A stretch of DNA of 64,000 nt from Paludibacter sp. (GTDB lineage: Bacteria; Bacteroidota; Bacteroidia; Bacteroidales; Paludibacteraceae): contig JAQVAV010000004.1 of assembly GCA_028690665.1 (NCBI GenBank), forward strand, positions 124,001-188,000, read 5' to 3'. This document shows, one piece after another, positions 1-64,000 of the stretch (position 1 is its first letter; every line of letters starts with the position of its first letter). The notes below the pieces were generated by a model, which saw only the letters and a program-made list of their open reading frames with translations, had not been told where the DNA came from and made no database searches. Both the position numbers and the translations under genes were made by a program.

Positions 1-109
1 CGTGATTATGTCCAACCTGCGGAAGGCCAGTACCCGCGAAGAAATGATTTCGATCACAAAAACATTAAAAGATTCGTTCACCATAGATATTCCGGAAAAA
101 GATGAGTAG
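1..109 (+). CDS. hemA: C-terminal end of a gene cut by the window edge, probably glutamyl-tRNA reductase
   Basis: An open frame enters from the left edge and stops at a TAG that overlaps the hemC start by 8 bp. About 35 residues are visible, including NLRKASTREEM. Basic and acidic tails of this kind end glutamyl-tRNA reductases, and that enzyme commonly precedes hemC in Bacteroidota haem operons. The identification rests mainly on position and the overlapping stop/start, because no catalytic domain is inside the window. Translational coupling to hemC is likely. Confidence 0.5.
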   Translation, partial: VIMSNLRKASTREEMISITKTLKDSFTIDIPEKDE

Positions 110-1022
110 AAAATTCATAGTTGCCACGCGCCCGAGTTTATTGGCATATACACAAACTCAACAAACAGTTGACCTGCTGAAACAAAAAAATCCGGATTGT
201 GAATTCGAGATTCTGAAAATTTCGACTCACGGAGATGCTGTCGCCGATAAACCACTGACGGCTTTTGGCGGAACCGGAGTTTTTGTCAAGGAGCTTGAAA
301 ACGCCATGTACGAAGGTAAAGCAGACTTCGCCGTGCATAGTTTGAAGGATGTTCCGAGCATTCAGCCCGAAGGTTTGATACTGGCAGCATTCCCTCCCCG
401 TCAGGATGTGCGCGACGTGCTGCTGACACGGAACGGAGAACCGATTGAACAACTGAACGAAAATTGCAAAATCGGAACCGGAAGTCCGCGACGTATGGTA
501 CAGATTGCAGCCATAAAACCGACGGCTACTTTTAGCGATTTAAGAGGAAATATTGATACCCGGTTGAAAAAATTAGAAGAAGGTCAATACGATGCTATCG
601 TGTTGGCTGCCGCCGGCCTGAAACGTTTGGGAAAGCCGGTTGACGAAAAATCTTGCCTTTCAGCGGAAATGTGCATTCCTGCCATTGGTCAGGGTGCCAT
701 TGCTATTGAATGTCGGGCCAATGATGAAGAAACTATTGCATTGCTGAAAACAATTAATGACCTGGCAACAGAAACTGCTATCTCTGCAGAACGAAGCTAC
801 ATGAAAACAATTGGTGGTGGTTGTAAATTTCCATTGGGAGCTTATGCCACAGTTGAAAACGAAACTGTCGAACTAAGCGTAATGCTCGGGAACCACTATA
901 CAGGACAAATCATCCGGATAAAAGAATCGGCCCCGATTGCAGAAACCAAAGCTCTTGGAAAAAAGTTAGGCGAAGCTATCATCGCCGAAGCTGAAAGGCA
1001 GGGAATTGAAATATTAAGGTAA
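102..1022 (+). CDS. hemC: Hydroxymethylbilane synthase (porphobilinogen deaminase)
   Basis: This cytosolic enzyme polymerises four porphobilinogen units into hydroxymethylbilane, the linear precursor of all tetrapyrroles. At 306 aa it has the normal family length. Visible motifs are the substrate-binding IGTGSPRR near residue 125 and the cofactor-attachment segment GGGCKFPLG, with the dipyrromethane cysteine at residue 241 (E. coli Cys242). The start overlaps the preceding gene by 8 bp and hemD follows after 3 bp, so it lies inside a tight haem operon. Nothing is missing or unusual in the sequence. Confidence 0.97.
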   Translation: MSRKFIVATRPSLLAYTQTQQTVDLLKQKNPDCEFEILKISTHGDAVADKPLTAFGGTGVFVKELENAMYEGKADFAVHSLKDVPSIQPEGLILAAFPPRQDVRDVLLTRNGEPIEQLNENCKIGTGSPRRMVQIAAIKPTATFSDLRGNIDTRLKKLEEGQYDAIVLAAAGLKRLGKPVDEKSCLSAEMCIPAIGQGAIAIECRANDEETIALLKTINDLATETAISAERSYMKTIGGGCKFPLGAYATVENETVELSVMLGNHYTGQIIRIKESAPIAETKALGKKLGEAIIAEAERQGIEILR

Positions 1023-1025
1023 TAC

Positions 1026-1787
1026 ATGAAAAAAAAAATCATATCAACAAGGCCATTAGCAGAAGATGATAAAATAAAAAATCTTCTGGAGTCTAAAGGT
1101 GCGTTTGTGATTGATTTTCCGATGATACAAACCAAATGCATTCAGGAAACAGACGAACTGCTTTCGGTTTTAAAAAAAATCAACAATTATAATTGGATAA
1201 TTTTCACCAGTAAAAACGGTGCTCTCTGTTTGTACCAATTGCTTCAAAAGAACGGATTTTCTTATGAAATTATCGGTTCAAAAAAATTTGCGGTTATTGG
1301 CAAAGCTACAGCTGAAAAAGTTCAGAAACTTTTCGGAAAGCCGGCATTTATTTCTTCAGGGAGGAATGCTGAAGATTTACTGTTGGAAATCAGATCTGAA
1401 ATACATCCAACAGATAAAGCCCTGTTAGTTTTAGGCGAACTGGCTGATAATAAATTAGAGGCCGGATTACAAGAACATTGTTCTGTAACAAGAATTAATA
1501 CTTATCAAACCTGTACCATTGAACAAAGCGGTCATCCTGCTGTTGATAAAATTATTCATAATGATTATGATTTGATACTGTTTACCAGTCCTTCGGGATT
1601 CAGAAATTTTCATAAAATCATGTTGACACACAACATCAAAGAAATTAAAGCCGCTTGTATCGGAACAACTACCGAAGCAGAAATGCAGAAATTTGGATTC
1701 AAGCCTGTAGTAGTTTCTCCAAAATCTGATGCAGAAAGCTTTGTCAATGAAATAGAAAAATATTTTGCCTCCTCTGAAGCTTCCTAA
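1026..1787 (+). CDS. hemD: Uroporphyrinogen-III synthase
   Basis: HemD cyclises hydroxymethylbilane and inverts ring D to give uroporphyrinogen III, the branch point to haem and sirohaem. The 253-aa protein is typical in length and poorly conserved, as this family usually is. Recognisable pieces are ISTRPLAED at the N terminus, WIIFTSKNGA near residue 58 and LILFTSPSGFRNF near residue 185, the paired two-lobed pattern of the fold. It starts 3 bp after hemC. A 98-bp gap then separates it from hemB, the first loosening in the operon. Confidence 0.9.
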   Translation: MKKKIISTRPLAEDDKIKNLLESKGAFVIDFPMIQTKCIQETDELLSVLKKINNYNWIIFTSKNGALCLYQLLQKNGFSYEIIGSKKFAVIGKATAEKVQKLFGKPAFISSGRNAEDLLLEIRSEIHPTDKALLVLGELADNKLEAGLQEHCSVTRINTYQTCTIEQSGHPAVDKIIHNDYDLILFTSPSGFRNFHKIMLTHNIKEIKAACIGTTTEAEMQKFGFKPVVVSPKSDAESFVNEIEKYFASSEAS

Positions 1788-1885
1788 TGAGAGAAGTTTA
1801 TTGGACGGACAAAACCATTATAAATTAACTCTTCACTTTTTAAATTCTCCATTGGAGGATTTAGAAAGTTTAAAAACTACATATT

Positions 1886-2863
1886 ATGTCATTTCCGATA
1901 ACAAGACTCCGCCGCCTGCGCCGCAACCCAATTTTGCGCAGCATGATTTCTGAGACTACTCTCAGTGTCGATGACCTGATTATGCCCCTTTTTGTATGTC
2001 CGGGCACAAATGTAAAAAATCCTATCAACTCTATGCCCGGCAACTACCAGCTTTCGGTAGATTTATTGCTCGAAGAGTGTGATACAATTCTGAAAACCGG
2101 TGTAAAATCGGTGCTACTTTTCGGTATTCCGGATCACAAAGATGAAACCGGAGCCGTAGCTTGTGAACACAACGGAATTGTACAACGCGCCATTCGGGCC
2201 ATCAAAGAACGTTTTGGCGATGAATTGCTGATTGTTGCCGATGTTTGTAACTGCGAGTACACTACACACGGGCATTGCGGAACCATTGTAGATGGCGATG
2301 TTGACAACGATCTTACGCTCGAAACATTAGCTGCACAATCTGTTTCGCTGGCCGAAGCAGGAGCGGATGTGATTGCTCCCAGCGATATGATGGACGGACG
2401 TGTCATGAAAATCCGGGAAGCTTTAGACCAGCATGGATTCAACCAGACTCCGATTATGGCTTATTCGGCCAAATATGCTTCCGGTTTTTACGGCCCGTTC
2501 CGCGAAGCTGCCGAATCTGCACCAAAATTCGGCGATCGCCGCAGCTATCAAATGAATCCGGCCAACTCCGACGAAGCTATGCGTGAGATTGCTCTCGACA
2601 TTGAAGAAGGAGCTGATATGGTTATGGTGAAACCGGCAATGAGCTACCTCGACATTATTCGTCGTTGCAAGGACACTTTTAATATTCCGATTGTCGCCTA
2701 CAGTGTAAGCGGAGAATTCTCCATGATTAAAGCGGTGGCGGCCAACGGGTGGATTGACGAAGAACGCATCATGATGGAAGTAGCCCTGTCGATTAAACGC
2801 GCCGGCGCCGACATCATTATAACTTATTACGCAAAAGAAATTGCGAAGGTATTAGCCCGGTAA
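1886..2863 (+). CDS. hemB: Porphobilinogen synthase (delta-aminolevulinate dehydratase)
   Basis: HemB condenses two 5-aminolevulinate molecules into porphobilinogen. The 325-aa protein has both substrate-binding lysines: Lys196 in YSAKYASGFYG and the Schiff-base Lys249 in MVKPAMSYLD. The cysteine-rich patch VCNCEYTTHGHCG supplies Cys121, Cys123 and Cys131, so this is the zinc-dependent class and not the magnesium/aspartate class. The start MSFPITRLRRLRR is typical of the family. The gene lies between hemD and hemL in pathway-related order, about 100 bp from each neighbour. Confidence 0.97.
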   Translation: MSFPITRLRRLRRNPILRSMISETTLSVDDLIMPLFVCPGTNVKNPINSMPGNYQLSVDLLLEECDTILKTGVKSVLLFGIPDHKDETGAVACEHNGIVQRAIRAIKERFGDELLIVADVCNCEYTTHGHCGTIVDGDVDNDLTLETLAAQSVSLAEAGADVIAPSDMMDGRVMKIREALDQHGFNQTPIMAYSAKYASGFYGPFREAAESAPKFGDRRSYQMNPANSDEAMREIALDIEEGADMVMVKPAMSYLDIIRRCKDTFNIPIVAYSVSGEFSMIKAVAANGWIDEERIMMEVALSIKRAGADIIITYYAKEIAKVLAR

Positions 2864-2961
2864 ATTCTCTAATAGAGTAAATTAAAGTTTACCTGACAAT
2901 AAAAAATAAAACCGACTAACAACTTCTCCTCCCTTTCCGGAAGGTTGAAAGAGACAGAATT

Positions 2962-4251
2962 ATGAATATACAAAACAGCATATCAGCTTTTCATGAGGCA
3001 TGTGAAATTATTCCGGGAGGAGTAAATTCTCCGGTTCGTGCTTTCAAAAGTGTGGGCGGCCAACCGGTTTTTATACAAAAAGCCAAAGGTTCGAAAATTA
3101 TTGATATTGATGGCAACGAATACATTGATTTTGTAGGCTCCTGGGGTCCGATGATTCTCGGCCATGCCTATCAACCGATTGTAGAAATTATACAAAAAAC
3201 GGCGGAATCAGGTACCAGCTATGGTGCTCCTACTCTACTCGAAACCGAAATGGCAGAACTGATTGCCAGCATGATGCCGTCGGTTGAAATGGTTCGTATG
3301 GTCAACTCGGGAACAGAAGCGACTATGAGTGCCATTCGTTTAGCTCGTGGCGTAACAGGTCGTCAGAAAATTCTGAAATTTGCCGGTTGCTATCATGGTC
3401 ACGGCGACAGTTTTCTGATTAAGGCAGGGTCCGGCGCACTAACTTTCGGATTGCCGGATAGTCCGGGAGTAACCAAGAGTACTGCTCAAGACACCCTTAC
3501 GGCCAATTACAACGATTTGGAATCGGTAGAAAAAATGTTTGCAGCTTATCCAAACGAGATTGCAGCAATCATTGTTGAACCGGTAGCTGCCAATATGGGT
3601 GTTGTTTTGCCACAAAAAGGTTTTCTGGAAGGTTTGCGAAAAATCACAGAAGCCAATGGCACTTTACTGATTTTCGACGAAGTAATTACAGGATTTCGTC
3701 TTTCTCCCGGAGGTGCTCAGAAATATTTCGGAGTAATGCCCGACATCACTACTATGGGTAAAATTATCGGCGGCGGACTTCCTGTAGGCGCCTATGGCGG
3801 AAAAAAATCCATCATGGAACAACTTGCTCCTGCCGGACCAATTTATCAGGCCGGAACACTTTCGGGAAATCCTTTAGCCATGGCAGCAGGTATTATAATG
3901 CTTAAAACACTGAAAGAAAATTCTGAAATATACAGCAAACTTGACCGTCATGCCGGGATGCTTGAAAACGGATTGAAAGAAGGATTGGAAAAAGCGGGCA
4001 TCAAAGGAGTTGTAAATCGTGCAGGCTCATTGCTTACCCTATTTTTCACTGACAAAGAGAAAGTTGAATCGTTCGAAGATGTAATGACTTCCGACAAAGA
4101 ACATTATGCAAAATTTTTCCGTTTATCACTTGAAGCAGGAATATATCTGGCACCATCACAATTTGAAGCGACTTTTATTTCGAATGCCCACAGCGACGAA
4201 GATATTCTGAAAACCATTGAAGCGGCACAGGATGCGATGAAACAATTGTAA
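2962..4251 (+). CDS. hemL: Glutamate-1-semialdehyde 2,1-aminomutase
   Basis: This PLP enzyme turns glutamate-1-semialdehyde into 5-aminolevulinate, completing the C5 route that begins with HemA. The length (429 aa) matches the family. The N terminus has the signature [16 protein letters not shown], the middle has [16 protein letters not shown], and the PLP lysine is Lys267 in [11 protein letters not shown] (E. coli Lys265). The following hemE begins 3 bp after the stop. Its presence shows that the organism makes ALA from glutamyl-tRNA and not from glycine and succinyl-CoA. Confidence 0.97.
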
Positions 4252-4254
4252 AAT

Positions 4255-5292
4255 ATGTCAAACAATATATTTACCGATACTCTTAAAGGAATTAAACGCG
4301 AACGACCGCCAGTTTGGTTTATGCGTCAGGCAGGCCGCGTTTTGCCTTCATACATGAAACTACGGGAAAAATACAGTTTTAGGGAAATGATGCAAAACCC
4401 TGAACTGGCAGCAAAGGTTACATTGCTACCCGTAAATGATCTGGAAGTGGATGCAGCCATTTTGTTTTCGGATATTCTGGTAATTCCGGAAGCCTTGGGA
4501 ATGGAACTGAAATTCACTGAAAAAGGTCCGGTGTTCGACACGCCATTGCAGAATACATCAAATCAGTTTTCGGAACTTCAGGCAGATGTATCAAAACTTG
4601 AACATATTTATAAAGCGTTAGATATTATCAAACAGGAAAAACCCGAAGACATAGCGTTGATCGGATTTTGCGGGGCACCATTCACCACATTCTGTTATAT
4701 GGTGGAAGGAAACAGCGCCAATCATAATTTTTCTAAAGCGATAAAACTTTTTTACAACAATCCGGAAATTTCAGAAAAAATACTTCAGAAAATAACCGAC
4801 TTGTCGGTAGAATATGCTATCGGGCAAACCAAACATGGGATTGACGTGTTTCAATTATTCGAAACGCATGCCGGATTGATTCCATCCGATTTGTACATGG
4901 AACGGATTTTACCGCATGTTCATAGGATTACAAATGCTGTGCGTACTGCCGGCGTCCCGGCTATTTTCTTTCCGAAAGGATTGGGAACCGGAATTGCGCA
5001 TATAAATTCTGAAACAGCTGATTTTGTGAGCATTGACTGGCAGTATTCACTTCCGGAAGCTCGTAAATTAATTGACCCGAAAATCGGAGTTCAGGGAAAC
5101 CTTGACCCACGCATTTTATCGATTGACGACAAAAAAATGATTGAAAAAGAGCTTAATAAATTTAAGTTTTTTGGGGAAACAAATCCAAACTGGATCTTCA
5201 ACACCGGCCATGGTTTGATGCCTGACAATAAAGTGGACAACGTAAAATTTGTTGTCGACTGGGTAAAAAACACCGACTGGAAACGAGATTAA
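4255..5292 (+). CDS. hemE: Uroporphyrinogen decarboxylase
   Basis: HemE removes four carboxyl groups from uroporphyrinogen III to make coproporphyrinogen III, committing the precursor to haem over sirohaem. The N terminus carries the diagnostic PPVWFMRQAGRVLPSY, and later come GFCGAPFTTFCYMVEG and FNTGHGLMPD near the C terminus. The length (345 aa) is normal. It starts 3 bp after hemL, and hemN follows after 27 bp. It competes for substrate with the methyltransferase encoded convergently at 9.0-9.8 kb. Confidence 0.97.
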   Translation: MSNNIFTDTLKGIKRERPPVWFMRQAGRVLPSYMKLREKYSFREMMQNPELAAKVTLLPVNDLEVDAAILFSDILVIPEALGMELKFTEKGPVFDTPLQNTSNQFSELQADVSKLEHIYKALDIIKQEKPEDIALIGFCGAPFTTFCYMVEGNSANHNFSKAIKLFYNNPEISEKILQKITDLSVEYAIGQTKHGIDVFQLFETHAGLIPSDLYMERILPHVHRITNAVRTAGVPAIFFPKGLGTGIAHINSETADFVSIDWQYSLPEARKLIDPKIGVQGNLDPRILSIDDKKMIEKELNKFKFFGETNPNWIFNTGHGLMPDNKVDNVKFVVDWVKNTDWKRD

Positions 5293-5319
5293 AACAATAT
5301 AAAATTGCACTATATTTAA

Positions 5320-6696
5320 ATGAAAATAACTCCCGAATTTCTCAATAAATACAATAAAACAGGGCCACGATACACCAGTTATCCGCCGGCTACAAGCTTT
5401 ACACAAGATTTCAAATCCGAAAATTTTGTACCGGCGTTGATAAACTCGAACTCCCATCAACCAGAAAATATTTCCATTTATATACATATTCCGTTTTGTC
5501 CGCAACTGTGTTATTTCTGTGGTTGTAATACCCAGAAATTTGAAAGTGCAGCCAAAGTCCGTCGTTATATCGACTGTGTTTTGAAAGAGATTGACACGGT
5601 AGCCCAACATATCGACAAATCCCGGAAAGTAAGTCAGGTACACTGGGGCGGTGGAACTCCAAATTCCATTAACTTCGATTATATTCAGGAAATTATGGAG
5701 AAAATCGGTTCTCATTTCAGTTACACCCAAAATCCGGAAATTGCCATTGAATGCAGCCCGGCTTATCTTTCGGTTGAAGACATCGACCGTCTGGCAACCA
5801 TTGGATTCAATCGTGTGAGTTTGGGAATTCAGGATTTCAATGACGAAGTGTTGAATGCCATCAACCGGCGCCCGTCAAAGTTGCCGATTGACCAGGTTAT
5901 TGAACGTTTTCGCCTGAATCATTTCAAAGGAATCAATCTTGATCTGGTTTACGGATTACCCCTGCAAACACTTGAAAGTTTCAGACAAAATATTGAAAAA
6001 GCCATTGCGCTTTCACCTGACAGAATTGTAACGTTTTCGTATGCTCATGTGCCTTGGGTAAACGAAAATCAGAAAAAAATGGACGAATCGACCATGGCAG
6101 GTCCGGATCTGAAACTGCAAATGCTGCTTGCCGGATTCGAGTTGCTAACCAACAGTGGCTACGAATCAATCGGCATGGATCATTTTGCGAAACCAACCGA
6201 TGACCTCGCCATTGCAAAGCACAATAAAAAACTTCATCGTAATTTTCAGGGATATTGTACCCGCGAAACTACCGGGCAGGTTTATGCTTTCGGTAGTTCC
6301 GGCATATCGCAATTGTGGGGAACTTATGCACAGAATAAAAAAAATCTTTTTCACTACATGGAAGCCATTGAAGAAACAGGACTCGCCATTGATCGTGGAT
6401 ACAGTTTATCAAAGGAGGAAATCGTCATTCGCGAAGTTATCGATGAAGTAATGTGTAATGGCATTGTGGATTTTACTGAAATAGGGAAACGTGTAAAATG
6501 CAATGCTGATGATGTGAAAATCATTACCGGATTCGATGGAAACAAATTACAACCTTTTATTGAAGACGGATTGGCCGAAGTCATTAATGATAATGTACAT
6601 GTAAATGCCGATGGTATGTTTGTGGTTCGGAACATAGCTATGCTATTCGATCCGAACTTAGTAAAAAGCACTTCAAAATTTTCAAAAACCGTATAA
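5320..6696 (+). CDS. hemN: Oxygen-independent coproporphyrinogen III dehydrogenase (radical SAM)
   Basis: The enzyme oxidatively decarboxylates coproporphyrinogen III to protoporphyrinogen IX using S-adenosylmethionine and a [4Fe-4S] cluster. The cluster motif CPQLCYFCGC places the three ligands at residues 60, 64 and 67, with the conserved fourth cysteine at 69. At 458 aa it matches true HemN; shorter HemW-type paralogues are about 380 aa. Other family marks are YTSYPPAT near the start and VHWGGGTPN. Its last base is the first base of hemH (TAATG), a strong sign of translational coupling. It suits an anaerobe. Confidence 0.96.
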   Translation: MKITPEFLNKYNKTGPRYTSYPPATSFTQDFKSENFVPALINSNSHQPENISIYIHIPFCPQLCYFCGCNTQKFESAAKVRRYIDCVLKEIDTVAQHIDKSRKVSQVHWGGGTPNSINFDYIQEIMEKIGSHFSYTQNPEIAIECSPAYLSVEDIDRLATIGFNRVSLGIQDFNDEVLNAINRRPSKLPIDQVIERFRLNHFKGINLDLVYGLPLQTLESFRQNIEKAIALSPDRIVTFSYAHVPWVNENQKKMDESTMAGPDLKLQMLLAGFELLTNSGYESIGMDHFAKPTDDLAIAKHNKKLHRNFQGYCTRETTGQVYAFGSSGISQLWGTYAQNKKNLFHYMEAIEETGLAIDRGYSLSKEEIVIREVIDEVMCNGIVDFTEIGKRVKCNADDVKIITGFDGNKLQPFIEDGLAEVINDNVHVNADGMFVVRNIAMLFDPNLVKSTSKFSKTV

Positions 6697-7622
6697 TGAC
6701 TGGTGTTCTTTTAATTAATATGGGTTCACCGCTTTCAAAAAAAGAAATGCGGGAGTTTTTGTTCAACATGTTCACAGACAAAGCTATTCTGCCATTTCCG
6801 AAAATTCCACAAACATTATTAGCCCTCATGATCAGTAGCTTTCGAAATTCAGGTTCATGGAAAAAATATCAGCAAATCGGTGGCTCTAAATTGAAAGCAT
6901 CCATGAATGTTATTTGTAATCAGCTTCAATCGGAAATCGGCAAAGATTATCTTGTAACGGCAGCATATTCTTATAGCAAACCTTCTATCCGGGAAGGAAT
7001 TGAGCACTTCAAAAAGCAGGGAATCACGCATATAAAAGTTATCACCATGTATCCACATTCGGCATTTTCAACAACCGGAAGTGTCATTTCTGATTTATCC
7101 AAAGTTCAAAAAAAACATGATGAGCTGAGTATCACGGAACTCGGCACTTATGGAGACCACCCCGATTTTATTGATTATTGGGTGGATAATATCAGAAAAT
7201 CGATACAAAAATCAGAATTTAATAGCCCGACACTTGTTTTTAGTGCCCATTCCATTCCACAATATAATGTAGATGAAGGTGACACTTATGTTGAAGAAAT
7301 AAAAACATCGGCCCAATTGATTTCCGGAAAACTTGGATTAAATTACCGCGTAGGATTTCAATCGAAAATAGGAAGAATAAAATGGGTTGATCCGGACACA
7401 AAAGAATTACTGAAAGAGATGAAAGCCGAAAATATCGACGAAATCATGCTTGTACCTATCAGTTTCGTCACAGAAAATTTAGAAACGGCCTATGATCAGG
7501 GCATTGAAATAATCCCGTATGCAAAAAACGAACTCAACATACAAAATATCAGCAGGGTGGAAATTCCCAATTCTCATCCATTGCTTATATCAATGTTAAA
7601 GAAACTCATAACAGAGAAATGA
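6696..7622 (+). CDS. hemH: Ferrochelatase
   Basis: Inserts ferrous iron into the porphyrin ring to make haem. The 308-aa protein starts TGVLLINMGSP, the usual ferrochelatase opening. It has the metal-site histidine at residue 185 in FSAHSIPQYN and the acidic helix ENLETAYDQG near residue 258. No cysteine pattern for a [2Fe-2S] cluster is evident. The start overlaps the hemN stop by one base and its stop overlaps the next start (ATGA), so the last three genes of the operon form one coupled translation unit. Confidence 0.94.
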   Translation: MTGVLLINMGSPLSKKEMREFLFNMFTDKAILPFPKIPQTLLALMISSFRNSGSWKKYQQIGGSKLKASMNVICNQLQSEIGKDYLVTAAYSYSKPSIREGIEHFKKQGITHIKVITMYPHSAFSTTGSVISDLSKVQKKHDELSITELGTYGDHPDFIDYWVDNIRKSIQKSEFNSPTLVFSAHSIPQYNVDEGDTYVEEIKTSAQLISGKLGLNYRVGFQSKIGRIKWVDPDTKELLKEMKAENIDEIMLVPISFVTENLETAYDQGIEIIPYAKNELNIQNISRVEIPNSHPLLISMLKKLITEK

Positions 7623-9001
7623 CAACAAATAATTCAATCATTAAAACTGATGTAGTGGTACTTGGAGCCGGACTAACCGGACTGACCACAGCTTATTATC
7701 TCCATAAAAACAACAAATCATTTATCGTTTTAGAAAAACAAAATCACGTGGGAGGAGTAATCCAATCACATCAGGATAAAGGATTTACCCACGAAAACGG
7801 GCCAAATACAGGAGTAATCGGCAATACAACGGTAGTAGAATTATTTGAAGAATTATCTGGCAAATGCAACTTACAAATCGGGGGTAAAAATGTAAGCAAA
7901 CGTTATATTCTCAAACACGGACAATGGAAACATTTGCCCATGGGGCCTGTTGACGCAGTAACGACACCACTTTTCACCCTAAAAGATAAGTTCCGGATTC
8001 TGGGAGAACCATTCCGAAAACCTGGAACAGACCCACACGAAACGCTGACCGGATTTGTAAAACGGCGCATGGGGCAAAGTTACCTGAATTATGCTATTGA
8101 TCCGTTCATTATCGGAGTATATGCCGGTGACCCGAATTATTTAGTGCCCAAATACGCACTTCCGAAATTGTATAATCTGGAACAAAAATACGGCAGTCTG
8201 ATTGGCGGTTCGGTCAAAAAAGGATTTGCAGAAAAGAAAACCGAAGCCGAAAAGAAAGTCAGCCGTAAAACATTTTCATTCGAAGGCGGATTAAGTTCAC
8301 TCATAAATGCACTATACGAATCGGCAGAAAAAGAAAATTTTGTTACTGGTGCGAAAGATGTTGTTGTTGCAAAAAACGAGGAATATTTAGTTTCATATAC
8401 TGACAAAAACGGAGATAAGATAAACATTCAGGCTGCCAATGTAATTTCAACCGTCGGGGCTTATGCTTTGAGCGGATTATTTCCTTTTATCGACAAAACG
8501 GCTATCAGTAAAATCGATAATTTGCTTTACGGCAAGGTGATTGAAGTATCACTCGGATTCAACCATTGGGATGGAGTAACATTAGATGGTTTTGGTGGGC
8601 TCATACCATCCATCGAGAAACGAGACATTCTGGGAGTGCTCTACATGTCTGCTCTGTTTCCCGGCAGAGCACCCGAAGGAGGTGCCTTGCTCTCAGTCTT
8701 TATGGGAGGTGTTCGCCATCAGGAATTAGTAGACAAAACGGATGAAGAAATCAAAAAAATTATTGAACGAGAACTGAAAGATTTGATGCAATTACAAAAA
8801 TTCAATCCTGATTTAATCTATATCAATCGCCATCAGAAAGCTATACCTCAATATGGAGCAGAAAGCGGTGAACGTTTTTCAACCATCGAAATGCTTGAAA
8901 AACAATATCCCGGTCTGCAAATAGGTGGAAATCTTCGCGGAGGAATCGGTATGGCCGACCGAATAAAACAGGGAAAGGAATTAGCAGAACGTATTCTTTA
9001 A
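7619..9001 (+). CDS. hemG: Protoporphyrinogen oxidase, FAD-dependent (HemY-like family)
   Basis: Aromatises protoporphyrinogen IX by removing six electrons. The N terminus has the dinucleotide-binding VVVLGAGLTGLTTAYY followed by an acidic LEKQNHVGG, and the C terminus ends GNLRGGIGMADRI, where the FAD-interacting C-terminal segment of this family lies. The length is 460 aa. This is the flavoprotein type, not the small flavodoxin-like HemG of enterobacteria or the membrane HemJ, although the family model often carries the symbol hemG. The ORF overlaps hemH by 4 bp. It is the last gene of the operon and runs convergently into the next gene with a 9-bp gap. Confidence 0.92.
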   Translation: MTTNNSIIKTDVVVLGAGLTGLTTAYYLHKNNKSFIVLEKQNHVGGVIQSHQDKGFTHENGPNTGVIGNTTVVELFEELSGKCNLQIGGKNVSKRYILKHGQWKHLPMGPVDAVTTPLFTLKDKFRILGEPFRKPGTDPHETLTGFVKRRMGQSYLNYAIDPFIIGVYAGDPNYLVPKYALPKLYNLEQKYGSLIGGSVKKGFAEKKTEAEKKVSRKTFSFEGGLSSLINALYESAEKENFVTGAKDVVVAKNEEYLVSYTDKNGDKINIQAANVISTVGAYALSGLFPFIDKTAISKIDNLLYGKVIEVSLGFNHWDGVTLDGFGGLIPSIEKRDILGVLYMSALFPGRAPEGGALLSVFMGGVRHQELVDKTDEEIKKIIERELKDLMQLQKFNPDLIYINRHQKAIPQYGAESGERFSTIEMLEKQYPGLQIGGNLRGGIGMADRIKQGKELAERIL

Positions 9002-9010
9002 AAAAATCAA

Positions 9011-9757
9011 TTAAGAAATAGCAGATAAAAGTTCTGTTGGAAATCGAACCTCTTTCCTCGACGAAACCACATACCCAATCACAATAATTACAGGTGTTGG
9101 GTATTTTTTTTCTTCACGACTAAGCATGTTTAAGTCCGTTATAACTTCAGATTGATCGGGCAATGATACATTATGTACCAAAGCTACCGGAGTTTTCGGA
9201 TCACGGCCTTCGGCTATGGCTTTTTTCGCAATTTTATGAATCGTATTACCAGCCATAAAGCAAATTAATGTATCAGTATTTGGTAATTTAACTTCAGTCG
9301 TGTGTCCGGTAACAAACGAAACTGATTTTGCAATACCACGCAACGTCAATGGAATTTGTGTAAGTCCTGCAACAGCAATTCCTGTAGACACCCCGGGAAT
9401 AACAGAGACTTCTATTCCATGAAATTTCAGAAACTCAATCTCTTCGCCACCATGAGCGAAAATCATGGAATCGCCCCCTTTCAATCGCACAATTTTTTTA
9501 CCCGAATACGCAGCAGCAAGCATTAATGCATTTATTTCATCCTGCTCATGGCTATGTTTATGACAACGCTTACCAACATAAACTTTTTGAGCTCTGTATT
9601 TTTCTAAAAATTTACAATCAACCAAATCATCATGAAAAATTATGTCAGCATTATTCATTGCTTTATCTCCGGCAATGGTAAGAAGGTCTGGATTTCCGGG
9701 ACCAAAGCCAACTAAAGTCACTTTTCCGAAGGATGTTTCAGCATCTATATTATACAT
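9011..9757 (-). CDS. cobA: Uroporphyrinogen-III C-methyltransferase (SUMT)
   Basis: Methylates uroporphyrinogen III at C2 and C7 with SAM to give precorrin-2, the first step toward sirohaem. The 248-aa protein is a stand-alone methylase. Its motifs are VGFGPGNPDLLT at the N terminus, RLKGGDSMIFAHGGEE near residue 93 and VIPGVSTGIAVAG after it. It is the last gene of the cys transcript, downstream of the precorrin-2 dehydrogenase, so its product supplies the sirohaem of sulfite reductase. Roles in cobalamin synthesis cannot be excluded from sequence. Confidence 0.93.
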   Translation of the reverse strand: MYNIDAETSFGKVTLVGFGPGNPDLLTIAGDKAMNNADIIFHDDLVDCKFLEKYRAQKVYVGKRCHKHSHEQDEINALMLAAAYSGKKIVRLKGGDSMIFAHGGEEIEFLKFHGIEVSVIPGVSTGIAVAGLTQIPLTLRGIAKSVSFVTGHTTEVKLPNTDTLICFMAGNTIHKIAKKAIAEGRDPKTPVALVHNVSLPDQSEVITDLNMLSREEKKYPTPVIIVIGYVVSSRKEVRFPTELLSAIS

Positions 9758-9787
9758 TACAACAAATTCAAAATTAGTAAATCGAAT

Positions 9788-10315
9788 TCAGCCAAGCTGT
9801 TTCAATATTTCCAAACCCTGCTCCCATGCTCCAAAACCAGATAAACCATTGATATGCCCGGCATCGCCTATGTTCACAAATTCACTTCCCCATTTGTCGG
9901 CATAAAACTTCGCCTTTTCTATACTGATCCATGGGTCATTGGTACTTGCTACCAGAGTTGAGCGGAAAGGCAACTTGTGAACGGGAGCTTCAGAAACTAT
10001 ATTTTCGTTCACGCGCCGGCGAATCAATTCATCATCCGGAGGAGCAACCAATAATGCGGCTTTCACACGACGATTATATCGTTTTACCCATTCAGCCACG
10101 GTAAGGCACCCCAGACTATGGGCCACCAAAACAACGGTATCAGGATCGTAACCTTCGATAGCTTTTTCTACATTAGCAACCCATTCATCCACATTAGGAC
10201 AATCCCAATCACGCTGTTGAACACGTTGAAAGTTTGGTTGAGTTTTTTCAATCCACGTTTGCCAATGATCTGGCCCGGAGCCTTGATAACCGGGAATTAT
10301 GAAATAATTGTTCAT
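9788..10315 (-). CDS. RBBP9/YdeN-family serine hydrolase
   Basis: A small alpha/beta-hydrolase of 175 aa. The N terminus FIIPGYQGSGPDHWQTW is characteristic of the family. The nucleophile serine lies in VAHSLGCLTVAEW near residue 65, and the C-terminal histidine is in DAGHINGLSGFG. The substrate is unknown; family members are described as esterases or as having no firm role. It sits between two sirohaem genes on the same strand, 30 bp from cobA and about 116 bp from the dehydrogenase. The sequence gives no evidence of a sulfur or tetrapyrrole function. Confidence 0.85.
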   Translation of the reverse strand: MNNYFIIPGYQGSGPDHWQTWIEKTQPNFQRVQQRDWDCPNVDEWVANVEKAIEGYDPDTVVLVAHSLGCLTVAEWVKRYNRRVKAALLVAPPDDELIRRRVNENIVSEAPVHKLPFRSTLVASTNDPWISIEKAKFYADKWGSEFVNIGDAGHINGLSGFGAWEQGLEILKQLG

Positions 10316-10431
10316 ATTGTTTGGGATTTATGTATTTTTTAGATCATACAAAAATCCGAATTTATTCAACTCCATTCAATCGCACTAACAGGGTAAATTT
10401 CATACCCGATTCGCGGTAGAATGCCGTACGG

Positions 10432-10974
10432 TTACAATTGTATCGTACCGCTCAGGACCAGCTCTCTGATCCGGTTTCGTACCTCGACTGATTTGTAAAC
10501 ATCCTGAGCATTCGAACCTACTGCGATAGTGACATTTTTTTCTTTATGAATAGCAGGCGAAACAAAATCGCAAAGAAGAGGAGCATCGCAAACACTCGTA
10601 AGTATTCCTAATTCTTCGGCATCTCTTTTGATTTTTGCGTTAAGTTCATGGTCTCCAGTACAAACATACACGAGAAAAAATCCGTGTAAATCAATTTTTT
10701 CGTACTGCTTTTGTATAAAAGTAAAAGGCAATTTCAAAATTTCATCCGTAAATTCCAGAGAAATAACCGTTACATTCTGCACAAAACGGGCCATGATACT
10801 TCCCTTGTGAGTAGCCACTTTGCCTCCACCGATCAAAAGAATCTTTTTATTGGTTACATTGATGGAAATAGGCAGAAATTGTAAGCTACCCTTGTCCCCT
10901 AAAGGGGAACTTATGTTAGTTTCCTGATTTATATTTTGTGATTTATCGCTCAGCTTTATCATTTCAATTACCAA
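10432..10974 (-). CDS. Precorrin-2 dehydrogenase / sirohydrochlorin ferrochelatase (CysG N-terminal or Met8 type)
   Basis: Oxidises precorrin-2 with NAD and, in this family, also inserts iron to give sirohaem. The Rossmann motif ILLIGGGKVATHKG follows a short lead-in and the length is 180 aa, corresponding to the first domain of CysG without the methylase. The N terminus is about 28 residues longer than usual. The extra stretch encodes SSPLGDKGS from a TCCCC-TAAA-GGGGA palindrome, so the true start is uncertain; a second Met lies four codons in. It lies downstream of cysI on the same strand and completes the cofactor supply for that enzyme. Confidence 0.88.
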   Translation of the reverse strand: MVIEMIKLSDKSQNINQETNISSPLGDKGSLQFLPISINVTNKKILLIGGGKVATHKGSIMARFVQNVTVISLEFTDEILKLPFTFIQKQYEKIDLHGFFLVYVCTGDHELNAKIKRDAEELGILTSVCDAPLLCDFVSPAIHKEKNVTIAVGSNAQDVYKSVEVRNRIRELVLSGTIQL

Positions 10975-11026
10975 TAGTTCAATACTAAAAATTTCTATTC
11001 CACTTTAGGAAACAGAGGTCTGTTTT

Positions 11027-12760
11027 TTACTCATGAAAATTTATGCCATGTGTAGTGGCTTTGATATAACCCTTACGAATTACAAAATCACCAAAATGTT
11101 CATTTTTCTGTCGGGTTTGAGCATAGTCTGCCAGCAATGGACGAAGCTCGTCAAGCAATTGCGCTTCGGTAAGCATTTCTTTATACAATTTATTAAGACG
11201 CTGCCCAGTAAAACCGGCGCCAAGGTAGAGATTATAAAGTCCGGGAGCACGTCCGACCATAGCAATCTCAGCCAGGAATGGGCGTCCGCAACCATTCGCA
11301 CAACCAGTCATTCGGATAGTAATTTCGTCTTGAAACAAACCGTTCTCTTTTAACGCTTCATCCACACGATCGATAAATGACGGCAAATAACGCTCTGCTT
11401 CAGCAAAAGCAAGCCCGCAATGCGGCAATGCGGCACAAGCTATAGAATTCCGGCGCAACGCCGAAATATCTTTAGCATCCAAAACATTGTGTTTTTTCAA
11501 AATAGCATCGATTAAAGGTTTATTCCTTTCTGAAACATTGGCAATTACAATATTTTGATTTCCGGTTAGAATGAATACACCATCATGGATTTCTGAAATT
11601 TCACGTAATGCAGCTTTTGCACCATATCCGCTTCTGTCTCCCACTTTTCCTCCTTCAATAAAAACGCCATAATGCCACAAACCATCTTCTCCTTGTGACC
11701 AACCATATTTATCTCCCAAAGTTTTAAAAGTAAACAGACGGGGCGACTCAAGTTTTACTCCTTTGGTACGGGCAATTTCGGCATGAAAGAATTCATGTCC
11801 CCAACGATCGATAGTGTACTTTAAGCGGGCATTTTTCCGTTCGGAACGGTTTCCGTGCTCTTTCTGAAACAGTATTACAGCTTCAGCAACGTCAAGCAGT
11901 TGCTCTTTTGGAAAATATCCCATAATATCAGCTACGCGCGGATATGTCGCCCTGTTTCCAAAAGTATAAGCCATCCCACCACCGACAGTCAAATTATAGC
12001 CTTTTAATTTACCATCTTCAACAATAGCAATAAAGCCCATATCATTCGAGAGAACATCCGTATCGTTACGTTCGGGAATGGCAAATGCAGTTTTAAATTT
12101 ACGTGGCAAGTAGGTTCTACCATAAATGGGTTCATCTTCTTTTTCACCTCCGGCAATCAATTCACCATTAAGAAAAATTTCATGATAAGCATTCGACTTA
12201 GGCGTAAAATGGTCAGAAACACGTTTAGCATCCTGAGCAACTTCAGCGTGAACGGCAGATTCGTAAGGATTGGCCGAACTCATGACATTTCTAGTCACAT
12301 CACCACAAGCAGCAATTGTATCGAGCAAAGTCTGATTGATTTGCTGCATGGTCGTTTTTAAATTTCTTTTCAGTACACCGTGAAACTGAAATGCCTGACG
12401 GGTAGTAAGTTTCAGAGTCTTATCGGCATATTTATCGGCAAGCGTATCTAAGACAATCCATTGCTGAGCAGTGGTAACTCCTCCCGGAACCCTCACCCGA
12501 ATCAAAAACGAATAAAGAGGTTCTAATTTTTGCTTTCTGCGCTCGTCGTCTAAATCCCGGTTTTGCTGTTGATAAGTTCCATGAAATTTAATTAATAGCT
12601 GATCATCTTCCGAAATAGATCCCGTAATCGGATTTTTCAAACTTTCGGAGATTGTTCCTCGAAGGAAATTGCTGCTTTCTTTCAACACTTCAAAAGAACT
12701 CAGCTTTCCTTCTCCGTTCCCGGCCAATGATTTATAATTTTTATCGTTTAAATTGCTCAT
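11027..12760 (-). CDS. cysI: Sulfite reductase, haemoprotein beta component
   Basis: Reduces sulfite to sulfide with six electrons at a coupled sirohaem-[4Fe-4S] centre. The cluster ligands appear as C-x5-C (Cys442 and Cys448, in CAALPHCG) and C-x3-C (Cys487 and Cys491, in CANGCGRP), closely matching the E. coli CysI layout. The 577-aa length matches the NADPH-dependent form (570 aa). Arginine-rich sirohaem-binding segments such as TTRQAFQFHG are present. It follows the flavoprotein gene cysJ by 27 bp, as expected for an alpha-beta enzyme. Confidence 0.96.
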   Translation of the reverse strand: MSNLNDKNYKSLAGNGEGKLSSFEVLKESSNFLRGTISESLKNPITGSISEDDQLLIKFHGTYQQQNRDLDDERRKQKLEPLYSFLIRVRVPGGVTTAQQWIVLDTLADKYADKTLKLTTRQAFQFHGVLKRNLKTTMQQINQTLLDTIAACGDVTRNVMSSANPYESAVHAEVAQDAKRVSDHFTPKSNAYHEIFLNGELIAGGEKEDEPIYGRTYLPRKFKTAFAIPERNDTDVLSNDMGFIAIVEDGKLKGYNLTVGGGMAYTFGNRATYPRVADIMGYFPKEQLLDVAEAVILFQKEHGNRSERKNARLKYTIDRWGHEFFHAEIARTKGVKLESPRLFTFKTLGDKYGWSQGEDGLWHYGVFIEGGKVGDRSGYGAKAALREISEIHDGVFILTGNQNIVIANVSERNKPLIDAILKKHNVLDAKDISALRRNSIACAALPHCGLAFAEAERYLPSFIDRVDEALKENGLFQDEITIRMTGCANGCGRPFLAEIAMVGRAPGLYNLYLGAGFTGQRLNKLYKEMLTEAQLLDELRPLLADYAQTRQKNEHFGDFVIRKGYIKATTHGINFHE

Positions 12761-12787
12761 CTCAACATCAAGTAAATGGTAAATTAA

Positions 12788-14593
12788 TTAGTAAACATCC
12801 AACTGCAAACGTTTTGATTTGGCGAGATTATCGACATATTCGCGTGCTTGCTCAGCATTGAGCTGCCCATATTTTTCAACAATTCGTAATAAAGTATCCT
12901 GTACGCCACGAGCCATGTTTCTCATATCTCCACAGATATAAAAATGGGCTCCTGATTCGATCCACTGAAAAACTTCTTGTCCGTTTTTCCAAAGCTTATC
13001 CTGCACATACACTTTTTGATCTGTATCACGCGAAAATGCGATATCCATTTTAGTTAACGCACCCGATTTTAAAAAGCTCTGCCATTCGGTTTGATACAAA
13101 AATTCCGTTTCAAAATATCTATTTCCAAAAAACAACCAGCTTTTACCTCTGTTTTCAGCAAACTCCCGATGTTGTACAAACGCCCGGTAAGGGGCAATTC
13201 CGGTTCCGGCTCCCACCATTATAATCGGAGTTGCATCATTTTTTGGCAAACGAAATTCTGGATTTGCCTCAATAAATACAGGTACAATATCATTTTCAAT
13301 ATTCAAATCCGACAAGTAATTTGAACATGTTCCTTTTTTATCACGTCCGGCGTGGTTGTACTGCACAACACCTACCGCCACATGAATTTCGCCGGGAAAT
13401 GCTTTTGGACTGGAAGCGATGGAATAAAGGCGGGGTTGCAAAGGTCTGAGAATACGAATCAACTTATTAGCATCTATTTCTGCCGGAAAATCAGTAAGCA
13501 AATCAACAATATCACGACCTTCAACATAATTTTTCAGCTTATCGGGATCATTGGCTATAGCCTGTAAAGCCTCGTTTGGATATGTTTCGAGATAGCGTTT
13601 GATAACATCGACCGTAATTTTGGACAATTCAAAACTGCGATATAATGCATCGTCGAGTTTTCGCTCTTTTTTATTGATTAACAGAGGTTCTCCGGCATCC
13701 AGACCTGTAATGGCCAGCACCTGATCAACAAGAACGGCATTGTTTACAGGAATTATTCCCAACGCATCACCCGGTTCATAATTCAGATATTCGTTATCTT
13801 CTGTGCTCAATTCCAAATGAATTGTCTGCCGATCGGAACCTTGTCCATGCAAACCGATTTTTTCGAGTACCGGAGCAAAAAAAGGATTACTTTTCGACAC
13901 CGGCTTTTTCTCACGTTTTTTAGTGGCACCGATAAATGTAAAAGTTGGTTTTGACACTGGTTGAGAAATTCCATTTCCAAAAGCCGGAATTGCATCATGC
14001 AACCATTTATCGGCAGTAGCGGTAAAATCAACATCACAAGTTGCTCTCTGAATCAAACGTTTGCCCCCCAATTTTTCGAACTGATTATCGAAATCAATAC
14101 CTGTTTTACAAAAATGAAAATAGGATGAATCACCTAAGGCCAGAACTGCATAATTCAGGCTTTCCAGTTTAGGAGCACGCTTGCCGTGAATAAATTCATA
14201 CAATTCTTTAGCCACAAAAGGAGGTTCGCCTTCACCATGAGTGGAAACGATCAGTAAAAGGTTTTTCTCTTTTTGCAGGTCGCGGGTTTTATATTCAAAC
14301 ATATTTTTCAAACTGACATTAAATCCCTTTTCAATAGCCATTTGTTCTGCCTTTCGGGCCAAACCTTCTCCATTTCCGGTGCGCGACCCATAAAGAATTG
14401 TCAACTCAGTTGAAATTTCATTCTCTGTTTTTTCTTTAGCAGTCTGGTCTATTATTTCAATTTTCTGACTTTGTTGTCCGAAACTTAAACCTGTAAAGTA
14501 TCCTGCTAACCACGTTATCTGTTGCTGGTTTAACGATACAGTCAGTTTATCCAGCAATTCCGACTGTTCTGGTGTAAGTATGTTATTTATCAT
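12788..14593 (-). CDS. cysJ: Sulfite reductase (NADPH), flavoprotein alpha component
   Basis: Passes electrons from NADPH through FAD and FMN to the CysI haemoprotein. Residues 60-205 are a flavodoxin-like FMN domain (LYGSRTGNGEG, STHGEGEPP). Residues 230-450 are the FAD domain, with RLYSIASSP and GTCSNYL. The C-terminal third binds NADPH (VGAGTGIAPYRAF, FFGNR, YICGDMRNMARGV). The length is 601 aa against 599 in E. coli. The gene is 27 bp upstream of cysI and 28 bp downstream of a small membrane-protein gene. Confidence 0.96.
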   Translation of the reverse strand: MINNILTPEQSELLDKLTVSLNQQQITWLAGYFTGLSFGQQSQKIEIIDQTAKEKTENEISTELTILYGSRTGNGEGLARKAEQMAIEKGFNVSLKNMFEYKTRDLQKEKNLLLIVSTHGEGEPPFVAKELYEFIHGKRAPKLESLNYAVLALGDSSYFHFCKTGIDFDNQFEKLGGKRLIQRATCDVDFTATADKWLHDAIPAFGNGISQPVSKPTFTFIGATKKREKKPVSKSNPFFAPVLEKIGLHGQGSDRQTIHLELSTEDNEYLNYEPGDALGIIPVNNAVLVDQVLAITGLDAGEPLLINKKERKLDDALYRSFELSKITVDVIKRYLETYPNEALQAIANDPDKLKNYVEGRDIVDLLTDFPAEIDANKLIRILRPLQPRLYSIASSPKAFPGEIHVAVGVVQYNHAGRDKKGTCSNYLSDLNIENDIVPVFIEANPEFRLPKNDATPIIMVGAGTGIAPYRAFVQHREFAENRGKSWLFFGNRYFETEFLYQTEWQSFLKSGALTKMDIAFSRDTDQKVYVQDKLWKNGQEVFQWIESGAHFYICGDMRNMARGVQDTLLRIVEKYGQLNAEQAREYVDNLAKSKRLQLDVY

Positions 14594-14621
14594 ATTATTC
14601 TGTAAATAGAAATCAATAAAA

Positions 14622-14852
14622 TCAGATTTGGTAATCTTCCGGATTTTCTTTTATCTTTCCGAATTTAATTTTATTCCACACTCGTTCGTGTAAATAAAAA
14701 ATACCAATCTTAACTATAAAATCAACACTCATAATAGAGAGTGCAAATTCGAATTTTCCGGTTACAATCAAAGAAATAAAAAATGTTGCGACAGTACCGG
14801 TAATACGATATGATATGGATTTTACAAGACTGCGATAGTTTTTTTCTCTCAT
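14622..14852 (-). CDS. DUF2061 small membrane protein
   Basis: A 76-aa protein with the DUF2061 pattern: a basic start (REKNYRSLVKSISYRITGT), two hydrophobic segments around residues 17-36 and 40-56, and HERVWNKIKFG near the end. The function is unknown. In this window it is embedded between cysJ and cysH with gaps of 28 and 6 bp, so it is certainly co-transcribed with sulfate assimilation. That position suggests a role tied to sulfur metabolism or the membrane state, but this is inference from context only. Confidence 0.85.
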   Translation of the reverse strand: MREKNYRSLVKSISYRITGTVATFFISLIVTGKFEFALSIMSVDFIVKIGIFYLHERVWNKIKFGKIKENPEDYQI

Positions 14853-14858
14853 ACAATT

Positions 14859-15554
14859 TTATCTCTTATGTAATCCACACTCCTTTTGTTCGGGATTTTC
14901 CCACCACCAGCGTCCGCTCCGGATATCTTCTCCCGGCTTAATTGCACGGGTACAAGGCTGGCAGCCAATACTCGGGAAACCCTGATCGTGCAATATGTTA
15001 TACGGAACAGAATTCGCTCTGATGTACTCCCAGACCTGTTGTTCTGTAAAATTAATCAACGGATTGAGTTTGATAAGTCCGTTGGCTTCGTCCCATTCAA
15101 CAAGTTGAATATTATTACGTGTTACTGACTGTTCGCGACGCAAACCACAAATCCAAACTTTCAGTCCATTGAATGCCCGTTTCAGAGGTTCAATTTTTCT
15201 GACATAACAACAAGCTTTACGCTGTTCAATACTGTTGTAAAACAAGTTTATACCGTCTCTCGAAACTAATTTCTCCAACTCGCGATAATCGGGAAACATT
15301 ACTTCGAGTTGAATTCCATAACGCATATTCGTTTTATCAATTAAACTATATGTTTCCGGGAAAAGCCGGCCGGTATCAAGTGTAAAAATCCGTGTTGACG
15401 GATCTATTTTCTGAATAATATCAGTAAGAGCCTGATCTTCAACGCCCAAACTCGACGACAAAGCAATCTGACCTTTGTATTCACGGATGAAATACCTTAA
15501 CACTTCCTCCGGAGATTTATGCTGGAAAAAATCGTTTAATTCTTCAATACTCAT
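14859..15554 (-). CDS. cysH: Assimilatory adenylyl-sulfate (APS) reductase, iron-sulfur type
   Basis: Reduces activated sulfate to sulfite using thioredoxin-like donors. The 231-aa protein has the paired cysteines Cys115-Cys116 (KACCYVRKIEPL) and the pair Cys198/Cys201 (IGCQPCTR) that together bind a [4Fe-4S] cluster, plus the catalytic Cys226 in ECGLH at the C terminus. These cluster cysteines mark enzymes that use APS directly; PAPS reductases of the E. coli type lack them. This agrees with the absence of an APS kinase gene (cysC) in the operon. It lies 14 bp downstream of cysN. Confidence 0.94.
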   Translation of the reverse strand: MSIEELNDFFQHKSPEEVLRYFIREYKGQIALSSSLGVEDQALTDIIQKIDPSTRIFTLDTGRLFPETYSLIDKTNMRYGIQLEVMFPDYRELEKLVSRDGINLFYNSIEQRKACCYVRKIEPLKRAFNGLKVWICGLRREQSVTRNNIQLVEWDEANGLIKLNPLINFTEQQVWEYIRANSVPYNILHDQGFPSIGCQPCTRAIKPGEDIRSGRWWWENPEQKECGLHKR

Positions 15555-15568
15555 TTGAATTTCGTTTT

Positions 15569-16879
15569 TTATATATTAAACGACATATCTTCAATATCGG
15601 CCACAATCATACCTGCACCAACGGTTTCGAAAGTGTATTCGTCGATGATAACCAAGCTTCCCGTCACGCTGTTTTGACTGTATGAATCATATTTCAGAGG
15701 TTTCATTGTTTTCATCGAAACATGTGCTATATCATTCATTTTTATAGTTTTATCATCCTTAATATTTTCAAGAGTATTAATATTTACTTTGTAATGAACC
15801 TCTTTGATAATTCCGCGGATTTCATCAGTACCATGCCGGATAATATATTTTCCTCCCACATTCAGAGGTCGATGATTGAGCCAACAAATCAACGCCGATA
15901 TATTGGCATTCACCATAGGCTGAGTTTCGGTTGTTTTTACCAGCAAATCACCCCGACTGATATCGATATTGTCAGCTAAACGAATGGTAACTGATTGTGG
16001 AGTAAAAGCTTCTGATAAAGACTTTTGTCCCTCATCGATAGCAACAATACGCGATTTTGTTTTTGAAGGCAAAACCGTAATTGCATCCCCCACCCTGAGT
16101 ACGCCACCGGAAATTCGTCCCGCATAACCCCGGTAATCATGAAATTCATCACTATACGGACGAATAACATATTGAACAGAAAATCGGGCAGGAAGTTCAT
16201 TTTCATTTTTTCGAACCGGAAGACTTTCCAACAATTCCAACAATGTCGGACCGTTATACCAAGGCATATTCTTAGATTTTTCAACCACATTATCACCATC
16301 TAAAGCCGACATCGGGACAAAAATTATATTTTTCAGATTTAGTTTTTTGTCAATTTTATTATATTCTTCTTTGATTTTATTAAACACAGCTTCCGAATAA
16401 TCTACCAAATCCATTTTATTAATAGCCACTATCACGTACGGAATCTGTAATAATGACGCTACATACGAGTGACGTTTACTTTGCTCAATAATTCCATTGC
16501 GTGCATCGATCAAAATGATAGCGACATCGGCATTAGATGCACCGGTCACCATATTTCGTGTATATTCGATATGCCCCGGAGTGTCGGCAATAATGAACTT
16601 GCGTTTTGGTGTTGCAAAATATCTATAAGCGACATCAATCGTAATGCCTTGCTCCCTTTCTGCTCTCAACCCATCGGTTAACAGAGCCAAGTTAACTTCA
16701 TCACTTCCGGAGAGTCGTTTACTTGCCTCTTTTACAGCTTGTAATTGATCTTCAAAAATCGATTTACTATCGTACAAAAGACGACCAATCAAAGTGCTTT
16801 TACCATCGTCAACGCTTCCGGCTGTACTGAAGCGTAGAAGTTCCATATCTAAATATCCTTGAGTTTTCGGTTCAGACAT
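15569..16879 (-). CDS. cysN: Sulfate adenylyltransferase, GTPase subunit 1
   Basis: The GTPase partner of CysD, it uses GTP hydrolysis to drive formation of APS from ATP and sulfate. G motifs are clear: GSVDDGKSTLIGRLLYD (P loop), ADTPGHIEYTRNM, and NKMDLVDY. C-terminal beta-barrel domains follow from about residue 230. At 436 aa it carries no C-terminal APS-kinase fusion as seen in CysNC proteins. It lies 45 bp after cysD on the same strand. Confidence 0.96.
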   Translation of the reverse strand: MSEPKTQGYLDMELLRFSTAGSVDDGKSTLIGRLLYDSKSIFEDQLQAVKEASKRLSGSDEVNLALLTDGLRAEREQGITIDVAYRYFATPKRKFIIADTPGHIEYTRNMVTGASNADVAIILIDARNGIIEQSKRHSYVASLLQIPYVIVAINKMDLVDYSEAVFNKIKEEYNKIDKKLNLKNIIFVPMSALDGDNVVEKSKNMPWYNGPTLLELLESLPVRKNENELPARFSVQYVIRPYSDEFHDYRGYAGRISGGVLRVGDAITVLPSKTKSRIVAIDEGQKSLSEAFTPQSVTIRLADNIDISRGDLLVKTTETQPMVNANISALICWLNHRPLNVGGKYIIRHGTDEIRGIIKEVHYKVNINTLENIKDDKTIKMNDIAHVSMKTMKPLKYDSYSQNSVTGSLVIIDEYTFETVGAGMIVADIEDMSFNI

Positions 16880-16924
16880 ATTTTAAAATTTCAATAAATG
16901 TGTGTATGAATGAATTTTTATGAA

Positions 16925-17830
16925 TTAGAAATAACCCTCTTTTTTTCTATCTTCCATAGCAGCTTCCGAACGTTTATCATCAGCTCTACCACCACGTTCG
17001 GTAATTCGTGAACTGGCAATTTCTTCGATAATATCTTCCAAAGAATCTGCTGTTGATAGAGTTAATCCGGTGCAAGTAATATCTCCGATTGTCCGGCATC
17101 GTACCCGACGAATCTCAATTTTTTCAGTTTCACGACGAGATATGGCTGGCAAAGCAGCATAAATAATTCCATCCCGTTCAAACACTTCACGTTCATGCGT
17201 ATAATAAAGCGACGGCAATGGAATATTTTCCTGTAAAATATACTGCCAAACATCCATTTCGGTCCAGTTACTTATGGGGAAAACACGAAAATGTTCCCCC
17301 ATTTGCTTCTTTCCGTTAAACAGATTCCAAAGTTCAGGACGTTGATTTTTGGGATTCCACTGCCCGAATTCATCCCTGTGAGAAAAAAAACGCTCTTTTG
17401 CGCGGGCTTTTTCTTCGTCACGACGTGCACCACCAAGAGCTGCATCAAACTTATATTTTTCGAGCGTATCCAATAACGTAACGGTCTGAAGTTTATTCCG
17501 GCTGGCATTGAACCCTTTTTCTTCCACAGCCCTTCCTTGCGCGATAGAATCTTCAACTGATCCAACAATAAGTTTTGCACCAAGTTTTTGTATCAATTTA
17601 TCGCGGTATGTAATTGTCTCTTCGAAATTATGCCCGGTATCAATATGTACAAATGGAAAAGGGATTGCTGCCGGATAAAAAGCCTTATAAGCCAGATAAG
17701 CCATTACAATCGAATCTTTTCCACCAGAGAAAAGCAGTGCCGGACGCTCAAACTGCGCAGCGACTTCTCGTAGGACGTAAATTGATTCTGATTCTAATTC
17801 TTTTAAATGGGTGAGTTTGCTGTTACTCAT
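16925..17830 (-). CDS. cysD: Sulfate adenylyltransferase, subunit 2
   Basis: The nucleotidyl-transfer subunit of ATP sulfurylase, making APS. It belongs to the PP-loop ATPase family: SGGKDSIVMAYLAYK near residue 35, then GGARRDEEKARAKERFFS near residue 137. At 301 aa it is essentially the E. coli length. It is the first gene of the cys transcript. Upstream lie an unusual pair of direct repeats and a -7-like element (separate entries), so regulation of the whole operon is expected at this point. Confidence 0.97.
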   Translation of the reverse strand: MSNSKLTHLKELESESIYVLREVAAQFERPALLFSGGKDSIVMAYLAYKAFYPAAIPFPFVHIDTGHNFEETITYRDKLIQKLGAKLIVGSVEDSIAQGRAVEEKGFNASRNKLQTVTLLDTLEKYKFDAALGGARRDEEKARAKERFFSHRDEFGQWNPKNQRPELWNLFNGKKQMGEHFRVFPISNWTEMDVWQYILQENIPLPSLYYTHEREVFERDGIIYAALPAISRRETEKIEIRRVRCRTIGDITCTGLTLSTADSLEDIIEEIASSRITERGGRADDKRSEAAMEDRKKEGYF

Positions 17831-17836
17831 AAAATG

Positions 17837-17866
17837 GTAGTTTTGATTATTTTGTTACAAAACTAC
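17837..17866 (-). promoter_or_regulatory. Putative cys promoter -7 element within a 9-bp perfect inverted repeat
   Basis: On the minus strand TAGTTTTG at 17865-17858 fits the Bacteroidota TAnnTTTG -7 consensus. It forms one arm of a perfect palindrome, GTAGTTTTG-N12-CAAAACTAC, ending 7 bp before the cysD start. No TTTG lies 18 nt upstream, so the -33 element looks weak. The palindrome could be a repressor site over the start of transcription or a hairpin at the 5' end of the mRNA; the sequence does not distinguish these. Confidence 0.5.
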
Positions 17867-17886
17867 TTTCATTTACATGGCTTCAC

Positions 17887-17928
17887 TATACCAAGCGAAA
17901 GGGATATTTATACCATAATAAAGGGATA
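17887..17928 (-). promoter_or_regulatory. Tandem direct-repeat operator upstream of the cys operon
   Basis: Two copies of TATACCA-N4-AAAGGGATA lie exactly 22 bp apart (17887-17906 and 17909-17928). They are identical in all 16 specified positions and differ only in the N4. Each copy is itself an imperfect dyad, TATACC-N8-GGGATA. They sit 57-98 bp before cysD, immediately upstream of where the -33 element should be, and two helical turns apart on the same DNA face. This is the geometry of an activator binding site. The regulator is not recognisable here. Confidence 0.65.
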
Positions 17929-18178
17929 AAAAAAGTTATCCAAGCAGATTGAAATTTACATATTATACTGATTAAAAGTCATATAAGCTAATACAAACAG
18001 TTTTACAACGAAGCATAAAGAAATTCCCAATATAGTATTTTTATTTAAAAAGTAACTTTTTGCCCCAATTAGTTATCCACGTTTAAACAATATTGAATTA
18101 ATCACCTTAGATATAATCGTAAAAATCGCCTAACATTGATTCTATGCATCAATCACTATAAATCATATAGAAACATAA

Positions 18179-18208
18179 AATCCTGTAAAATAGATAATTT
18201 ACAGGATT
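18179..18208 (-). terminator. Rho-independent terminator of tmRNA
   Basis: A perfect 11-bp stem (AATCCTGTAAA and TTTACAGGATT) with an 8-nt loop lies 25 bp beyond the tmRNA 3' end. A short T-rich stretch follows on the minus strand. Between it and the cys promoter (about 17930-18178) the DNA is AT-rich and I see no gene or further structure. Confidence 0.7.
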
Positions 18209-18232
18209 TTATTTATTTCTAATTGTCTTTCG

Positions 18233-18627
18233 TGGAGCTGGAGGGAGTCGAACCCTCGTCCAAACAAGGAAACTATATGCTTTCTACATGCTTATCTTCG
18301 CCTTAATTTTCGTGTGCAGGCAAGACCGAAGCCACCAACCCGCGCCTTATCCTTTTTATTTTCATTCCAGCATCAAGGCTTGCCGGAACTATCCCCGATT
18401 TAGCTGCATCTCCTGATCATCGGCCTCGGAGCGACGGCCTTTGGGAAATGTCTCGTCCAGTCACCTTGTGTCCGGATTAAGCTCGATCTACTATGATTCG
18501 ATTAAGCAGCAAGAGCGTAATTAGTTTCGCCAGTTATAATTTTGAGAACCGTGATTTACGAGCCGTTTTCCCCCCGCTCGGCATGCTTACATATCCTTTC
18601 TACCTGCTGTCAAAACCAAACAGCCCC
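18233..18627 (-). ncRNA. ssrA: Transfer-messenger RNA (tmRNA)
   Basis: tmRNA rescues stalled ribosomes and tags the nascent peptide for degradation. The 5' end GGGGCTG pairs with the 3' CAGCTCC, and the T arm reads GGTTCGACTCCC. On the minus strand at 18541-18512 the tag frame reads GETNYALAA then stop, a Bacteroidota-type tag. The length of about 395 nt fits a one-piece molecule. CCA is not encoded. A possible -7 element, TATTTTTG, lies at 18651-18644, without a clear TTTG -33 partner. Confidence 0.96.
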
Positions 18628-18746
18628 TTTTTTATGTAGCCGACAAAAATACATCAAATTTCATACCTGACCTAATATTACGACACTTTTATAAATGAAG
18701 CAATTACTTTATTATCTTTGTCTTCATAATTTTATATAAATAATTT

Positions 18747-19970
18747 ATGATAAAAAAATCCACATTCTGCTTATTCTGGCCATCTCATTACTTACACTAC
18801 AAGGATATTCTCAAACAAAATTTTATCAAAATATCAATATTGACCCATTAAAAAAAGATTTTAGTAGAAAAGAAAGAATTTTTAAAAACAAAAGCTATTT
18901 TAAAGGATTCAACAAAAGCCTGTCTCAGAATGACAAAATATCACTTATGTTTCTGTATGCTTATATGCCTTTAAGTGATATTGCAGACCAATCTTTCGAC
19001 TATTTTAAATCAAATGTTGATTACTCTCTCAAAACAAAGGAACTGTTTAGCTGGGAAAATAAAATTCCGGATAGTATTTTCCTCCATTTTGTTTTACCCA
19101 TACGTGTTAACAACGAAAACTTAGATAAGGCCAGAGCCGTTTTTTCAAAGCTCTTTATCCCCGGTTGCAGGGACTTTCCATATACCAGGCTATATTGGGA
19201 GTGAACCAATGGACACATAAAAAAGTTACTTATACTCCTTCCGATGCACGAACAAGTTCTCCGCTTGCATCTCTCAAAACAGCCTACGGACGCTGTGGTG
19301 AAGAATCAACTTCCTTGGTTGCAGCCCTCTGAGCAGCAGGTATTCCGGCCCGTCATGTATACACCCCCCGTTGGGCACATACCGACGATAACCATGCCTG
19401 GGTCGAAGCATGGGCCGATGGGAAATGGAATTTTTTTGGTGCATGTGAACCCGAACCTGTACTAAATCTTGGGTGGTTCAATGCCCCGGCAAGCCGTGGA
19501 ATGCTTATGCATACAAAAGTATTTGGAAAATATCAGGGCCCCGAAGAAATAATGTCACAAACACCAAATTATCCTGAAATAAATGTCACATCTAATTATG
19601 TGCCCACAAGTAAAACAGAAATTTTAGTATTAGACGAGAACAATCATCCTGTTCAAAATGCCACTGTCGATTTCAAAATATATAATTACGCTGAATTTTA
19701 TACCGTTGCAAGAATATAAATTAACAAAATAGGAAAAACATTTCTCACGGCAGGCAAAGGAGATTTACTCGTATGGGCATCTAAAGAAGACAAATTCGGC
19801 TTCCAAGAAATAAATTCCGGAAAAGAAAAATAGGTCACATTGCACATAAATAAATCTGAAAGGGCAACATATTCGATAGACTTAGACATCATTCCTCTGG
19901 CTGAATCGGCAATTATTCCTGAGGTAAATGAGCAACAAAAAGAAAAAACAAGCTCAGGGTTATTCCATTG
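18747..19970 (+). pseudogene. Decayed transglutaminase-like domain protein
   Basis: Conceptual translation across frames gives a signal peptide (ILLILAISLLTL), then LPIRVNNENLD, VNQWTHKKVTYTPSDART, the catalytic-cysteine segment GRCGEEST, the histidine segment DDNHAWVEAW and NLGWFNAPASRGM. These are marks of a large exported transglutaminase-core protein of Bacteroidota. Breaks include a lost base in the A run at 18752-18758, a frameshift near 19190, a TGA in place of an arginine codon before AAGIPARHVYTP, and further stops after 19718. The C-terminal part expected of the family is missing. No functional product is plausible. Confidence 0.85.
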
Positions 19971-20033
19971 AACTTGGAGAACAAATGCTGAAAATCATAA
20001 AAACACTTTAGAATTGTAGAGCGGAGATTATTT

Positions 20034-20747
20034 TTACACTTTACGTCTGGTGGTAAAAGAAGAACTATATTCATCAAACCCGGATGAATTTCCCATAGAG
20101 ACAGCATGATTAAAAAATTTCATACTACTTTTTTGGGGCTCCCTTGCTGAAAAGTGAAATTCTTTTATACCGGTTCCTACCGCTATTTTTTTATATTATT
20201 TTCATCAATTCCAGCCCCGGCCATTAACGTAATTCGGAGTCCGGCTTTTTGCTGTAACAACCGAAATCCAGAAATTCCGGTTTCGGCCAAAGATGCACAA
20301 CCGGAAGTAAGAATTCTGTCACATCCTAAATCGATAATTTGTTCTAATGCCCCAAAAGCATCGGCACACATATCAAAAGCCCAGTGGAAAGTAACCGACA
20401 TGTTTCCGGCAGCTGCGATAAATTGTTTCATGTGCGGCACATCAATATTTCCATCAAGATATAAACAGCCAACTACGATTCCGTCCCCTACATTTTTTTT
20501 AATATATTTCAATACCCCGAAGCATTGTTTTCACCTCTTGTCCCGAATACAAAAAATCGCCACCACGCAGACGAATAATAACATAAAATTTAATATTTAG
20601 AACTTCTCTGGCTTGAGAAATTTCACCATAAGAAGGAGTAATTCCACCCTCTGAAGCCGCCCAACAAAGTTCAACTCTCTGAACACCTGCCAGTTACGCA
20701 CCAAAACAACTATCTACGGAATTTGCTCAGACTTCAAAACTAAATAT
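20034..20747 (-). pseudogene. cutC: Decayed copper homeostasis protein CutC
   Basis: Read on the minus strand, fragments match CutC from end to end: VELCWAASEGGITPSYGEI, FYVIIRLRGGDFLYSG, an intact stretch ending ITLMAGAGIDENN at 20183, then TGIKEFHFSAREPQKSSM and a tail ending at 20034. The expected start codon is ATA (20747-20745), two in-frame stops replace Cys and Gln codons near the N terminus, and frameshifts occur near 20512 and in the A/T run near 20190. It converges on the transglutaminase pseudogene. Both appear to be relics that have not yet been deleted. Confidence 0.85.
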
Positions 20748-20809
20748 AAAAAAAGCCGATGACAAATGCCAACGGCTATAAATATCAGTCTACTATTTTT
20801 CTCTTTGTA

Positions 20810-22333
20810 TTACTTAGCATAACTTACAGCCCGGGTCTCACGAATCACCGTAATTTTAACCTGTCCCGGATAAGTCATCTCATCCTGAATCTTCTTTGCA
20901 ATATCAAACGACAACAATTCTGTTTCTTTGTCGTCCATTTTGTCAGCACCAACAATTACACGCAATTCCCGGCCAGCCTGAATAGCATAAGTTTTCACTA
21001 CGCCCGGATAAGAAAGTGCTAAGTTTTCAAGATCATTCAAACGTTTAATATATGCCTCCACAATCTCGCGACGCGCTCCGGGACGTGCTCCTGAAATAGC
21101 ATCACAAACCTGAACAACCGGAGCAATCAGCGATTCCATTTCCACTTCATCGTGGTGAGCCCCAATTGCATTACAAATGTCCGGTTTTTCTTTAAATTTT
21201 TCGGCAAGACGCATACCTAAAATTGCATGTGGCAATTCCGGTTCATCGTCCGGCACCTTACCTATATCATGTAGCAAACCTGCACGTTTTGCTTTTTTCG
21301 GGTTCAGGCCTAATTCCGATGCCATAGTTGCACACAAGTTTGCCACCTCACGGGAGTGTTGCAACAAATTTTGTCCGTATGAAGAACGATACTTCATTTT
21401 TCCAACCATACGAATCAGTTCAGGATGAAGTCCATGAATTCCAAGGTCTATTGTTGTTCGTTTCCCTACCTCAATTATTTCTTCTTCAACCTGTTTGCGC
21501 ACCTTATTTACCACTTCTTCAATACGGGCAGGGTGAATACGACCATCAGTTACTAACTGGTGCAATGACAAACGGGCAATTTCTCGCCGAACCGGATCAA
21601 ACGCAGAGAGAACTATGGCTTCGGGTGTATCATCAACAATAATTTCTACTCCCGTTGCAGCTTCCAATGCTCGGATATTACGTCCCTCTCGACCAATAAT
21701 ACGTCCTTTAATTTCATCCGATTCAATATGAAATACTGTTACCGAATTCTCAATAGCAGTTTCGGTAGCAACCCGCTGAATGCTCTGAATGACAACTTTT
21801 TTGGCTTCCTTGTTAGCTGTCATTTTAGCCTCTTCCATAATATCGTTTATATACGACATTGCATTAGTGCGGGCTTCTTCTTTCAAAGACTCAACCAAAC
21901 GTTCCTTAGCCTGTTCTGCAGATAATCCCGAGATAGTTTCAAGTTCAGACTGAGCTTGATGCATTAAATGGTCTAACTCTTTATTTCTGCTTTCCAACAA
22001 TGTAAGTTGCTGTTCGTGTGTCTCTCTCAGGACTTCTACTTCATTTGATTTTCGCTGCAATTCTCCCTGCCGCTGATTTAGCTGCATTTCGCGTTGCTGC
22101 ATTTTTACTTCTTTTTCCTGAAGTTTCGCATTCTTCTGTTGAACAAATTGTTCATGTTCCGATTTAAGAGCTATGAATTTCTCTTTTGCTTCAATGAGTT
22201 TATTCTTTTTCAGCAATTCAGCTTCAGCCTCGGCTTCCCGAAGAGCTTTCTTATTGAATACTCGAAACATAAGAAAAGTTCCTCCGGCTCCAACAACCAA
22301 AGCAATTAAACCTGTTATTATTATTGATGTCAT
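20810..22333 (-). CDS. rny: Ribonuclease Y
   Basis: A membrane-anchored endoribonuclease that starts mRNA decay. The 507-aa protein has an N-terminal membrane helix (residues 3-24), a long charged coiled coil to about residue 185, a KH RNA-binding domain with [15 protein letters not shown] near residue 210, and an HD domain with LLHDIGK and [10 protein letters not shown] around residues 345-390 for metal-dependent hydrolysis. The C terminus ends [10 protein letters not shown], as usual for the family. It lies about 140 bp downstream of zapA on the same strand; that gap holds no structure I can name. Confidence 0.96.
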
Positions 22334-22476
22334 ATTGAAAATTTAATTGTATATAAGTTTTTTTATAGTTTTTACAAAAAAAAAGCATTTCGAAAACAAA
22401 ACCACCTGAAAATCAATATTTCTCAAGTAATTCTATCAACGGAATGCGGCAAAATTGTAACGTACTTACAAAGAAA

Positions 22477-22773
22477 TTAATCCTGTTTTGCAAGCAACTG
22501 TTTTAATTCTTCATCAAGGCTTTTGATTTTTTCAGCCATAGGTACCAGGTCGTTATTCATTCCCTGTTTTGATAAAGCAACGGCCAATCTGAAAGCAACA
22601 AGTATAAGTATCTCTTCAGTAGCACGTTGACGATAAATTTTTTGGAATTCATCCAAATATTTTACTACCAGTTTCTCTGCTCTACGATATATTTCCTCGT
22701 CTTTTCTTGGAATATTCAGAGGAATTCTGAAACCTCCAATCTGGACATGGATTTTAAATTCGTTTTTATCCAT
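22477..22773 (-). CDS. zapA: Cell division protein ZapA
   Basis: A small cytosolic protein that bundles FtsZ filaments at the division ring. The 98-aa sequence has the ZapA layout: an N-terminal beta region (KIHVQIGGFRIPLNIPRKDEE), a middle helix with ILILVAFRLAVAL, and a C-terminal helical tail. It starts 5 bp after a small coiled-coil protein gene, a common Bacteroidota pairing. The ZapA dimer/tetramer assembly cannot be confirmed from sequence alone. Confidence 0.85.
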   Translation of the reverse strand: MDKNEFKIHVQIGGFRIPLNIPRKDEEIYRRAEKLVVKYLDEFQKIYRQRATEEILILVAFRLAVALSKQGMNNDLVPMAEKIKSLDEELKQLLAKQD

Positions 22774-22778
22774 ACGCT

Positions 22779-23072
22779 CTATTCATCAAGAAGCGCTATA
22801 CATTTATCAATTTCCCGCACCATTTTATTAATTTTCTCTTTAGACACGTTTTTTTCATCTTCTGACAAGACTAAACTCCGTGCAATTTTCAAATGGTCGT
22901 AATCATTCCGAAGTTCCAGAATTTCCTTATGTGCAAGCATTAAATCATGTTGTTTTCTTTCAAGTTCTACTTGCAATAAATCATTCTGTTCCTTTAATGA
23001 CTCATATTTAGAGATTAATCTTCGCAATTTAATCTCAAACGCGCTAACTAACTCTTCGTATTTATTGGTCAT
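22779..23072 (-). CDS. Coiled-coil protein preceding zapA (possible ZapB-like role)
   Basis: A 97-aa protein with heptad-like spacing of hydrophobic residues through most of its length (RRLISKYESLKEQNDLLQVE and onward), no signal peptide and no known catalytic motif. It is immediately upstream of zapA on the same strand with a 5-bp gap, so the two are co-transcribed. By analogy with the proteobacterial ZapA-ZapB pair it may help organise the division ring, but this is inferred from context and coiled-coil shape, not from recognised homology. Confidence 0.7.
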   Translation of the reverse strand: MTNKYEELVSAFEIKLRRLISKYESLKEQNDLLQVELERKQHDLMLAHKEILELRNDYDHLKIARSLVLSEDEKNVSKEKINKMVREIDKCIALLDE

Positions 23073-23409
23073 TTCATCGGTAAATTCCTTACAAAAATAT
23101 AGAATAGACTTGAATTAGTAAAATTTATTACAAAAAAACATCAAAAAATATTATATAATAAGACGATATAATATACAACCATTGTTTAAAACTGGAAGAT
23201 ATAAGATTAATTTTATTTCAACAATTAAAAACAAATCACAATAAAAATCCACTTTATCACTTTCGCAAAAACGATTTTGCAAATTATACATTTAAATGAT
23301 AAACAATGCTGCCATTACAAACAATCAATCATTATCAACAAAAACAAGACTTTATTATTTGGGGTATAAAACAATTTAATTTAAATTTGAAATTTTATTT
23401 TCATGCAGC
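23073..23409. other. AT-rich divergent intergenic region
   Basis: This 337-bp gap separates the divergently transcribed coiled-coil/zapA genes and the TPR regulator. It is very rich in A and T and must hold promoters for both directions. I see no clear TTTG-N18-TAnnTTTG pair, RNA gene, repeat or missed coding frame. Confidence 0.5.
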
Positions 23410-25044
23410 ATGTTCAAATCAACCAAGCATACAATAGTATTTATCAGCATATTATTGAGTAGTTTCAGTTGCTCAAAAATCCAACCTGACCTCAAAACAG
23501 CAGAAAGTATTTTTATTTCCAACCCGGATTCAGCTCAGGCTATCTTAGACAAAATCAATGTAAAAAACCTGAACCCGGCATCCAGAGCAAAACATGCGCT
23601 GCTCCAACTAAAAGTATACAGCCAGTTCACTATTTTCCCTCAAAATGACTCTTTAATCAGGATTGCAACAAGTTATTTTGATCAAAATTCTCCGGCTGAT
23701 GCAGGATTTTCGTGGTTATATAAATCGATATTCGAAAGAAATTATGGTTATAAGGAGGAACAGGCAGAGTCTTTACTAAAAGCAGAAGAGTTTGCAAAAA
23801 AGTCAGACGACCATCGATTGAAAGCCAATATATATTGCGAAAAAGCGGATATATACGACGAACAAAAAAACAATGACATGACTCTTAAGTTAAGACAAGA
23901 AGGGCTTCAAGAATATGTTTTAGCCAAAGACACCTACAATATCTCCCTGACAGCACTCATGATTGGGTTATATTACCTAAATATAAATCCATCACCCAAG
24001 GATAGCACACAGAAATATCTATCGCAAGCCCTTGAACTTGCTAAAATAATAAAAGACACTATATTAATATCAACCACCTATAAAGTAATCGGAAACACAT
24101 ATTTTATTACTAAGGACTACCACACAGCGTTAAAATATTATCTGCTATCTCCAACTACAAACACAGAAACTTATGACTATAACAAATGGACTAATATTGC
24201 ATGGTGTTACTATGAGCTAGGGCACTTAGATTCGGCAAAATTATATTGTTCAAAAATAAAATTTCCCCACAATACTCAAAGTTATCTTTTTTATCAAATA
24301 GATCAGTTCTACTACAATATATTAAAGCATATAAGTAAAGACGAAGGTAATATAGGAAAGGCTTTTTATTATGCAGAAAAAGAAGCAGAAATAAAGGATT
24401 CTATCAGTAAGATTAATCTGCGTAACAGTTTTGCCGGACTAGAAAAAAAATATAATTACGACAAACTTAGAATAAAAAATACAAAGCTTGAATTACAATA
24501 TAAGCAACGAGGCATCATAATTCTTTTTGTCATATTGACTCTTAGTTTACTGATAATTATGTTTATATTCAAGAACTATCAAAACAACAAAGACCAGCTA
24601 CATATCCAACAACAGCTAAATGATCAAAAAAGAAAATTATTGGAAAAAGTGATAGAAAACAACGAGCTTTTACAAAGGCAAAACAGAATTCAACAAATAC
24701 TGCTTCAGAATGTAGAAAATTTTAAAACTCAAACATTTAAAGCCAGTTTGATTTCAGGAAAAAGGAATGCTCCGGAAGATATAAAATCAATTAAAGATGA
24801 AATAATAATCTATGCCGATACCTCGTATAATAATATATCCCGAAGGCTCTCCGAACAATTTCCCCGGCTTACAGAAAGAGACATTTTCATCTGTTGTATG
24901 TTACTTAATGAGTTTGATACTGGAATGATTGCAACAATACTGGAAGTCAAAACAGAATCAATAAACATCCATAGAAGCAGACTCAGAAAAAAACTTTCCA
25001 TTAAAAACGAAACAAATCTTATCGATTACTTAAAAACCTTCTAA
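23410..25044 (+). CDS. Membrane TPR protein with C-terminal LuxR-like helix-turn-helix
   Basis: A 544-aa regulator of a design common in Bacteroidota. It has a signal segment ending in SSFSCSK (a poor lipobox, so lipid attachment is doubtful), about 300 residues of helical TPR-like repeats predicted outside the cytoplasm, one membrane helix at about residues 365-390 (IIILFVILTLSLLIIMFIF), a coiled coil, and a C-terminal helix-turn-helix (LTERDIFICCMLL to INIHRSRLRKKL). It could bind DNA while anchored in the membrane, sensing through the repeats. A 39-aa peptide gene lies 187 bp downstream on the same strand. The ligand and targets are unknown. Confidence 0.8.
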   Translation: MFKSTKHTIVFISILLSSFSCSKIQPDLKTAESIFISNPDSAQAILDKINVKNLNPASRAKHALLQLKVYSQFTIFPQNDSLIRIATSYFDQNSPADAGFSWLYKSIFERNYGYKEEQAESLLKAEEFAKKSDDHRLKANIYCEKADIYDEQKNNDMTLKLRQEGLQEYVLAKDTYNISLTALMIGLYYLNINPSPKDSTQKYLSQALELAKIIKDTILISTTYKVIGNTYFITKDYHTALKYYLLSPTTNTETYDYNKWTNIAWCYYELGHLDSAKLYCSKIKFPHNTQSYLFYQIDQFYYNILKHISKDEGNIGKAFYYAEKEAEIKDSISKINLRNSFAGLEKKYNYDKLRIKNTKLELQYKQRGIIILFVILTLSLLIIMFIFKNYQNNKDQLHIQQQLNDQKRKLLEKVIENNELLQRQNRIQQILLQNVENFKTQTFKASLISGKRNAPEDIKSIKDEIIIYADTSYNNISRRLSEQFPRLTERDIFICCMLLNEFDTGMIATILEVKTESINIHRSRLRKKLSIKNETNLIDYLKTF

Positions 25045-25231
25045 AAAACAATAGGTTTTACTCCAATTTTTTACATGTATATATATTTGTTAATGTATAG
25101 ATTCATAAATCACTGACATATAGCATTATACAAAAGTTAAATAATTTTTTGTATATAAAATATTTTTTGTTAAAACAGAAAATATTTGTAGTATTTTATA
25201 TTACTTTGAAAAAATAAAAAATCATACAAAT

Positions 25232-25351
25232 ATGAAAACGACACTCAAATTTTATTATTTAATCTTAGCATTTAATTACAAGCAGTGCCTAAAATTAGAG
25301 AAGGGTGATGGAGACAACGATCCACCTATAGTACGACCTCCTCACAAATAA
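25232..25351 (+). CDS. Small peptide, 39 aa, with proline- and glycine/aspartate-rich tail
   Basis: ATG to TAA encodes a peptide with a short hydrophobic N-terminal half (LKFYYLILAF) and a polar tail, EKGDGDNDPPIVRPPHK. A TTAC-TTTG motif resembling a -7 element lies about 25 bp upstream. The hydrophobic part is short for a signal peptide and contains no clear cleavage site. Such peptides are sometimes found beside TPR/HTH regulators in Bacteroidales, but I cannot tie it to a family. It could be an exported peptide, the remnant of a longer gene, or a chance frame. Confidence 0.45.
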   Translation: MKTTLKFYYLILAFNYKQCLKLEKGDGDNDPPIVRPPHK

Positions 25352-25476
25352 TTTTGTAATGCTTCTGAACTATTTTCTTAATGTTTATCCTTTGCTACAT
25401 TTTAACTCTATTTTGTTTACAATTTTTATCTATTTGTTTGACGTTATTAGTATGTGATTTTGCCTGAGTCTTATTA

Positions 25477-25510
25477 AAAGTGTCTGCTTAAATGCGGACA
25501 CTTTTTTTAT
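25477..25510 (+). terminator. Rho-independent terminator
   Basis: AAAGTGTCTGC and GCGGACACTTT form an 11-bp stem with one G-T wobble and a 6-nt loop, followed by seven T residues. It ends the transcript carrying the 39-aa peptide, which supports that region being transcribed. Confidence 0.85.
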
Positions 25511-25647
25511 TTACACAGCCTGCACTATGTATGATACTGGTCTAATATTTTGAGAATTTAATTGTTTTTATTCAACAAAGATGATTATTATAATGATTTT
25601 TTATATCTTGCGCAAGAAAACCACATACACATAAAAAACAACAGGTT

Positions 25648-25956
25648 ATGACAAGGGAAGAGTTTATAGAAAAACTAAGAGAAGTAAAAATAGCATATTC
25701 ATTCTTCAAAAAAAATAAGTATGAAGTTATGTTTGTAACAAACGATTATATTGTTTTTTCTCGAAATGAAGGACGCACGTATGGCATGATCAAAGTTGAT
25801 GCTTTATATAAAATGTATTGCGAATGTGAAAAAATAAACTCGGAAATTATTAAAAATTATATGAAGGTTGCAGATATGGGCGCTGCCTACGGAATAATGG
25901 TTTGTGGAGGTTTTTATGATGAAGACAGCAAACGGGTAGATAATATGGATGATTAA
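25648..25956 (+). CDS. Hypothetical protein, 102 aa
   Basis: I do not recognise a family. The frame starts after a TATG following a short spacer and encodes a soluble-looking, basic-then-acidic protein: a charged N-terminal helix (MTREEFIEKLREVKIAYSFF), a mixed middle, a glycine-containing hydrophobic stretch (AAYGIMVCGGFYD) and an acidic end (VDNMDD). There is no signal peptide or membrane helix. It is flanked by terminators on both sides, so it is probably a single-gene transcript. Confidence 0.6.
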   Translation: MTREEFIEKLREVKIAYSFFKKNKYEVMFVTNDYIVFSRNEGRTYGMIKVDALYKMYCECEKINSEIIKNYMKVADMGAAYGIMVCGGFYDEDSKRVDNMDD

Positions 25957-25985
25957 ATAAAACACACAACCATCTGCAAGCAAAA

Positions 25986-26020
25986 TTCTCTGAGAAAACT
26001 TAATTTTTCAGAGAACTTTG
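25986..26020 (+). terminator. Terminator after the 102-aa gene
   Basis: TTCTCTGA and TCAGAGAA form an 8-bp stem around a 14-nt A/T-rich loop, followed by TTTGTTTTT. The T-rich tail suits the plus-strand gene upstream. Confidence 0.7.
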
Positions 26021-26138
26021 TTTTTATAAACACACAATCTCAAAAATAGGATAAATAGATCTTTATCTACGACCTTGATAACTGATCAATATTTTTTACG
26101 ATTGCATTCTAAATACACGGCAACATGAACATGGAAAA

Positions 26139-29100
26139 TCAATGAACTAGTAATTTCGCCTGATAAGTCAATAAATTTGTATGTTCCGGAAATAAACGAA
26201 GTATATAAAGGCCTTTTTGATGAATAGCCGGAATAATATTTCCTGTAAGATTATTAGAATATATAATTCTTCCGGAAATATCAGTTAGTTCATATTTAGA
26301 AAAGCTCAAGGAAGAAGTAATTTTTATTTTGGAGTTAACTCCAACCGGATTAGGAAAAAAGGCTTGTTGTTTTCCTATAGAAATCAATCCGGTTTCATTA
26401 TCATTTTGAATCTGAATAATTTCTTCGTTTGTTAGAGCTATATCGTACACATAAAAATCATCAATAGTTCCATTAAAATCGATATTATCAGAAGCTACAG
26501 ATGTGTCCCACCACTGTGTACGACCAATATAATTGCGGGAATTGGATCCAATTTCAGTCAACTGATAGGGTTCATACGCAATGGAAGTCGAATTTGCAGT
26601 TTGAGATCCATTCAGATAAATTTTAGTTGTTTTCGTTTTAGCATCATAGGTAAGTGCAATCAAATCTTCTCTACCCACGGCTAATGAACTGGAAGAATTA
26701 ATCAGAGTTGTTGTACCTCCATTATATTTAAAGCCAGCAGTAAAAGCATTGGCACGAAGCAAAAGGCTATTAGTGCTGGCTGAACCAAAATCAAGAATTC
26801 GCGGTTGATTTGCCAAGGATGCCGGTTTTATCTTTACTAAAAAGCTATAACTGCGTAAATCATTTAGCATTCCTGCAGGAGCCATTGCATAACCGTTTGT
26901 ACTAAACCCGGATGCTGTATTTGCAGTAGTATTGAGCGTACCATCAATCACCGCAGAGCCATAAACTGCAGCATCATTACCTTTACCTGACTTATCACTG
27001 ACATATCTTTGTCCATCAAGAGTATATTCATCCTCTGTTTCAAATTTATAGGCAATCTTTTTGTTTTGAGTAATATCCCGAGGATGAATTACGACATTAA
27101 AATTTTTAGATTTTCCGCTAACGGTTGCTGTAAGTGTAACATTGGTTTCAGTTAAAGATAATGTCACAAGGCCTGTATTGGATATTAAAGATGTATTTGA
27201 GGATGTCCAGCTTACAGTAGTTCCGGAAGAGGTCGTTGTGGGCAAAACGACATCAGTATAAATATTCTGCGGTACGGACAAGGATTCAAGATCAGCAGCT
27301 CCAGATAAAGAACTATCAAATGTGTAGGACGAACTTATTGCTGTGAGTTGTTTAACCTCATCCTGATTGATAGCACGACTATAAATACGGCAATCTTCAA
27401 TCCAGCCTACAAACCCACCTAAAATCACATCTCCGAGCGTAAGATCATCCACGCTTATACTTTGGTCAATTAATCCATTCCGATAAATCTTTAATGTCCC
27501 ATTTTCGTAAGTCATCGACAAATTGAAATATTGCAACTTGGTTGGAGTATACCACACGCCACCCGTTCCGCGCGAAGTCGTTTGCCAAACGTCTGAAGTT
27601 CCCAACAGATTCTGACTATTATAAACTACATGACCAATCTTCACATACGGTTTTTGAGTTGTACCATTTAAGCCATAAGTAATATTCCCCATTTTGAATA
27701 TAGTTCCGCTATAGGCGCCTTCATAAATATATGGAGTCAGTGAAACCGAAAAAGAATCCGGAGCAGTAACCGTAATAGTTGCCGAAGTTTCAGCAGTTGA
27801 GACCAAAACTCCATCTGTCGTATATGCTGTTCCATTTACATCTCCAGTAAATTTCTCATCGACAAGCAAACCCCGTTCCAGATTAGTTGTATAGGCAGGC
27901 AATGCCCACTCGCTGTGAATAGCCGTACAAAATCCCTTCGGACAAGAAGAACTCACAATCCAATCATAATAATTGCCATGCATCCAGACAAGTTTCAAGG
28001 GTGTATCACCCGAATTTTGCACACAGTATGGACGTACATTATTTAATGAGGAATTAGATGTAATTTGTTCGGTTGAACTAATGTCTCCTTTTTCATCAAC
28101 CGTAAACTTTTTCAACTCATATACGGTACCATTGTCTCCTACCACGGGTACAGAACAGTAAACTATATTCGGTTGCTGATCATCTATCGCCATTCCTCCG
28201 CTGTAGCAAAGTTCAAGACCTGCCGACTGATGAAATTTACCTCCACCATAAGCCAAAAATGTCTTGCGCCAACTATTTCCTGTCCATTTTACATAATAAT
28301 AGTTATGCGTGTTTTTATCATTACTGATTTGCACCATTGCAATAACAGGATTTCCATCTGTATCAAGCGTCGCTTGCCAAACCCAATCGCGTTGATCGGT
28401 AGGAGTATCTACCACAGCGTAAGGATAAGATGATGGATAAGTGGTTTTATTCACATTATGTACCCCGTTTGCTATTGTCGAAAGAGTTGTTCCCTGTATA
28501 TCTTTAAGCTGTTTTGTATTAATATCTACATAATTAAAATACACATAATTTGGATATTCATTATCAGGATGGCCTGTTGTATAAGTCAGGTAAATTTTAT
28601 CCTTTCCGTTCGAATAATACTTGCAATACGGTCTCGCACCGGTAGACTGTATCATTTGATAAGGTCCCCAATCAAAATTACAATCATCATTCTCATCCGG
28701 GATAGAGATTCGTGCAATAGTCGGATGCCAGTTAATTCCACGCCAACATAAATAGATATGATCCGGATCATCGGATAAAATGAAAGGAGACGGATAAGTA
28801 GTATTATCAGCCGTGATAAGTTTTTTTTCTGTTCCTAAAGAAGTTATATCCCCGGGTTTCTTCGAGATACGATAATAAAAACAGGCTTCATCCGTATGCC
28901 TCGAATAAAATATCATAATGCGTTCATCGGGTAAAACCAGAAACGAAGGACTGTCATGATCATCCGGTTGAAAATAGGAACGAATCAGTACCTCATTATT
29001 TTTCCCTGTATTAAAATTTTGCTGAGTAGCCTTAATATTTCCATGTACATCAATATAACCAATATAAGTATTATTGATAGTACCGGACTCATTTTGGTAA

Positions 29101-29273
29101 TGCAGAGCCCTCGGATCTGCAAACCAACACCATGCCCCTTCAGAAGTTATTTTATTCCCTTCAAATATATTTTGCTCTTTATTATCTACATTTTGCCGAA
29201 CACTTTGTGAATAAAATGCAGCAGAGAAAATTATTAGCAACCCTACTAAAAAAAGTTTTCTTTGCGATACCAT
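26139..29273 (-). CDS. Secreted BNR-4/LamG multidomain protein with T9SS sorting tail
   Basis: A 1044-aa exported protein, probably polysaccharide-binding or -degrading. It has a signal peptide (KLFLVGLLIIFSAAFYSQ), then a beta-propeller-like region to about residue 440 with BNR-4 features (EGAWCWFADPRALHY, DHDSPSFLVLPDERIMIFYSR). A LamG-like domain spans about 470-650, an atrophied Ig-like domain about 655-730 (VSWTSSNTSLISNTGLVTL), and a second LamG-like domain about 745-945. A type A sorting domain closes it (FFPNPVGVNSKIKITS to the end). BNR-4 proteins include some ulvan and pectin-related lyases, but I cannot assign a substrate. The tail fits export by the T9SS encoded at 49.6-55.5 kb. 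Confidence 0.8.
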   Translation of the reverse strand: MVSQRKLFLVGLLIIFSAAFYSQSVRQNVDNKEQNIFEGNKITSEGAWCWFADPRALHYQNESGTINNTYIGYIDVHGNIKATQQNFNTGKNNEVLIRSYFQPDDHDSPSFLVLPDERIMIFYSRHTDEACFYYRISKKPGDITSLGTEKKLITADNTTYPSPFILSDDPDHIYLCWRGINWHPTIARISIPDENDDCNFDWGPYQMIQSTGARPYCKYYSNGKDKIYLTYTTGHPDNEYPNYVYFNYVDINTKQLKDIQGTTLSTIANGVHNVNKTTYPSSYPYAVVDTPTDQRDWVWQATLDTDGNPVIAMVQISNDKNTHNYYYVKWTGNSWRKTFLAYGGGKFHQSAGLELCYSGGMAIDDQQPNIVYCSVPVVGDNGTVYELKKFTVDEKGDISSTEQITSNSSLNNVRPYCVQNSGDTPLKLVWMHGNYYDWIVSSSCPKGFCTAIHSEWALPAYTTNLERGLLVDEKFTGDVNGTAYTTDGVLVSTAETSATITVTAPDSFSVSLTPYIYEGAYSGTIFKMGNITYGLNGTTQKPYVKIGHVVYNSQNLLGTSDVWQTTSRGTGGVWYTPTKLQYFNLSMTYENGTLKIYRNGLIDQSISVDDLTLGDVILGGFVGWIEDCRIYSRAINQDEVKQLTAISSSYTFDSSLSGAADLESLSVPQNIYTDVVLPTTTSSGTTVSWTSSNTSLISNTGLVTLSLTETNVTLTATVSGKSKNFNVVIHPRDITQNKKIAYKFETEDEYTLDGQRYVSDKSGKGNDAAVYGSAVIDGTLNTTANTASGFSTNGYAMAPAGMLNDLRSYSFLVKIKPASLANQPRILDFGSASTNSLLLRANAFTAGFKYNGGTTTLINSSSSLAVGREDLIALTYDAKTKTTKIYLNGSQTANSTSIAYEPYQLTEIGSNSRNYIGRTQWWDTSVASDNIDFNGTIDDFYVYDIALTNEEIIQIQNDNETGLISIGKQQAFFPNPVGVNSKIKITSSLSFSKYELTDISGRIIYSNNLTGNIIPAIHQKGLYILRLFPEHTNLLTYQAKLLVH

Positions 29274-29431
29274 AATTATTTTGTTTAACCATCACAAAAA
29301 TACCATTTTCAGAAAAATTATTTAGGTAATAAATCTGTCATTATAATGAAAATACTAACGGCTCATAGACCATATACATTCAGACAAAACCAATAAAATA
29401 ACATAGATCTCTCTTACCTGTAAATAAAAAA

Positions 29432-29471
29432 CCGAAAGAGTGCAGAAAAATTTTAAAGCACACTCTTTCGG
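29432..29471 (-). terminator. Terminator of rimM
   Basis: CCGAAAGAGTG and CACTCTTTCGG form a perfect 11-bp stem with an 18-nt loop. On the minus strand the downstream arm is followed by TTTTTTATTT, placing it as the end of the rimM transcript. Confidence 0.85.
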
Positions 29472-29499
29472 TCAGTCGTTTGTATAATATCAGAAAAAC

Positions 29500-30018
29500 C
29501 TAAAGTTCCAAAAGTCCTTCTGGCAAAGAGACATAAAGAATCTTGTTTTCATGATCGATTTCTTTCACATAGTCCTCACCAACAGGGATCAACAATTCCT
29601 CACCATCTTTTTCAACAATAAATAAGACATTTTCTGTTGTTTGGTCAACTTCACTAATAACACCAATCGCCCCATGTTCGGTGTCAATCAGGGTAAATCC
29701 TTCAAAATATTCCACCCCAATTTCGTCGTTTTCAACCTTATCAAGATGTTTCTTCTCAAGATAAATAATTTTACCCATAAAATTACGTGCTTTTTCATCC
29801 GTATCAATTCCGTCAAACATCAATAAACCTGTTGAATTCGTTTTAAATCGGTATTCTTCTATAAAAAACGGAACAGGGATTCCATCCATCTCAATAATAA
29901 AATAAGTAATATCCTCTTTATCAAAAACATCCGTAGAAAAGCTAAACGACATCTCTCCATTAACTCCATGTGGTTTATTTATTTCTCCAATCGGGAATAA
30001 ATTTTCTTTCAAAATCAT
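29500..30018 (-). CDS. rimM: 16S rRNA processing protein RimM
   Basis: RimM binds ribosomal protein S19 and helps mature the 30S subunit head. The 172-aa protein begins with the family pattern IGEINKPHGVNGEMSF, followed by a barrel domain, and its C-terminal PRC-barrel carries VEYFEGFTLIDTEHGAIG and ELLIPVGEDYVKEID. The gene stands alone here, with its own terminator and a 327-bp divergent gap upstream. Confidence 0.93.
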   Translation of the reverse strand: MILKENLFPIGEINKPHGVNGEMSFSFSTDVFDKEDITYFIIEMDGIPVPFFIEEYRFKTNSTGLLMFDGIDTDEKARNFMGKIIYLEKKHLDKVENDEIGVEYFEGFTLIDTEHGAIGVISEVDQTTENVLFIVEKDGEELLIPVGEDYVKEIDHENKILYVSLPEGLLEL

Positions 30019-30142
30019 TTTTTATTTTTTTGAATTTGTACTGCACTGCACTGCTACATTTTGAAGAACAAAAATACATAAAAAATACAGATAGAAAGCC
30101 TAAACCGATTATTGCACCCATTTAGTCAATTATTGTATTCTT

Positions 30143-30189
30143 TTGTGTCAATAATTACACAAGTGAGATTATGTGTTTACTTATCTTTG
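30143..30189 (+). promoter_or_regulatory. Possible promoter and palindrome upstream of the GH28 gene
   Basis: TATCTTTG at 30182-30189 fits the TAnnTTTG -7 consensus. A palindrome TTGTGT-N8-ACACAA (30143-30162) lies just upstream, its right half at the position expected for the -33 element. The rest of the 30019-30345 gap is A/T-rich with a short TGCACTGCACTGC repeat near rimM and shows no gene. Regulation by a dimeric factor is an inference from spacing. Confidence 0.4.
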
Positions 30190-30345
30190 AACTTGTAAGG
30201 ATTACAGGGTATTTAATAATTTCAGCAGATATTAAACCTTATAAAACACAGCAAATAAATAAAAATAGGACATTTTTCCTTAACAAGATATTACTCATTT
30301 ATCAGACAAACATAATTGTAAAAAAGATTACCGATTTAGTTATTT

Positions 30346-31983
30346 ATGAAGTCATTTACAAACAATTTATTTTTAGTTTTAAGCATTATAGTTTTTTGTA
30401 TTTCTCCTATAAACTCTATATATGCCGAAAAAAACAAGCCCATCAATAATGTCCAAATAAAATCTTATTACAAAGATCTGCCTTTCAAAATGGATATACT
30501 GAAAGTACCTTCATTTAAAAAGTACTCAGTAAATATTACCGATTTTGGAGCAGTAGGAGACGGACTTACACTAAACACAGAAGCTATTAATAAAGCAATA
30601 AAATCCGTATCGGACAAAGGAGGAGGAACGGTAATAGTTCCGCAGGGAATCTGGCTGACCGGGCCTATCACAATGTTGAGCAATGTAAATCTGTTTACAG
30701 AACAAAATTCAATGATACTTTTCAGTTCCGATTTTAATCTTTACCCCATTGTCGACGCTATTTTTGAAGGCTTAAACACCAAACGCTGTCAATCGCCAAT
30801 CACAGCAAAAAATGCCGAAAATATAGCGATTACAGGATATGGAATAATTGATGGATCCGGAGATGCATGGCGTCCTGTAAAAAAAGAAAAATTGACTGAT
30901 CGTCAGTTTCGAAATTTAGTCAAGAGTGGAGGTGTGCTTAGCGAGGATAAAAAAACATGGTATCCAAGCCAATCATCTATGAAAGGTCAATCATATTGTG
31001 TAGACCAGAATGTACCTGTAGGTATTTCCACAAACGTAGAATGGCAATCAATACATGATTTTCTGCGACCGGTCATGGTAAACTTCATAAATTGCAAGAA
31101 TATCCTACTTGATGGTGTAACATTTCAAAACTCTCCGGCATGGAATCTTCATCCTCTTATGTCGGACAATATCATAATCAATAATATTACCGTTCGTAAT
31201 CCCTGGTATTCTCAAAACGGAGACGGTATCGACCTCGAATCGTGCACAAATACCCTGATCGTAAATTCAAATTTTGATGTAGGCGATGATGCCATTTGCA
31301 TGAAATCCGGGAAAAACGAAGATGGCCGTTCGCGCAATCGCCCTACAGCCAATGTAATAGTTTACAACTGTGTAGTTTATCACGGCCACGGCGGATTCGT
31401 TGTGGGAAGTGAAATGTCTGGCGATGTAAGAAATATCATAGTAAATAAGTGCAGCTTTCTCGGAACAGATGTAGGCTTGCGTTTTAAAAGTACCCGTGGG
31501 CGTGGAGGTATTGTAGAAAACATCTATATTGAGAACATTAATATGACAGATATTCCTACTGATCCACTATTGTTCGATCTATTTTATGGAGGAAAAAGCC
31601 CTGCCGAAGAAGATTATGTAGAAACAACGGACAGTAGTTCCAAAATTCCGCCGGTAACAGTCGAAACTCCATGTTTTCGAAATATCTTTATTAGCAATGT
31701 CATTTCAAACAATTCAAACAGAGCTATGTATTTCAACGGATTACCAGAAATGAAAGTACAAAATGTAAAAATAGAAGATTCTGTATTTCATTCTAAAATC
31801 GGTGCTGTTATCAATCAAACAAATGGTATTGTAATGAAAAATGTAAAAATAGATAACAGCGTTGGAGAAGTAGTTCAGCTTCAAAATGTTGAAAATGGCG
31901 TTTTTGAGAATATTTCTAATAGTAAAGGAGAGGCAAAACAAATCAAACAAGTTGGCCAGAATATCAGCATTCTTATCAAATAA
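30346..31983 (+). CDS. Glycoside hydrolase family 28 (polygalacturonase-like)
   Basis: Hydrolyses pectic polysaccharides, probably a polygalacturonan or rhamnogalacturonan. The 545-aa protein has a signal peptide (LFLVLSIIVFCISPINSIYA) and a right-handed beta-helix. Family acids appear in NGDGIDLESC and GDDAICMKSG around residues 298-323, with the histidine motif GHGGFVVGSEMSG near 345. Repeated short strands (VQNVKIEDSVF, MKNVKIDNS) make up the C-terminal coils. No T9SS tail is present. It is followed after about 98 bp by a DUF4861 gene, a frequent partner in pectin loci. Confidence 0.9.
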   Translation: MKSFTNNLFLVLSIIVFCISPINSIYAEKNKPINNVQIKSYYKDLPFKMDILKVPSFKKYSVNITDFGAVGDGLTLNTEAINKAIKSVSDKGGGTVIVPQGIWLTGPITMLSNVNLFTEQNSMILFSSDFNLYPIVDAIFEGLNTKRCQSPITAKNAENIAITGYGIIDGSGDAWRPVKKEKLTDRQFRNLVKSGGVLSEDKKTWYPSQSSMKGQSYCVDQNVPVGISTNVEWQSIHDFLRPVMVNFINCKNILLDGVTFQNSPAWNLHPLMSDNIIINNITVRNPWYSQNGDGIDLESCTNTLIVNSNFDVGDDAICMKSGKNEDGRSRNRPTANVIVYNCVVYHGHGGFVVGSEMSGDVRNIIVNKCSFLGTDVGLRFKSTRGRGGIVENIYIENINMTDIPTDPLLFDLFYGGKSPAEEDYVETTDSSSKIPPVTVETPCFRNIFISNVISNNSNRAMYFNGLPEMKVQNVKIEDSVFHSKIGAVINQTNGIVMKNVKIDNSVGEVVQLQNVENGVFENISNSKGEAKQIKQVGQNISILIK

Positions 31984-32009
31984 TCAAAATCCATAGTTTT
32001 TTTATAAAG

Positions 32010-32039
32010 CGCAAAGTAACCGTTTTTGGTATCTTTGCG
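32010..32039 (+). promoter_or_regulatory. Palindrome combining a hairpin with a -7 element between GH28 and DUF4861
   Basis: CGCAAAG-TA-ACC-GTTTTT-GGT-AT-CTTTGCG is a 30-bp interrupted palindrome. Its right arm contains TATCTTTG (32030-32037), a TAnnTTTG -7 match, 45 bp before the DUF4861 start, and it is followed by TTTTATG. It could end the GH28 transcript, start or regulate the next one, or do both. Confidence 0.5.
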
Positions 32040-32081
32040 TTTTATGCTTTTACTCAAAACTCTTTTTAAACAAGAAAATAC

Positions 32082-33269
32082 ATGAAGACAAAATTTCTGC
32101 TTTCTGCTTTCTTATTAGCATCTTTTACATTGCCCGCCGCACAACTAAAAATTACGGTAAAAAATCCAAATCTGTCAGATGTAAAGAATGCACCAATTGT
32201 ACTTAAACTTGCAAAATATTCAAAGATAAAAACCAAAGACAGAGCTAAATTAGCCATTTTTGTAAATAACGAACAGATATCAAGTCAATTAGATGATCTA
32301 AATCATGATGGCACTCCGGATGAACTTATTTTTCTGCTCGACATGAAGGCCTCCGGCTCTCAGAAAGTAATTGTAAAAACAATTAGAGACAAGAAACGTA
32401 AAAAATTTCCAACCGAAGTTTATACCGATTTAATCAAAAAAAACAAAAACGGCAAACATCAGTTTGTAACAGAGGTTTCGTCCGATAAAAATAATATGTA
32501 TAATCAAATGCATCATCATGGAGTTGCCTTTGAATCCTCAATAATGGCATACAGAATTTATTTTGACAACAAAAGTACAATTGACATTTATGGAAAAAAG
32601 AAGCAAAGATTAGAAATTGCAGATACAGGTTGGTATCCGACAGATAAACAGCTAGCTGAAGGCTATGGCGATGATATTTTGCTTGTTTCAGGTTGGGTCG
32701 GTGTTGGAACTGTAAAAGGCTGGAATGGAGAAAAGGCTACTCACATTGATAAGTTTGACAAACGTACACAACGTATTGTGGCAACCGGAAATCTGAGAAC
32801 CGTAGTCGAAAGCGAAGTAGAAGGCTGGCAATATGAAGGTAAAAAAATAAACATGACTGTTCGTTACATTTTATATGCCCGTCACAGAGATGCACAATGC
32901 GAAATAACAGCTTCTGAAGATATTGACAATCTTGCAACCGGAGTACAACAAATTGGAGAAGGAGAACTCTTGCAGTGTGCAGGGTTGGTCGGCTCATGGG
33001 GAACCTACTTTCCACAACCCGACAGCGTAAAATACGGTAAGGAAACAGTGGGTCTGGGAGTTCATGTTCCACAACGATATTTTGGCAAACAAGTGCAAAG
33101 TGGAGTAAATAACCTGATACTTATGCCCTATAAAAAAGGAGAAACATTGCACTTCTACCTTACTGCCGCTTGGAACAAAGAAGAAAAAGACCCCTATCTT
33201 TCTGCCGACCAATTCTTTGCTTATCTCAAAAACTGGGAAAATTCACTTCAGGATTTAGTTGTAGAATAA
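32082..33269 (+). CDS. DUF4861 domain protein, exported
   Basis: A 395-aa protein with a signal peptide (FLLSAFLLASFTLPAAQ) and features I recognise from DUF4861: a central MHHHGVAFESSIMAYRIYFD, GWYPTDKQLAEGYGDDIL and later QIGEGELLQCAGLVGSWGTYFP. The biochemical function is not settled; family members often occur in pectin-degradation loci, which agrees with the GH28 gene immediately upstream on the same strand. There are no membrane helices beyond the signal and no T9SS tail, so a periplasmic location is likely. Confidence 0.85.
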   Translation: MKTKFLLSAFLLASFTLPAAQLKITVKNPNLSDVKNAPIVLKLAKYSKIKTKDRAKLAIFVNNEQISSQLDDLNHDGTPDELIFLLDMKASGSQKVIVKTIRDKKRKKFPTEVYTDLIKKNKNGKHQFVTEVSSDKNNMYNQMHHHGVAFESSIMAYRIYFDNKSTIDIYGKKKQRLEIADTGWYPTDKQLAEGYGDDILLVSGWVGVGTVKGWNGEKATHIDKFDKRTQRIVATGNLRTVVESEVEGWQYEGKKINMTVRYILYARHRDAQCEITASEDIDNLATGVQQIGEGELLQCAGLVGSWGTYFPQPDSVKYGKETVGLGVHVPQRYFGKQVQSGVNNLILMPYKKGETLHFYLTAAWNKEEKDPYLSADQFFAYLKNWENSLQDLVVE

Positions 33270-33315
33270 ACAAGAAACAATTAGCAATCGTATAAAGGAT
33301 CCATAAAACGGACCT

Positions 33316-33349
33316 AAGCTTACCGGTTTTAATACTGGCAAGCTTTTTT
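33316..33349 (+). terminator. Terminator after the DUF4861 gene
   Basis: AAGCTTACCGG and CTGGCAAGCTT form an 11-bp stem with one mismatch and one wobble around an 8-nt loop, followed by six T residues. Confidence 0.8.
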
Positions 33350-33395
33350 CATTGTTTAAAATGTTTTATAAATTTGCAGTTCAATATATGTATCC

Positions 33396-34028
33396 ATGAT
33401 TCAATTCGACAAAGTTTGTAAACATTTCTCACAAGATTTCATTCTGAATAACTTTTGCTATGAGGTGGCAAAAGGAGACAAAGTACTCATTACCGGCCGC
33501 TCTGGAATTGGAAAAACCACTTTATTCCGACTAATTCTCGGATTTGAGACTCCGGATTCAGGCACAATCAGCTTTGACAACGAAGTTATTAATGAAAAAA
33601 CAGTGTGGAATGTACGGCGGAAGATAGCTTATGTCGGTCAGGAAACCACGATCGGACAAGGAAAAGTCGAAAACTTTTTCAAGGAAACTCTTTCGTTGAA
33701 ATCAAATATTCCAATCAAAAGCACTGCTTTGCACAATGTAGATGAACTGTTTGCATTATTTTACCTCACAAAAGACATGCTTCAAAAAAATATCGAAGAC
33801 TTGTCAGGCGGTGAACGCCAGCGCGTTGCCATTATAAATGCTATTTTGCTCCAGCGAAAAGTATTTTTACTTGATGAATTTACTTCCGCACTCGACTCTG
33901 AACTGAAAAATATTGTGGCGACCTATTTTTTCAACCAGCCGGAATACACGGTAATGGCCATTTCGCATGATACGCTGAACTTAGAATGCTGCAAAAACGT
34001 AAGACATTTAAAACTTGACTCATTATGA
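33396..34028 (+). CDS. fetA: ABC exporter ATP-binding protein, FetA (YbbL)-like
   Basis: The ATPase subunit of a two-component ABC system. The 210-aa protein shows Walker A GRSGIGKTT near residue 35, the signature LSGGERQR near residue 138 and Walker B KVFLLDEFTSALD. Its stop overlaps the next start by 4 bp (ATGA), and that partner is a UPF0014-type permease. In E. coli the FetAB pair exports iron and limits oxidative stress. Assignment of iron as substrate here is by family and is not visible in the sequence. Confidence 0.8.
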   Translation: MIQFDKVCKHFSQDFILNNFCYEVAKGDKVLITGRSGIGKTTLFRLILGFETPDSGTISFDNEVINEKTVWNVRRKIAYVGQETTIGQGKVENFFKETLSLKSNIPIKSTALHNVDELFALFYLTKDMLQKNIEDLSGGERQRVAIINAILLQRKVFLLDEFTSALDSELKNIVATYFFNQPEYTVMAISHDTLNLECCKNVRHLKLDSL

Positions 34029-34825
34029 ACGGAGCTCACGAACTGACTATCCTGTCAATGATAATGACCGCAGTTTTACTGCTGGTTCCTATATTAGTAT
34101 TTTTCTATCTGAAAATGGGTATAATCAAAAACCTGTTAATTTCAACTGTACGTATGACCATTCAATTGTTATTAATCGGTTTTTTTCTGGAATTTCTCTT
34201 CAAACTGAATCATTGGGCCGTAAATCTTGCTTGGTTTATGGTTATGATCACCGTCGCTATGTTTGCAACGATAAAGAACTCACAACTACAGGTGAAACAC
34301 TTTGCCCGACCAGTCCTCATTTCATTTGTATTGTCCAATCTATTTATTGTTATCTATTTCAATTTTTTTATCGTCAGGCTCAACTATATTTTCGATGCCA
34401 AATACCTGATTGCCATTGGAGGAATGGTTTTAGGAAATTCATTGCGCGCAAATGTGGTCGGGTTGGGTGATTTTTATAAAATGGTAAAGCGAGATGAACA
34501 GCTTTATTACTACCGGCTTTCGCTCGGGGCAGGTCGGTTTGAAGCGCTCATGCCATTTATTCAGCGCAGCTTTAAAGCAGCTATCAATCCCACACTTGCC
34601 AACATGAGCACAATGGGCATTGTATCATTACCAGGAATGATGACCGGACAAATTCTCGGAGGTTCGGTTCCGTTGGAAGCTATCAAATATCAGTTAGCCA
34701 TTATGGTGGCTATTATTGCAGCCACAGTTATCAGTATAGGATTAAGTATTTTATTGACAGTAGGCAGCTCATTCGACAAATATGGCAGAATGAAAACGGA
34801 TATTTTAGTAAAAAAGCAGAACTAA
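34025..34825 (+). CDS. fetB: UPF0014 family ABC permease, FetB (YbbM)-like
   Basis: A 266-aa integral membrane protein with six or seven hydrophobic segments starting at about residues 9-30, and the conserved cytoplasmic block YYYRLSLGAGRFEALMPFIQRSFKAA followed by MSTMGIVSLPGMMTGQILGG, typical of UPF0014. It overlaps the ATPase gene by 4 bp, so the two are translated together. The likely role is metal (iron) export with that ATPase. Confidence 0.82.
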   Translation: MNGAHELTILSMIMTAVLLLVPILVFFYLKMGIIKNLLISTVRMTIQLLLIGFFLEFLFKLNHWAVNLAWFMVMITVAMFATIKNSQLQVKHFARPVLISFVLSNLFIVIYFNFFIVRLNYIFDAKYLIAIGGMVLGNSLRANVVGLGDFYKMVKRDEQLYYYRLSLGAGRFEALMPFIQRSFKAAINPTLANMSTMGIVSLPGMMTGQILGGSVPLEAIKYQLAIMVAIIAATVISIGLSILLTVGSSFDKYGRMKTDILVKKQN

Positions 34826-34905
34826 TCTTCGGCCTTTTCTATTTTATTCAAAGGAACTCCTGTTGTTATTCTGTTTCTATAAACCCACTCTGCATATAAA
34901 AAAAC

Positions 34906-34944
34906 AACTACCTGTTGCCTAAAGCAAACAAGTAGTTATTTTTT
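34906..34944. terminator. Bidirectional terminator between fetB and hisS
   Basis: AACTACCTGTT and AACAAGTAGTT pair with one mismatch around the loop GCCTAAAGCA. Seven A residues precede it and seven T residues follow within a few bases, so it can serve the convergent fetB and hisS transcripts. Confidence 0.75.
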
Positions 34945-35002
34945 TATTCTAAATCTGATCTGTTTTATTTAATCAGCAGCCTATTTCTAAAAACGGATAC
35001 AA

Positions 35003-36361
35003 TTAAAAAGCATTCATAACTTCTTCCAGTGTCGAAAGTTTCTGCTCTCCTGTTTTCATATCTTTGAGCATCACTTTCTGTTCATTCATCTCTGTTTCAC
35101 CAACAATTGCCACGTAAGGGATTCGTTTGTTGTCGGCATAAGTCATCTGTTTCTTCATCTTGGCAGGTTCCGGATAAATTTCGGCATTGATTCCTTTTGC
35201 ACGCAAAGCATTTACCCATGGCAAAGCATACATAAGTTCCCGGTCTCCGAAACTTACAAATAAAATCTGTGTCTGTTCAACAGAAGTTTCCGGATAAAGA
35301 TTCAATTGATTCAATACATCGTAGATCCGGTCGGCTCCAAATGAAATACCTACTCCGGAAACTCCATCCATACCAAAAACTCCCGTCAGATTATCGTAGC
35401 GTCCGCCGCCGGTAATGCTTCCGATTTGAACATCTAACGCTTTAACTTCAAAAATAGCTCCGGTATAATAATTCAATCCGCGGGCCAATGTCAGATCAAG
35501 TTCAATTTGTGTCTGAACTTTCATGGTTTCACAAAATGCGAAAATAGTCTCCATTTCGGAAATCCCTTTCATACCTATTTCCGAATCAGCAAGCACAGCC
35601 TTCAGTTGATTTAATTTTTCGGCATTTGTACCGGTAAGTTTTAAAATAGGCTGTAATTTTTCAATTGCTTCCTGCGAAATACCTTTCGAGGCAATCTCTT
35701 CATTAACCTTTTCCAGCCCAATCTTGTCCATTTTGTCAATGGCTACCGTAATATCTGTAATTTTCTCGGCTTCTCCGATAATTTCGGCAATACCTGAAAG
35801 AATTTTCCGGTTATTAATCTTAACTACAACATTGATTTTCAACCGACGATAAACCTCATCAACAATCTGAATTAATTCCAGTTCGTTCAACAAAGAATCG
35901 CTTCCGACCACATCAACATCGCACTGATAAAATTCACGATAACGACCTTTCTGAGGACGATCGGCACGCCAAACCGGCTGGATCTGATAACGCTTGAACG
36001 GGAATGCAATTTTGTCTCTGTTCTGAACAACAAAACGGGCAAAAGGTACTGTTAAATCATATCGCAATCCTTTTTCCGAAATTTTATTAGTCAATTTCAC
36101 ACTATTCCGTCCAAGCAATTCTTCATCGCCCAACCCGGACATAAAATCTCCGGAATTCAATATTTTAAAAAGTAATTTATCTCCTTCATCGCCATATTTT
36201 CCCATCAAAGTAGAAAGATTTTCCATAGCAGGTGTTTCAATCTGCTGAAAACCATACAACCTGAATACATCCTTGATAGTATTGAAAATATAATTGCGGT
36301 TCGCCATTTCCTGTGGCGTAAAATCACGGGTTCCTTTCGGAATGGAAGGTTTTTGTGCCAT
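35003..36361 (-). CDS. hisS: Histidyl-tRNA synthetase
   Basis: Charges tRNA-His. The 452-aa class II synthetase begins [16 protein letters not shown], has motif 2 around [21 protein letters not shown] near residue 130, the histidine-binding segment [12 protein letters not shown] near residue 296 and motif 3 in [13 protein letters not shown] with [13 protein letters not shown]. The C-terminal anticodon-binding domain ends the protein. It stands 136 bp from rpsO on the same strand, with the rpsO terminator between. Confidence 0.96.
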
Positions 36362-36442
36362 AAATATTCACCTCAAAAGAGTAATTTTTAAAAGTCTGTT
36401 TCAGTTCATCAAACTCCGTATCCGGACTGATATTTATGAAAA

Positions 36443-36475
36443 AAGGCATTTCAAAAAATAATTTTGAAACGCCTT
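36443..36475 (-). terminator. Terminator of rpsO
   Basis: On the minus strand AAGGCGTTTCAAAAT pairs with the downstream arm ATTTTTTGAAATGCCTT with minor mismatches, and TTTTTTC follows. It lies about 25 bp after the rpsO stop. Confidence 0.8.
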
Positions 36476-36497
36476 CTTATAAGTTAGAAAGCCGGGA

Positions 36498-36767
36498 TTA
36501 TTTTCTGATACCCAACTCTTTGATAATTACGCGGTAACGTGCGATGTCTTTTTCTTTCAGATAATCAAGTAAACGACGACGTTTACCTACCAACATTACA
36601 AGAGCGCGTTCTGTACTATGATCTTTACGATTTGACTTCATGTGTTCAGTCAAATGGTCGATACGGTATGAGAACAATGCTATCTGGCCTTCAGCTGAGC
36701 CAGTATCAGTGATCGACTTTCCGTATTTACCAAAGATTTCTTGTTTTTTCTCTGTAGTTAAATACAT
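36498..36767 (-). CDS. rpsO: 30S ribosomal protein S15
   Basis: A primary 16S rRNA-binding protein of the small-subunit platform. The 89-aa protein has the family length and the hallmark SAEGQIALFSYRIDHLTEHMKS, followed by RALVMLVGKRRRLLDYLKE. Upstream on the minus strand a TATCTTTG at 36858-36851 fits the -7 consensus and is followed by about 80 nt of leader, space in which many S15 genes carry autoregulatory structure. I see no clear pseudoknot. Confidence 0.97.
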   Translation of the reverse strand: MYLTTEKKQEIFGKYGKSITDTGSAEGQIALFSYRIDHLTEHMKSNRKDHSTERALVMLVGKRRRLLDYLKEKDIARYRVIIKELGIRK

Positions 36768-36948
36768 GATAAATAAGAATATATGAAATTTCTAAATACA
36801 AGCTTAGCCTTGCACTCATCACAAAACTATACACTTGATTTTTGAGCTTGCAAAGATATAAATTTTATTTCAAAATCATGCAACTCATTCTAAATTAATT
36901 TAAGAAGAGACATTTACTGTAGACTGGAATCGATTGTAAAACGAATTT

Positions 36949-38445
36949 TTACAATATTACTTTTGTGGCAAAATTTCCTATTCGGACAATGAGCAACCCT
37001 TTTTGCAGCGGTTGAATTTCGGTTAATCCATCACGGGAAATATATGTTCCTAATTTTTGGCCTAAAGCATTGTAAATTTCAATAGTCTGGCCGGCAGTGG
37101 CTTTGACCATTAATTTCTGATTGACTATATATGCCGAAATCCCGGCAACCTGACTTCCAGTATTGGTAACTCCACTGGTCATTACGGTAATTAAATTAGA
37201 ATTTTCAGAATTTACATGCTCATCTTTAGCAACTACATAATAACTATAAGTTGTTGAAGATGATAAATTATCAATCACCTTACTCAGTCCATCTGTAACC
37301 GTAAACGGAGATCCGTCTACAGGAATATATTGTGGCTCGACAGAGTATGTATGGAAACCGATACTATCCCACACATCCCGGGCGAGAACTATCCATTCCG
37401 AATCATCTGTATCTGTACCGGCAGAAGCAGACCAATCGGTGTTTCCAGAGGTAACAGTCGGTTTTCGTACCAAAGAGTGATCCGTCATTGCAGATGACAC
37501 TCCAGCCACTGAAGCTGAAACTTTTTCATCTACAAATCCAACAACGTCTATTAAAACTCCATTTTTAAATAATCCAATTGCATCGTCTCCGCTAAATGAC
37601 ACTATCTTCCCTCCCGGAGCAGAACTACTATAAGTTACAATCTTATCGGCTTTCGCTTTTAAATCAGAAGATGAATTCGATGATGTCAACACATAAGCAG
37701 AGTGGTCAGGCAGAGTTCCAGACAACGAGGCATAATAAGGAGAGCTTGCCTCAGTTGGCCAGCCAGCACCATTGTAAGACTGCATCAAAGTATATTCCGA
37801 CAAATCTACAGCTTGCCCTGTTCCATTATAAAGCTCGAGATATTTATTACTTTGATAACCTTCGCCATACTCCGAAATGATCAGATCCGGCATATCAGAA
37901 CTTATATATTTAGAAACATATAAATTATAAGCATTTGCTCCATCTATACTTTCCCAATTTGCAGTGAAACCACTCGCATTTATATTCGAAGCGTCTGTAG
38001 CTATAGGAGTATCTAAAGGTCGCCATACCGAGCTGGCTGAAAGTGTGCGGGTAACAAGCGTAGCCCCGGGGCTCGATATTGTAAGCACAGCATTATAAAC
38101 TCCTTCACCGGGATTAAAATACTTAATTAAAAACTCTGTATTTTCAACGGTACCATTAACCGGTATTAAATTCATTCCGTAAAGAGAGAAATAGTCTTTG
38201 TCGGCTCCCGTTACAGAAAGACTGATATTGTCTGTCAAATAATTTCCCTGCACCGTGATTACTTCTTTTGCCGTATCGTTGGCATAAGTATTCATTTCAA
38301 CATTCGAAATATCGGTAACAACAATTGTCGGCTCCGGGGCAGAAGTTTCCGATGCAGCTTTTAATATCGTCTGGGCTTTTAAACAGACAATAGTTATACT
38401 CCCTGCAAGTATAAGAAAAAGTATCTTTTTTAATCCCTGTTCCAT
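36949..38445 (-). CDS. Lamin-tail domain protein with T9SS sorting tail
   Basis: A 498-aa exported protein: signal peptide (ILFLILAGSITIVCLKAQ), an Ig-like N-terminal region to about residue 140, a fibronectin-like strand set, a lamin-tail domain at about 185-360 (DLIISEYGEGYQSNKYLELY, YTLMQSYNGAG, DDAIGLFKNGVLIDVVG), and a C-terminal sorting module (IEIYNALGQKLGTY to KGLLIVRIG). Lamin-tail domains occur in many secreted bacterial proteins, often with nucleases, but no catalytic domain is present here. It is predicted to reach the cell surface through the type IX system encoded in this window. Confidence 0.82.
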   Translation of the reverse strand: MEQGLKKILFLILAGSITIVCLKAQTILKAASETSAPEPTIVVTDISNVEMNTYANDTAKEVITVQGNYLTDNISLSVTGADKDYFSLYGMNLIPVNGTVENTEFLIKYFNPGEGVYNAVLTISSPGATLVTRTLSASSVWRPLDTPIATDASNINASGFTANWESIDGANAYNLYVSKYISSDMPDLIISEYGEGYQSNKYLELYNGTGQAVDLSEYTLMQSYNGAGWPTEASSPYYASLSGTLPDHSAYVLTSSNSSSDLKAKADKIVTYSSSAPGGKIVSFSGDDAIGLFKNGVLIDVVGFVDEKVSASVAGVSSAMTDHSLVRKPTVTSGNTDWSASAGTDTDDSEWIVLARDVWDSIGFHTYSVEPQYIPVDGSPFTVTDGLSKVIDNLSSSTTYSYYVVAKDEHVNSENSNLITVMTSGVTNTGSQVAGISAYIVNQKLMVKATAGQTIEIYNALGQKLGTYISRDGLTEIQPLQKGLLIVRIGNFATKVIL

Positions 38446-38584
38446 ATTGTTACAACGTTATATTTACAATTGTTTTTTTAAATCTTTAGTAGAGAAAAAC
38501 AAAGGTAAAAATCATTTTAGTAAAAACAAAATAAATTGATTTATTAAACCTTTTCAGGGTTATTCTCTGTTTAAGCCCTTTCTG

Positions 38585-38625
38585 AATTAGTCAAGATGTG
38601 ACTTCGAATCACACCCCGACTAATT
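38585..38625. other. Nested inverted repeat
   Basis: AATTAGTC and GACTAATT enclose a second stem, TGTGA and TCACA, with 4-nt internal loops and a 7-nt apical loop. The structure lies between the lamin-tail gene and the nfnB terminator. It has no T tract on either side, so it is not an obvious terminator. It may be an RNA hairpin or a protein-binding site. Confidence 0.5.
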
Positions 38626-38656
38626 TGATAATAAACTCAGGAGAAATAATATTATC

Positions 38657-38682
38657 AAAAAAGGTTACCATTTCTGATAACC
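38657..38682 (-). terminator. Terminator of the nfnAB transcript
   Basis: On the minus strand GGTTATCA-GAAA-TGGTAACC forms an 8-bp stem with one wobble and a GAAA tetraloop, followed directly by six T residues. This is a well-formed rho-independent terminator about 34 bp after the nfnB stop. Confidence 0.9.
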
Positions 38683-38715
38683 CCTCCATATATTCAACCA
38701 TTTATAATTATTCCA

Positions 38716-40200
38716 CTAACAATTATCCGCTACTAACTGATCACGGTTTTGTATCCATTTATGCATAGAAGCCGCAGCTTTGCGGCCATCACCCATAGCC
38801 AGAATAACCGTAGCACCACCGCGTACAATATCTCCGCCGGCAAAAATCATCGGAATGTCTGTTTGCATTGTATCGTTATTGACTGCAATAGTTCCCCATT
38901 TGGTAACTTCGAGGCCTTCTACCGAATGTGGAATCAACGGATTAGGCGAAACACCCACGCTTACAATCACTTCATCCACATCGAGTGTTTCAGTTTTGCC
39001 TGGCACTTCTACCGGCGACCTACGGCCTGAGGCATCAGGTTCTCCCAATTCCATTACCTGAAGAATCATTTGAGTTACCCGCCCTTGTTCATTTCCGATA
39101 TACTTAACTGGATTACGCAATGTCATAAATTCAATGCCTTCTTCTTTGGCATGTTTCACTTCTTCGAGACGCGCAGGCATTTCCTCTTCGGAACGGCGAT
39201 ACACAATCATGGCTCTTTCGGCACCAAGCCGGCGGGCTGTACGTACAGAATCCATAGCAGTATTGCCTCCGCCGATCACAGCCACTTTTTTGCCCATAAA
39301 CACAGGAGTGTCCGAATCTTCACTGGCTGCATCCATCAAATTTACACGGGTAAGATATTCGTTGGACGACATGATTCCTACCAAATTTTCACCCTGAATA
39401 TTCATAAAACGGGGTAATCCGGCTCCACTTCCTACAAAAATTCCCTGAAAACCATCCTGTTTCAGATCATTGATTGTAAGTGTTTTTCCAACAATGCAAT
39501 TATTGATAAATTTTACACCGATAGCACGCAGATTATTAATTTCCACATCGACAATGGCATTGGGTAAACGAAATTCCGGAATACCATATTTCAGAACGCC
39601 TCCAATTTCGTGCAAAGCTTCAAAAACAGTTACATCGTAACCGTATTTAGCCATATCGCCGGCAAATGACAAACCAGCAGGGCCGGAACCAACCACTGCA
39701 ATTTTGATGCCGTTGGACGGAGCAATTTCAGGGACAGAAATATTACCGCTCTCACGTTCATAGTCAGCAGCAAAACGTTCCAAATGTCCGATAGCGACTG
39801 CCTCCTTCTTCATTTTAGTATGAATACACTGAGACTCGCACTGTTTCTCCTGTGGGCAAACGCGACCACAAACAGCTGGCAGGGCCGAAGTTTCTTTCAG
39901 TGTTTTAGCAGCCCCGCCAAAGTCTCCGGTTTCTATCTGCTTAACAAACTTAGGAATGTAAATTCCAACAGGACATCCCTGCATACAAGTAGGATTGGCA
40001 CAGTCGAGACAACGTTTGGCTTCCTGCATAGCCATTTCGGGAGTAAGTCCGAGATTTACTTCTTCCAGCCGGGTATGACTCCGATATACAGGATCGAGTT
40101 CAGGCATGTGAACGCGTGGAATATCTGTGCGTTCTTTGGCTTTCATCTGATTACGCAAATTTACACGCCATTCCTGCGCTCTTTCTTCAGCAATATCCAT
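38716..40200 (-). CDS. nfnB: NfnB-like large subunit (GltD-type NADPH oxidoreductase)
   Basis: A 494-aa flavoprotein with an N-terminal double [4Fe-4S] region (CLDCANPTCMQGCPVGIYI, CGRVCPQEKQCESQC), an FAD site (VVGSGPAGLSFAG near residue 170) and an NADPH site (VIGGGNTAMDSVRTARRLG). Proteins of this shape are annotated either as glutamate synthase small subunit or as the large subunit of the electron-bifurcating NADH-dependent ferredoxin:NADP oxidoreductase. No GltB large subunit is adjacent, while the partner 131 bp upstream is the NfnA type, so the second reading is preferred. It would balance ferredoxin, NADH and NADPH pools in an anaerobe. Confidence 0.8.
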   Translation of the reverse strand: MDIAEERAQEWRVNLRNQMKAKERTDIPRVHMPELDPVYRSHTRLEEVNLGLTPEMAMQEAKRCLDCANPTCMQGCPVGIYIPKFVKQIETGDFGGAAKTLKETSALPAVCGRVCPQEKQCESQCIHTKMKKEAVAIGHLERFAADYERESGNISVPEIAPSNGIKIAVVGSGPAGLSFAGDMAKYGYDVTVFEALHEIGGVLKYGIPEFRLPNAIVDVEINNLRAIGVKFINNCIVGKTLTINDLKQDGFQGIFVGSGAGLPRFMNIQGENLVGIMSSNEYLTRVNLMDAASEDSDTPVFMGKKVAVIGGGNTAMDSVRTARRLGAERAMIVYRRSEEEMPARLEEVKHAKEEGIEFMTLRNPVKYIGNEQGRVTQMILQVMELGEPDASGRRSPVEVPGKTETLDVDEVIVSVGVSPNPLIPHSVEGLEVTKWGTIAVNNDTMQTDIPMIFAGGDIVRGGATVILAMGDGRKAAASMHKWIQNRDQLVADNC

Positions 40201-40330
40201 TTTTTAAGAATATATTAAGCATCTCAGACCTTTTTTAAGGATGGTAGCTAGGTGAGATGCGTGGTTTTATTGATAATTTGAAAAATTGTTTTTGATTCTG
40301 ATACCTTTTTTATTAATAGAGGATATCGTA

Positions 40331-41167
40331 TTATGGACGTGCACCACTGGCACATTTCATTTTTTCAAGCTCTTCCCGTTCAATATCTTTGTAACCTCCG
40401 AGACGCATTAACATTTCATCAAAATCGACTTGATGGGCATCAAACTCAGGGCCATCGACACAAACAAATTTCGTTTTTCCACCCACCGTCACGCGACAGG
40501 CTCCGCACATACCGGTGCCGTCCACCATAATCGTATTGAGCGATGCAACAGTAGGAATATTATATTTTTTGGTCAACAGACTTACGAACTTCATCATTAT
40601 AGCCGGACCGATAGTCACACATAAATCTACTTTTTCGCGCTTAATAACATCTTCAATACCATTGGTTACCAACCCCTTGTTACCATACGAACCATCATCC
40701 GTCATAATAATCACCTCATCGGAATGTTGCCGCATTTGTTCTTCCAGAATAATCAGTTCTTTGGTGCGGGCAGCAATAATTGTCACAACTTTGTTTCCCG
40801 CTTTTTTCAATGCTGCCGCAATGGGCAACATTGGAGCAGTTCCAACACCACCACAGGCACAAACAACCGTTCCGAAGTTTTCAATATGTGTAGCTTTTCC
40901 CAATGGTCCAACCATGTCGGTTATAAAATCGCCCTCATTCAGGTCACAAAGTTTAGTCGACGATACTCCCATTTTCTGAACAACTAAGGTAATAGTACCT
41001 TTTTGCTGATCTGCGTCGGCAATAGTCAGGGGAATACGTTCACCCTTCTCTCCTACCTTAACCATTACAAAGTGTCCTGCTTTACGGGATTTGGCAATTA
41101 AAGGAGCTTCTACTTCAAGTTTGACAACATTGTCCGAAAAATACTCCTTACTGATAATCTTATTCAT
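40331..41167 (-). CDS. nfnA: NfnA-like small subunit (sulfide/dihydroorotate dehydrogenase-type FAD/NAD protein)
   Basis: The electron-transfer partner of the gene that follows. It has an FAD/NAD-binding fold (AGHFVMVKVGEKGERIPLTI near residue 35, CACGGVGTAPMLPIAAALK near 105) and a C-terminal [2Fe-2S] site (GMCGACRVTVGG and FVCVDGPEFDAH). I place the start at MNKIISKEYFS and not eight codons upstream. Family members begin this way, and a TAATTTTG -7 element at 41204-41197 would otherwise leave almost no leader. The gene order matches nfnAB in clostridia. Confidence 0.82.
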   Translation of the reverse strand: MNKIISKEYFSDNVVKLEVEAPLIAKSRKAGHFVMVKVGEKGERIPLTIADADQQKGTITLVVQKMGVSSTKLCDLNEGDFITDMVGPLGKATHIENFGTVVCACGGVGTAPMLPIAAALKKAGNKVVTIIAARTKELIILEEQMRQHSDEVIIMTDDGSYGNKGLVTNGIEDVIKREKVDLCVTIGPAIMMKFVSLLTKKYNIPTVASLNTIMVDGTGMCGACRVTVGGKTKFVCVDGPEFDAHQVDFDEMLMRLGGYKDIEREELEKMKCASGARP

Positions 41168-41451
41168 TGAGGAAAAATTTATTGAATTCAAAGTTGCAAA
41201 ATTATAAAAAAAATCAGGTTAAAGAAGGGTTGTTGAGATCTGCACATTAAATTGTGATGCAAATCAATTAATTTGTATAAAATATAAAGTTTATAGAGTT
41301 CATTTGTTTGTTAGTTCATCGAATTTATCCGTTTATAAGAGTTCAAATTAACTCTTGACTTAAATCTAATGTTTTAACGCTAAAAATAGCTTTCAACACA
41401 GTCATAAATTTTCATATTGAAATTATTTTAAACTTTTTTCTTACTGATTCG

Positions 41452-41481
41452 TTTGTATATTATAAAATAATATTACTTTTG
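41452..41481 (+). promoter_or_regulatory. Promoter of the phe leader/pheA operon
   Basis: TTTG at 41452-41455, an 18-nt spacer, then TACTTTTG at 41474-41481 match the Bacteroidota sigma factor consensus. Transcription should start a few bases beyond 41481, giving a leader of roughly 200 nt before pheA. The same spacing and -7 sequence occur in front of the tRNA gene at 47003. Confidence 0.8.
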
Positions 41482-41503
41482 CAGCGCAATCGGAAATAAT
41501 TAT

Positions 41504-41554
41504 ATGAAACGATTTTTTACATACTTTTATTTTTACTTTTACTTTTGTCGGTAA
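41504..41554 (+). CDS. Phe/Tyr-rich leader peptide of the pheA operon
   Basis: A 16-residue reading frame, MKRFFTYFYFYFYFCR, contains six Phe and four Tyr codons, with eight of them alternating in one run. It begins about 20 nt after the predicted transcription start and ends directly against the antiterminator strand at 41555. Leader peptides packed with the end product's codons make ribosome stalling the sensor of charged tRNA. Its position before prephenate dehydratase identifies it as a phenylalanine (and perhaps tyrosine) attenuator peptide. The peptide itself need have no other role. Confidence 0.85.
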   Translation: MKRFFTYFYFYFYFCR

Positions 41555-41644
41555 GAGCAGGATAAAATTATGTAAATATGAAATGAATTAAATTTAGACC
41601 AACATATAAAATCCTGCTCGAACATTCGGGTAGGATTTTTTTTT
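41555..41644 (+). promoter_or_regulatory. Transcription attenuator: antiterminator strand and terminator hairpin before pheA
   Basis: Region 2 at 41555-41576 begins GAGCAGGAT. Region 3 at 41602-41621 contains ATCCTGCTC, its exact complement. Region 4 at 41626-41637 (TCGGGTAGGATT) pairs with 41610-41621 over 12 bp, including two G-T wobbles, with a 4-nt loop and nine T residues after it: a strong terminator. Region 1 lies inside the leader peptide at 41516-41530 and pairs with 41562-41576 at 14 of 15 positions. Thus 1:2 plus 3:4 means termination, and 2:3 means read-through when a ribosome stalls on Phe/Tyr codons. Elsewhere in 41192-41451 I see only A/T-rich DNA and the nfnA promoter. Confidence 0.85.
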
Positions 41645-41684
41645 GAGTTTTTTCAACGGTATTAGTTCTAAAAAAATTGAATAA

Positions 41685-42530
41685 ATGAAACAAGTAGCAA
41701 TTCAGGGTGGTTTGGGAGCCTATCACGGTATAGCGGCAGAAAGATATTTTGATGGAGAAAAGGTTGAAATTATACCTTGTGCCACATTTCGGGATATTTT
41801 CAAAACGATTGAAAAAGATCCGAACATAGTTGGTATTATGGCCATCGAAAATACAATTGCCGGGAGCCTGCTTCCCAATTATGATCTGCTGAAGGAATAT
41901 AAACTGCCTATTGCAGGTGAATATAAACTACGTATTTCGCACTGTTTGGCAGCACTTCCCGGACAAACGATCCATGACATTAAAGAAATTCAATCGCACC
42001 CGATAGCTTTGATGCAATGTAACGACTTCATTGACACTATTCCGGGAGTAAAAGTGGTTGAACATGAAGACACTGCGCTTGCCGCCCGCGACATTGCTGA
42101 AAAAGACATAGTCGGACAAGCAGCTATTTGCAGCGAAAGAGCCGCAGAAATTTATGGTTTGGATATTCTGGCCCGGTCAATAGAAACGAACAAACATAAT
42201 TTCACCCGCTTTCTGATTTTTGGCAACCCTTGGCTCATAAAGGAAATTCAGAAAAATGAAGCACCTAACAAATCATCAGTCGTTTTTACGCTTCCACATT
42301 CAGAAGGAAGTCTATCAAAGGTTCTCTCGGTATTTTCTTTCTACGATATTAATCTGACAAAAATACAATCATTGCCCATTATCGGACATGAATGGGAATA
42401 CCAATTTTATGTGGATTTCACATTCAACGATCTGGAACGATATAAACAAGCACTGGCGGCCATAAAGCCACTCATCAAGGAGTTAAAAACGCTGGGGGAA
42501 TACGCCGAAGGTACTACACCTAAAGAATAA
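41685..42530 (+). CDS. pheA: Prephenate dehydratase
   Basis: Converts prephenate to phenylpyruvate, the committed step to phenylalanine. The 281-aa protein has a periplasmic-binding-like catalytic region with KHNFTRFLIFG near residue 165 containing the conserved TRF, and a C-terminal ACT domain from about residue 192 for phenylalanine feedback (GSLSKVLSVFSFYDINLTKI). The position of the usual ESRP motif reads QSLP. No chorismate mutase is fused here; that activity is on the DAHP synthase three genes along. The gene is first in the operon behind the attenuator. Confidence 0.94.
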   Translation: MKQVAIQGGLGAYHGIAAERYFDGEKVEIIPCATFRDIFKTIEKDPNIVGIMAIENTIAGSLLPNYDLLKEYKLPIAGEYKLRISHCLAALPGQTIHDIKEIQSHPIALMQCNDFIDTIPGVKVVEHEDTALAARDIAEKDIVGQAAICSERAAEIYGLDILARSIETNKHNFTRFLIFGNPWLIKEIQKNEAPNKSSVVFTLPHSEGSLSKVLSVFSFYDINLTKIQSLPIIGHEWEYQFYVDFTFNDLERYKQALAAIKPLIKELKTLGEYAEGTTPKE

Positions 42531-42569
42531 ATCAAAAAAAAATATTTATAAGATTTCAATATAATCATA

Positions 42570-43766
42570 ATGGAAAATCAAATGGAATCGGAACAAAAAG
42601 GATTCTCAATTCAGCCGGCCGACAGACTTAAATCTGTTTCGGAATATTATTTTTCTATTAAACTAAAAGAAGTAGCCGATATGAATGCCCGTGGACTGAA
42701 TGTTATCAGTCTGGGCGTAGGAAGTCCGGATATGCCCCCATCGGAAGCTACCATCGAAGCGCTCGCCAGATCGGCTGCAGAGCCCAACGCTCATGGTTAT
42801 CAGCCTTATATCGGTATTCCGGAATTGCGCGAGGCTTTTGCTAATTGGTATCAGAAATGGTTTGGCGTAACGCTAAATCCAGTCAATGAAATCCAACCTC
42901 TTATCGGTTCCAAAGAAGGAATTCTGCATATTTCAATGGCATTTCTGAATCCCGGAGACGGAGTTCTTGTTCCTAATCCCGGTTATCCGACCTATTCGTC
43001 AGTCAGTAATTTGGTACAGGCCCATGTTATCAGTTATGATTTGGACGAAAACAACGGTTGGCAACCTGATTTTGAAGCGCTCGAGAAAATGGATCTGAGC
43101 CATGTAAAACTCATGTGGGTTAATTATCCGAACATGCCCACGGGAGCGAGCGCAACTGTTGAACTTTTCGAAAAATTAGTAGCTTTCGGAAAAAAACACA
43201 GCATTGTTATTTGTAACGACAATCCTTACAGCTTTATTCTGAACGAAAACCGTTTGAGTATTCTTCAGGTGGAAGGTGCCAAGGATATTTGTATAGAGCT
43301 GAACTCTATGAGTAAATCGCATAATATGCCGGGCTGGCGTATGGGGCTACTCGCTTCAAATGCTCAGTTTGTACAATGGGTACTGAAAGTAAAAAGTAAT
43401 GTCGACAGCGGACAATTCAAGCCGATGCAGGTTGCTGCGGTAGCTGCCCTTAACAACGATGAAGCATGGCATCATGCCATGAATATTGATTTATACCGCA
43501 GCCGCCGTAATCTGGCTGAAGAAATTATGAAAACACTGGGTTGCACATTCGATGAGAAACAGGTAGGTATGTTTCTGTGGGGAAAAATTCCGACACAGTA
43601 TAAAGACAGTGGCGAACTGGCCGACAAAGTGCTTTATGAGGCCAAAGTTTTTATTACTCCCGGATTTATTTTTGGAAATAAAGGCACTCGTTACATCCGT
43701 ATTTCGCTTTGCGCCAATGAAAAAACGCTGGGCGAAGCGTTGGAACGGACAAAGGCAATCGTTTAA
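42570..43766 (+). CDS. Class I/II pyridoxal-phosphate aminotransferase
   Basis: A 398-aa fold-type I aminotransferase with GSPDMPPSEAT near residue 51, the PNPGYPTYSSV segment near residue 138, and the PLP lysine in NSMSKSHNMPGWRMG around residue 250. Family labels for this type include aspartate and LL-diaminopimelate aminotransferases. Placed 39 bp after pheA, it most likely transaminates phenylpyruvate (or prephenate/hydroxyphenylpyruvate) to finish aromatic amino acid synthesis. The exact substrate cannot be read from the sequence. Confidence 0.85.
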   Translation: MENQMESEQKGFSIQPADRLKSVSEYYFSIKLKEVADMNARGLNVISLGVGSPDMPPSEATIEALARSAAEPNAHGYQPYIGIPELREAFANWYQKWFGVTLNPVNEIQPLIGSKEGILHISMAFLNPGDGVLVPNPGYPTYSSVSNLVQAHVISYDLDENNGWQPDFEALEKMDLSHVKLMWVNYPNMPTGASATVELFEKLVAFGKKHSIVICNDNPYSFILNENRLSILQVEGAKDICIELNSMSKSHNMPGWRMGLLASNAQFVQWVLKVKSNVDSGQFKPMQVAAVAALNNDEAWHHAMNIDLYRSRRNLAEEIMKTLGCTFDEKQVGMFLWGKIPTQYKDSGELADKVLYEAKVFITPGFIFGNKGTRYIRISLCANEKTLGEALERTKAIV

Positions 43767-43791
43767 ATTTTAATTGTTATCAGATACAGAT

Positions 43792-43980
43792 CAACGGATG
43801 GCTCTATCAAATGAGCGGATCGTATAATAAGATACGCGGGTGACATAAATAAATGAGCGGATTGCATCATAAGATAAGCGGATCATTTAATTGAATGAAC
43901 GGATGATATAATTAAATACGCGGGTGATATAATTAAATGAGCGGATTGTATAATAAGACGCGCGGGTGACATAATGAAGC
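43792..43980 (+). repeat. Nine tandem degenerate 21-bp repeats
   Basis: The triplet CGG recurs at 43795, 43816, 43837, 43858, 43879, 43900, 43921, 43942 and 43963, exactly every 21 bp. Units look like GAGCGGAT-TGTATAATAAGA or ACGCGGGT-GACATAATTAAA, G/C-rich cores alternating with A/T-rich stretches. All reading frames carry stops, so it is not a coding repeat. The array fills most of the 294-bp gap between the aminotransferase and DAHP synthase genes, inside an operon. Confidence 0.85.
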
Positions 43981-44060
43981 AGGAAGTAATGATAAAGGGA
44001 TAGCTTTACATCCAAAGTAAACTTTAATTTGAAATAAAAAATTATTAAAAAAATAAATAT

Positions 44061-45122
44061 ATGGAATTAGAATCTATTTTATTGCCCGGTGTGGATGCCA
44101 AACGTCCTTTATTAATTGCCGGTCCGTGCAGCGCGGAAACAGAAGAACAGGTAATGGAAACAGCCCGACAGTTGGCTGCCCGTGGCGTAAAAATATTCCG
44201 TGCCGGTGTATGGAAACCCAGAACAAAACCCGGAGGCTTTGAAGGAAACGGTGTAAAAGCGCTTCCATGGCTGAAACGTGTAAAAGAAGAGTTAGGCATG
44301 TACACTGCCGTTGAGGTGGCAACAGCCGCTCATGTTCGCGAAGCATTGGCTTACGATGTCGATATTTTATGGGTCGGAGCGCGCACGTCAGCCAATCCGT
44401 TTGCAGTACAAGAGGTTGCTGATGCCCTTGAAGGAATGGATATTCCGGTATTGATAAAAAACCCGGTAAATCCGGATCTGGATTTGTGGATCGGAGCCAT
44501 ACAGCGTATATACAATGCCGGCATCCGCAGAATCGGAGCTATCCACCGCGGCTTTAGCTCTTACGACAAAAAAATTTACCGGAACCTTCCTCAGTGGCAT
44601 ATTCCGATGGAACTAAAACGTCAGATTCCGAACCTGCCCATAATCTGCGACCCAAGCCATATCGGCGGAAAGCGTGAATTAATCAGCCCACTTTGTCAGC
44701 AGGCAATGGACCTGAACTTTGACGGACTGATTGTTGAAGCTCATTGCAATCCGGAAAAAGCGTGGAGCGACGCGGCACAGCAGGTAACCCCGGAAGTGCT
44801 CGACTTCATTATGAACACGTTGGTAATACGCGACACGAACCAAACGACCGAAAATTTATCGGCTTTACGTAGCCAGATTGACGAGCTTGACAACAGTTTA
44901 CTTGAACTCTTAGCACGTCGTATGCGCGTCTCTCGCGAAATAGGCCAGTATAAAAAGGAGCACGACATGCCAATTTTACAAACACAACGTTATGATGAAA
45001 TCATTCATAAACGTGTTGAACAGGCAAAACAAATGGGAATGGATGGTGAATTTATGAAAACGGTACTCATAGCTATTCATGAAGAATCTGTTCGTCATCA
45101 ACAGGAAATTATGAATCTATAG
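44061..45122 (+). CDS. Bifunctional DAHP synthase / chorismate mutase
   Basis: Residues 1-260 are a type I-beta (KDPS-like) 3-deoxy-7-phosphoheptulonate synthase: LLIAGPCSAETEEQ, FRAGVWKPRTKPGGFEG, LWVGARTSANPF and ICDPSHIGGKRE. Residues 270-353 are an AroQ chorismate mutase helix bundle (LRSQIDELDNSLLELLARRM, IGQYKKEHDM). The fusion couples the first step of the shikimate pathway to the branch toward prephenate, which pheA uses. No tyrA follows, unlike some Bacteroidota clusters; the next gene is on the opposite strand. Confidence 0.94.
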   Translation: MELESILLPGVDAKRPLLIAGPCSAETEEQVMETARQLAARGVKIFRAGVWKPRTKPGGFEGNGVKALPWLKRVKEELGMYTAVEVATAAHVREALAYDVDILWVGARTSANPFAVQEVADALEGMDIPVLIKNPVNPDLDLWIGAIQRIYNAGIRRIGAIHRGFSSYDKKIYRNLPQWHIPMELKRQIPNLPIICDPSHIGGKRELISPLCQQAMDLNFDGLIVEAHCNPEKAWSDAAQQVTPEVLDFIMNTLVIRDTNQTTENLSALRSQIDELDNSLLELLARRMRVSREIGQYKKEHDMPILQTQRYDEIIHKRVEQAKQMGMDGEFMKTVLIAIHEESVRHQQEIMNL

Positions 45123-45137
45123 GGTTCTATAAAACAG

Positions 45138-45305
45138 CAAGAGAGTGTCTCAAAAGAAAGAAGAACACAAATTTCGCAAATAAACGCAAATTTTTATAAA
45201 TCATAATTATTTCTATTTCAATAATATATTAAATTTATTAATCTGTTTTATTTGTGAAAATTTGCGGAATTTGCGTTCAAAATTCTCTTTTTGGACAGTC
45301 TCTTG
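45138..45305. repeat. Imperfect inverted-repeat element, about 168 bp
   Basis: The left end CAAGAGAGTGTCTCAAAAG and the reverse complement of the right end (CAAGAGACTGTCCAAAAAG) match closely. Both arms continue with GAACRCAAATTNCGCAAA-type sequence. The centre is A/T-rich. It lies between convergent genes and may act as a terminator for both. A related copy begins at 47614, which makes this a dispersed family and not a private hairpin. Confidence 0.7.
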
Positions 45306-45327
45306 TAACTATATTTTTGAGGATATT

Positions 45328-46272
45328 CTATACCTTTTTCCCTAATATGTTCAGAACAATTTGTTTATCGTAAATGAGTTGCTCAATCAGGGCATCCACA
45401 TTTTTGAATTTTTGTTCTTCGCGAATTTTGCGAATAAACTTTATGGCTATAGTCTGGTTGTAAATATTTTCCTCAAAATCGAAGATATGCACTTCAAAAC
45501 TAAGTCCACCTCCATTATTCAGTGTCGGTCGAAACCCGATATTCATCATGCCATTATAACTCCGACCATTCCAGACTATTTGCACAGCATATACTCCTGG
45601 CGACGGAACGAGTTTTTCGGAATTATCCGGTTTTAGATTGGCTGTAGGGAATCCGATTTTCCGCCCGACCTGAAAACCATTAATTACTTTTCCAGTCAGA
45701 GTATATGGATAAGTGAGCAGATTATTGGCTTTGGCAATTTCACCTTTTTGCAACGCCAGACGAATCTCAGAGGAACTAATATGGCTATATTCATCAGTAA
45801 CAAAACGCCGGGCTTTAATCACCTCCATACCCATTTCTTCACCATATCGGAAATAATCCTCAAACCCTTCTTCCCGATTATGTCCCAAACGATGATCATG
45901 TCCCACAATCAATGTACGAACATTATATTTGTCAAAGAGTACTTGTTTCAGAAAATCATGGGCGGATAAAGCCGCCAATTCTAACGTAAAATTAAGTACG
46001 ACACAAACATCGATACCGGTTGTAGCAAGCTGAGCCAGTTTTTCATCAAGTGAGTTTAACAACACCGGCTGAAAATTGTCATGTAGCACCTTCCGTGGAT
46101 GTTGAGAGAATGTAAAAACGAGAGATTTCCGTCTTTGGGAATCAGCAACTTTTTTCAGTTCGTCAAGTAAAAAACGATGACCGCGATGTACACCATCAAA
46201 AAATCCAACTGTTGCTACATACTCGTTAGATCTGTCAAATTTATCTTCAGATTTATATATTATCATTATCAA
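45328..46272 (-). CDS. ribF: Bifunctional riboflavin kinase / FAD synthetase
   Basis: Phosphorylates riboflavin to FMN and adenylates FMN to FAD. The 314-aa protein has an N-terminal nucleotidyltransferase domain (TVGFFDGVHRGHRFLLDEL, VGHDHRLGHNREEGFED, ISSSEIRLALQKGE) and a C-terminal riboflavin kinase domain from about residue 185 (GKVINGFQVGRKIGFPTANL, PGVYAVQI, MMNIGFRPT). The start has two near-equivalent Met codons. It lies 10 bp downstream of a HAD-family gene on the same strand. Confidence 0.95.
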   Translation of the reverse strand: MIMIIYKSEDKFDRSNEYVATVGFFDGVHRGHRFLLDELKKVADSQRRKSLVFTFSQHPRKVLHDNFQPVLLNSLDEKLAQLATTGIDVCVVLNFTLELAALSAHDFLKQVLFDKYNVRTLIVGHDHRLGHNREEGFEDYFRYGEEMGMEVIKARRFVTDEYSHISSSEIRLALQKGEIAKANNLLTYPYTLTGKVINGFQVGRKIGFPTANLKPDNSEKLVPSPGVYAVQIVWNGRSYNGMMNIGFRPTLNNGGGLSFEVHIFDFEENIYNQTIAIKFIRKIREEQKFKNVDALIEQLIYDKQIVLNILGKKV

Positions 46273-46282
46273 ATCATATTAA

Positions 46283-46906
46283 TCAAAGTTCTCTAAGAAA
46301 ACTTAAATCTTCGTGCGGAGCAACCAAATATGTCTGAAATCCAAGTGATGCCGCCGTATCAATATTTTTCTGTCCATCATCCAAGAACAAGCATTCTTTG
46401 GACTGCACACCTGCATCTGCTAGTAGCGCCTTAAAAATAGCAGGATCCGGCTTTGCCAACCCCATTTTATAAGAAAAATAGCATCGTTCGAAAACGTCGT
46501 TATAGGTCAAACCGACTTTAGCAAATTCGCCACCTCCACTCACATCAATATGTAAAGGATTTGTATTGCTTAACAAAAACAATCTGTATTTCTTTCTCAA
46601 ATCGAGCAATAAATCTATTTTCTCACGGGGAATATCACATAAAAATGAGCACCATGCAGCATCTATCTGTTCATCTGTTACATCCAAAGAAGTGTATTTG
46701 CGGATATTTTCCCGAAACTCCGGTGTGTCGATCTGTCCTTTTTCATACTTCAAAAAAAAATCAGACTGTCCAAAATTGCTCAAGAATTCATCTACTTTCT
46801 CAAAGCCTAATTTTTGGATATTCTGAATACACTGAGGTAAATCAAGATTAATCAAAACGCCACCAAAATCAAAGATCAGTGTAGTAATATTGCGAAATTG
46901 TTTCAT
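46283..46906 (-). CDS. HAD-superfamily phosphatase (YihX-like)
   Basis: A soluble hydrolase of about 207 aa with motif I IFDFGGVLINLD, motif II LLSNTN near residue 110 and motif IV ECLFLDDGQKNIDTA near 170, the layout of haloacid-dehalogenase-like sugar or nucleotide phosphatases. I choose the Met of MKQFRN as start. An upstream Met is possible, but its codons would run into the divergent tRNA promoter (46934-46963). The gene is co-transcribed with ribF, so an FMN- or riboflavin-pathway phosphatase role is conceivable but unproven. Confidence 0.83.
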   Translation of the reverse strand: MKQFRNITTLIFDFGGVLINLDLPQCIQNIQKLGFEKVDEFLSNFGQSDFFLKYEKGQIDTPEFRENIRKYTSLDVTDEQIDAAWCSFLCDIPREKIDLLLDLRKKYRLFLLSNTNPLHIDVSGGGEFAKVGLTYNDVFERCYFSYKMGLAKPDPAIFKALLADAGVQSKECLFLDDGQKNIDTAASLGFQTYLVAPHEDLSFLREL

Positions 46907-46933
46907 TCTGTCCAAAATATTTGTGTTAGAGTT

Positions 46934-46963
46934 TTTGCAGAATGGCAAAATTTATTACTTTTG
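46934..46963 (+). promoter_or_regulatory. Promoter of the tRNA gene
   Basis: TTTG at 46934-46937, an 18-nt spacer and TACTTTTG at 46956-46963. The spacing and -7 element are identical to the phe leader promoter. It lies about 40 bp before the tRNA. Confidence 0.8.
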
Positions 46964-47002
46964 CATTCGCTTTGCAAAGATATAAAAAATCCCGTAAAAG
47001 CA

Positions 47003-47077
47003 GGGCCTATAGCTCAGTTGGTTAGTAGCACCTGACTCATAATCAGGGGGTCGCTGGTTCAAGCCCAGCTGGGCCCA
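47003..47077 (+). tRNA. tRNA with CAT anticodon, probably tRNA-Ile (lysidine type)
   Basis: Acceptor GGGCCTA pairs with TGGGCCC, with discriminator A. The anticodon arm is CCTGA-CTCATAA-TCAGG and the T arm GCTGG-TTCAAGC-CCAGC. The T arm and the GGTC variable region resemble E. coli tRNA-Ile2 more than elongator tRNA-Met, hence the assignment, but Met is not excluded. The D arm has an extra base and a mismatched 13-22 pair (TAGC opposite GCTC). CCA is not encoded. A promoter and a terminator flank it. Confidence 0.8.
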
Positions 47078-47081
47078 CTTT

Positions 47082-47111
47082 AGAGAATGTCTCCTCAGGC
47101 ATTCTCTTTTT
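47082..47111 (+). terminator. Terminator after the tRNA
   Basis: AGAGAATG and CATTCTCT form an 8-bp stem with a 10-nt loop, followed by TTTT. An identical copy lies at 47490-47515, carried by the local duplication. Confidence 0.85.
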
Positions 47112-47142
47112 ATTTAAACCTATAAATCTTTAATAAGATACT

Positions 47143-47430
47143 ATGAATGCATGTTACATCCTTTTCAGTCCAAAACTTCAGAAATTCTACATTGGGGCTA
47201 CTCACGATTCTATTGAGAACAGAATCTTAAAACATAATCAAAAAGCTTACGGAAAACACAGATTTACAGCATCGGCTGATGACTGGGAACTTTTTCTGTT
47301 GATTCCGACTACAAATTATGCTCACGCAATACGTATTGAGCGAAAAATCAAAGCCATGAAATCCGTCAAATACATACAAAGTCTTAAGAGAAACCCCGAG
47401 AAAATAGCTCGCTTGGTGAGTTGCACCTGA
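47143..47430 (+). CDS. GIY-YIG domain protein, small endonuclease-like
   Basis: A 95-aa single-domain protein: CYILFSPKLQKFYIGATHD holds the GIY-YIG-like strands, ENRILKHN the catalytic-type arginine and AIRIERKIKAMKS the acidic residue. It resembles UvrC/YhbQ-type small nucleases often found beside tRNA genes in Bacteroidota. The final codons (ARLVSCT) lie inside a tRNA-like sequence starting near 47404, so the C terminus is borrowed from a duplicated tRNA remnant. Its own first 65 bp are repeated, truncated, at 47551-47615. Function unknown. Confidence 0.82.
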   Translation: MNACYILFSPKLQKFYIGATHDSIENRILKHNQKAYGKHRFTASADDWELFLLIPTTNYAHAIRIERKIKAMKSVKYIQSLKRNPEKIARLVSCT

Positions 47431-47615
47431 CTCTCCCGATCTGAATCGGGACAGGGGGTCGCTGGTTCAAGCCCAGCTGGGCCCACTTTAGAGAATGTCT
47501 CCTCAGGCATTCTCTTTTTATTTAAATCTATAAATCTTTAATAAGATACTATGAATGCATGTTACATCCTTTTCAGTCCAAAACTTCAGAAATTCTACAT
47601 TGGGGCTACTCACGA
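47404..47615 (+). repeat. tRNA-like remnant and truncated second copy of the GIY-YIG unit
   Basis: Positions 47454-47615 repeat 47046-47207 with a 408-bp offset and a single difference in 162 bp. The copy includes the 3' half of the tRNA, the terminator, and the first 65 bp of the GIY-YIG gene. The 5' half (from ATAGCTC at 47404) is a diverged tRNA 5' end that also encodes the last GIY-YIG residues. The anticodon loop is replaced by a hairpin, TCCCGAT-CTGA-ATCGGGA (47434-47451). The remnant cannot act as a tRNA. Confidence 0.85.
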
Positions 47616-47746
47616 GAGTGTCTAAAAAGAAAAAAGAACGCAAATTCCGCAAATTAACACAAATTATAAGTTATTGATAATGTGGCAATAATGCAAATTG
47701 AATTTGCGTAGATTTATACGATTTGCAATATTTGTGTCCTGAAATC
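47614..47746. repeat. Second copy of the dispersed inverted-repeat element
   Basis: GAGAGTGTCTAAAAAGAA followed by GAACGCAAATTCCGCAAATT matches the arms of the element at 45138-45305. A more diverged right arm (ATTTGCAATATTTGTGTCC) reaches the stop codon of mnmA. It begins exactly where the truncated GIY-YIG copy breaks off, so the break may reflect its insertion or recombination. Confidence 0.65.
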
Positions 47747-48806
47747 ATTTTATTTCTCCGCTTCCAATGCAAATGTTTGAATCTGCGTCATAAATCACTC
47801 CGAACTGACCTGGTGCTATTCCCTGTAATCGTTGTCCGGAAACTAAGTGATAACCATCAGAGGTCTTAAAAATCTTACCCCTTGTAAATTCAGGAGTATG
47901 TCTTATTTTAAACGTAATATCAACTCCATTTTTAATATTCTTCCAAGGATTTTCTGTGATAAAATGAAAATCACACATACTGAATTCAAATCCATATTGA
48001 ACATCAACATCAAATCCCTTAGAAGCCCAAACGATATTGGCATCAATATCTTTTTTAATCACATACCACGGACCTCCCGAGATTCCGAGACCTTTGCGCT
48101 GCCCTACAGTATGAAACCAATAACCTTTATGCCTTCCGATAATCTTTCCAGTTTCAAATTCAACAACAGGGCCTTCTTTTTCGCCTAAGTAGCGACGAAT
48201 AAAATCATTATAATTGACCTTCCCTAAAAAACAAATTCCTTGACTATCGGGCCTCTTTGAACTTGGTAAATTTGCAGCTAAAGCAATATCCCGAACCTCA
48301 CTTTTCATCAAATGACCAATCGGAAACATCAACTTTGACACTTGCAAATAATTAATCTGAGCCAAAAAATCGGTTTGATCTTTCACCGGATCTTTAGCTG
48401 TTGTCAAATATGTTTTAGCATCTATCTCTGTTGTCGTGGCATAATGCCCGGTTGCAGTTTTGTCAAAATACTTACCCACCCGTTGCTCGAACACTCCGAA
48501 TTTAATTAACTTGTTGCACATTACATCTGGATTAGGAGTTAATCCCTGTTTGACTTTCCGAATGGTATAATCCACCACATTATCCCAATAGTCTTTATGC
48601 AAATCGATAATTTCAAGTTTACATCCATATTTGTGGGCAATAAGCGATGCCATTTCTATATCTTCCTCTGACGTACAATGAAGTAATTCGTCATCGTCCA
48701 TTCCGATTTTAATATAAAATAATGTCGGATTGTAGCCTGCTTCTTTCAGCAAATGCACTACTACCGAACTATCGACTCCTCCTGATAACAGAGATGCTAT
48801 TTCCAT
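47745..48806 (-). CDS. mnmA: tRNA-specific 2-thiouridylase MnmA
   Basis: Thiolates U34 of tRNA-Lys, -Glu and -Gln. The 353-aa protein has the PP-loop [13 protein letters not shown] at the start, the catalytic cysteine in [13 protein letters not shown] near residue 100, the second cysteine in [11 protein letters not shown] near residue 192, and [13 protein letters not shown] in the central domain. The length and motif order are typical. Bacteroidota often have two mnmA genes; only one is in this window. Confidence 0.94.
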
Positions 48807-48821
48807 GAAATTTATTAATAT

Positions 48822-49478
48822 TTAAATATAATATTCAGACATATCTACAAGACCTGCTCTCATAGCATATTTAGTAGCTTCATGTACATTATTTACTTCA
48901 ATTTTTCTAAAGATATTTTTCCTGTGAGTCATAATTGTATGGGCACTTACATGGCGTTTAGCAGCAATTTCTTTGGTCGTCTTACCCAATGCCATTTCTT
49001 TAAGGATTTCCTGCTCTGTTACGGTCAAAATACTTTTAGGTGCACGAACAGTCTCTAATCTCTTTGAAAAATCAAGTAAAACGTTACTTACATGATTACA
49101 AATGTATCGTTTCCCTTTGAGAGTTTCCTTAAAACAGGAACGAATTTCATCCTCTGAAGTATCTTTAAGAAGTACACTGACAGACTGTGTATTGTACAGT
49201 AAAATCCGAAGGAAATCATCACTTAATTCATCAGAAAATAAAATCCAGTCTGCTTTTTCAAAGCGGATCTGAAAAATAATTAACTCATTCAGGCTACTAA
49301 AGTCAAACAAGGTATAATCAAGAATAACCAGAGCATCCGGATTTTCAAGCATTTCTGCCAGCAGTTCCTTTTTTGTACTTACAGTGATGATATGACCAAC
49401 CTCTCTGCTCTCTTGCAAAAGGAACATACACCCCAACCGGGTTATATCCTGATTATCGGCTAATAAAACAGATCTCAT
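48822..49478 (-). CDS. LuxR/NarL-type response regulator
   Basis: A 218-aa protein with an N-terminal receiver-like domain (VLLADNQDITRLG, a possible phospho-acceptor in VILDYTLFD near residue 54, and the conserved lysine in VLLKDTSEDE near 105) and a C-terminal helix-turn-helix (LTVTEQEILKEMALGKTTKE, VSAHTIMTHRKNIFRKI). The first acidic pocket is reduced to one Asp in ADNQD, so phosphorylation is uncertain. No histidine kinase is adjacent. It lies 87 bp upstream, on the transcript side, of no obvious partner except the T9SS operon on the same strand. Confidence 0.85.
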   Translation of the reverse strand: MRSVLLADNQDITRLGCMFLLQESREVGHIITVSTKKELLAEMLENPDALVILDYTLFDFSSLNELIIFQIRFEKADWILFSDELSDDFLRILLYNTQSVSVLLKDTSEDEIRSCFKETLKGKRYICNHVSNVLLDFSKRLETVRAPKSILTVTEQEILKEMALGKTTKEIAAKRHVSAHTIMTHRKNIFRKIEVNNVHEATKYAMRAGLVDMSEYYI

Positions 49479-49564
49479 ACGCTTATCATTTTAAACAAAA
49501 CAACAGGATAAAATCAAAAATTGTTTGATCTTATCCTGTTCCTGTAAAATATGAAACAAATTTT

Positions 49565-50521
49565 TTAGTATTCCCAAAGATCCTGTTCTACATTCATCAT
49601 CTCAGTTTCAATCCTCTTTTGTTCTTTCCTTATTTTATCCGGATCAATATAATTCTGTAATAACATTCGGTTAAACATATTGCTATCACCCAGAATATAA
49701 CTTGAGTATAACCTTTCTGCAAAAAAATCATCAAAAGTCATTCGTTGCGTATCATTACCATTAGGAATAACATATTGTTTTGCAAGATAAGGTCTTAACT
49801 CATCAAATAAGAACCAGCAGGTAACCGAATTCTGGAAGAAATTCCATACTGCTTCACCCGTTCTGCTAACGCCTACTGTTTTTGCTAGCGAAACATTCGT
49901 CTCATTATGTACATAAAATGGCGCGATGGCAATTATCTTCGTATACATTTTTGAGTAATGCTTATTGAAAAACACTATTTCCTGAATAACATATTTGTTT
50001 TCCTTCGAAGCATAATCTTCATAATAATCAGTATTAATTATATTCTGATTTGTAAGAGGATCTTTTTTGATAATCCTATTCAAAATAGGGGTATTCTTAG
50101 CCGGATTCCAATCACAATTTACAAAATAATTTTTCAGGGAATCTTTCTCGATCGGATTATTAAAATTGGGAACAATATCAAAATCCATCTTATTATATGC
50201 TTTCAAAGTGTCATTCACAGCAGCTTCCAGAATAACACGGAACAAGCTCTTGTAGCGATTATTAGATTTAACAGGAAAATACAATTGATTATTTTGTTTA
50301 TCCCGTAAATCAATAATACGATATACAATTCTCGACCAGACTATATCATCAGCCCGGTGAGAAATCGTAGCAATTGTATCTGCTAAAGCATTCATTTGTG
50401 TTGTTTGAATTGCAACACTACCATTTTTATCAAAGAAAGGTAGTGATTTTTCCTGTGCATCCACTTTAACAATAGCAGAAAGTATTATCACAAAACTAAT
50501 TACAGCCAAACGTATTTTCAT
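49565..50521 (-). CDS. gldN: Type IX secretion system ring protein GldN/PorN
   Basis: A periplasmic component that forms the outer-membrane-associated ring with GldK. The 318-aa protein has a signal peptide (LAVISFVIILSAIVKVDAQ) and family segments such as ISHRADDIVWSRIVYRIIDLRDKQN near residue 50 and GEAVWNFFQNSVTCWFLFDELRPY near residue 225. It is the last gene of the porP-gldK-gldL-gldM-gldN run, the fixed order for this system, 72 bp after gldM. Confidence 0.92.
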   Translation of the reverse strand: MKIRLAVISFVIILSAIVKVDAQEKSLPFFDKNGSVAIQTTQMNALADTIATISHRADDIVWSRIVYRIIDLRDKQNNQLYFPVKSNNRYKSLFRVILEAAVNDTLKAYNKMDFDIVPNFNNPIEKDSLKNYFVNCDWNPAKNTPILNRIIKKDPLTNQNIINTDYYEDYASKENKYVIQEIVFFNKHYSKMYTKIIAIAPFYVHNETNVSLAKTVGVSRTGEAVWNFFQNSVTCWFLFDELRPYLAKQYVIPNGNDTQRMTFDDFFAERLYSSYILGDSNMFNRMLLQNYIDPDKIRKEQKRIETEMMNVEQDLWEY

Positions 50522-50593
50522 GAGATTCTATTTTTTAATAAACAGCCTGAATCTATTTCAATGCTTGTTTATATTTAATTTATACCTAAATTA

Positions 50594-52126
50594 TTACATT
50601 ACTCGCACGACAATAGCCCCAAGCGATTGTACATTTCTATCAGGGCCAACAGCTTTTATATTACTAATTAAAAGATTCTTTCCCTTAGACAGTTTATTTA
50701 AAAATCCCAAATCAAGCTTCTGCCCTGAAACCGGAAGTGGAGCTAAACCTTCTACAATCATTGTAAACGAAACGATATTAAACTTTGCAGGAACTAAAGC
50801 GTCCGGTCCATAGCTGGCAACTAAAGAGGCTCCTCTTAAATCATCCAGGGTCATCATTCCTTCATTTTCATCCCCTCTTGAATCCAAAAGAAATACAGAT
50901 GGAGGCGGTAATCTTTTTACCCTAAATGTGGCAGCACCCATACTCATGTCTTTTTTATCAACTTTACCGAACACATTAACCTTTATTTCTCCGTCTTTAG
51001 TAGTACGGACAATATATCTTCCTTTGCCAAGATCCTGATAGGAACCACCTACAACATTTATATGAACATTTTCGGGGGCTACTCCAGGTACAGAAACGCT
51101 TATTTTATTGTCAATACCTTTATATACGACATTCAGGTCTTCATTGGAAATTGTAGCAGATGGTTCACCGACCATATACTCCTGTTCAAATTTATAAGAT
51201 TTCACAGTTCCATCATTTCCTTTCATCCTAATTTCGCCTGAATACTTCGCCGATCCTAATTTATTTCCGGCAACAAATTCATAAACACCATTTTCTCCTA
51301 ATTGACGTCCCCCAACAAAATATTCAGGTTTTTTAGTCGAGTCAACCGCAGACAAAACAATTTTTGCAGAATACTTTTCCCCTTTAAAAACGAACTTGGA
51401 ATTGGGGATCACCAATGCTTCAATTTTATTAACCCGATAATCCGACGCGTCGGTCTGACTTTTAAGATATTGAATCATTTCAGATTCTGAACCCCGAATA
51501 TCACTCTGATATTTTGTAAGAATTGTAACAACTGCAGAAACCGGCATCATTTCAAATAAGGCAATATTCCAATCAACTTTTTCATTGGTATGTTGACTAT
51601 ATATTTTATCTGTACTGAAAATATTTTTATACATTTTCTGTTTCTCAGGATCATTATTACTCAAAGTAACCAAAACGCTAGAATACTGATCAATTTTGTT
51701 TTTCAGTTCTTTTCCTTTTCCTCCTAATATTGCATATCGTCCGGCAGCATCCAGATTATCACGTGCTTCGATATTCCTTGCTTTAGGATCTGCTTTGTCT
51801 TTATCAGCAATCTTTACAATATCAACTTTAAATTTTTCTATATAATCATACAAATCATCTGATTGTTGCTTAACGAATTTCGCTTTATCAAGCCACTCTT
51901 GTACTTTTGTAGGATTTTGTTCGTATTGATATTGAAAATCATCGTATAGAGCTTTATTTCTTATATCGGATGATTCAATGGTGGCATGTAAACTATTATC
52001 TACCATTGTAAACCCATTCAGAATTTCACTCGACACATTCAGTGCCAACATCGCTGTAAGCACCAAATACATCATTCCAATCATCTTTTGCCTCGGGGTC
52101 TCCGGACAATTTTTTGCTCCACCCAT
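50594..52126 (-). CDS. gldM: Type IX secretion system motor component GldM/PorM
   Basis: A 510-aa inner-membrane protein whose single helix (MIGMMYLVLTAMLALNVSSEIL, roughly residues 16-37) anchors a long periplasmic region of D domains reaching the outer-membrane ring. With GldL it forms the proton-driven motor of T9SS. The N-terminal GGAKNCPETPRQKMIGMMY is characteristic. It is 40 bp after gldL and is followed by gldN. Confidence 0.94.
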   Translation of the reverse strand: MGGAKNCPETPRQKMIGMMYLVLTAMLALNVSSEILNGFTMVDNSLHATIESSDIRNKALYDDFQYQYEQNPTKVQEWLDKAKFVKQQSDDLYDYIEKFKVDIVKIADKDKADPKARNIEARDNLDAAGRYAILGGKGKELKNKIDQYSSVLVTLSNNDPEKQKMYKNIFSTDKIYSQHTNEKVDWNIALFEMMPVSAVVTILTKYQSDIRGSESEMIQYLKSQTDASDYRVNKIEALVIPNSKFVFKGEKYSAKIVLSAVDSTKKPEYFVGGRQLGENGVYEFVAGNKLGSAKYSGEIRMKGNDGTVKSYKFEQEYMVGEPSATISNEDLNVVYKGIDNKISVSVPGVAPENVHINVVGGSYQDLGKGRYIVRTTKDGEIKVNVFGKVDKKDMSMGAATFRVKRLPPPSVFLLDSRGDENEGMMTLDDLRGASLVASYGPDALVPAKFNIVSFTMIVEGLAPLPVSGQKLDLGFLNKLSKGKNLLISNIKAVGPDRNVQSLGAIVVRVM

Positions 52127-52166
52127 TATGCTAAATATCTTTTACTAGTAAACAAAGTTCCTCAAA

Positions 52167-53060
52167 TTAATTCAATGCATTGAGCATATTACCATAAACA
52201 TTATTAAGATCAGATATTTGTTTTGCCAATCTCTCGGTACCGGATCTAAAATCTTCAGTTTTTGCTGATGCTACAACAGCCGATTGCTTCATTTTTTGAA
52301 TTTCAGTAGAAACAGCATCTAACTCTTTACTGACATTATTCACAGATTCCGACTGTTTATTTAAAGATTCCGATTGAGCTTGTATATTCTTTAAATGAAT
52401 CTCATACAAAGAATTAATTGAAGATAAGTTTTTATTTATATCATCAACTTTAGCTGCATAATTTTTTGTATTTTTTTCAACAGCTTCCATTCCATCAGTT
52501 ATTCCCTGATAAGAGCTCACCAACTTTTCCGAGGTACTATTCAAATTTTCCTGAGCAGCAACATATTTTTGTGTAGTTGTTGAAGCTGCATCAAGATTTT
52601 TAGAAAAATTTTCTGTTGAAGCAACCACTGTTCCCATTTTTGAGAGATTTTCGGCTGTTGTTGTCAAATTTTTGATTCCTGCATTAAACTTCTGAACATC
52701 AGACTCACTTATTGCTTCTCCTAAATTGCGCGAAACCATCCCGCTCGGGGCTGTTGCATTTCCAGCAGGAACACCTCCTCCGAACGATGGAGTTCCGTTA
52801 ATTTTGGCTTCTGACTCAAAATCAAAAATTTTATGCCAATCAAATTCTTCGTGAGGTTTATCAAAAATACCTAAAGCAAATAAAATTGCTTCAACCGACA
52901 TTCCGGCACCCAGCATAGCGCCACCCCATGACGTATGTAAAATTTTCCCCATAGCCCCTATAATCACGATAGAAGCCCCTAAACTATACATAATTCCTAC
53001 TGCACGCTTCACCGTTGGGGAATTCCACCAAATATCGAATTTTGACTGATTTTTTGACAT
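52167..53060 (-). CDS. gldL: Type IX secretion system motor component GldL/PorL
   Basis: The 297-aa inner-membrane protein starts KNQSKFDIWWNSPTVKRAVG, then has two membrane helices at about residues 18-36 and 43-65 (GASIVIIGAMGKIL, LGAGMSVEAILFALGIFD), followed by a long cytoplasmic coiled coil rich in Asn and Ser. Family members use a glutamate in the second helix for proton flow; here MSVEAILF holds it. Gene order gldK-gldL-gldM is conserved. Confidence 0.94.
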   Translation of the reverse strand: MSKNQSKFDIWWNSPTVKRAVGIMYSLGASIVIIGAMGKILHTSWGGAMLGAGMSVEAILFALGIFDKPHEEFDWHKIFDFESEAKINGTPSFGGGVPAGNATAPSGMVSRNLGEAISESDVQKFNAGIKNLTTTAENLSKMGTVVASTENFSKNLDAASTTTQKYVAAQENLNSTSEKLVSSYQGITDGMEAVEKNTKNYAAKVDDINKNLSSINSLYEIHLKNIQAQSESLNKQSESVNNVSKELDAVSTEIQKMKQSAVVASAKTEDFRSGTERLAKQISDLNNVYGNMLNALN

Positions 53061-53089
53061 ATTTTTATCTCTATATAGATTATTAATAA

Positions 53090-54487
53090 CTATTCTCCAT
53101 TAAACGACCGAACACATCGGAAGCCAATATATGGACGACTCTCGTACTGATATTCATAAGTTCTTACACCACATTGCAGATAGTAAGCAATATCTTTCCA
53201 TGAGCCGCCTTTTACAACTTTTCGTTTCAAAACATCTGCATCATCTGTCTTTGCATTGTATTGAAAATTAGGGTTCATATCTGCAACAAGTGTATTTGAC
53301 GAACTCAAATAAGCCGTCGAAGTCCATTCCGCTACATTACCGGCCATATCAAAGAGCCCGTAATCATTCGGCATAAATGAAGCAACTTTCATGGTAGTTG
53401 CACCGGTATCATCAGTATAGCTTCCCCTCATTGGTTTAAAGTTTGCCATAAAACATCCTTTACTATCTCTCACATAATTACCACCCCATGGATAAAGTGC
53501 CAAATCACGTCCACCTCTTGCAGCATACTCCCATTCGGCTTCTGTGGGTAAGCGATAATCTTGTCCTCCGATTTTATTCGCACTATTAAACAACTGAGTC
53601 CTCCATTCACAAAATGCCTGGGCCTGTTCCCATGTAACTCCTACAACCGGATAATCTGCAAATCCCGGATGGGAAAAATACATGTGCATTTTAGGATCAT
53701 TATAGGCATATTGAAAATCTCTCAGCCACATGATTGTATCCGGATATATATTTACAATCTTCGTTGAAATAAGATCCTTTCTTGTTCTAAGTTTCCGTTC
53801 AATGGTTTTATTTACGATAACTCCATCCTGAATATAAGAAGTATCAACTCTGACACTTGCTCCATCAGGATATGCACCCGTATTTACATTATACTTATTT
53901 CCAGGCAGAGCAGCCTGATCATAATTAATCCATTCATATTTATATGTCAGCTTAGATGGATCTATTTGCTTGTAACCAAGAGAATTATCTCCCATATAGT
54001 AAAGTTCATTCAGAATAGCCTTAACGCTGTCATCTTTTGACTTCCATGGAATTTTTGCTTTCCAATTCAATGAAATATATTGAAGTTGGAGGTCAGGCAA
54101 CATGTCAAGCGGTTCATTTTTATCCTTATATAATGTCAGTTTCTCGTATCCGGTAGCCCTACGCATAATCAACCATCTCATTGCAATTGAATCTCTTACC
54201 CAATTCACAAATTGCTTATATTCATCATTTGTAATTTCGGTCTCATCCATCCAAAAGGCATCAACAGTTACATTTACCGATTTATCGCTAACGGCCCCCA
54301 AAGCAGATTGATCGTTTGGGCCCATCATAAAAGAGCCTCTTTTTATAAATACCATCCCATAAGGATTATTTTCTTTAAATCCTTTATTGAAAATCGATTT
54401 TTTAGAAACGCCTACTAATTCTCCTAATGGTTTTGCCGCAACAATAACCACTAAAATAAGTGAAGCTATTATCAAGTTTTTTTTCAT
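53090..54487 (-). CDS. gldK: Type IX secretion system ring protein GldK/PorK, without a lipobox cysteine
   Basis: A 465-aa FGE/sulfatase-modifying-factor-like protein that forms the periplasmic ring with GldN. It carries YGMVFIKRGSFMMGPND, DAFWMDETEITNDEYKQFV near residue 77 and the C-terminal LPTEAEWEYAARGG, MAGNVAEWTSTAYL and GFRCVRSF. GldK is normally a lipoprotein, but here the N terminus reads IILVV-type hydrophobic sequence into VAAKPLGELVG, with no Cys at the place where the family has one. Reading the minus strand confirms this. It may be anchored by its uncleaved helix or held only by partners. Confidence 0.93.
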   Translation of the reverse strand: MKKNLIIASLILVVIVAAKPLGELVGVSKKSIFNKGFKENNPYGMVFIKRGSFMMGPNDQSALGAVSDKSVNVTVDAFWMDETEITNDEYKQFVNWVRDSIAMRWLIMRRATGYEKLTLYKDKNEPLDMLPDLQLQYISLNWKAKIPWKSKDDSVKAILNELYYMGDNSLGYKQIDPSKLTYKYEWINYDQAALPGNKYNVNTGAYPDGASVRVDTSYIQDGVIVNKTIERKLRTRKDLISTKIVNIYPDTIMWLRDFQYAYNDPKMHMYFSHPGFADYPVVGVTWEQAQAFCEWRTQLFNSANKIGGQDYRLPTEAEWEYAARGGRDLALYPWGGNYVRDSKGCFMANFKPMRGSYTDDTGATTMKVASFMPNDYGLFDMAGNVAEWTSTAYLSSSNTLVADMNPNFQYNAKTDDADVLKRKVVKGGSWKDIAYYLQCGVRTYEYQYESRPYIGFRCVRSFNGE

Positions 54488-54553
54488 CTTCGTGAGATTA
54501 TATATTTAAAATAAAAAACTTTATGTTTTTAGATTTATTCGGATATTATGACT

Positions 54554-55519
54554 TTATAAAAACCGGATACTCTTATATTTAGTTGTATTCTTATTAAACA
54601 CATATTCAAAACTATAGATCAGGAACAACTCATGTGATCCGTAATTTGTTGTGATTAACTTATTAGTTGAAATATCAAAAGAATATCCTACAGACAGACC
54701 ACTCGCGATATTCATTCCAGCCATCAGCACAACTGCGTCCAACAGCCTGTAACTCAATCCTCCCCAATATTTATTATCATATTCAACACGACCTGATAAA
54801 TCAAATGCCCAAGAGGAAAAATCTGATTTAAACAGAACCGATGGTTTAATTTCCAGTTTATCGTCATCCGGATAACTAAAATTCATCCCGCCGGTAAGAA
54901 ACAATACAGGATAAACCAAAAAATACATCGAATTTGTCCAGTTTACAGTCGGCATATTTAAGTGCTGCATAGAAACCCCGGCATACCAGTCTGGAGTAGT
55001 ATACATAGCACCGATTCCCATATCAAATGCCATTCCGGATACTGCAGAAGTAGGAATTTGATCATCGGATGAAAAATTGAAATACTCATAATCTTTAAAA
55101 TTCTGAGTATATGAACTCAAACTGTCTCCGCTGAAACTGACATCTACAAAGCCTAAATCAGCACCCAAACTCAAAAGACCAGAACCAAGTTGTTTCTTAA
55201 ATGCATACTGTAAATGAAATGACTGATTAGTAAACCAGCCCACATTATCATCTAAAAAACTGACTCCAATACCATGTGTAGAGGTTTCAATTTTCAAAGG
55301 AGCACTAAGACTAAACACTGTCGTCGTACCTCCTCCCTGAAAGCTGAGCCAGTTTAACCTATGCTGTCCGATAACATCTATCATTCCGCTTTGCCCGACC
55401 GCTGCCGGATTAAACGCAGAACTGTTCAGCATATACTGACTTAACTGGGCATCAAATTGAGAATAAACGGCATTTGTACAAATTAGAAGAAACAAAAATA
55501 TCCTTAGTCTATTTTTCAT
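54554..55519 (-). CDS. porP: PorP/SprF-family type IX secretion membrane protein
   Basis: A 321-aa outer-membrane beta-barrel protein with signal peptide (FLFLLICTNAVYSQ) and the family pattern FDAQLSQYMLNSSAFNPAAVGQ immediately after, then LNWLSFQGG and repeated amphipathic strands. Members help place T9SS substrates or adhesins at the cell surface. It is the first gene of the T9SS operon, 66 bp before gldK, as is usual. Confidence 0.9.
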   Translation of the reverse strand: MKNRLRIFLFLLICTNAVYSQFDAQLSQYMLNSSAFNPAAVGQSGMIDVIGQHRLNWLSFQGGGTTTVFSLSAPLKIETSTHGIGVSFLDDNVGWFTNQSFHLQYAFKKQLGSGLLSLGADLGFVDVSFSGDSLSSYTQNFKDYEYFNFSSDDQIPTSAVSGMAFDMGIGAMYTTPDWYAGVSMQHLNMPTVNWTNSMYFLVYPVLFLTGGMNFSYPDDDKLEIKPSVLFKSDFSSWAFDLSGRVEYDNKYWGGLSYRLLDAVVLMAGMNIASGLSVGYSFDISTNKLITTNYGSHELFLIYSFEYVFNKNTTKYKSIRFL

Positions 55520-55687
55520 GCTATTTTATGAGACTTTCATATCGACCTTTTGTTATAAAAAGATTGATACATTTAATCAAACTGCAAAACTCTCAAAAAA
55601 TTGTTCAGGACAAGAACATTTAGCTATATCCCAGCACCAAAACGACTTGAATCAGTGAAAATTAAGCAATATAAATTTGTTTCCACA

Positions 55688-55909
55688 TTAATACTCTTCT
55701 TCATTAAAAAAGAAATCTTCCTTGCTTGGATAATCAGGCCAAATGTCTTCTATGCTTTCATAGATTTCTCCTTCGTCCTCTATTTCCTGCAAGTTTTCAA
55801 TAACTTCCAACGGAGCACCGGATCTCATCGCATAATCAATTAATTCATCTTTTGTCGCAGGCCAAGGTGCATCTTCAATTTTTGAAGCTAATTCCAAAGT
55901 CCAATACAT
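55688..55909 (-). CDS. DUF2795 protein
   Basis: A 73-aa acidic protein (MYWTLELASKIEDAPWPATK, then SGAPLEVIENLQEIEDEGEIYES) fitting DUF2795, a small conserved family of Bacteroidota and other phyla with no known function. The family pattern is a helix-rich WP(A/S)TK segment followed by acidic helices. It is soluble and without signal. It lies about 79 bp downstream of the adenosyltransferase on the same strand. Confidence 0.85.
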   Translation of the reverse strand: MYWTLELASKIEDAPWPATKDELIDYAMRSGAPLEVIENLQEIEDEGEIYESIEDIWPDYPSKEDFFFNEEEY

Positions 55910-55988
55910 ATATCAACTCAGTTTATTTTTATAAAATTGTTATTATTTCAGGTATAATTTTTGGCAAAAATAGAAAAATTTTTCATTA

Positions 55989-56537
55989 TTACTCTTTTTT
56001 CCAAAAGATTTCTTTCTTACCTGCAGAATGCAAAACATATCTGGACAAAACAAAAAAATAATCTGACAATCTGTTTATGAATTTAATTACCTGATTATCC
56101 ATACTATAATGATCGGCCATTTCTAATATTCGTCTTTCTGACCGGCGTGTTACCGTCCGGCACACATGACACAAACCGCTTTCATTAGAACCCCCAGGTA
56201 ATACAAATTGTTGCAAAACCGGCAAATCTTCATTCATTCTGTCAATTTCCGATTCCAACAATAAAATATCATCCTCTTTTATCACAGAAAATTCACTTAG
56301 TGAAACCTTCTCCCGATCTGTAGCCAAATGAGATCCTATTACAAAAAGTTTATGCTGCACAAACTCCAATGTTTTCATAGTCAGCCCATCAATAGAAGCA
56401 GACATCAACAGCCCAATAAAAGAATTCAATTCATCAACAGTACCATAAGCTTCAATCCGAATATCATTTTTTAAGACCCGGGTTCCACCTATAAGTCCGG
56501 TTTCTCCGTCATCTCCGGTTTTTGTATATATTTTCAT
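55989..56537 (-). CDS. ATP:cob(I)alamin adenosyltransferase, PduO type
   Basis: Transfers the adenosyl group from ATP to cob(I)alamin to make coenzyme B12. The 182-aa protein starts KIYTKTGDDGETGLIGG, has EAYGTVDELNSFIGLL near residue 30, the ATP-site arginine region CRTVTRRSERRIL near residue 125 and NRLSDYFFVLSRY near the C terminus. It is a trimeric cytosolic enzyme in known members. Its neighbours do not belong to a cobalamin pathway. Confidence 0.94.
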   Translation of the reverse strand: MKIYTKTGDDGETGLIGGTRVLKNDIRIEAYGTVDELNSFIGLLMSASIDGLTMKTLEFVQHKLFVIGSHLATDREKVSLSEFSVIKEDDILLLESEIDRMNEDLPVLQQFVLPGGSNESGLCHVCRTVTRRSERRILEMADHYSMDNQVIKFINRLSDYFFVLSRYVLHSAGKKEIFWKKE

Positions 56538-56597
56538 GATTGTATTTTAGTATTTTGCCGCATTCAAAATACAAAATTAATCAAAATTGTTCCGGTT

Positions 56598-57377
56598 TTA
56601 ATAACGAACCCTATAGTTTTTATAATTTAAATCAGGATTTAAATATATAATTCCCATTTCAAAGATATCTATTGTTGATTTTACTTTATTATGACATTTA
56701 ATTTTCGCCCATGCTTTTTGCATATCTTCCGACCAATAAATATCATCAACAACAATAACGGCATTTTCGCTCATTTTTTCAATCAACAAATCAAAATACT
56801 CTATTACGGCACTGTAACTATGATTTGCATCTATAAATATAAAATCAACTGCCGGAAGTTCAGATAATTTCGATTTTAGAGTACTGTCTATATTTCCTTC
56901 TATTATTTCTACATTTGTAACTCCAAGTTCACGAAAACTCTCTCCGGCAATTTTCACCAATTCCGGGCTTCCCTCAAAAGAATAACATCTCGATTTTGAA
57001 TTGACCGAAGCCAGATATGCCGTAGTAATTCCTAAAGATGTTCCAAGTTCAACAATTATTTGAGGGTTCAAATCGTTAACCAGTCTAAAAAGGAGTTGCC
57101 CATACTTTGCCTTCTTAACCGAGCGAGCGGCAATCTCTGAAATTTTAGTATACCGGTCACAACCAGTACCAAAGTCTCGTATAAAAACTGTTTGTCGGTT
57201 ATTCAAAAACCGTTTTCTCTGTTTTTCTATTTTATCAAAGCAATAATAGGCATATTTATCCTGAAATAAATATCTCACAACACGAAACATATATGGAGAA
57301 TGAATCCCGTAACCTTTCGTATTGACCGCAGAAATATAAAAAACAAAGAATCTCAGTAAAACCTTCAAATGATTCAT
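56598..57377 (-). CDS. Class I SAM-dependent methyltransferase
   Basis: About 259 aa if translation starts at MNHLKVLLRFF, which I prefer because the upstream Met would add only a short hydrophobic extension. The SAM-binding motif IIVELGTSLGITTAYLAS is near residue 105, an acidic SFEGSPE follows, and VDFIFIDANHSYSAVIEYFD near residue 180 resembles O-methyltransferases of the caffeoyl-CoA/DUF6 type. The substrate is unknown. It lies 55 bp downstream of the acyl-CoA ligase gene on the same strand. Confidence 0.82.
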   Translation of the reverse strand: MNHLKVLLRFFVFYISAVNTKGYGIHSPYMFRVVRYLFQDKYAYYCFDKIEKQRKRFLNNRQTVFIRDFGTGCDRYTKISEIAARSVKKAKYGQLLFRLVNDLNPQIIVELGTSLGITTAYLASVNSKSRCYSFEGSPELVKIAGESFRELGVTNVEIIEGNIDSTLKSKLSELPAVDFIFIDANHSYSAVIEYFDLLIEKMSENAVIVVDDIYWSEDMQKAWAKIKCHNKVKSTIDIFEMGIIYLNPDLNYKNYRVRY

Positions 57378-57432
57378 TTCAAAAACAAATAAAAACAGAC
57401 AAATCAACGTCTATTTAAGAATCCAAACTTTA

Positions 57433-59082
57433 TCAGACAATTTGAATACTTTCTGCTTTGCACATTTCCAGAGCCATCTCCCTCAATCTGAATTTTTGAA
57501 TTTTTCCGCTTCCGGTCAATGGATATTTCTTAACAAAAAAGATATACCGTGGAATTTTATAACGGGCAATTTTATCCCGGCAAAAGTCACGAACATCCTC
57601 TTCATTCAAATCTGCTCCCTCATGAGGAATAATAAAAACTCCCACATCCTCGCCATAGCGAGGAGAAGCTACCGCCACAACCTGGGCATCTTTTACGCCG
57701 GGCATGTGGTACAAAAATTCTTCTATTTCACGAGGGGAAATATTTTCTCCTCCACGAATAATCATATCTTTAATACGCCCTGTAATACGATAATTTCCAT
57801 CCGGATCTTTTACTCCTAAATCACCCGAATGCAAATACCCGTTTGCATCTACGACCTGAGCCGTTGCTTCGGGATTTTTATAATAACCCTTCATCACATT
57901 GTAGCCCCGGCAACACATTTCACCTTGAACTCCGTCGGGACAAATTTCTCCTGTTTCCGGGTCAATGACCGCAACTTCCGTAAATTCATAATCGGATCCA
58001 ACTGTTGTACAGCGTGTTTCAAAAGAATCCGAGAAACGAGTCTGAGTCATTCCCGGAGAGGTTTCGGTCAAGCCGTAAACACTGGTAATGGTCATGTACA
58101 TTTTTTCGCTTACCTGACGCATCAATTCAATCGGACAAAGCGCCCCGGCCATAATCCCGGTACGTAACGACGACATGTCGAACATATCGAACATAGGATG
58201 ATGCAACTCTGCAATAAACATGGTCGGGACTCCATAAACCGCCGTACAACGCTCCTTATGAATGGACGCAAGCGTAATAAGCGGATCGAACTTTTCGACC
58301 ATAACCTGCGCACATCCATGTGTAAGGCAATTCATTGTAGCCAGCACAACCCCGAAACAATGAAACAACGGCACGCAGACACAAAGTTTATCTTCCTGCG
58401 TAAATTCCATGTGTTCACCAGTGAGATAACCATTATTGGCAATATTGTGATGCGACAACATTACTCCTTTGGGAAAGCCGGTAGTGCCGGAGGTATATTG
58501 CATATTAACTACATCATGGCAGCTAATGCGTTGCTTCATATCAAGCAATTTTTCGTCCGGTTCATTTTGCCCGAGCAATAAAATCTCAGGGGTATTATAC
58601 ATCCCTCTGTATTTTTCCTGACCAATATAAATTACATTTTTAAGCACCGGAAAACGTTCCGACTTTAAATTGCCACGTGCTGAATTTTTCAGTTCAGGCA
58701 GTAAACCGTAAATAGTATCAATATAATCATTACCGGAAACCCCGTCTGTCATGCAAAGAGTATGCATATCAGAATTCTCCATCACAAAAGCCAGTTCGTG
58801 CGATTTATAATTGGTATTTACAGTTACGGCTACGGCTCCAATTTTGGCACAAGCGTATAAAAAAGTAAGCCAGTCAGGAACGTTCTGCGCCCAGATACCC
58901 ACATGGGCCCCCTGGGTAACGCCAACGGCCAACAAGCCTTTTGCCATATCGTCGACACGCTGATTAAAAGCAGCCCAGGTAAACCTCAAATCACGATCGG
59001 CATATATAATATAGTCTTTATCAGGTATTTTTTCAGCCCAGAGTTCAAGCCAGTCACCCAATGTTCTGTCAAATAATTGCAT
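57433..59082 (-). CDS. AMP-binding acyl-CoA synthetase (fatty acid-CoA ligase)
   Basis: Activates a carboxylic acid through an acyl-adenylate to its CoA thioester. The 549-aa protein has the adenylation core [18 protein letters not shown] near residue 196, [15 protein letters not shown] near 340, [21 protein letters not shown] near 410, and [17 protein letters not shown] at the C terminus with the catalytic lysine. The best guess is a medium- or long-chain fatty acid ligase. It is 31 bp downstream of a cupin regulator, which likely controls or senses its substrate. Confidence 0.88.
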
Positions 59083-59113
59083 AATTCATCTATTAAATGA
59101 AAAAATCGGTTTA

Positions 59114-59683
59114 TCACAATGGCGTATAAACTACCGCCAAAATTCTGGCAGGCTCTTCGGAGTCAACACTCACTTTGTGTTCAATGATAGAATCGTAATA
59201 AATGCTTTCGCCAACATGAAGCGTATAGGTTTCTTTCCCATAAACAATTCTCACCTTACCCGACAAAACGTAAATAAACTCTTCACCTTCGTGAGACGAA
59301 CCGGATATTTCATAGTTTTTTGCCGGAGAAATATCAATTACAAACGGCTCCATGTGGCGTCCGGCTTTATTTCCGGCCATAGGCATAAAATTCAGATTAG
59401 CATTCGCCGTGGTAAGATGGCTGTTTACAGTTGAGACCTCATGCTCTTCGGAAGAAAAAACGACCGGACCAAGTTGCTCATTGTCATCCAAAAATGTTCC
59501 TAAACGAACCCCCAGCCCTCTTGCTATCTTAATTAAAGGAGATAGTGAAGGACAATCACAACCATTTAAAACTAATTCAATCTGATCCGCAGAAAGACCG
59601 GATCTTTCTGACAGTTCTTCGTTCGTAATATTCTTTACTGCTAATAATGTTCGGATTTTTTCTCCAATTGATTTATTTTCCAT
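59114..59683 (-). CDS. XRE-family regulator with cupin domain
   Basis: A 189-aa two-domain transcription factor. Residues 8-62 are a Cro/C1-type helix-turn-helix (IRTLLAVKNITNEELSERSG, CPSLSPLIKIARGLGV). Residues 120-185 are a cupin sensing barrel (HEGEEFIYVLSGKVRIVYG, VGESIYYDSIIEHKV). Proteins of this design often bind a small acid or metal and repress adjacent genes. It lies 31 bp upstream of the acyl-CoA ligase, so it probably controls that transcript. Confidence 0.88.
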   Translation of the reverse strand: MENKSIGEKIRTLLAVKNITNEELSERSGLSADQIELVLNGCDCPSLSPLIKIARGLGVRLGTFLDDNEQLGPVVFSSEEHEVSTVNSHLTTANANLNFMPMAGNKAGRHMEPFVIDISPAKNYEISGSSHEGEEFIYVLSGKVRIVYGKETYTLHVGESIYYDSIIEHKVSVDSEEPARILAVVYTPL

Positions 59684-59851
59684 TTTTCAACATTTTGTGA
59701 AAGAATTTTTATTTCTTTAATTCACTTATTATGTATTTTTTCAAAAAGGCTCAACAAATTTACACAATCATTTAAAATAAAAAAGTTTTGAGTCTATAAA
59801 GATATTTACAAACCCAAAACCATGTTTATCTTTTAGTAATTCCTGACAAAA

Positions 59852-61510
59852 TCATTTTTTTGAAAGAATTAACTGATATTCGTCAGGATCAGAAAGTTTT
59901 TCTTCTGCAGCTTTAAGTCCTTTATCTCGTTTCAGGCTATATTCAATTTCACCCTTTTGAAAATAATATCGTTTTATAATCTCAACTGACAGCAAATCTT
60001 TTATCTCAGCTTTATTATCTTCAATATTTTTTCTGATATCAGGTTTTAATTTCAGTTTCAAGGCATCAAATTCTGCCCGGGCAGTACTATCAAGTCCTTC
60101 TGCTTTAGCAACCTCAAGTAAATCGTCAAAATACTTTTCAGTCTGAGAAGTGTATGTGAATTTTTTCAGAATCAGATAATCAGTAAAAGCATTGAAATCA
60201 TCATCGCTCAACTCAAAATCCGAAGGTTTTGCAATCTGGGAATGAGAGGCAACATATTCGGTCGCATAATCAAAATAAAGATTCTGAGCAAAAATATAAT
60301 ATGCGATATTAAGTTTCCGGTTGTCTTCTATCTGAATATCAGGGACAATGCCGCCTCCATCACGGACAACCCGCCCGTTTCTCGTTTGAAACTCCGTTGT
60401 AAGACTATCAGGCACACGGCCGACGCTTCCATCTTCGTTTCTATGACTATAATCAATAGCTTGAATACAACGCCCGCTCGGAATATAGTACTTGGCTGTC
60501 GTCACTTTTAAATGAGCACCGTAGCCGACATTACGAATATTTTGTACCAATCCTTTTCCAAAAGTTCTTTCTCCGATTATAATTCCACGGTCGAGATCCT
60601 GAATTGCTCCTGTAAGAATTTCGGAAGCAGATGCAGATCCCCGGTTAACAAGCACAGCCAGCTTTAAATCCGGAAACAGCGGTTCTGTCGGGGTTTTATA
60701 CGTTCGTACAGCCAATTCGTTTTTGCCTTTGGTAGTAACCACTTCGGTTCCTTTTGGCAAAAAATATCCGAGAATTTTCACCGCTTCGTCAATCAAACCG
60801 CCACCGTTGTTTCTCAAGTCAATAATCAACGATTCGATTCCATGATTTTTCACCAAGTCATTAATAGACGTTTTCATTTCAGCAGCCGATTTATCTGTAA
60901 ATTCATTCAACAGTACATAACCCGTTTTATCTGCAACAAGAGAGGAATAACCGACGGGATTCACTTGAATTTTTTCTCGCTGGAACTCTTTCACCACAGG
61001 TTTCTTTTCTCCAAAACGTTTCAATTTCAGCTTAATTGTTGTATTCGGAGTTCCTTTTAGCATAGAACTGACATCAGAAACCGACTTTCCGACAACACTT
61101 TCGCCATCCACCTCAAGAATTATATCTCCGGCACGAACATCATTACGCTGGGCAGGCATTCCTTCGTAAGGCTCCGACACACATACATCATTATCTTTTT
61201 TCATGATCATTGCCCCAATACCACCATATTCACCAGTGGTCATAAATGTCAAGTCATCGGTTTCCTCTTCCGGCATGTAAACTGTATATGGATCGAGCTT
61301 CGACAACATGGCATCGGCAGCCGTTTTCATCATTTTATCATAATTAAGCGTATCGACATAAAACATGTCGAGTTCCCTAAATATAGCATTGAAAACTGAT
61401 AAATTTTTTGATATGCGAAATGTGCTTTGATCTGAATCCGGAGTTGAAGCCATGCAGCTTAAACCCGCCAGTAAAAATAGATTAATAAAAAAAAGTTTTC
61501 CTTTGTTCAT
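59852..61510 (-). CDS. C-terminal processing peptidase, S41 family
   Basis: A 552-aa exported serine protease. A signal region (LFFINLFLLAGLSCMAS) is followed by a PDZ domain (GEYGGIGAMIMKK to VVGKSVSDVSSMLKG, residues 90-180) and the S41 catalytic domain. Ser is in NRGSASASEILTGAI near residue 293 and Lys in GERTFGKGLVQN near residue 318. Such proteases trim or degrade envelope proteins. The Cys in the signal region is in a weak lipobox context, so lipid anchoring is uncertain. It is 178 bp from coaD on the same strand. Confidence 0.93.
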   Translation of the reverse strand: MNKGKLFFINLFLLAGLSCMASTPDSDQSTFRISKNLSVFNAIFRELDMFYVDTLNYDKMMKTAADAMLSKLDPYTVYMPEEETDDLTFMTTGEYGGIGAMIMKKDNDVCVSEPYEGMPAQRNDVRAGDIILEVDGESVVGKSVSDVSSMLKGTPNTTIKLKLKRFGEKKPVVKEFQREKIQVNPVGYSSLVADKTGYVLLNEFTDKSAAEMKTSINDLVKNHGIESLIIDLRNNGGGLIDEAVKILGYFLPKGTEVVTTKGKNELAVRTYKTPTEPLFPDLKLAVLVNRGSASASEILTGAIQDLDRGIIIGERTFGKGLVQNIRNVGYGAHLKVTTAKYYIPSGRCIQAIDYSHRNEDGSVGRVPDSLTTEFQTRNGRVVRDGGGIVPDIQIEDNRKLNIAYYIFAQNLYFDYATEYVASHSQIAKPSDFELSDDDFNAFTDYLILKKFTYTSQTEKYFDDLLEVAKAEGLDSTARAEFDALKLKLKPDIRKNIEDNKAEIKDLLSVEIIKRYYFQKGEIEYSLKRDKGLKAAEEKLSDPDEYQLILSKK

Positions 61511-61687
61511 TGTTTGCCGTTTCCTCGTTTCTTGTTTGAAATTTCTTTTTAATTCAGCTTTTTTCTTGTTAGTTATCGGTCATATGGTTTATCGGTCTAT
61601 AAAGTCCACGAAAAAATAAATAATTTACAATTACACATTGTGAAATATCTCGATTCTAAAATTGGGGTTCTTGATTCTATTTTTTAA

Positions 61688-62140
61688 TCAGAGTTTTACA
61701 TTCGGTGGTAAAAAATCAGTAATATCTTTTCCGTAAGAAATCAGATCCCGGGCTACCGTAGAAGAAATATGGGCATAACGTGCCTCGGTAAAAAGTATTA
61801 CGGTTTCAATTCCGGTCAGAATATGATTTGTATCACCTATGGTTCGCTCGTATTCAAAATCGCCAACCGAGCGCAAACCACGCAAAACAAAACGGGCATC
61901 TACCAATTGGGCAAAATCGACAGTCAGACTATTATAAGACATTACTTTCACTCTTGGTTCATCGATAAAAGCCTGCCGGATAATTTCGAGGCGTTTTTCA
62001 ACAGAAAAAAGAGTTCTCTTCGACTGATTAATTCCCACTCCAATCACAATCTCATCAAACAATTCAAGCCCCCGCATCACAATGCTGTAATGCCCAATTG
62101 TGAAAGGATCGAAAGTTCCCGGAAAAATAGCTCTTTTCAT
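61688..62140 (-). CDS. coaD: Phosphopantetheine adenylyltransferase
   Basis: Converts 4'-phosphopantetheine and ATP to dephospho-CoA, the penultimate step of CoA synthesis. The 150-aa protein has FPGTFDPFTIGHYSIVMRG at the start with the TxGH nucleotidyltransferase motif at residues 15-18, SKRTLFSVEKRLEII near 40, and YAHISSTVARDLI near 125. The length is normal (about 160 aa). It is a single cytosolic enzyme, divergent from the following plus-strand gene. Confidence 0.94.
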   Translation of the reverse strand: MKRAIFPGTFDPFTIGHYSIVMRGLELFDEIVIGVGINQSKRTLFSVEKRLEIIRQAFIDEPRVKVMSYNSLTVDFAQLVDARFVLRGLRSVGDFEYERTIGDTNHILTGIETVILFTEARYAHISSTVARDLISYGKDITDFLPPNVKL

Positions 62141-62413
62141 ACAAAATTATTTTAAAGACTCTCAGTCTGATGAAACAAAAACCTTAAAATCAACCAAAAA
62201 ATCATTTTTTATGAATTTTCTCATACCTGTTTTTTCAGCGAATGATCCGGTTATTTGTTTTGATCCGAAGCGCAAATCTCGTCAACAAAATGACTGCAAA
62301 GATATAAATTTAAAATATGTAATAATTAAATATCAGCTTCTGTTTGTTTTTTTTAGCTATTTCATCAATAAAAATATACCTTTGCAAAACATTACAAAAG
62401 CCAACTTAAAACG

Positions 62414-63334
62414 ATGTATAAACCCGAAAAACTTATCTTTACAATTTTACTTATTTTTATTTCGACAAGTTGTAGCGCCACTCAGGCTATATCTTCGTTT
62501 CCGATTCCGGCAGCTATAAATTTTGCAGGAAATACAATTTCCCTTGAACGTTACGATATGCGGGAACGCTTCGACCGGGAACAGATTGTCATCGCATACA
62601 GTCATTCTTCAAGCATATTGGTCATCAAAAGAGCCAACCTTTTATTTCCGGTCATTGAACCTATATTGAAAGCCAACGGCATCCCGGATGATTTTAAATA
62701 TCTGGCAGTTATCGAAAGTTATCTCGACCCGAGAGCCTATTCGCCAACACAAGCTGCCGGAATATGGCAGTTAATGCCCAAAACAGCTCAACAATTCGGA
62801 CTTGAAGTAAGTGATGAAATTGACGAACGATATCACATTGAAAAAGCTACGGAGGCTGCCTGTAAATACCTGAAATCGGCTTATAATAAATACGGAAGCT
62901 GGACGACGGTAGCCATTTCGTATAATGCAGGCATGGGTCGAATCAGCTCGGAATTAGAAAAACAAAATGTAACCGAAGCTTATGATTTACTACTCACTTC
63001 CGAAAGTAGTCGTTACCTTTTCCGGATACTTGCCATGAAGCAATTTCTTGAAAATCCTGCTGAATTCGGATTCAGAATTCACAAAGATCATTTCTACCAC
63101 AAAATAAACACAACTCCGGTTGAAATAACCGATTCTGTAGGTAACTGGACAAGCTGGGCCGCAAAATACAAACTTACTTACGCTGAACTCAAGGACTTTA
63201 ATGTATGGCTACGCGATCGTAAACTTACCAATAAGGATAAGAAAACCTATATTATAAATGTTCCGGATAAAAATGACCTGAATTATAAACCATCAAAAGT
63301 AAAAATACTTAGCAGTTTCATTTTAGGAAATTGA
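62414..63334 (+). CDS. Membrane-bound lytic transglycosylase, SLT domain
   Basis: A 306-aa exported peptidoglycan enzyme. The N terminus is a lipoprotein-like signal (LIFTILLIFISTSCSAT). The transglycosylase domain has the catalytic Glu in YLAVIESYLDPRAYSPTQAAG near residue 92, then GIWQLMPKTAQQFG and AISYNAGMGRIS, typical of MltD-type enzymes. Unlike MltD no LysM repeats follow. A TACCTTTG -7-like element lies about 30 bp upstream in the divergent 273-bp gap, which otherwise shows no gene. Confidence 0.9.
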   Translation: MYKPEKLIFTILLIFISTSCSATQAISSFPIPAAINFAGNTISLERYDMRERFDREQIVIAYSHSSSILVIKRANLLFPVIEPILKANGIPDDFKYLAVIESYLDPRAYSPTQAAGIWQLMPKTAQQFGLEVSDEIDERYHIEKATEAACKYLKSAYNKYGSWTTVAISYNAGMGRISSELEKQNVTEAYDLLLTSESSRYLFRILAMKQFLENPAEFGFRIHKDHFYHKINTTPVEITDSVGNWTSWAAKYKLTYAELKDFNVWLRDRKLTNKDKKTYIINVPDKNDLNYKPSKVKILSSFILGN

Positions 63335-63399
63335 ACTATACAACATTCTGAACCCGTTAATCGTTTATTAAATTATAATCCAATTAAAGATTCACTCTT

Positions 63400-64000
63400 A
63401 TGAAAAAATTAACTTTTGCAGCAGCATTTTTGCTTATTGCCGGTTTGGTAAGTGCCCAACTAAATTTTGGCATCAAAGCCGGATACAATTCTTCCTTATC
63501 ATTGAGCAATGTAAGTTCTGTCCAAAACGGAGATTACACATTGGATAACGTAAAATCGGAAATGTCAAACGGATTTCATGCAGGAGCCTTTGCCCGATTG
63601 GGAATAAAAAAAGTATACATACAGCCGGAACTTTTATATTCTATGGGAAAAAAGGATTACACGATAACATTTCAGGATGTAATGGATAAGAACGTAACTT
63701 ACGACAAATTTGTTACAATCAGTACAGTAGACATCCCTGTATTACTTGGATATAAAGTACTGGATCTTAAGTTAGCCAACCTGAGGGTTTTTGCAGGACC
63801 TAAATTCAGGTTAAACGCAGGTTCGAAACTGGAATTTGATAATTTAGTGAGTGAAGATGGAAGCGACGTCACAATAGATGATCTGTCAAAAGACATCAAA
63901 AACTCGCAGGTAGGACTTGAAGCCGGGGTTGGTGTCGACTTTTTAATGCTCACACTTGATGCACGTTTTAATTTAATTGGCGATATGTATCAAACCAAAG
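63400..64000 (+). CDS. Outer-membrane beta-barrel protein, PorT-like, cut by the window edge
   Basis: The frame opens with a signal peptide (LTFAAAFLLIAGLVSAQ) and continues about 200 residues without a stop: LNFGIKAGYNSSLSLSN, FHAGAFARLGIKKVYIQPEL, STVDIPVLLGYKV and LRVFAGPKFRLNAG. These are strands of the outer-membrane beta-barrel type called PorT-family or porin-like in Bacteroidota. The C terminus is beyond the window. It follows the transglycosylase by 65 bp on the same strand. The cargo or ligand is unknown. Confidence 0.85.
   Translation, partial: MKKLTFAAAFLLIAGLVSAQLNFGIKAGYNSSLSLSNVSSVQNGDYTLDNVKSEMSNGFHAGAFARLGIKKVYIQPELLYSMGKKDYTITFQDVMDKNVTYDKFVTISTVDIPVLLGYKVLDLKLANLRVFAGPKFRLNAGSKLEFDNLVSEDGSDVTIDDLSKDIKNSQVGLEAGVGVDFLMLTLDARFNLIGDMYQTK

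Follow-up and report, generated by a model that had tools for sequence, protein, structure and literature searches.

A probable phenylalanine- and tyrosine-sensing transcription attenuator upstream of pheA in Paludibacter, with covarying leaders in Bacteroidales

The region 5' of pheA in a Paludibacter genome of 4.05 Mb very probably carries a ribosome-mediated transcription attenuator that jointly senses charged tRNA-Phe and tRNA-Tyr and controls an operon of pheA, an aminotransferase gene, and a DAHPS/CM fusion gene. The leader lies within a stretch of 64,000 nucleotides (the window), which supplies the coordinates used below. Direct support exists for the anatomy of the leader, for its conservation, for covariation in all three helices, and for a tendency of leader codons to match the amino acid that the operon makes. 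Sequence comparison and modeled folding lend good support to classical ribosome-mediated attenuation as the mechanism, by which the pheA leader would probably turn the aromatic operon on only upon ribosome stalling for Phe or Tyr shortage.

Anatomy of the pheA leader and its operon

The features of the locus are given here, with the basis of the assignment in brackets where it applies.

41452-41455, + strand: TTTG, -33-like promoter element of the Bacteroidota type (sequence)
41474-41481, + strand: TACTTTTG, -7-like promoter element of the form TAnnTTTG (sequence)
41504-41554, + strand: leader ORF encoding MKRFFTYFYFYFYFCR, from ATG to the TAA stop (sequence)
41516-41530, + strand: region 1, which overlaps leader codons and pairs with 41562-41576 (fold, complementarity)
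41555-41563, + strand: region 2, GAGCAGGAT, the antiterminator 5' arm directly 3' of the stop codon (complementarity)
41562-41576, + strand: partner of region 1, overlapping the end of region 2 (fold, complementarity)
41608-41621, + strand: region 3, the terminator 5' arm, of which 41611-41619 pairs with region 2
41626-41639, + strand: region 4, the terminator 3' arm
41636-41644, + strand: U tract of nine T (sequence)
41685-42530, + strand: pheA, prephenate dehydratase (PF00800, 187.4 bits)
42570-43766, + strand: class I/II aminotransferase of the operon (PF00155)
44061-45122, + strand: DAHP synthase/chorismate mutase fusion (DAHPS/CM; PF00793 and PF01817, both over cut-off)

The leader ORF contained 16 codons, six for Phe and four for Tyr, in agreement with the original prediction, and its TAA ended at 41554 with region 2 starting at 41555, which is the abutment of stop codon and region 2 that had been described. 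Counting anew, we obtained the predicted 14 of 15 pairing positions between region 1 and 41562-41576, and the perfect complementarity claimed for region 2 was recovered as 9 of 9 positions against 41611-41619, within the terminator 5' arm. The predicted terminator was found as a hairpin at 41608-41639 of 14 pairs, five of them G-C, with nine T at 41636-41644. Folding of the 164 nt at 41487-41650, a check proposed along with the prediction, yielded -40.9 kcal/mol compared to a mean of -22.3 for shuffled sequences (z = -5.23), and 0 of 200 shuffles folded as well. At gathering score no Rfam family was assigned to the pheA leader, and at E values up to 10 no plausible family emerged for it, the sub-threshold matches having E values of at least 0.14. 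Elsewhere in the window, Rfam reported a tmRNA at 18230-18627 (- strand) and a tRNA gene at 47003-47077.

A consensus promoter had also been predicted. Upstream of the leader we found a Bacteroidota-like form, in which 18 nt separate TTTG from TACTTTTG; the consensus behind this assignment is one that we take to hold for Bacteroidota promoters. A sigma-70 scan returned zero sites 5' of the pheA leader. A TAnnTTTG box with TTG 16 to 26 nt ahead was located 5' of the leader in 113 of 167 cases, compared to 0.85 in base-shuffled segments.

Among the matches listed for PheA, the nearest named records were metagenome-assembled genomes labeled Paludibacter, at 80 to 83% identity, along with others bearing different or merely higher-level labels. 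The pheA product scored 201.4 bits against NCBIfam PRK11898.1, under the cut-off of 219, and the NCBIfam matches of the aminotransferase (among the 25 listed) all lay under their cut-offs. Between the aminotransferase and DAHPS/CM genes, at 43809-43975, is a 21-nt tandem repeat of approximately eight copies with the unit AAATGAGCGGATGATATAATA, an array that also can be read as four 42-nt units; a genome-wide pattern search allowing up to one mismatch gave three matches, all inside it.

Two further leaders of related design were seen in this genome. The single match to Bacteroid-trp (RF01692), near a contig end (L230, G000:C8:179582-179711), comprised a Trp-codon leader ORF, MTINKFWWWRLRNNRS, and a terminator, and 5' of leuA (L232, G000:C8) the ORF MNNNFLHIILLGIIILLQNKTK was followed by a terminator, making this a candidate Leu/Ile attenuator. 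Together with the pheA leader, these place the design, as it seems, in at least three pathways of the genome. Inspection by eye and an ORF scan revealed no his attenuator 5' of hisG.

Conservation of the leader and covariation of its helices

Relatives of PheA were collected from three sources: named contigs (best 80 loci), the genus (matches in 45 of 48 genomes, 30 loci), and a class-wide draw (matches in 122 of 396 genomes, 118 upstreams fetched). After removal of duplicates and short sequences, 204 upstreams of at most 500 nt were scored, 88 in a Bacteroidales set that includes the window's own and 116 in a class-wide set. An ATG-initiated ORF with at least 7 Phe/Tyr per 10 residues was present in 160 of the 204 (86 of 88 and 74 of 116, respectively), compared to 0.25% of trials with dinucleotide-shuffled upstreams and 0 of 204 reverse strands. 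When GTG starts were admitted and the threshold was set at 6 Phe/Tyr per 10, the leader frame, whose conservation the original prediction had asked about, was retained in all 88 upstreams of the Bacteroidales set and in 86 of the 116 class-wide ones, with a null rate of 2.2%. Three leaders (L038, L043, and L201) begin with GTG and so were absent from the ATG-only count. Those of family f23 (TYFWFYP) and L163 fell under the threshold, yet leader and terminator were legible by eye. Records named Bacteroides fragilis, B. xylanisolvens, Parabacteroides, and Dysgonomonas possessed the leader.

Its distribution was uneven at family level. The threshold (ATG or GTG) was reached in 0 of 4 upstreams of family f71, 0 of 2 of f28, 0 of 2 of f68, and 0 of 8 of f19 (L133-L137, L145, L148, and L150), whereas f22 had the leader in 4 of 9 pheA upstreams; in f19, this mode of regulation may have disappeared or given way to another. 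Outside Bacteroidia, a Phe/Tyr leader was found in 4 of 20 hand-picked upstreams. At some Bacteroides loci (e.g., L075, L076, and L080) the leader ORF continues through region 2 and ends in KVEREFVCIK, so a ribosome there would traverse region 2, with no stop codon before it.

A script detected the terminator in 167 of 171 leaders, and the four that it passed over (L033, L044, L196, and L200) have a hairpin whose T run is short or interrupted. For the antiterminator, the best duplex of the spacer with the terminator 5' arm was compared with those of base-shuffled spacers; it was better (p ≤ 0.05) in 83 of the 84 leaders of the Bacteroidales set and in 63 of the 83 class-wide ones.

Covarying pairs in relatives, another proposed check, were assessed in an alignment (A1) of 94 Bacteroidales leaders, 92 of them distinct, in which related rows are not independent. 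Compensatory changes were observed in all three helices. In the 2:3 helix, 87.7% of cells were paired (80.2 after shuffling) with 90 double-change cells (35.6 after shuffling). The corresponding values for the 1:2 core were 86.6% (82.0) and 46 (14.7), and for the 3:4 helix 96.5% (87.6) and 107 (32.1), the 3:4 counts being favored because the A1 leaders were picked for having a terminator. The covariation score, the percentage paired, and the number of double-change cells were each matched by 0 of 500 shuffles for every helix, and control helices slid along the alignment gave far lower values. Two other measures separated less well from the shuffles. At least as many pairs with a double change (five in 2:3) arose in 217, 3, and 12 of 500 shuffles for 2:3, 3:4, and 1:2, respectively, and at least as many further pair types in 480, 381, and 69. 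The 1:2 helix was retained as a nine-pair core formed by TTTACATAC and a partner 3' of region 2.

The changes extended over three regions at once: CAGGA/TCCTG/CAGGA in regions 2, 3, and 4 became CGGGA/TCCCG/CGGGA in relatives, and L065 has CGAGA/TCTCG in place of CAGGA/TCCTG, while L011 has one region 2 pair broken. Such joint change is what attenuation demands of the two partners of region 3.

Codon content, operon content, and tandem leaders

At least two Phe and at least two Tyr codons were present in 166 of 167 leaders, and Trp codons in 29 of 167. Of the 60 loci with sufficient sequence, 41 had the order pheA-aminotransferase-DAHPS/CM-tyrA. In 17 of the 60, Paludibacter included, tblastn over approximately 6.8 kb from the pheA start revealed no tyrA; that of the present genome lies at a separate locus (L229), before which no leader was seen. 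Since tyrA is elsewhere and lacks a visible leader, Tyr sensing in this genome would act on the shared steps, those of DAHPS/CM and the aminotransferase.

A covariance model (R1) brought to light operons in which pheA and tyrA are apart. In the source genome it gave one strong site, at pheA (106 bits); the other 25 matches, of at most 39.5 bits, were taken as background. Across the order, strict filters left a match in 47 of 148 genomes, and eight regions in five genomes were inspected as sequence, one of which (L275) was judged spurious. Genome G780 has a lone pheA with the leader MTRFFTHFFFFFTQQ (seven Phe, zero Tyr) and a separate tyrA-DAHPS-aroB-ORF-aroA operon with the leader MNNTFGYYAFYYYFFYNN; its TyrA scored 343.8 bits against NF006307 (cut-off of 295), and aroB and aroA likewise exceeded their cut-offs. 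The lone pheA of G788 (L306) has the leader MRRNSFRFFFFFAFFFCNGRNGVSYLY, with nine Phe and two Tyr at the very end, an assignment based on a 49-bit covariance-model match and on reading the sequence, the T run being interrupted and the script having found no leader plus terminator. The aminotransferase-DAHPS-tyrA operon of the same genome is preceded by MIKNISVFAYFYYYFYFSKK, and the aminotransferase-tyrA-DAHPS operon of G799 is preceded by two leaders, both containing Tyr and lacking Phe.

Leaders of tyrA operons (12 leaders from 10 genomes, the absence of pheA being assessed within the 3 to 9 kb fetched) had a median Y/(F+Y) of 0.60, compared to 0.40 for 146 distinct pheA leaders, for which operon content is known at the named loci only (73 leaders, median also 0.40). 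The difference yielded a one-sided Mann-Whitney p of 2e-5, or 3e-4 with the 10 genome means; without G797, whose operon runs off the contig end, the values were 5e-6 and 6e-5. A Y fraction of at least 0.55 was found in 10 of the 12 leaders of tyrA operons with no pheA in view and in 13 of the 146 leaders 5' of pheA. The exceptions among the tyrA operons were Phe-rich, namely G827 (six F to three Y) and G797 (Y fraction of 0.375). For lone pheA the evidence comes from two genomes, just one of which lies outside the range of the 146. By these sequence comparisons, the codons of a leader tend to reflect what its operon makes, with exceptions. The earlier suggestion of joint Phe and Tyr sensing gains support from the near-universal codon pair, from the tyrA gene in most of the 60 operons, and from the codon bias of the split operons, its exceptions noted.

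Nine of the 204 upstreams (L065, L067, L131, L151, L153, L155, L212, L218, and L228) contained two serial leader-plus-terminator units 5' of pheA in a scan, and a tenth candidate, L060, was rejected as chance. In the eight that were assessed for antiterminators (all but L067), both units had p ≤ 0.05 in L065, L131, and L218, and one unit did in the other five. Adjacent double model matches were found in two further genomes (L268 and L269), and double leaders precede two tyrA operons (L312 and L314).

Proposed mechanism, alternatives, and relation to known leaders

In the mechanism that we propose, the transcript would start approximately 15 nt 5' of the leader ORF, as judged from the promoter, and a ribosome would trail the polymerase along the leader. 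With Phe and Tyr plentiful, it would arrive at the stop codon and cover region 2, such that regions 3 and 4 pair and transcription terminates at the U tract. With Phe or Tyr scarce, it would stall at one of the ten Phe/Tyr codons, leaving region 2 free. Region 2 would pair with region 3 ahead of the synthesis of region 4, and transcription would continue into pheA. Region 1 may sequester region 2 after the ribosome departs or when none has loaded. Translation of the leader, co-transcriptional kinetics, coupling of the ribosome, and termination and read-through in the cell are steps that we infer.

We modeled ribosome positions by folding the RNA left free beyond the ribosome, the 3' edge of which was assumed to lie 12 nt past the first A-site base. 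For RNA ending at 41624, nine of the ten Phe/Tyr codons, when placed in the A site, gave the 2:3 helix a probability of 0.98 to 0.99. The last Phe codon gave 0.85 and the Cys codon 0.53, and with Arg or the stop codon in the A site the value fell to 0.00. By these values, all ten sensing codons sit where a stall frees region 2. The antiterminator excludes the terminator, and a ribosome that has reached the stop codon would cover the antiterminator 5' arm. For full-length RNA, the 3:4 helix had a probability of 0.91 to 1.0 at every ribosome position. Since the terminator wins thermodynamically at full length, read-through would have to be kinetic, as in the classical trp model. Without a ribosome and before region 4, the equilibrium probabilities were 0.96 for 2:3 and 0.02 for 1:2, which makes default termination of the untranslated leader uncertain. 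Region 1 has a less certain role: its pairing is conserved, yet 2:3 is preferred over 1:2 before region 4. The earlier description of the 1:2 helix calls for correction: what is conserved, and covaries, is its nine-pair core, and at equilibrium 1:2 did not rise above 2:3 prior to region 4.

The same observations bear on three other explanations. It is unlikely, although not negligibly so, that the leader senses Phe alone and that its Tyr codons are owed to the fit of UAY in pairing or to the similarity of Phe and Tyr. On that account one would point to the window's genus, where tyrA was not found in the operon, to the TTTTTACTTTTAC nucleotide string, which is strongly conserved in Bacteroidales and partly paired in a small hairpin drawn by RNAalifold, and to the 2 of 12 tyrA-operon leaders that are Phe-rich. 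The two or more Tyr codons in 166 of 167 leaders argue against it, for they include families with other pairing sequences; so do the 10 Tyr-rich leaders of tyrA operons, two of them devoid of Phe, and the lone pheA whose leader has no Tyr codon.

We consider it very improbable that the element is a ligand-binding riboswitch or a protein-dependent terminator (e.g., one governed by an RNA-binding regulator) with an incidental ORF. The element is a structured 5' leader with a terminator, and sensors of these kinds serve many leaders, but the aromatic ORF is widely kept, its codons tend to shift with the downstream gene, the conserved parts consist of the ORF and simple, partly exclusive helices, and the Rfam searches described above offered no family. 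A plain intrinsic terminator 5' of pheA with a chance AT-rich ORF is scarcely credible. Phe and Tyr codons do arise readily in AT-rich intergenic DNA; nevertheless, shuffled sequences matched the richness of the leader (7 per 10) in just 0.1 to 0.3%, the reverse strands never did, and the 2:3 helix covaries, which a terminator does not need. Barring an alignment artifact, the comparative data contradict this explanation. Joint Phe/Tyr attenuation remains the preferred reading.

Attenuation of amino acid operons is a textbook mechanism, known from proteobacteria. The E. coli pheST leader, like the pheA leader described here, has Phe and some Tyr codons, but it governs tRNA synthetase genes rather than a biosynthesis operon. 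The gamma-proteobacterial pheA leader (Rfam Phe_leader, RF01859) resembles the present system in that Phe codons of a leader peptide control pheA by way of alternative helices and an intrinsic terminator; its model of sequence and structure gave no significant match to our leader (17.1 bits, with a gathering score of 55). The Paludibacter leader differs from it in the alternation of Phe and Tyr codons, in a promoter of Bacteroidota appearance, and in an operon that also holds the aminotransferase and DAHPS/CM fusion genes. Bacteroid-trp (RF01692) is a Bacteroidota leader RNA, and the copy in this genome has an ORF and a terminator; its codons, however, are for Trp rather than Phe/Tyr, and it had no match at gathering score in the window at the pheA leader.

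The original prediction had added that its author was not aware of an attenuator of this design described for this operon in Bacteroidota, a statement that holds in narrower form. As far as the consulted text extends, a 2021 study of Flavobacterium psychrophilum (PMC9723704) reported strong clues for leader-peptide attenuation 5' of amino acid operons, and also a 5' element before pheA, conserved in Flavobacteriaceae and without Rfam hits. That element belongs to the same phylum and the same gene; in the parts consulted, the account gives neither a leader sequence nor codons or covariation, and the conservation that it names is within Flavobacteriaceae. These clues and the Bacteroid-trp family stand against the broad statement. 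In the open-licence literature covered, mainly as titles and the openings of abstracts, no Phe/Tyr pheA attenuator in Bacteroidales was found. Of the other sources, again as partly consulted, PMC7366714 mentions that some long 5' UTRs of B. thetaiotaomicron contain sORFs reminiscent of leader peptides, pheA being absent from its main text; Table 1 of PMC2864571 includes Bacteroid-trp; and the survey in PMC3766115 suggests that attenuation motifs may have arisen in gamma-proteobacteria with very few transfers. Within the open-licence literature so covered, the breadth, covariation, Phe/Tyr tuning, and tandem copies appear to be unreported.

Taken as a whole, we lean towards the view that these leaders form an ancient, widely retained family of aromatic attenuators in Bacteroidota, mainly in the class Bacteroidia, with codons re-tuned per operon: Phe and Tyr together before joint operons, Phe-dominated before a lone pheA, Tyr-rich or Tyr-only before tyrA, sometimes with Trp, and in tandem in several lineages. 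The existence in Bacteroidia of a covarying family that matches no Rfam entry speaks for attenuation having arisen more widely or more than once. With two attenuators in series, if truly such, control could become steeper or respond to two signals. Since the mix of codons tends to track what the operon contains, natural operon splits would provide ready-made specificity variants, and the presence of the leader in gut species (the B. fragilis and B. xylanisolvens records) would make the mechanism testable where genetic tools exist.
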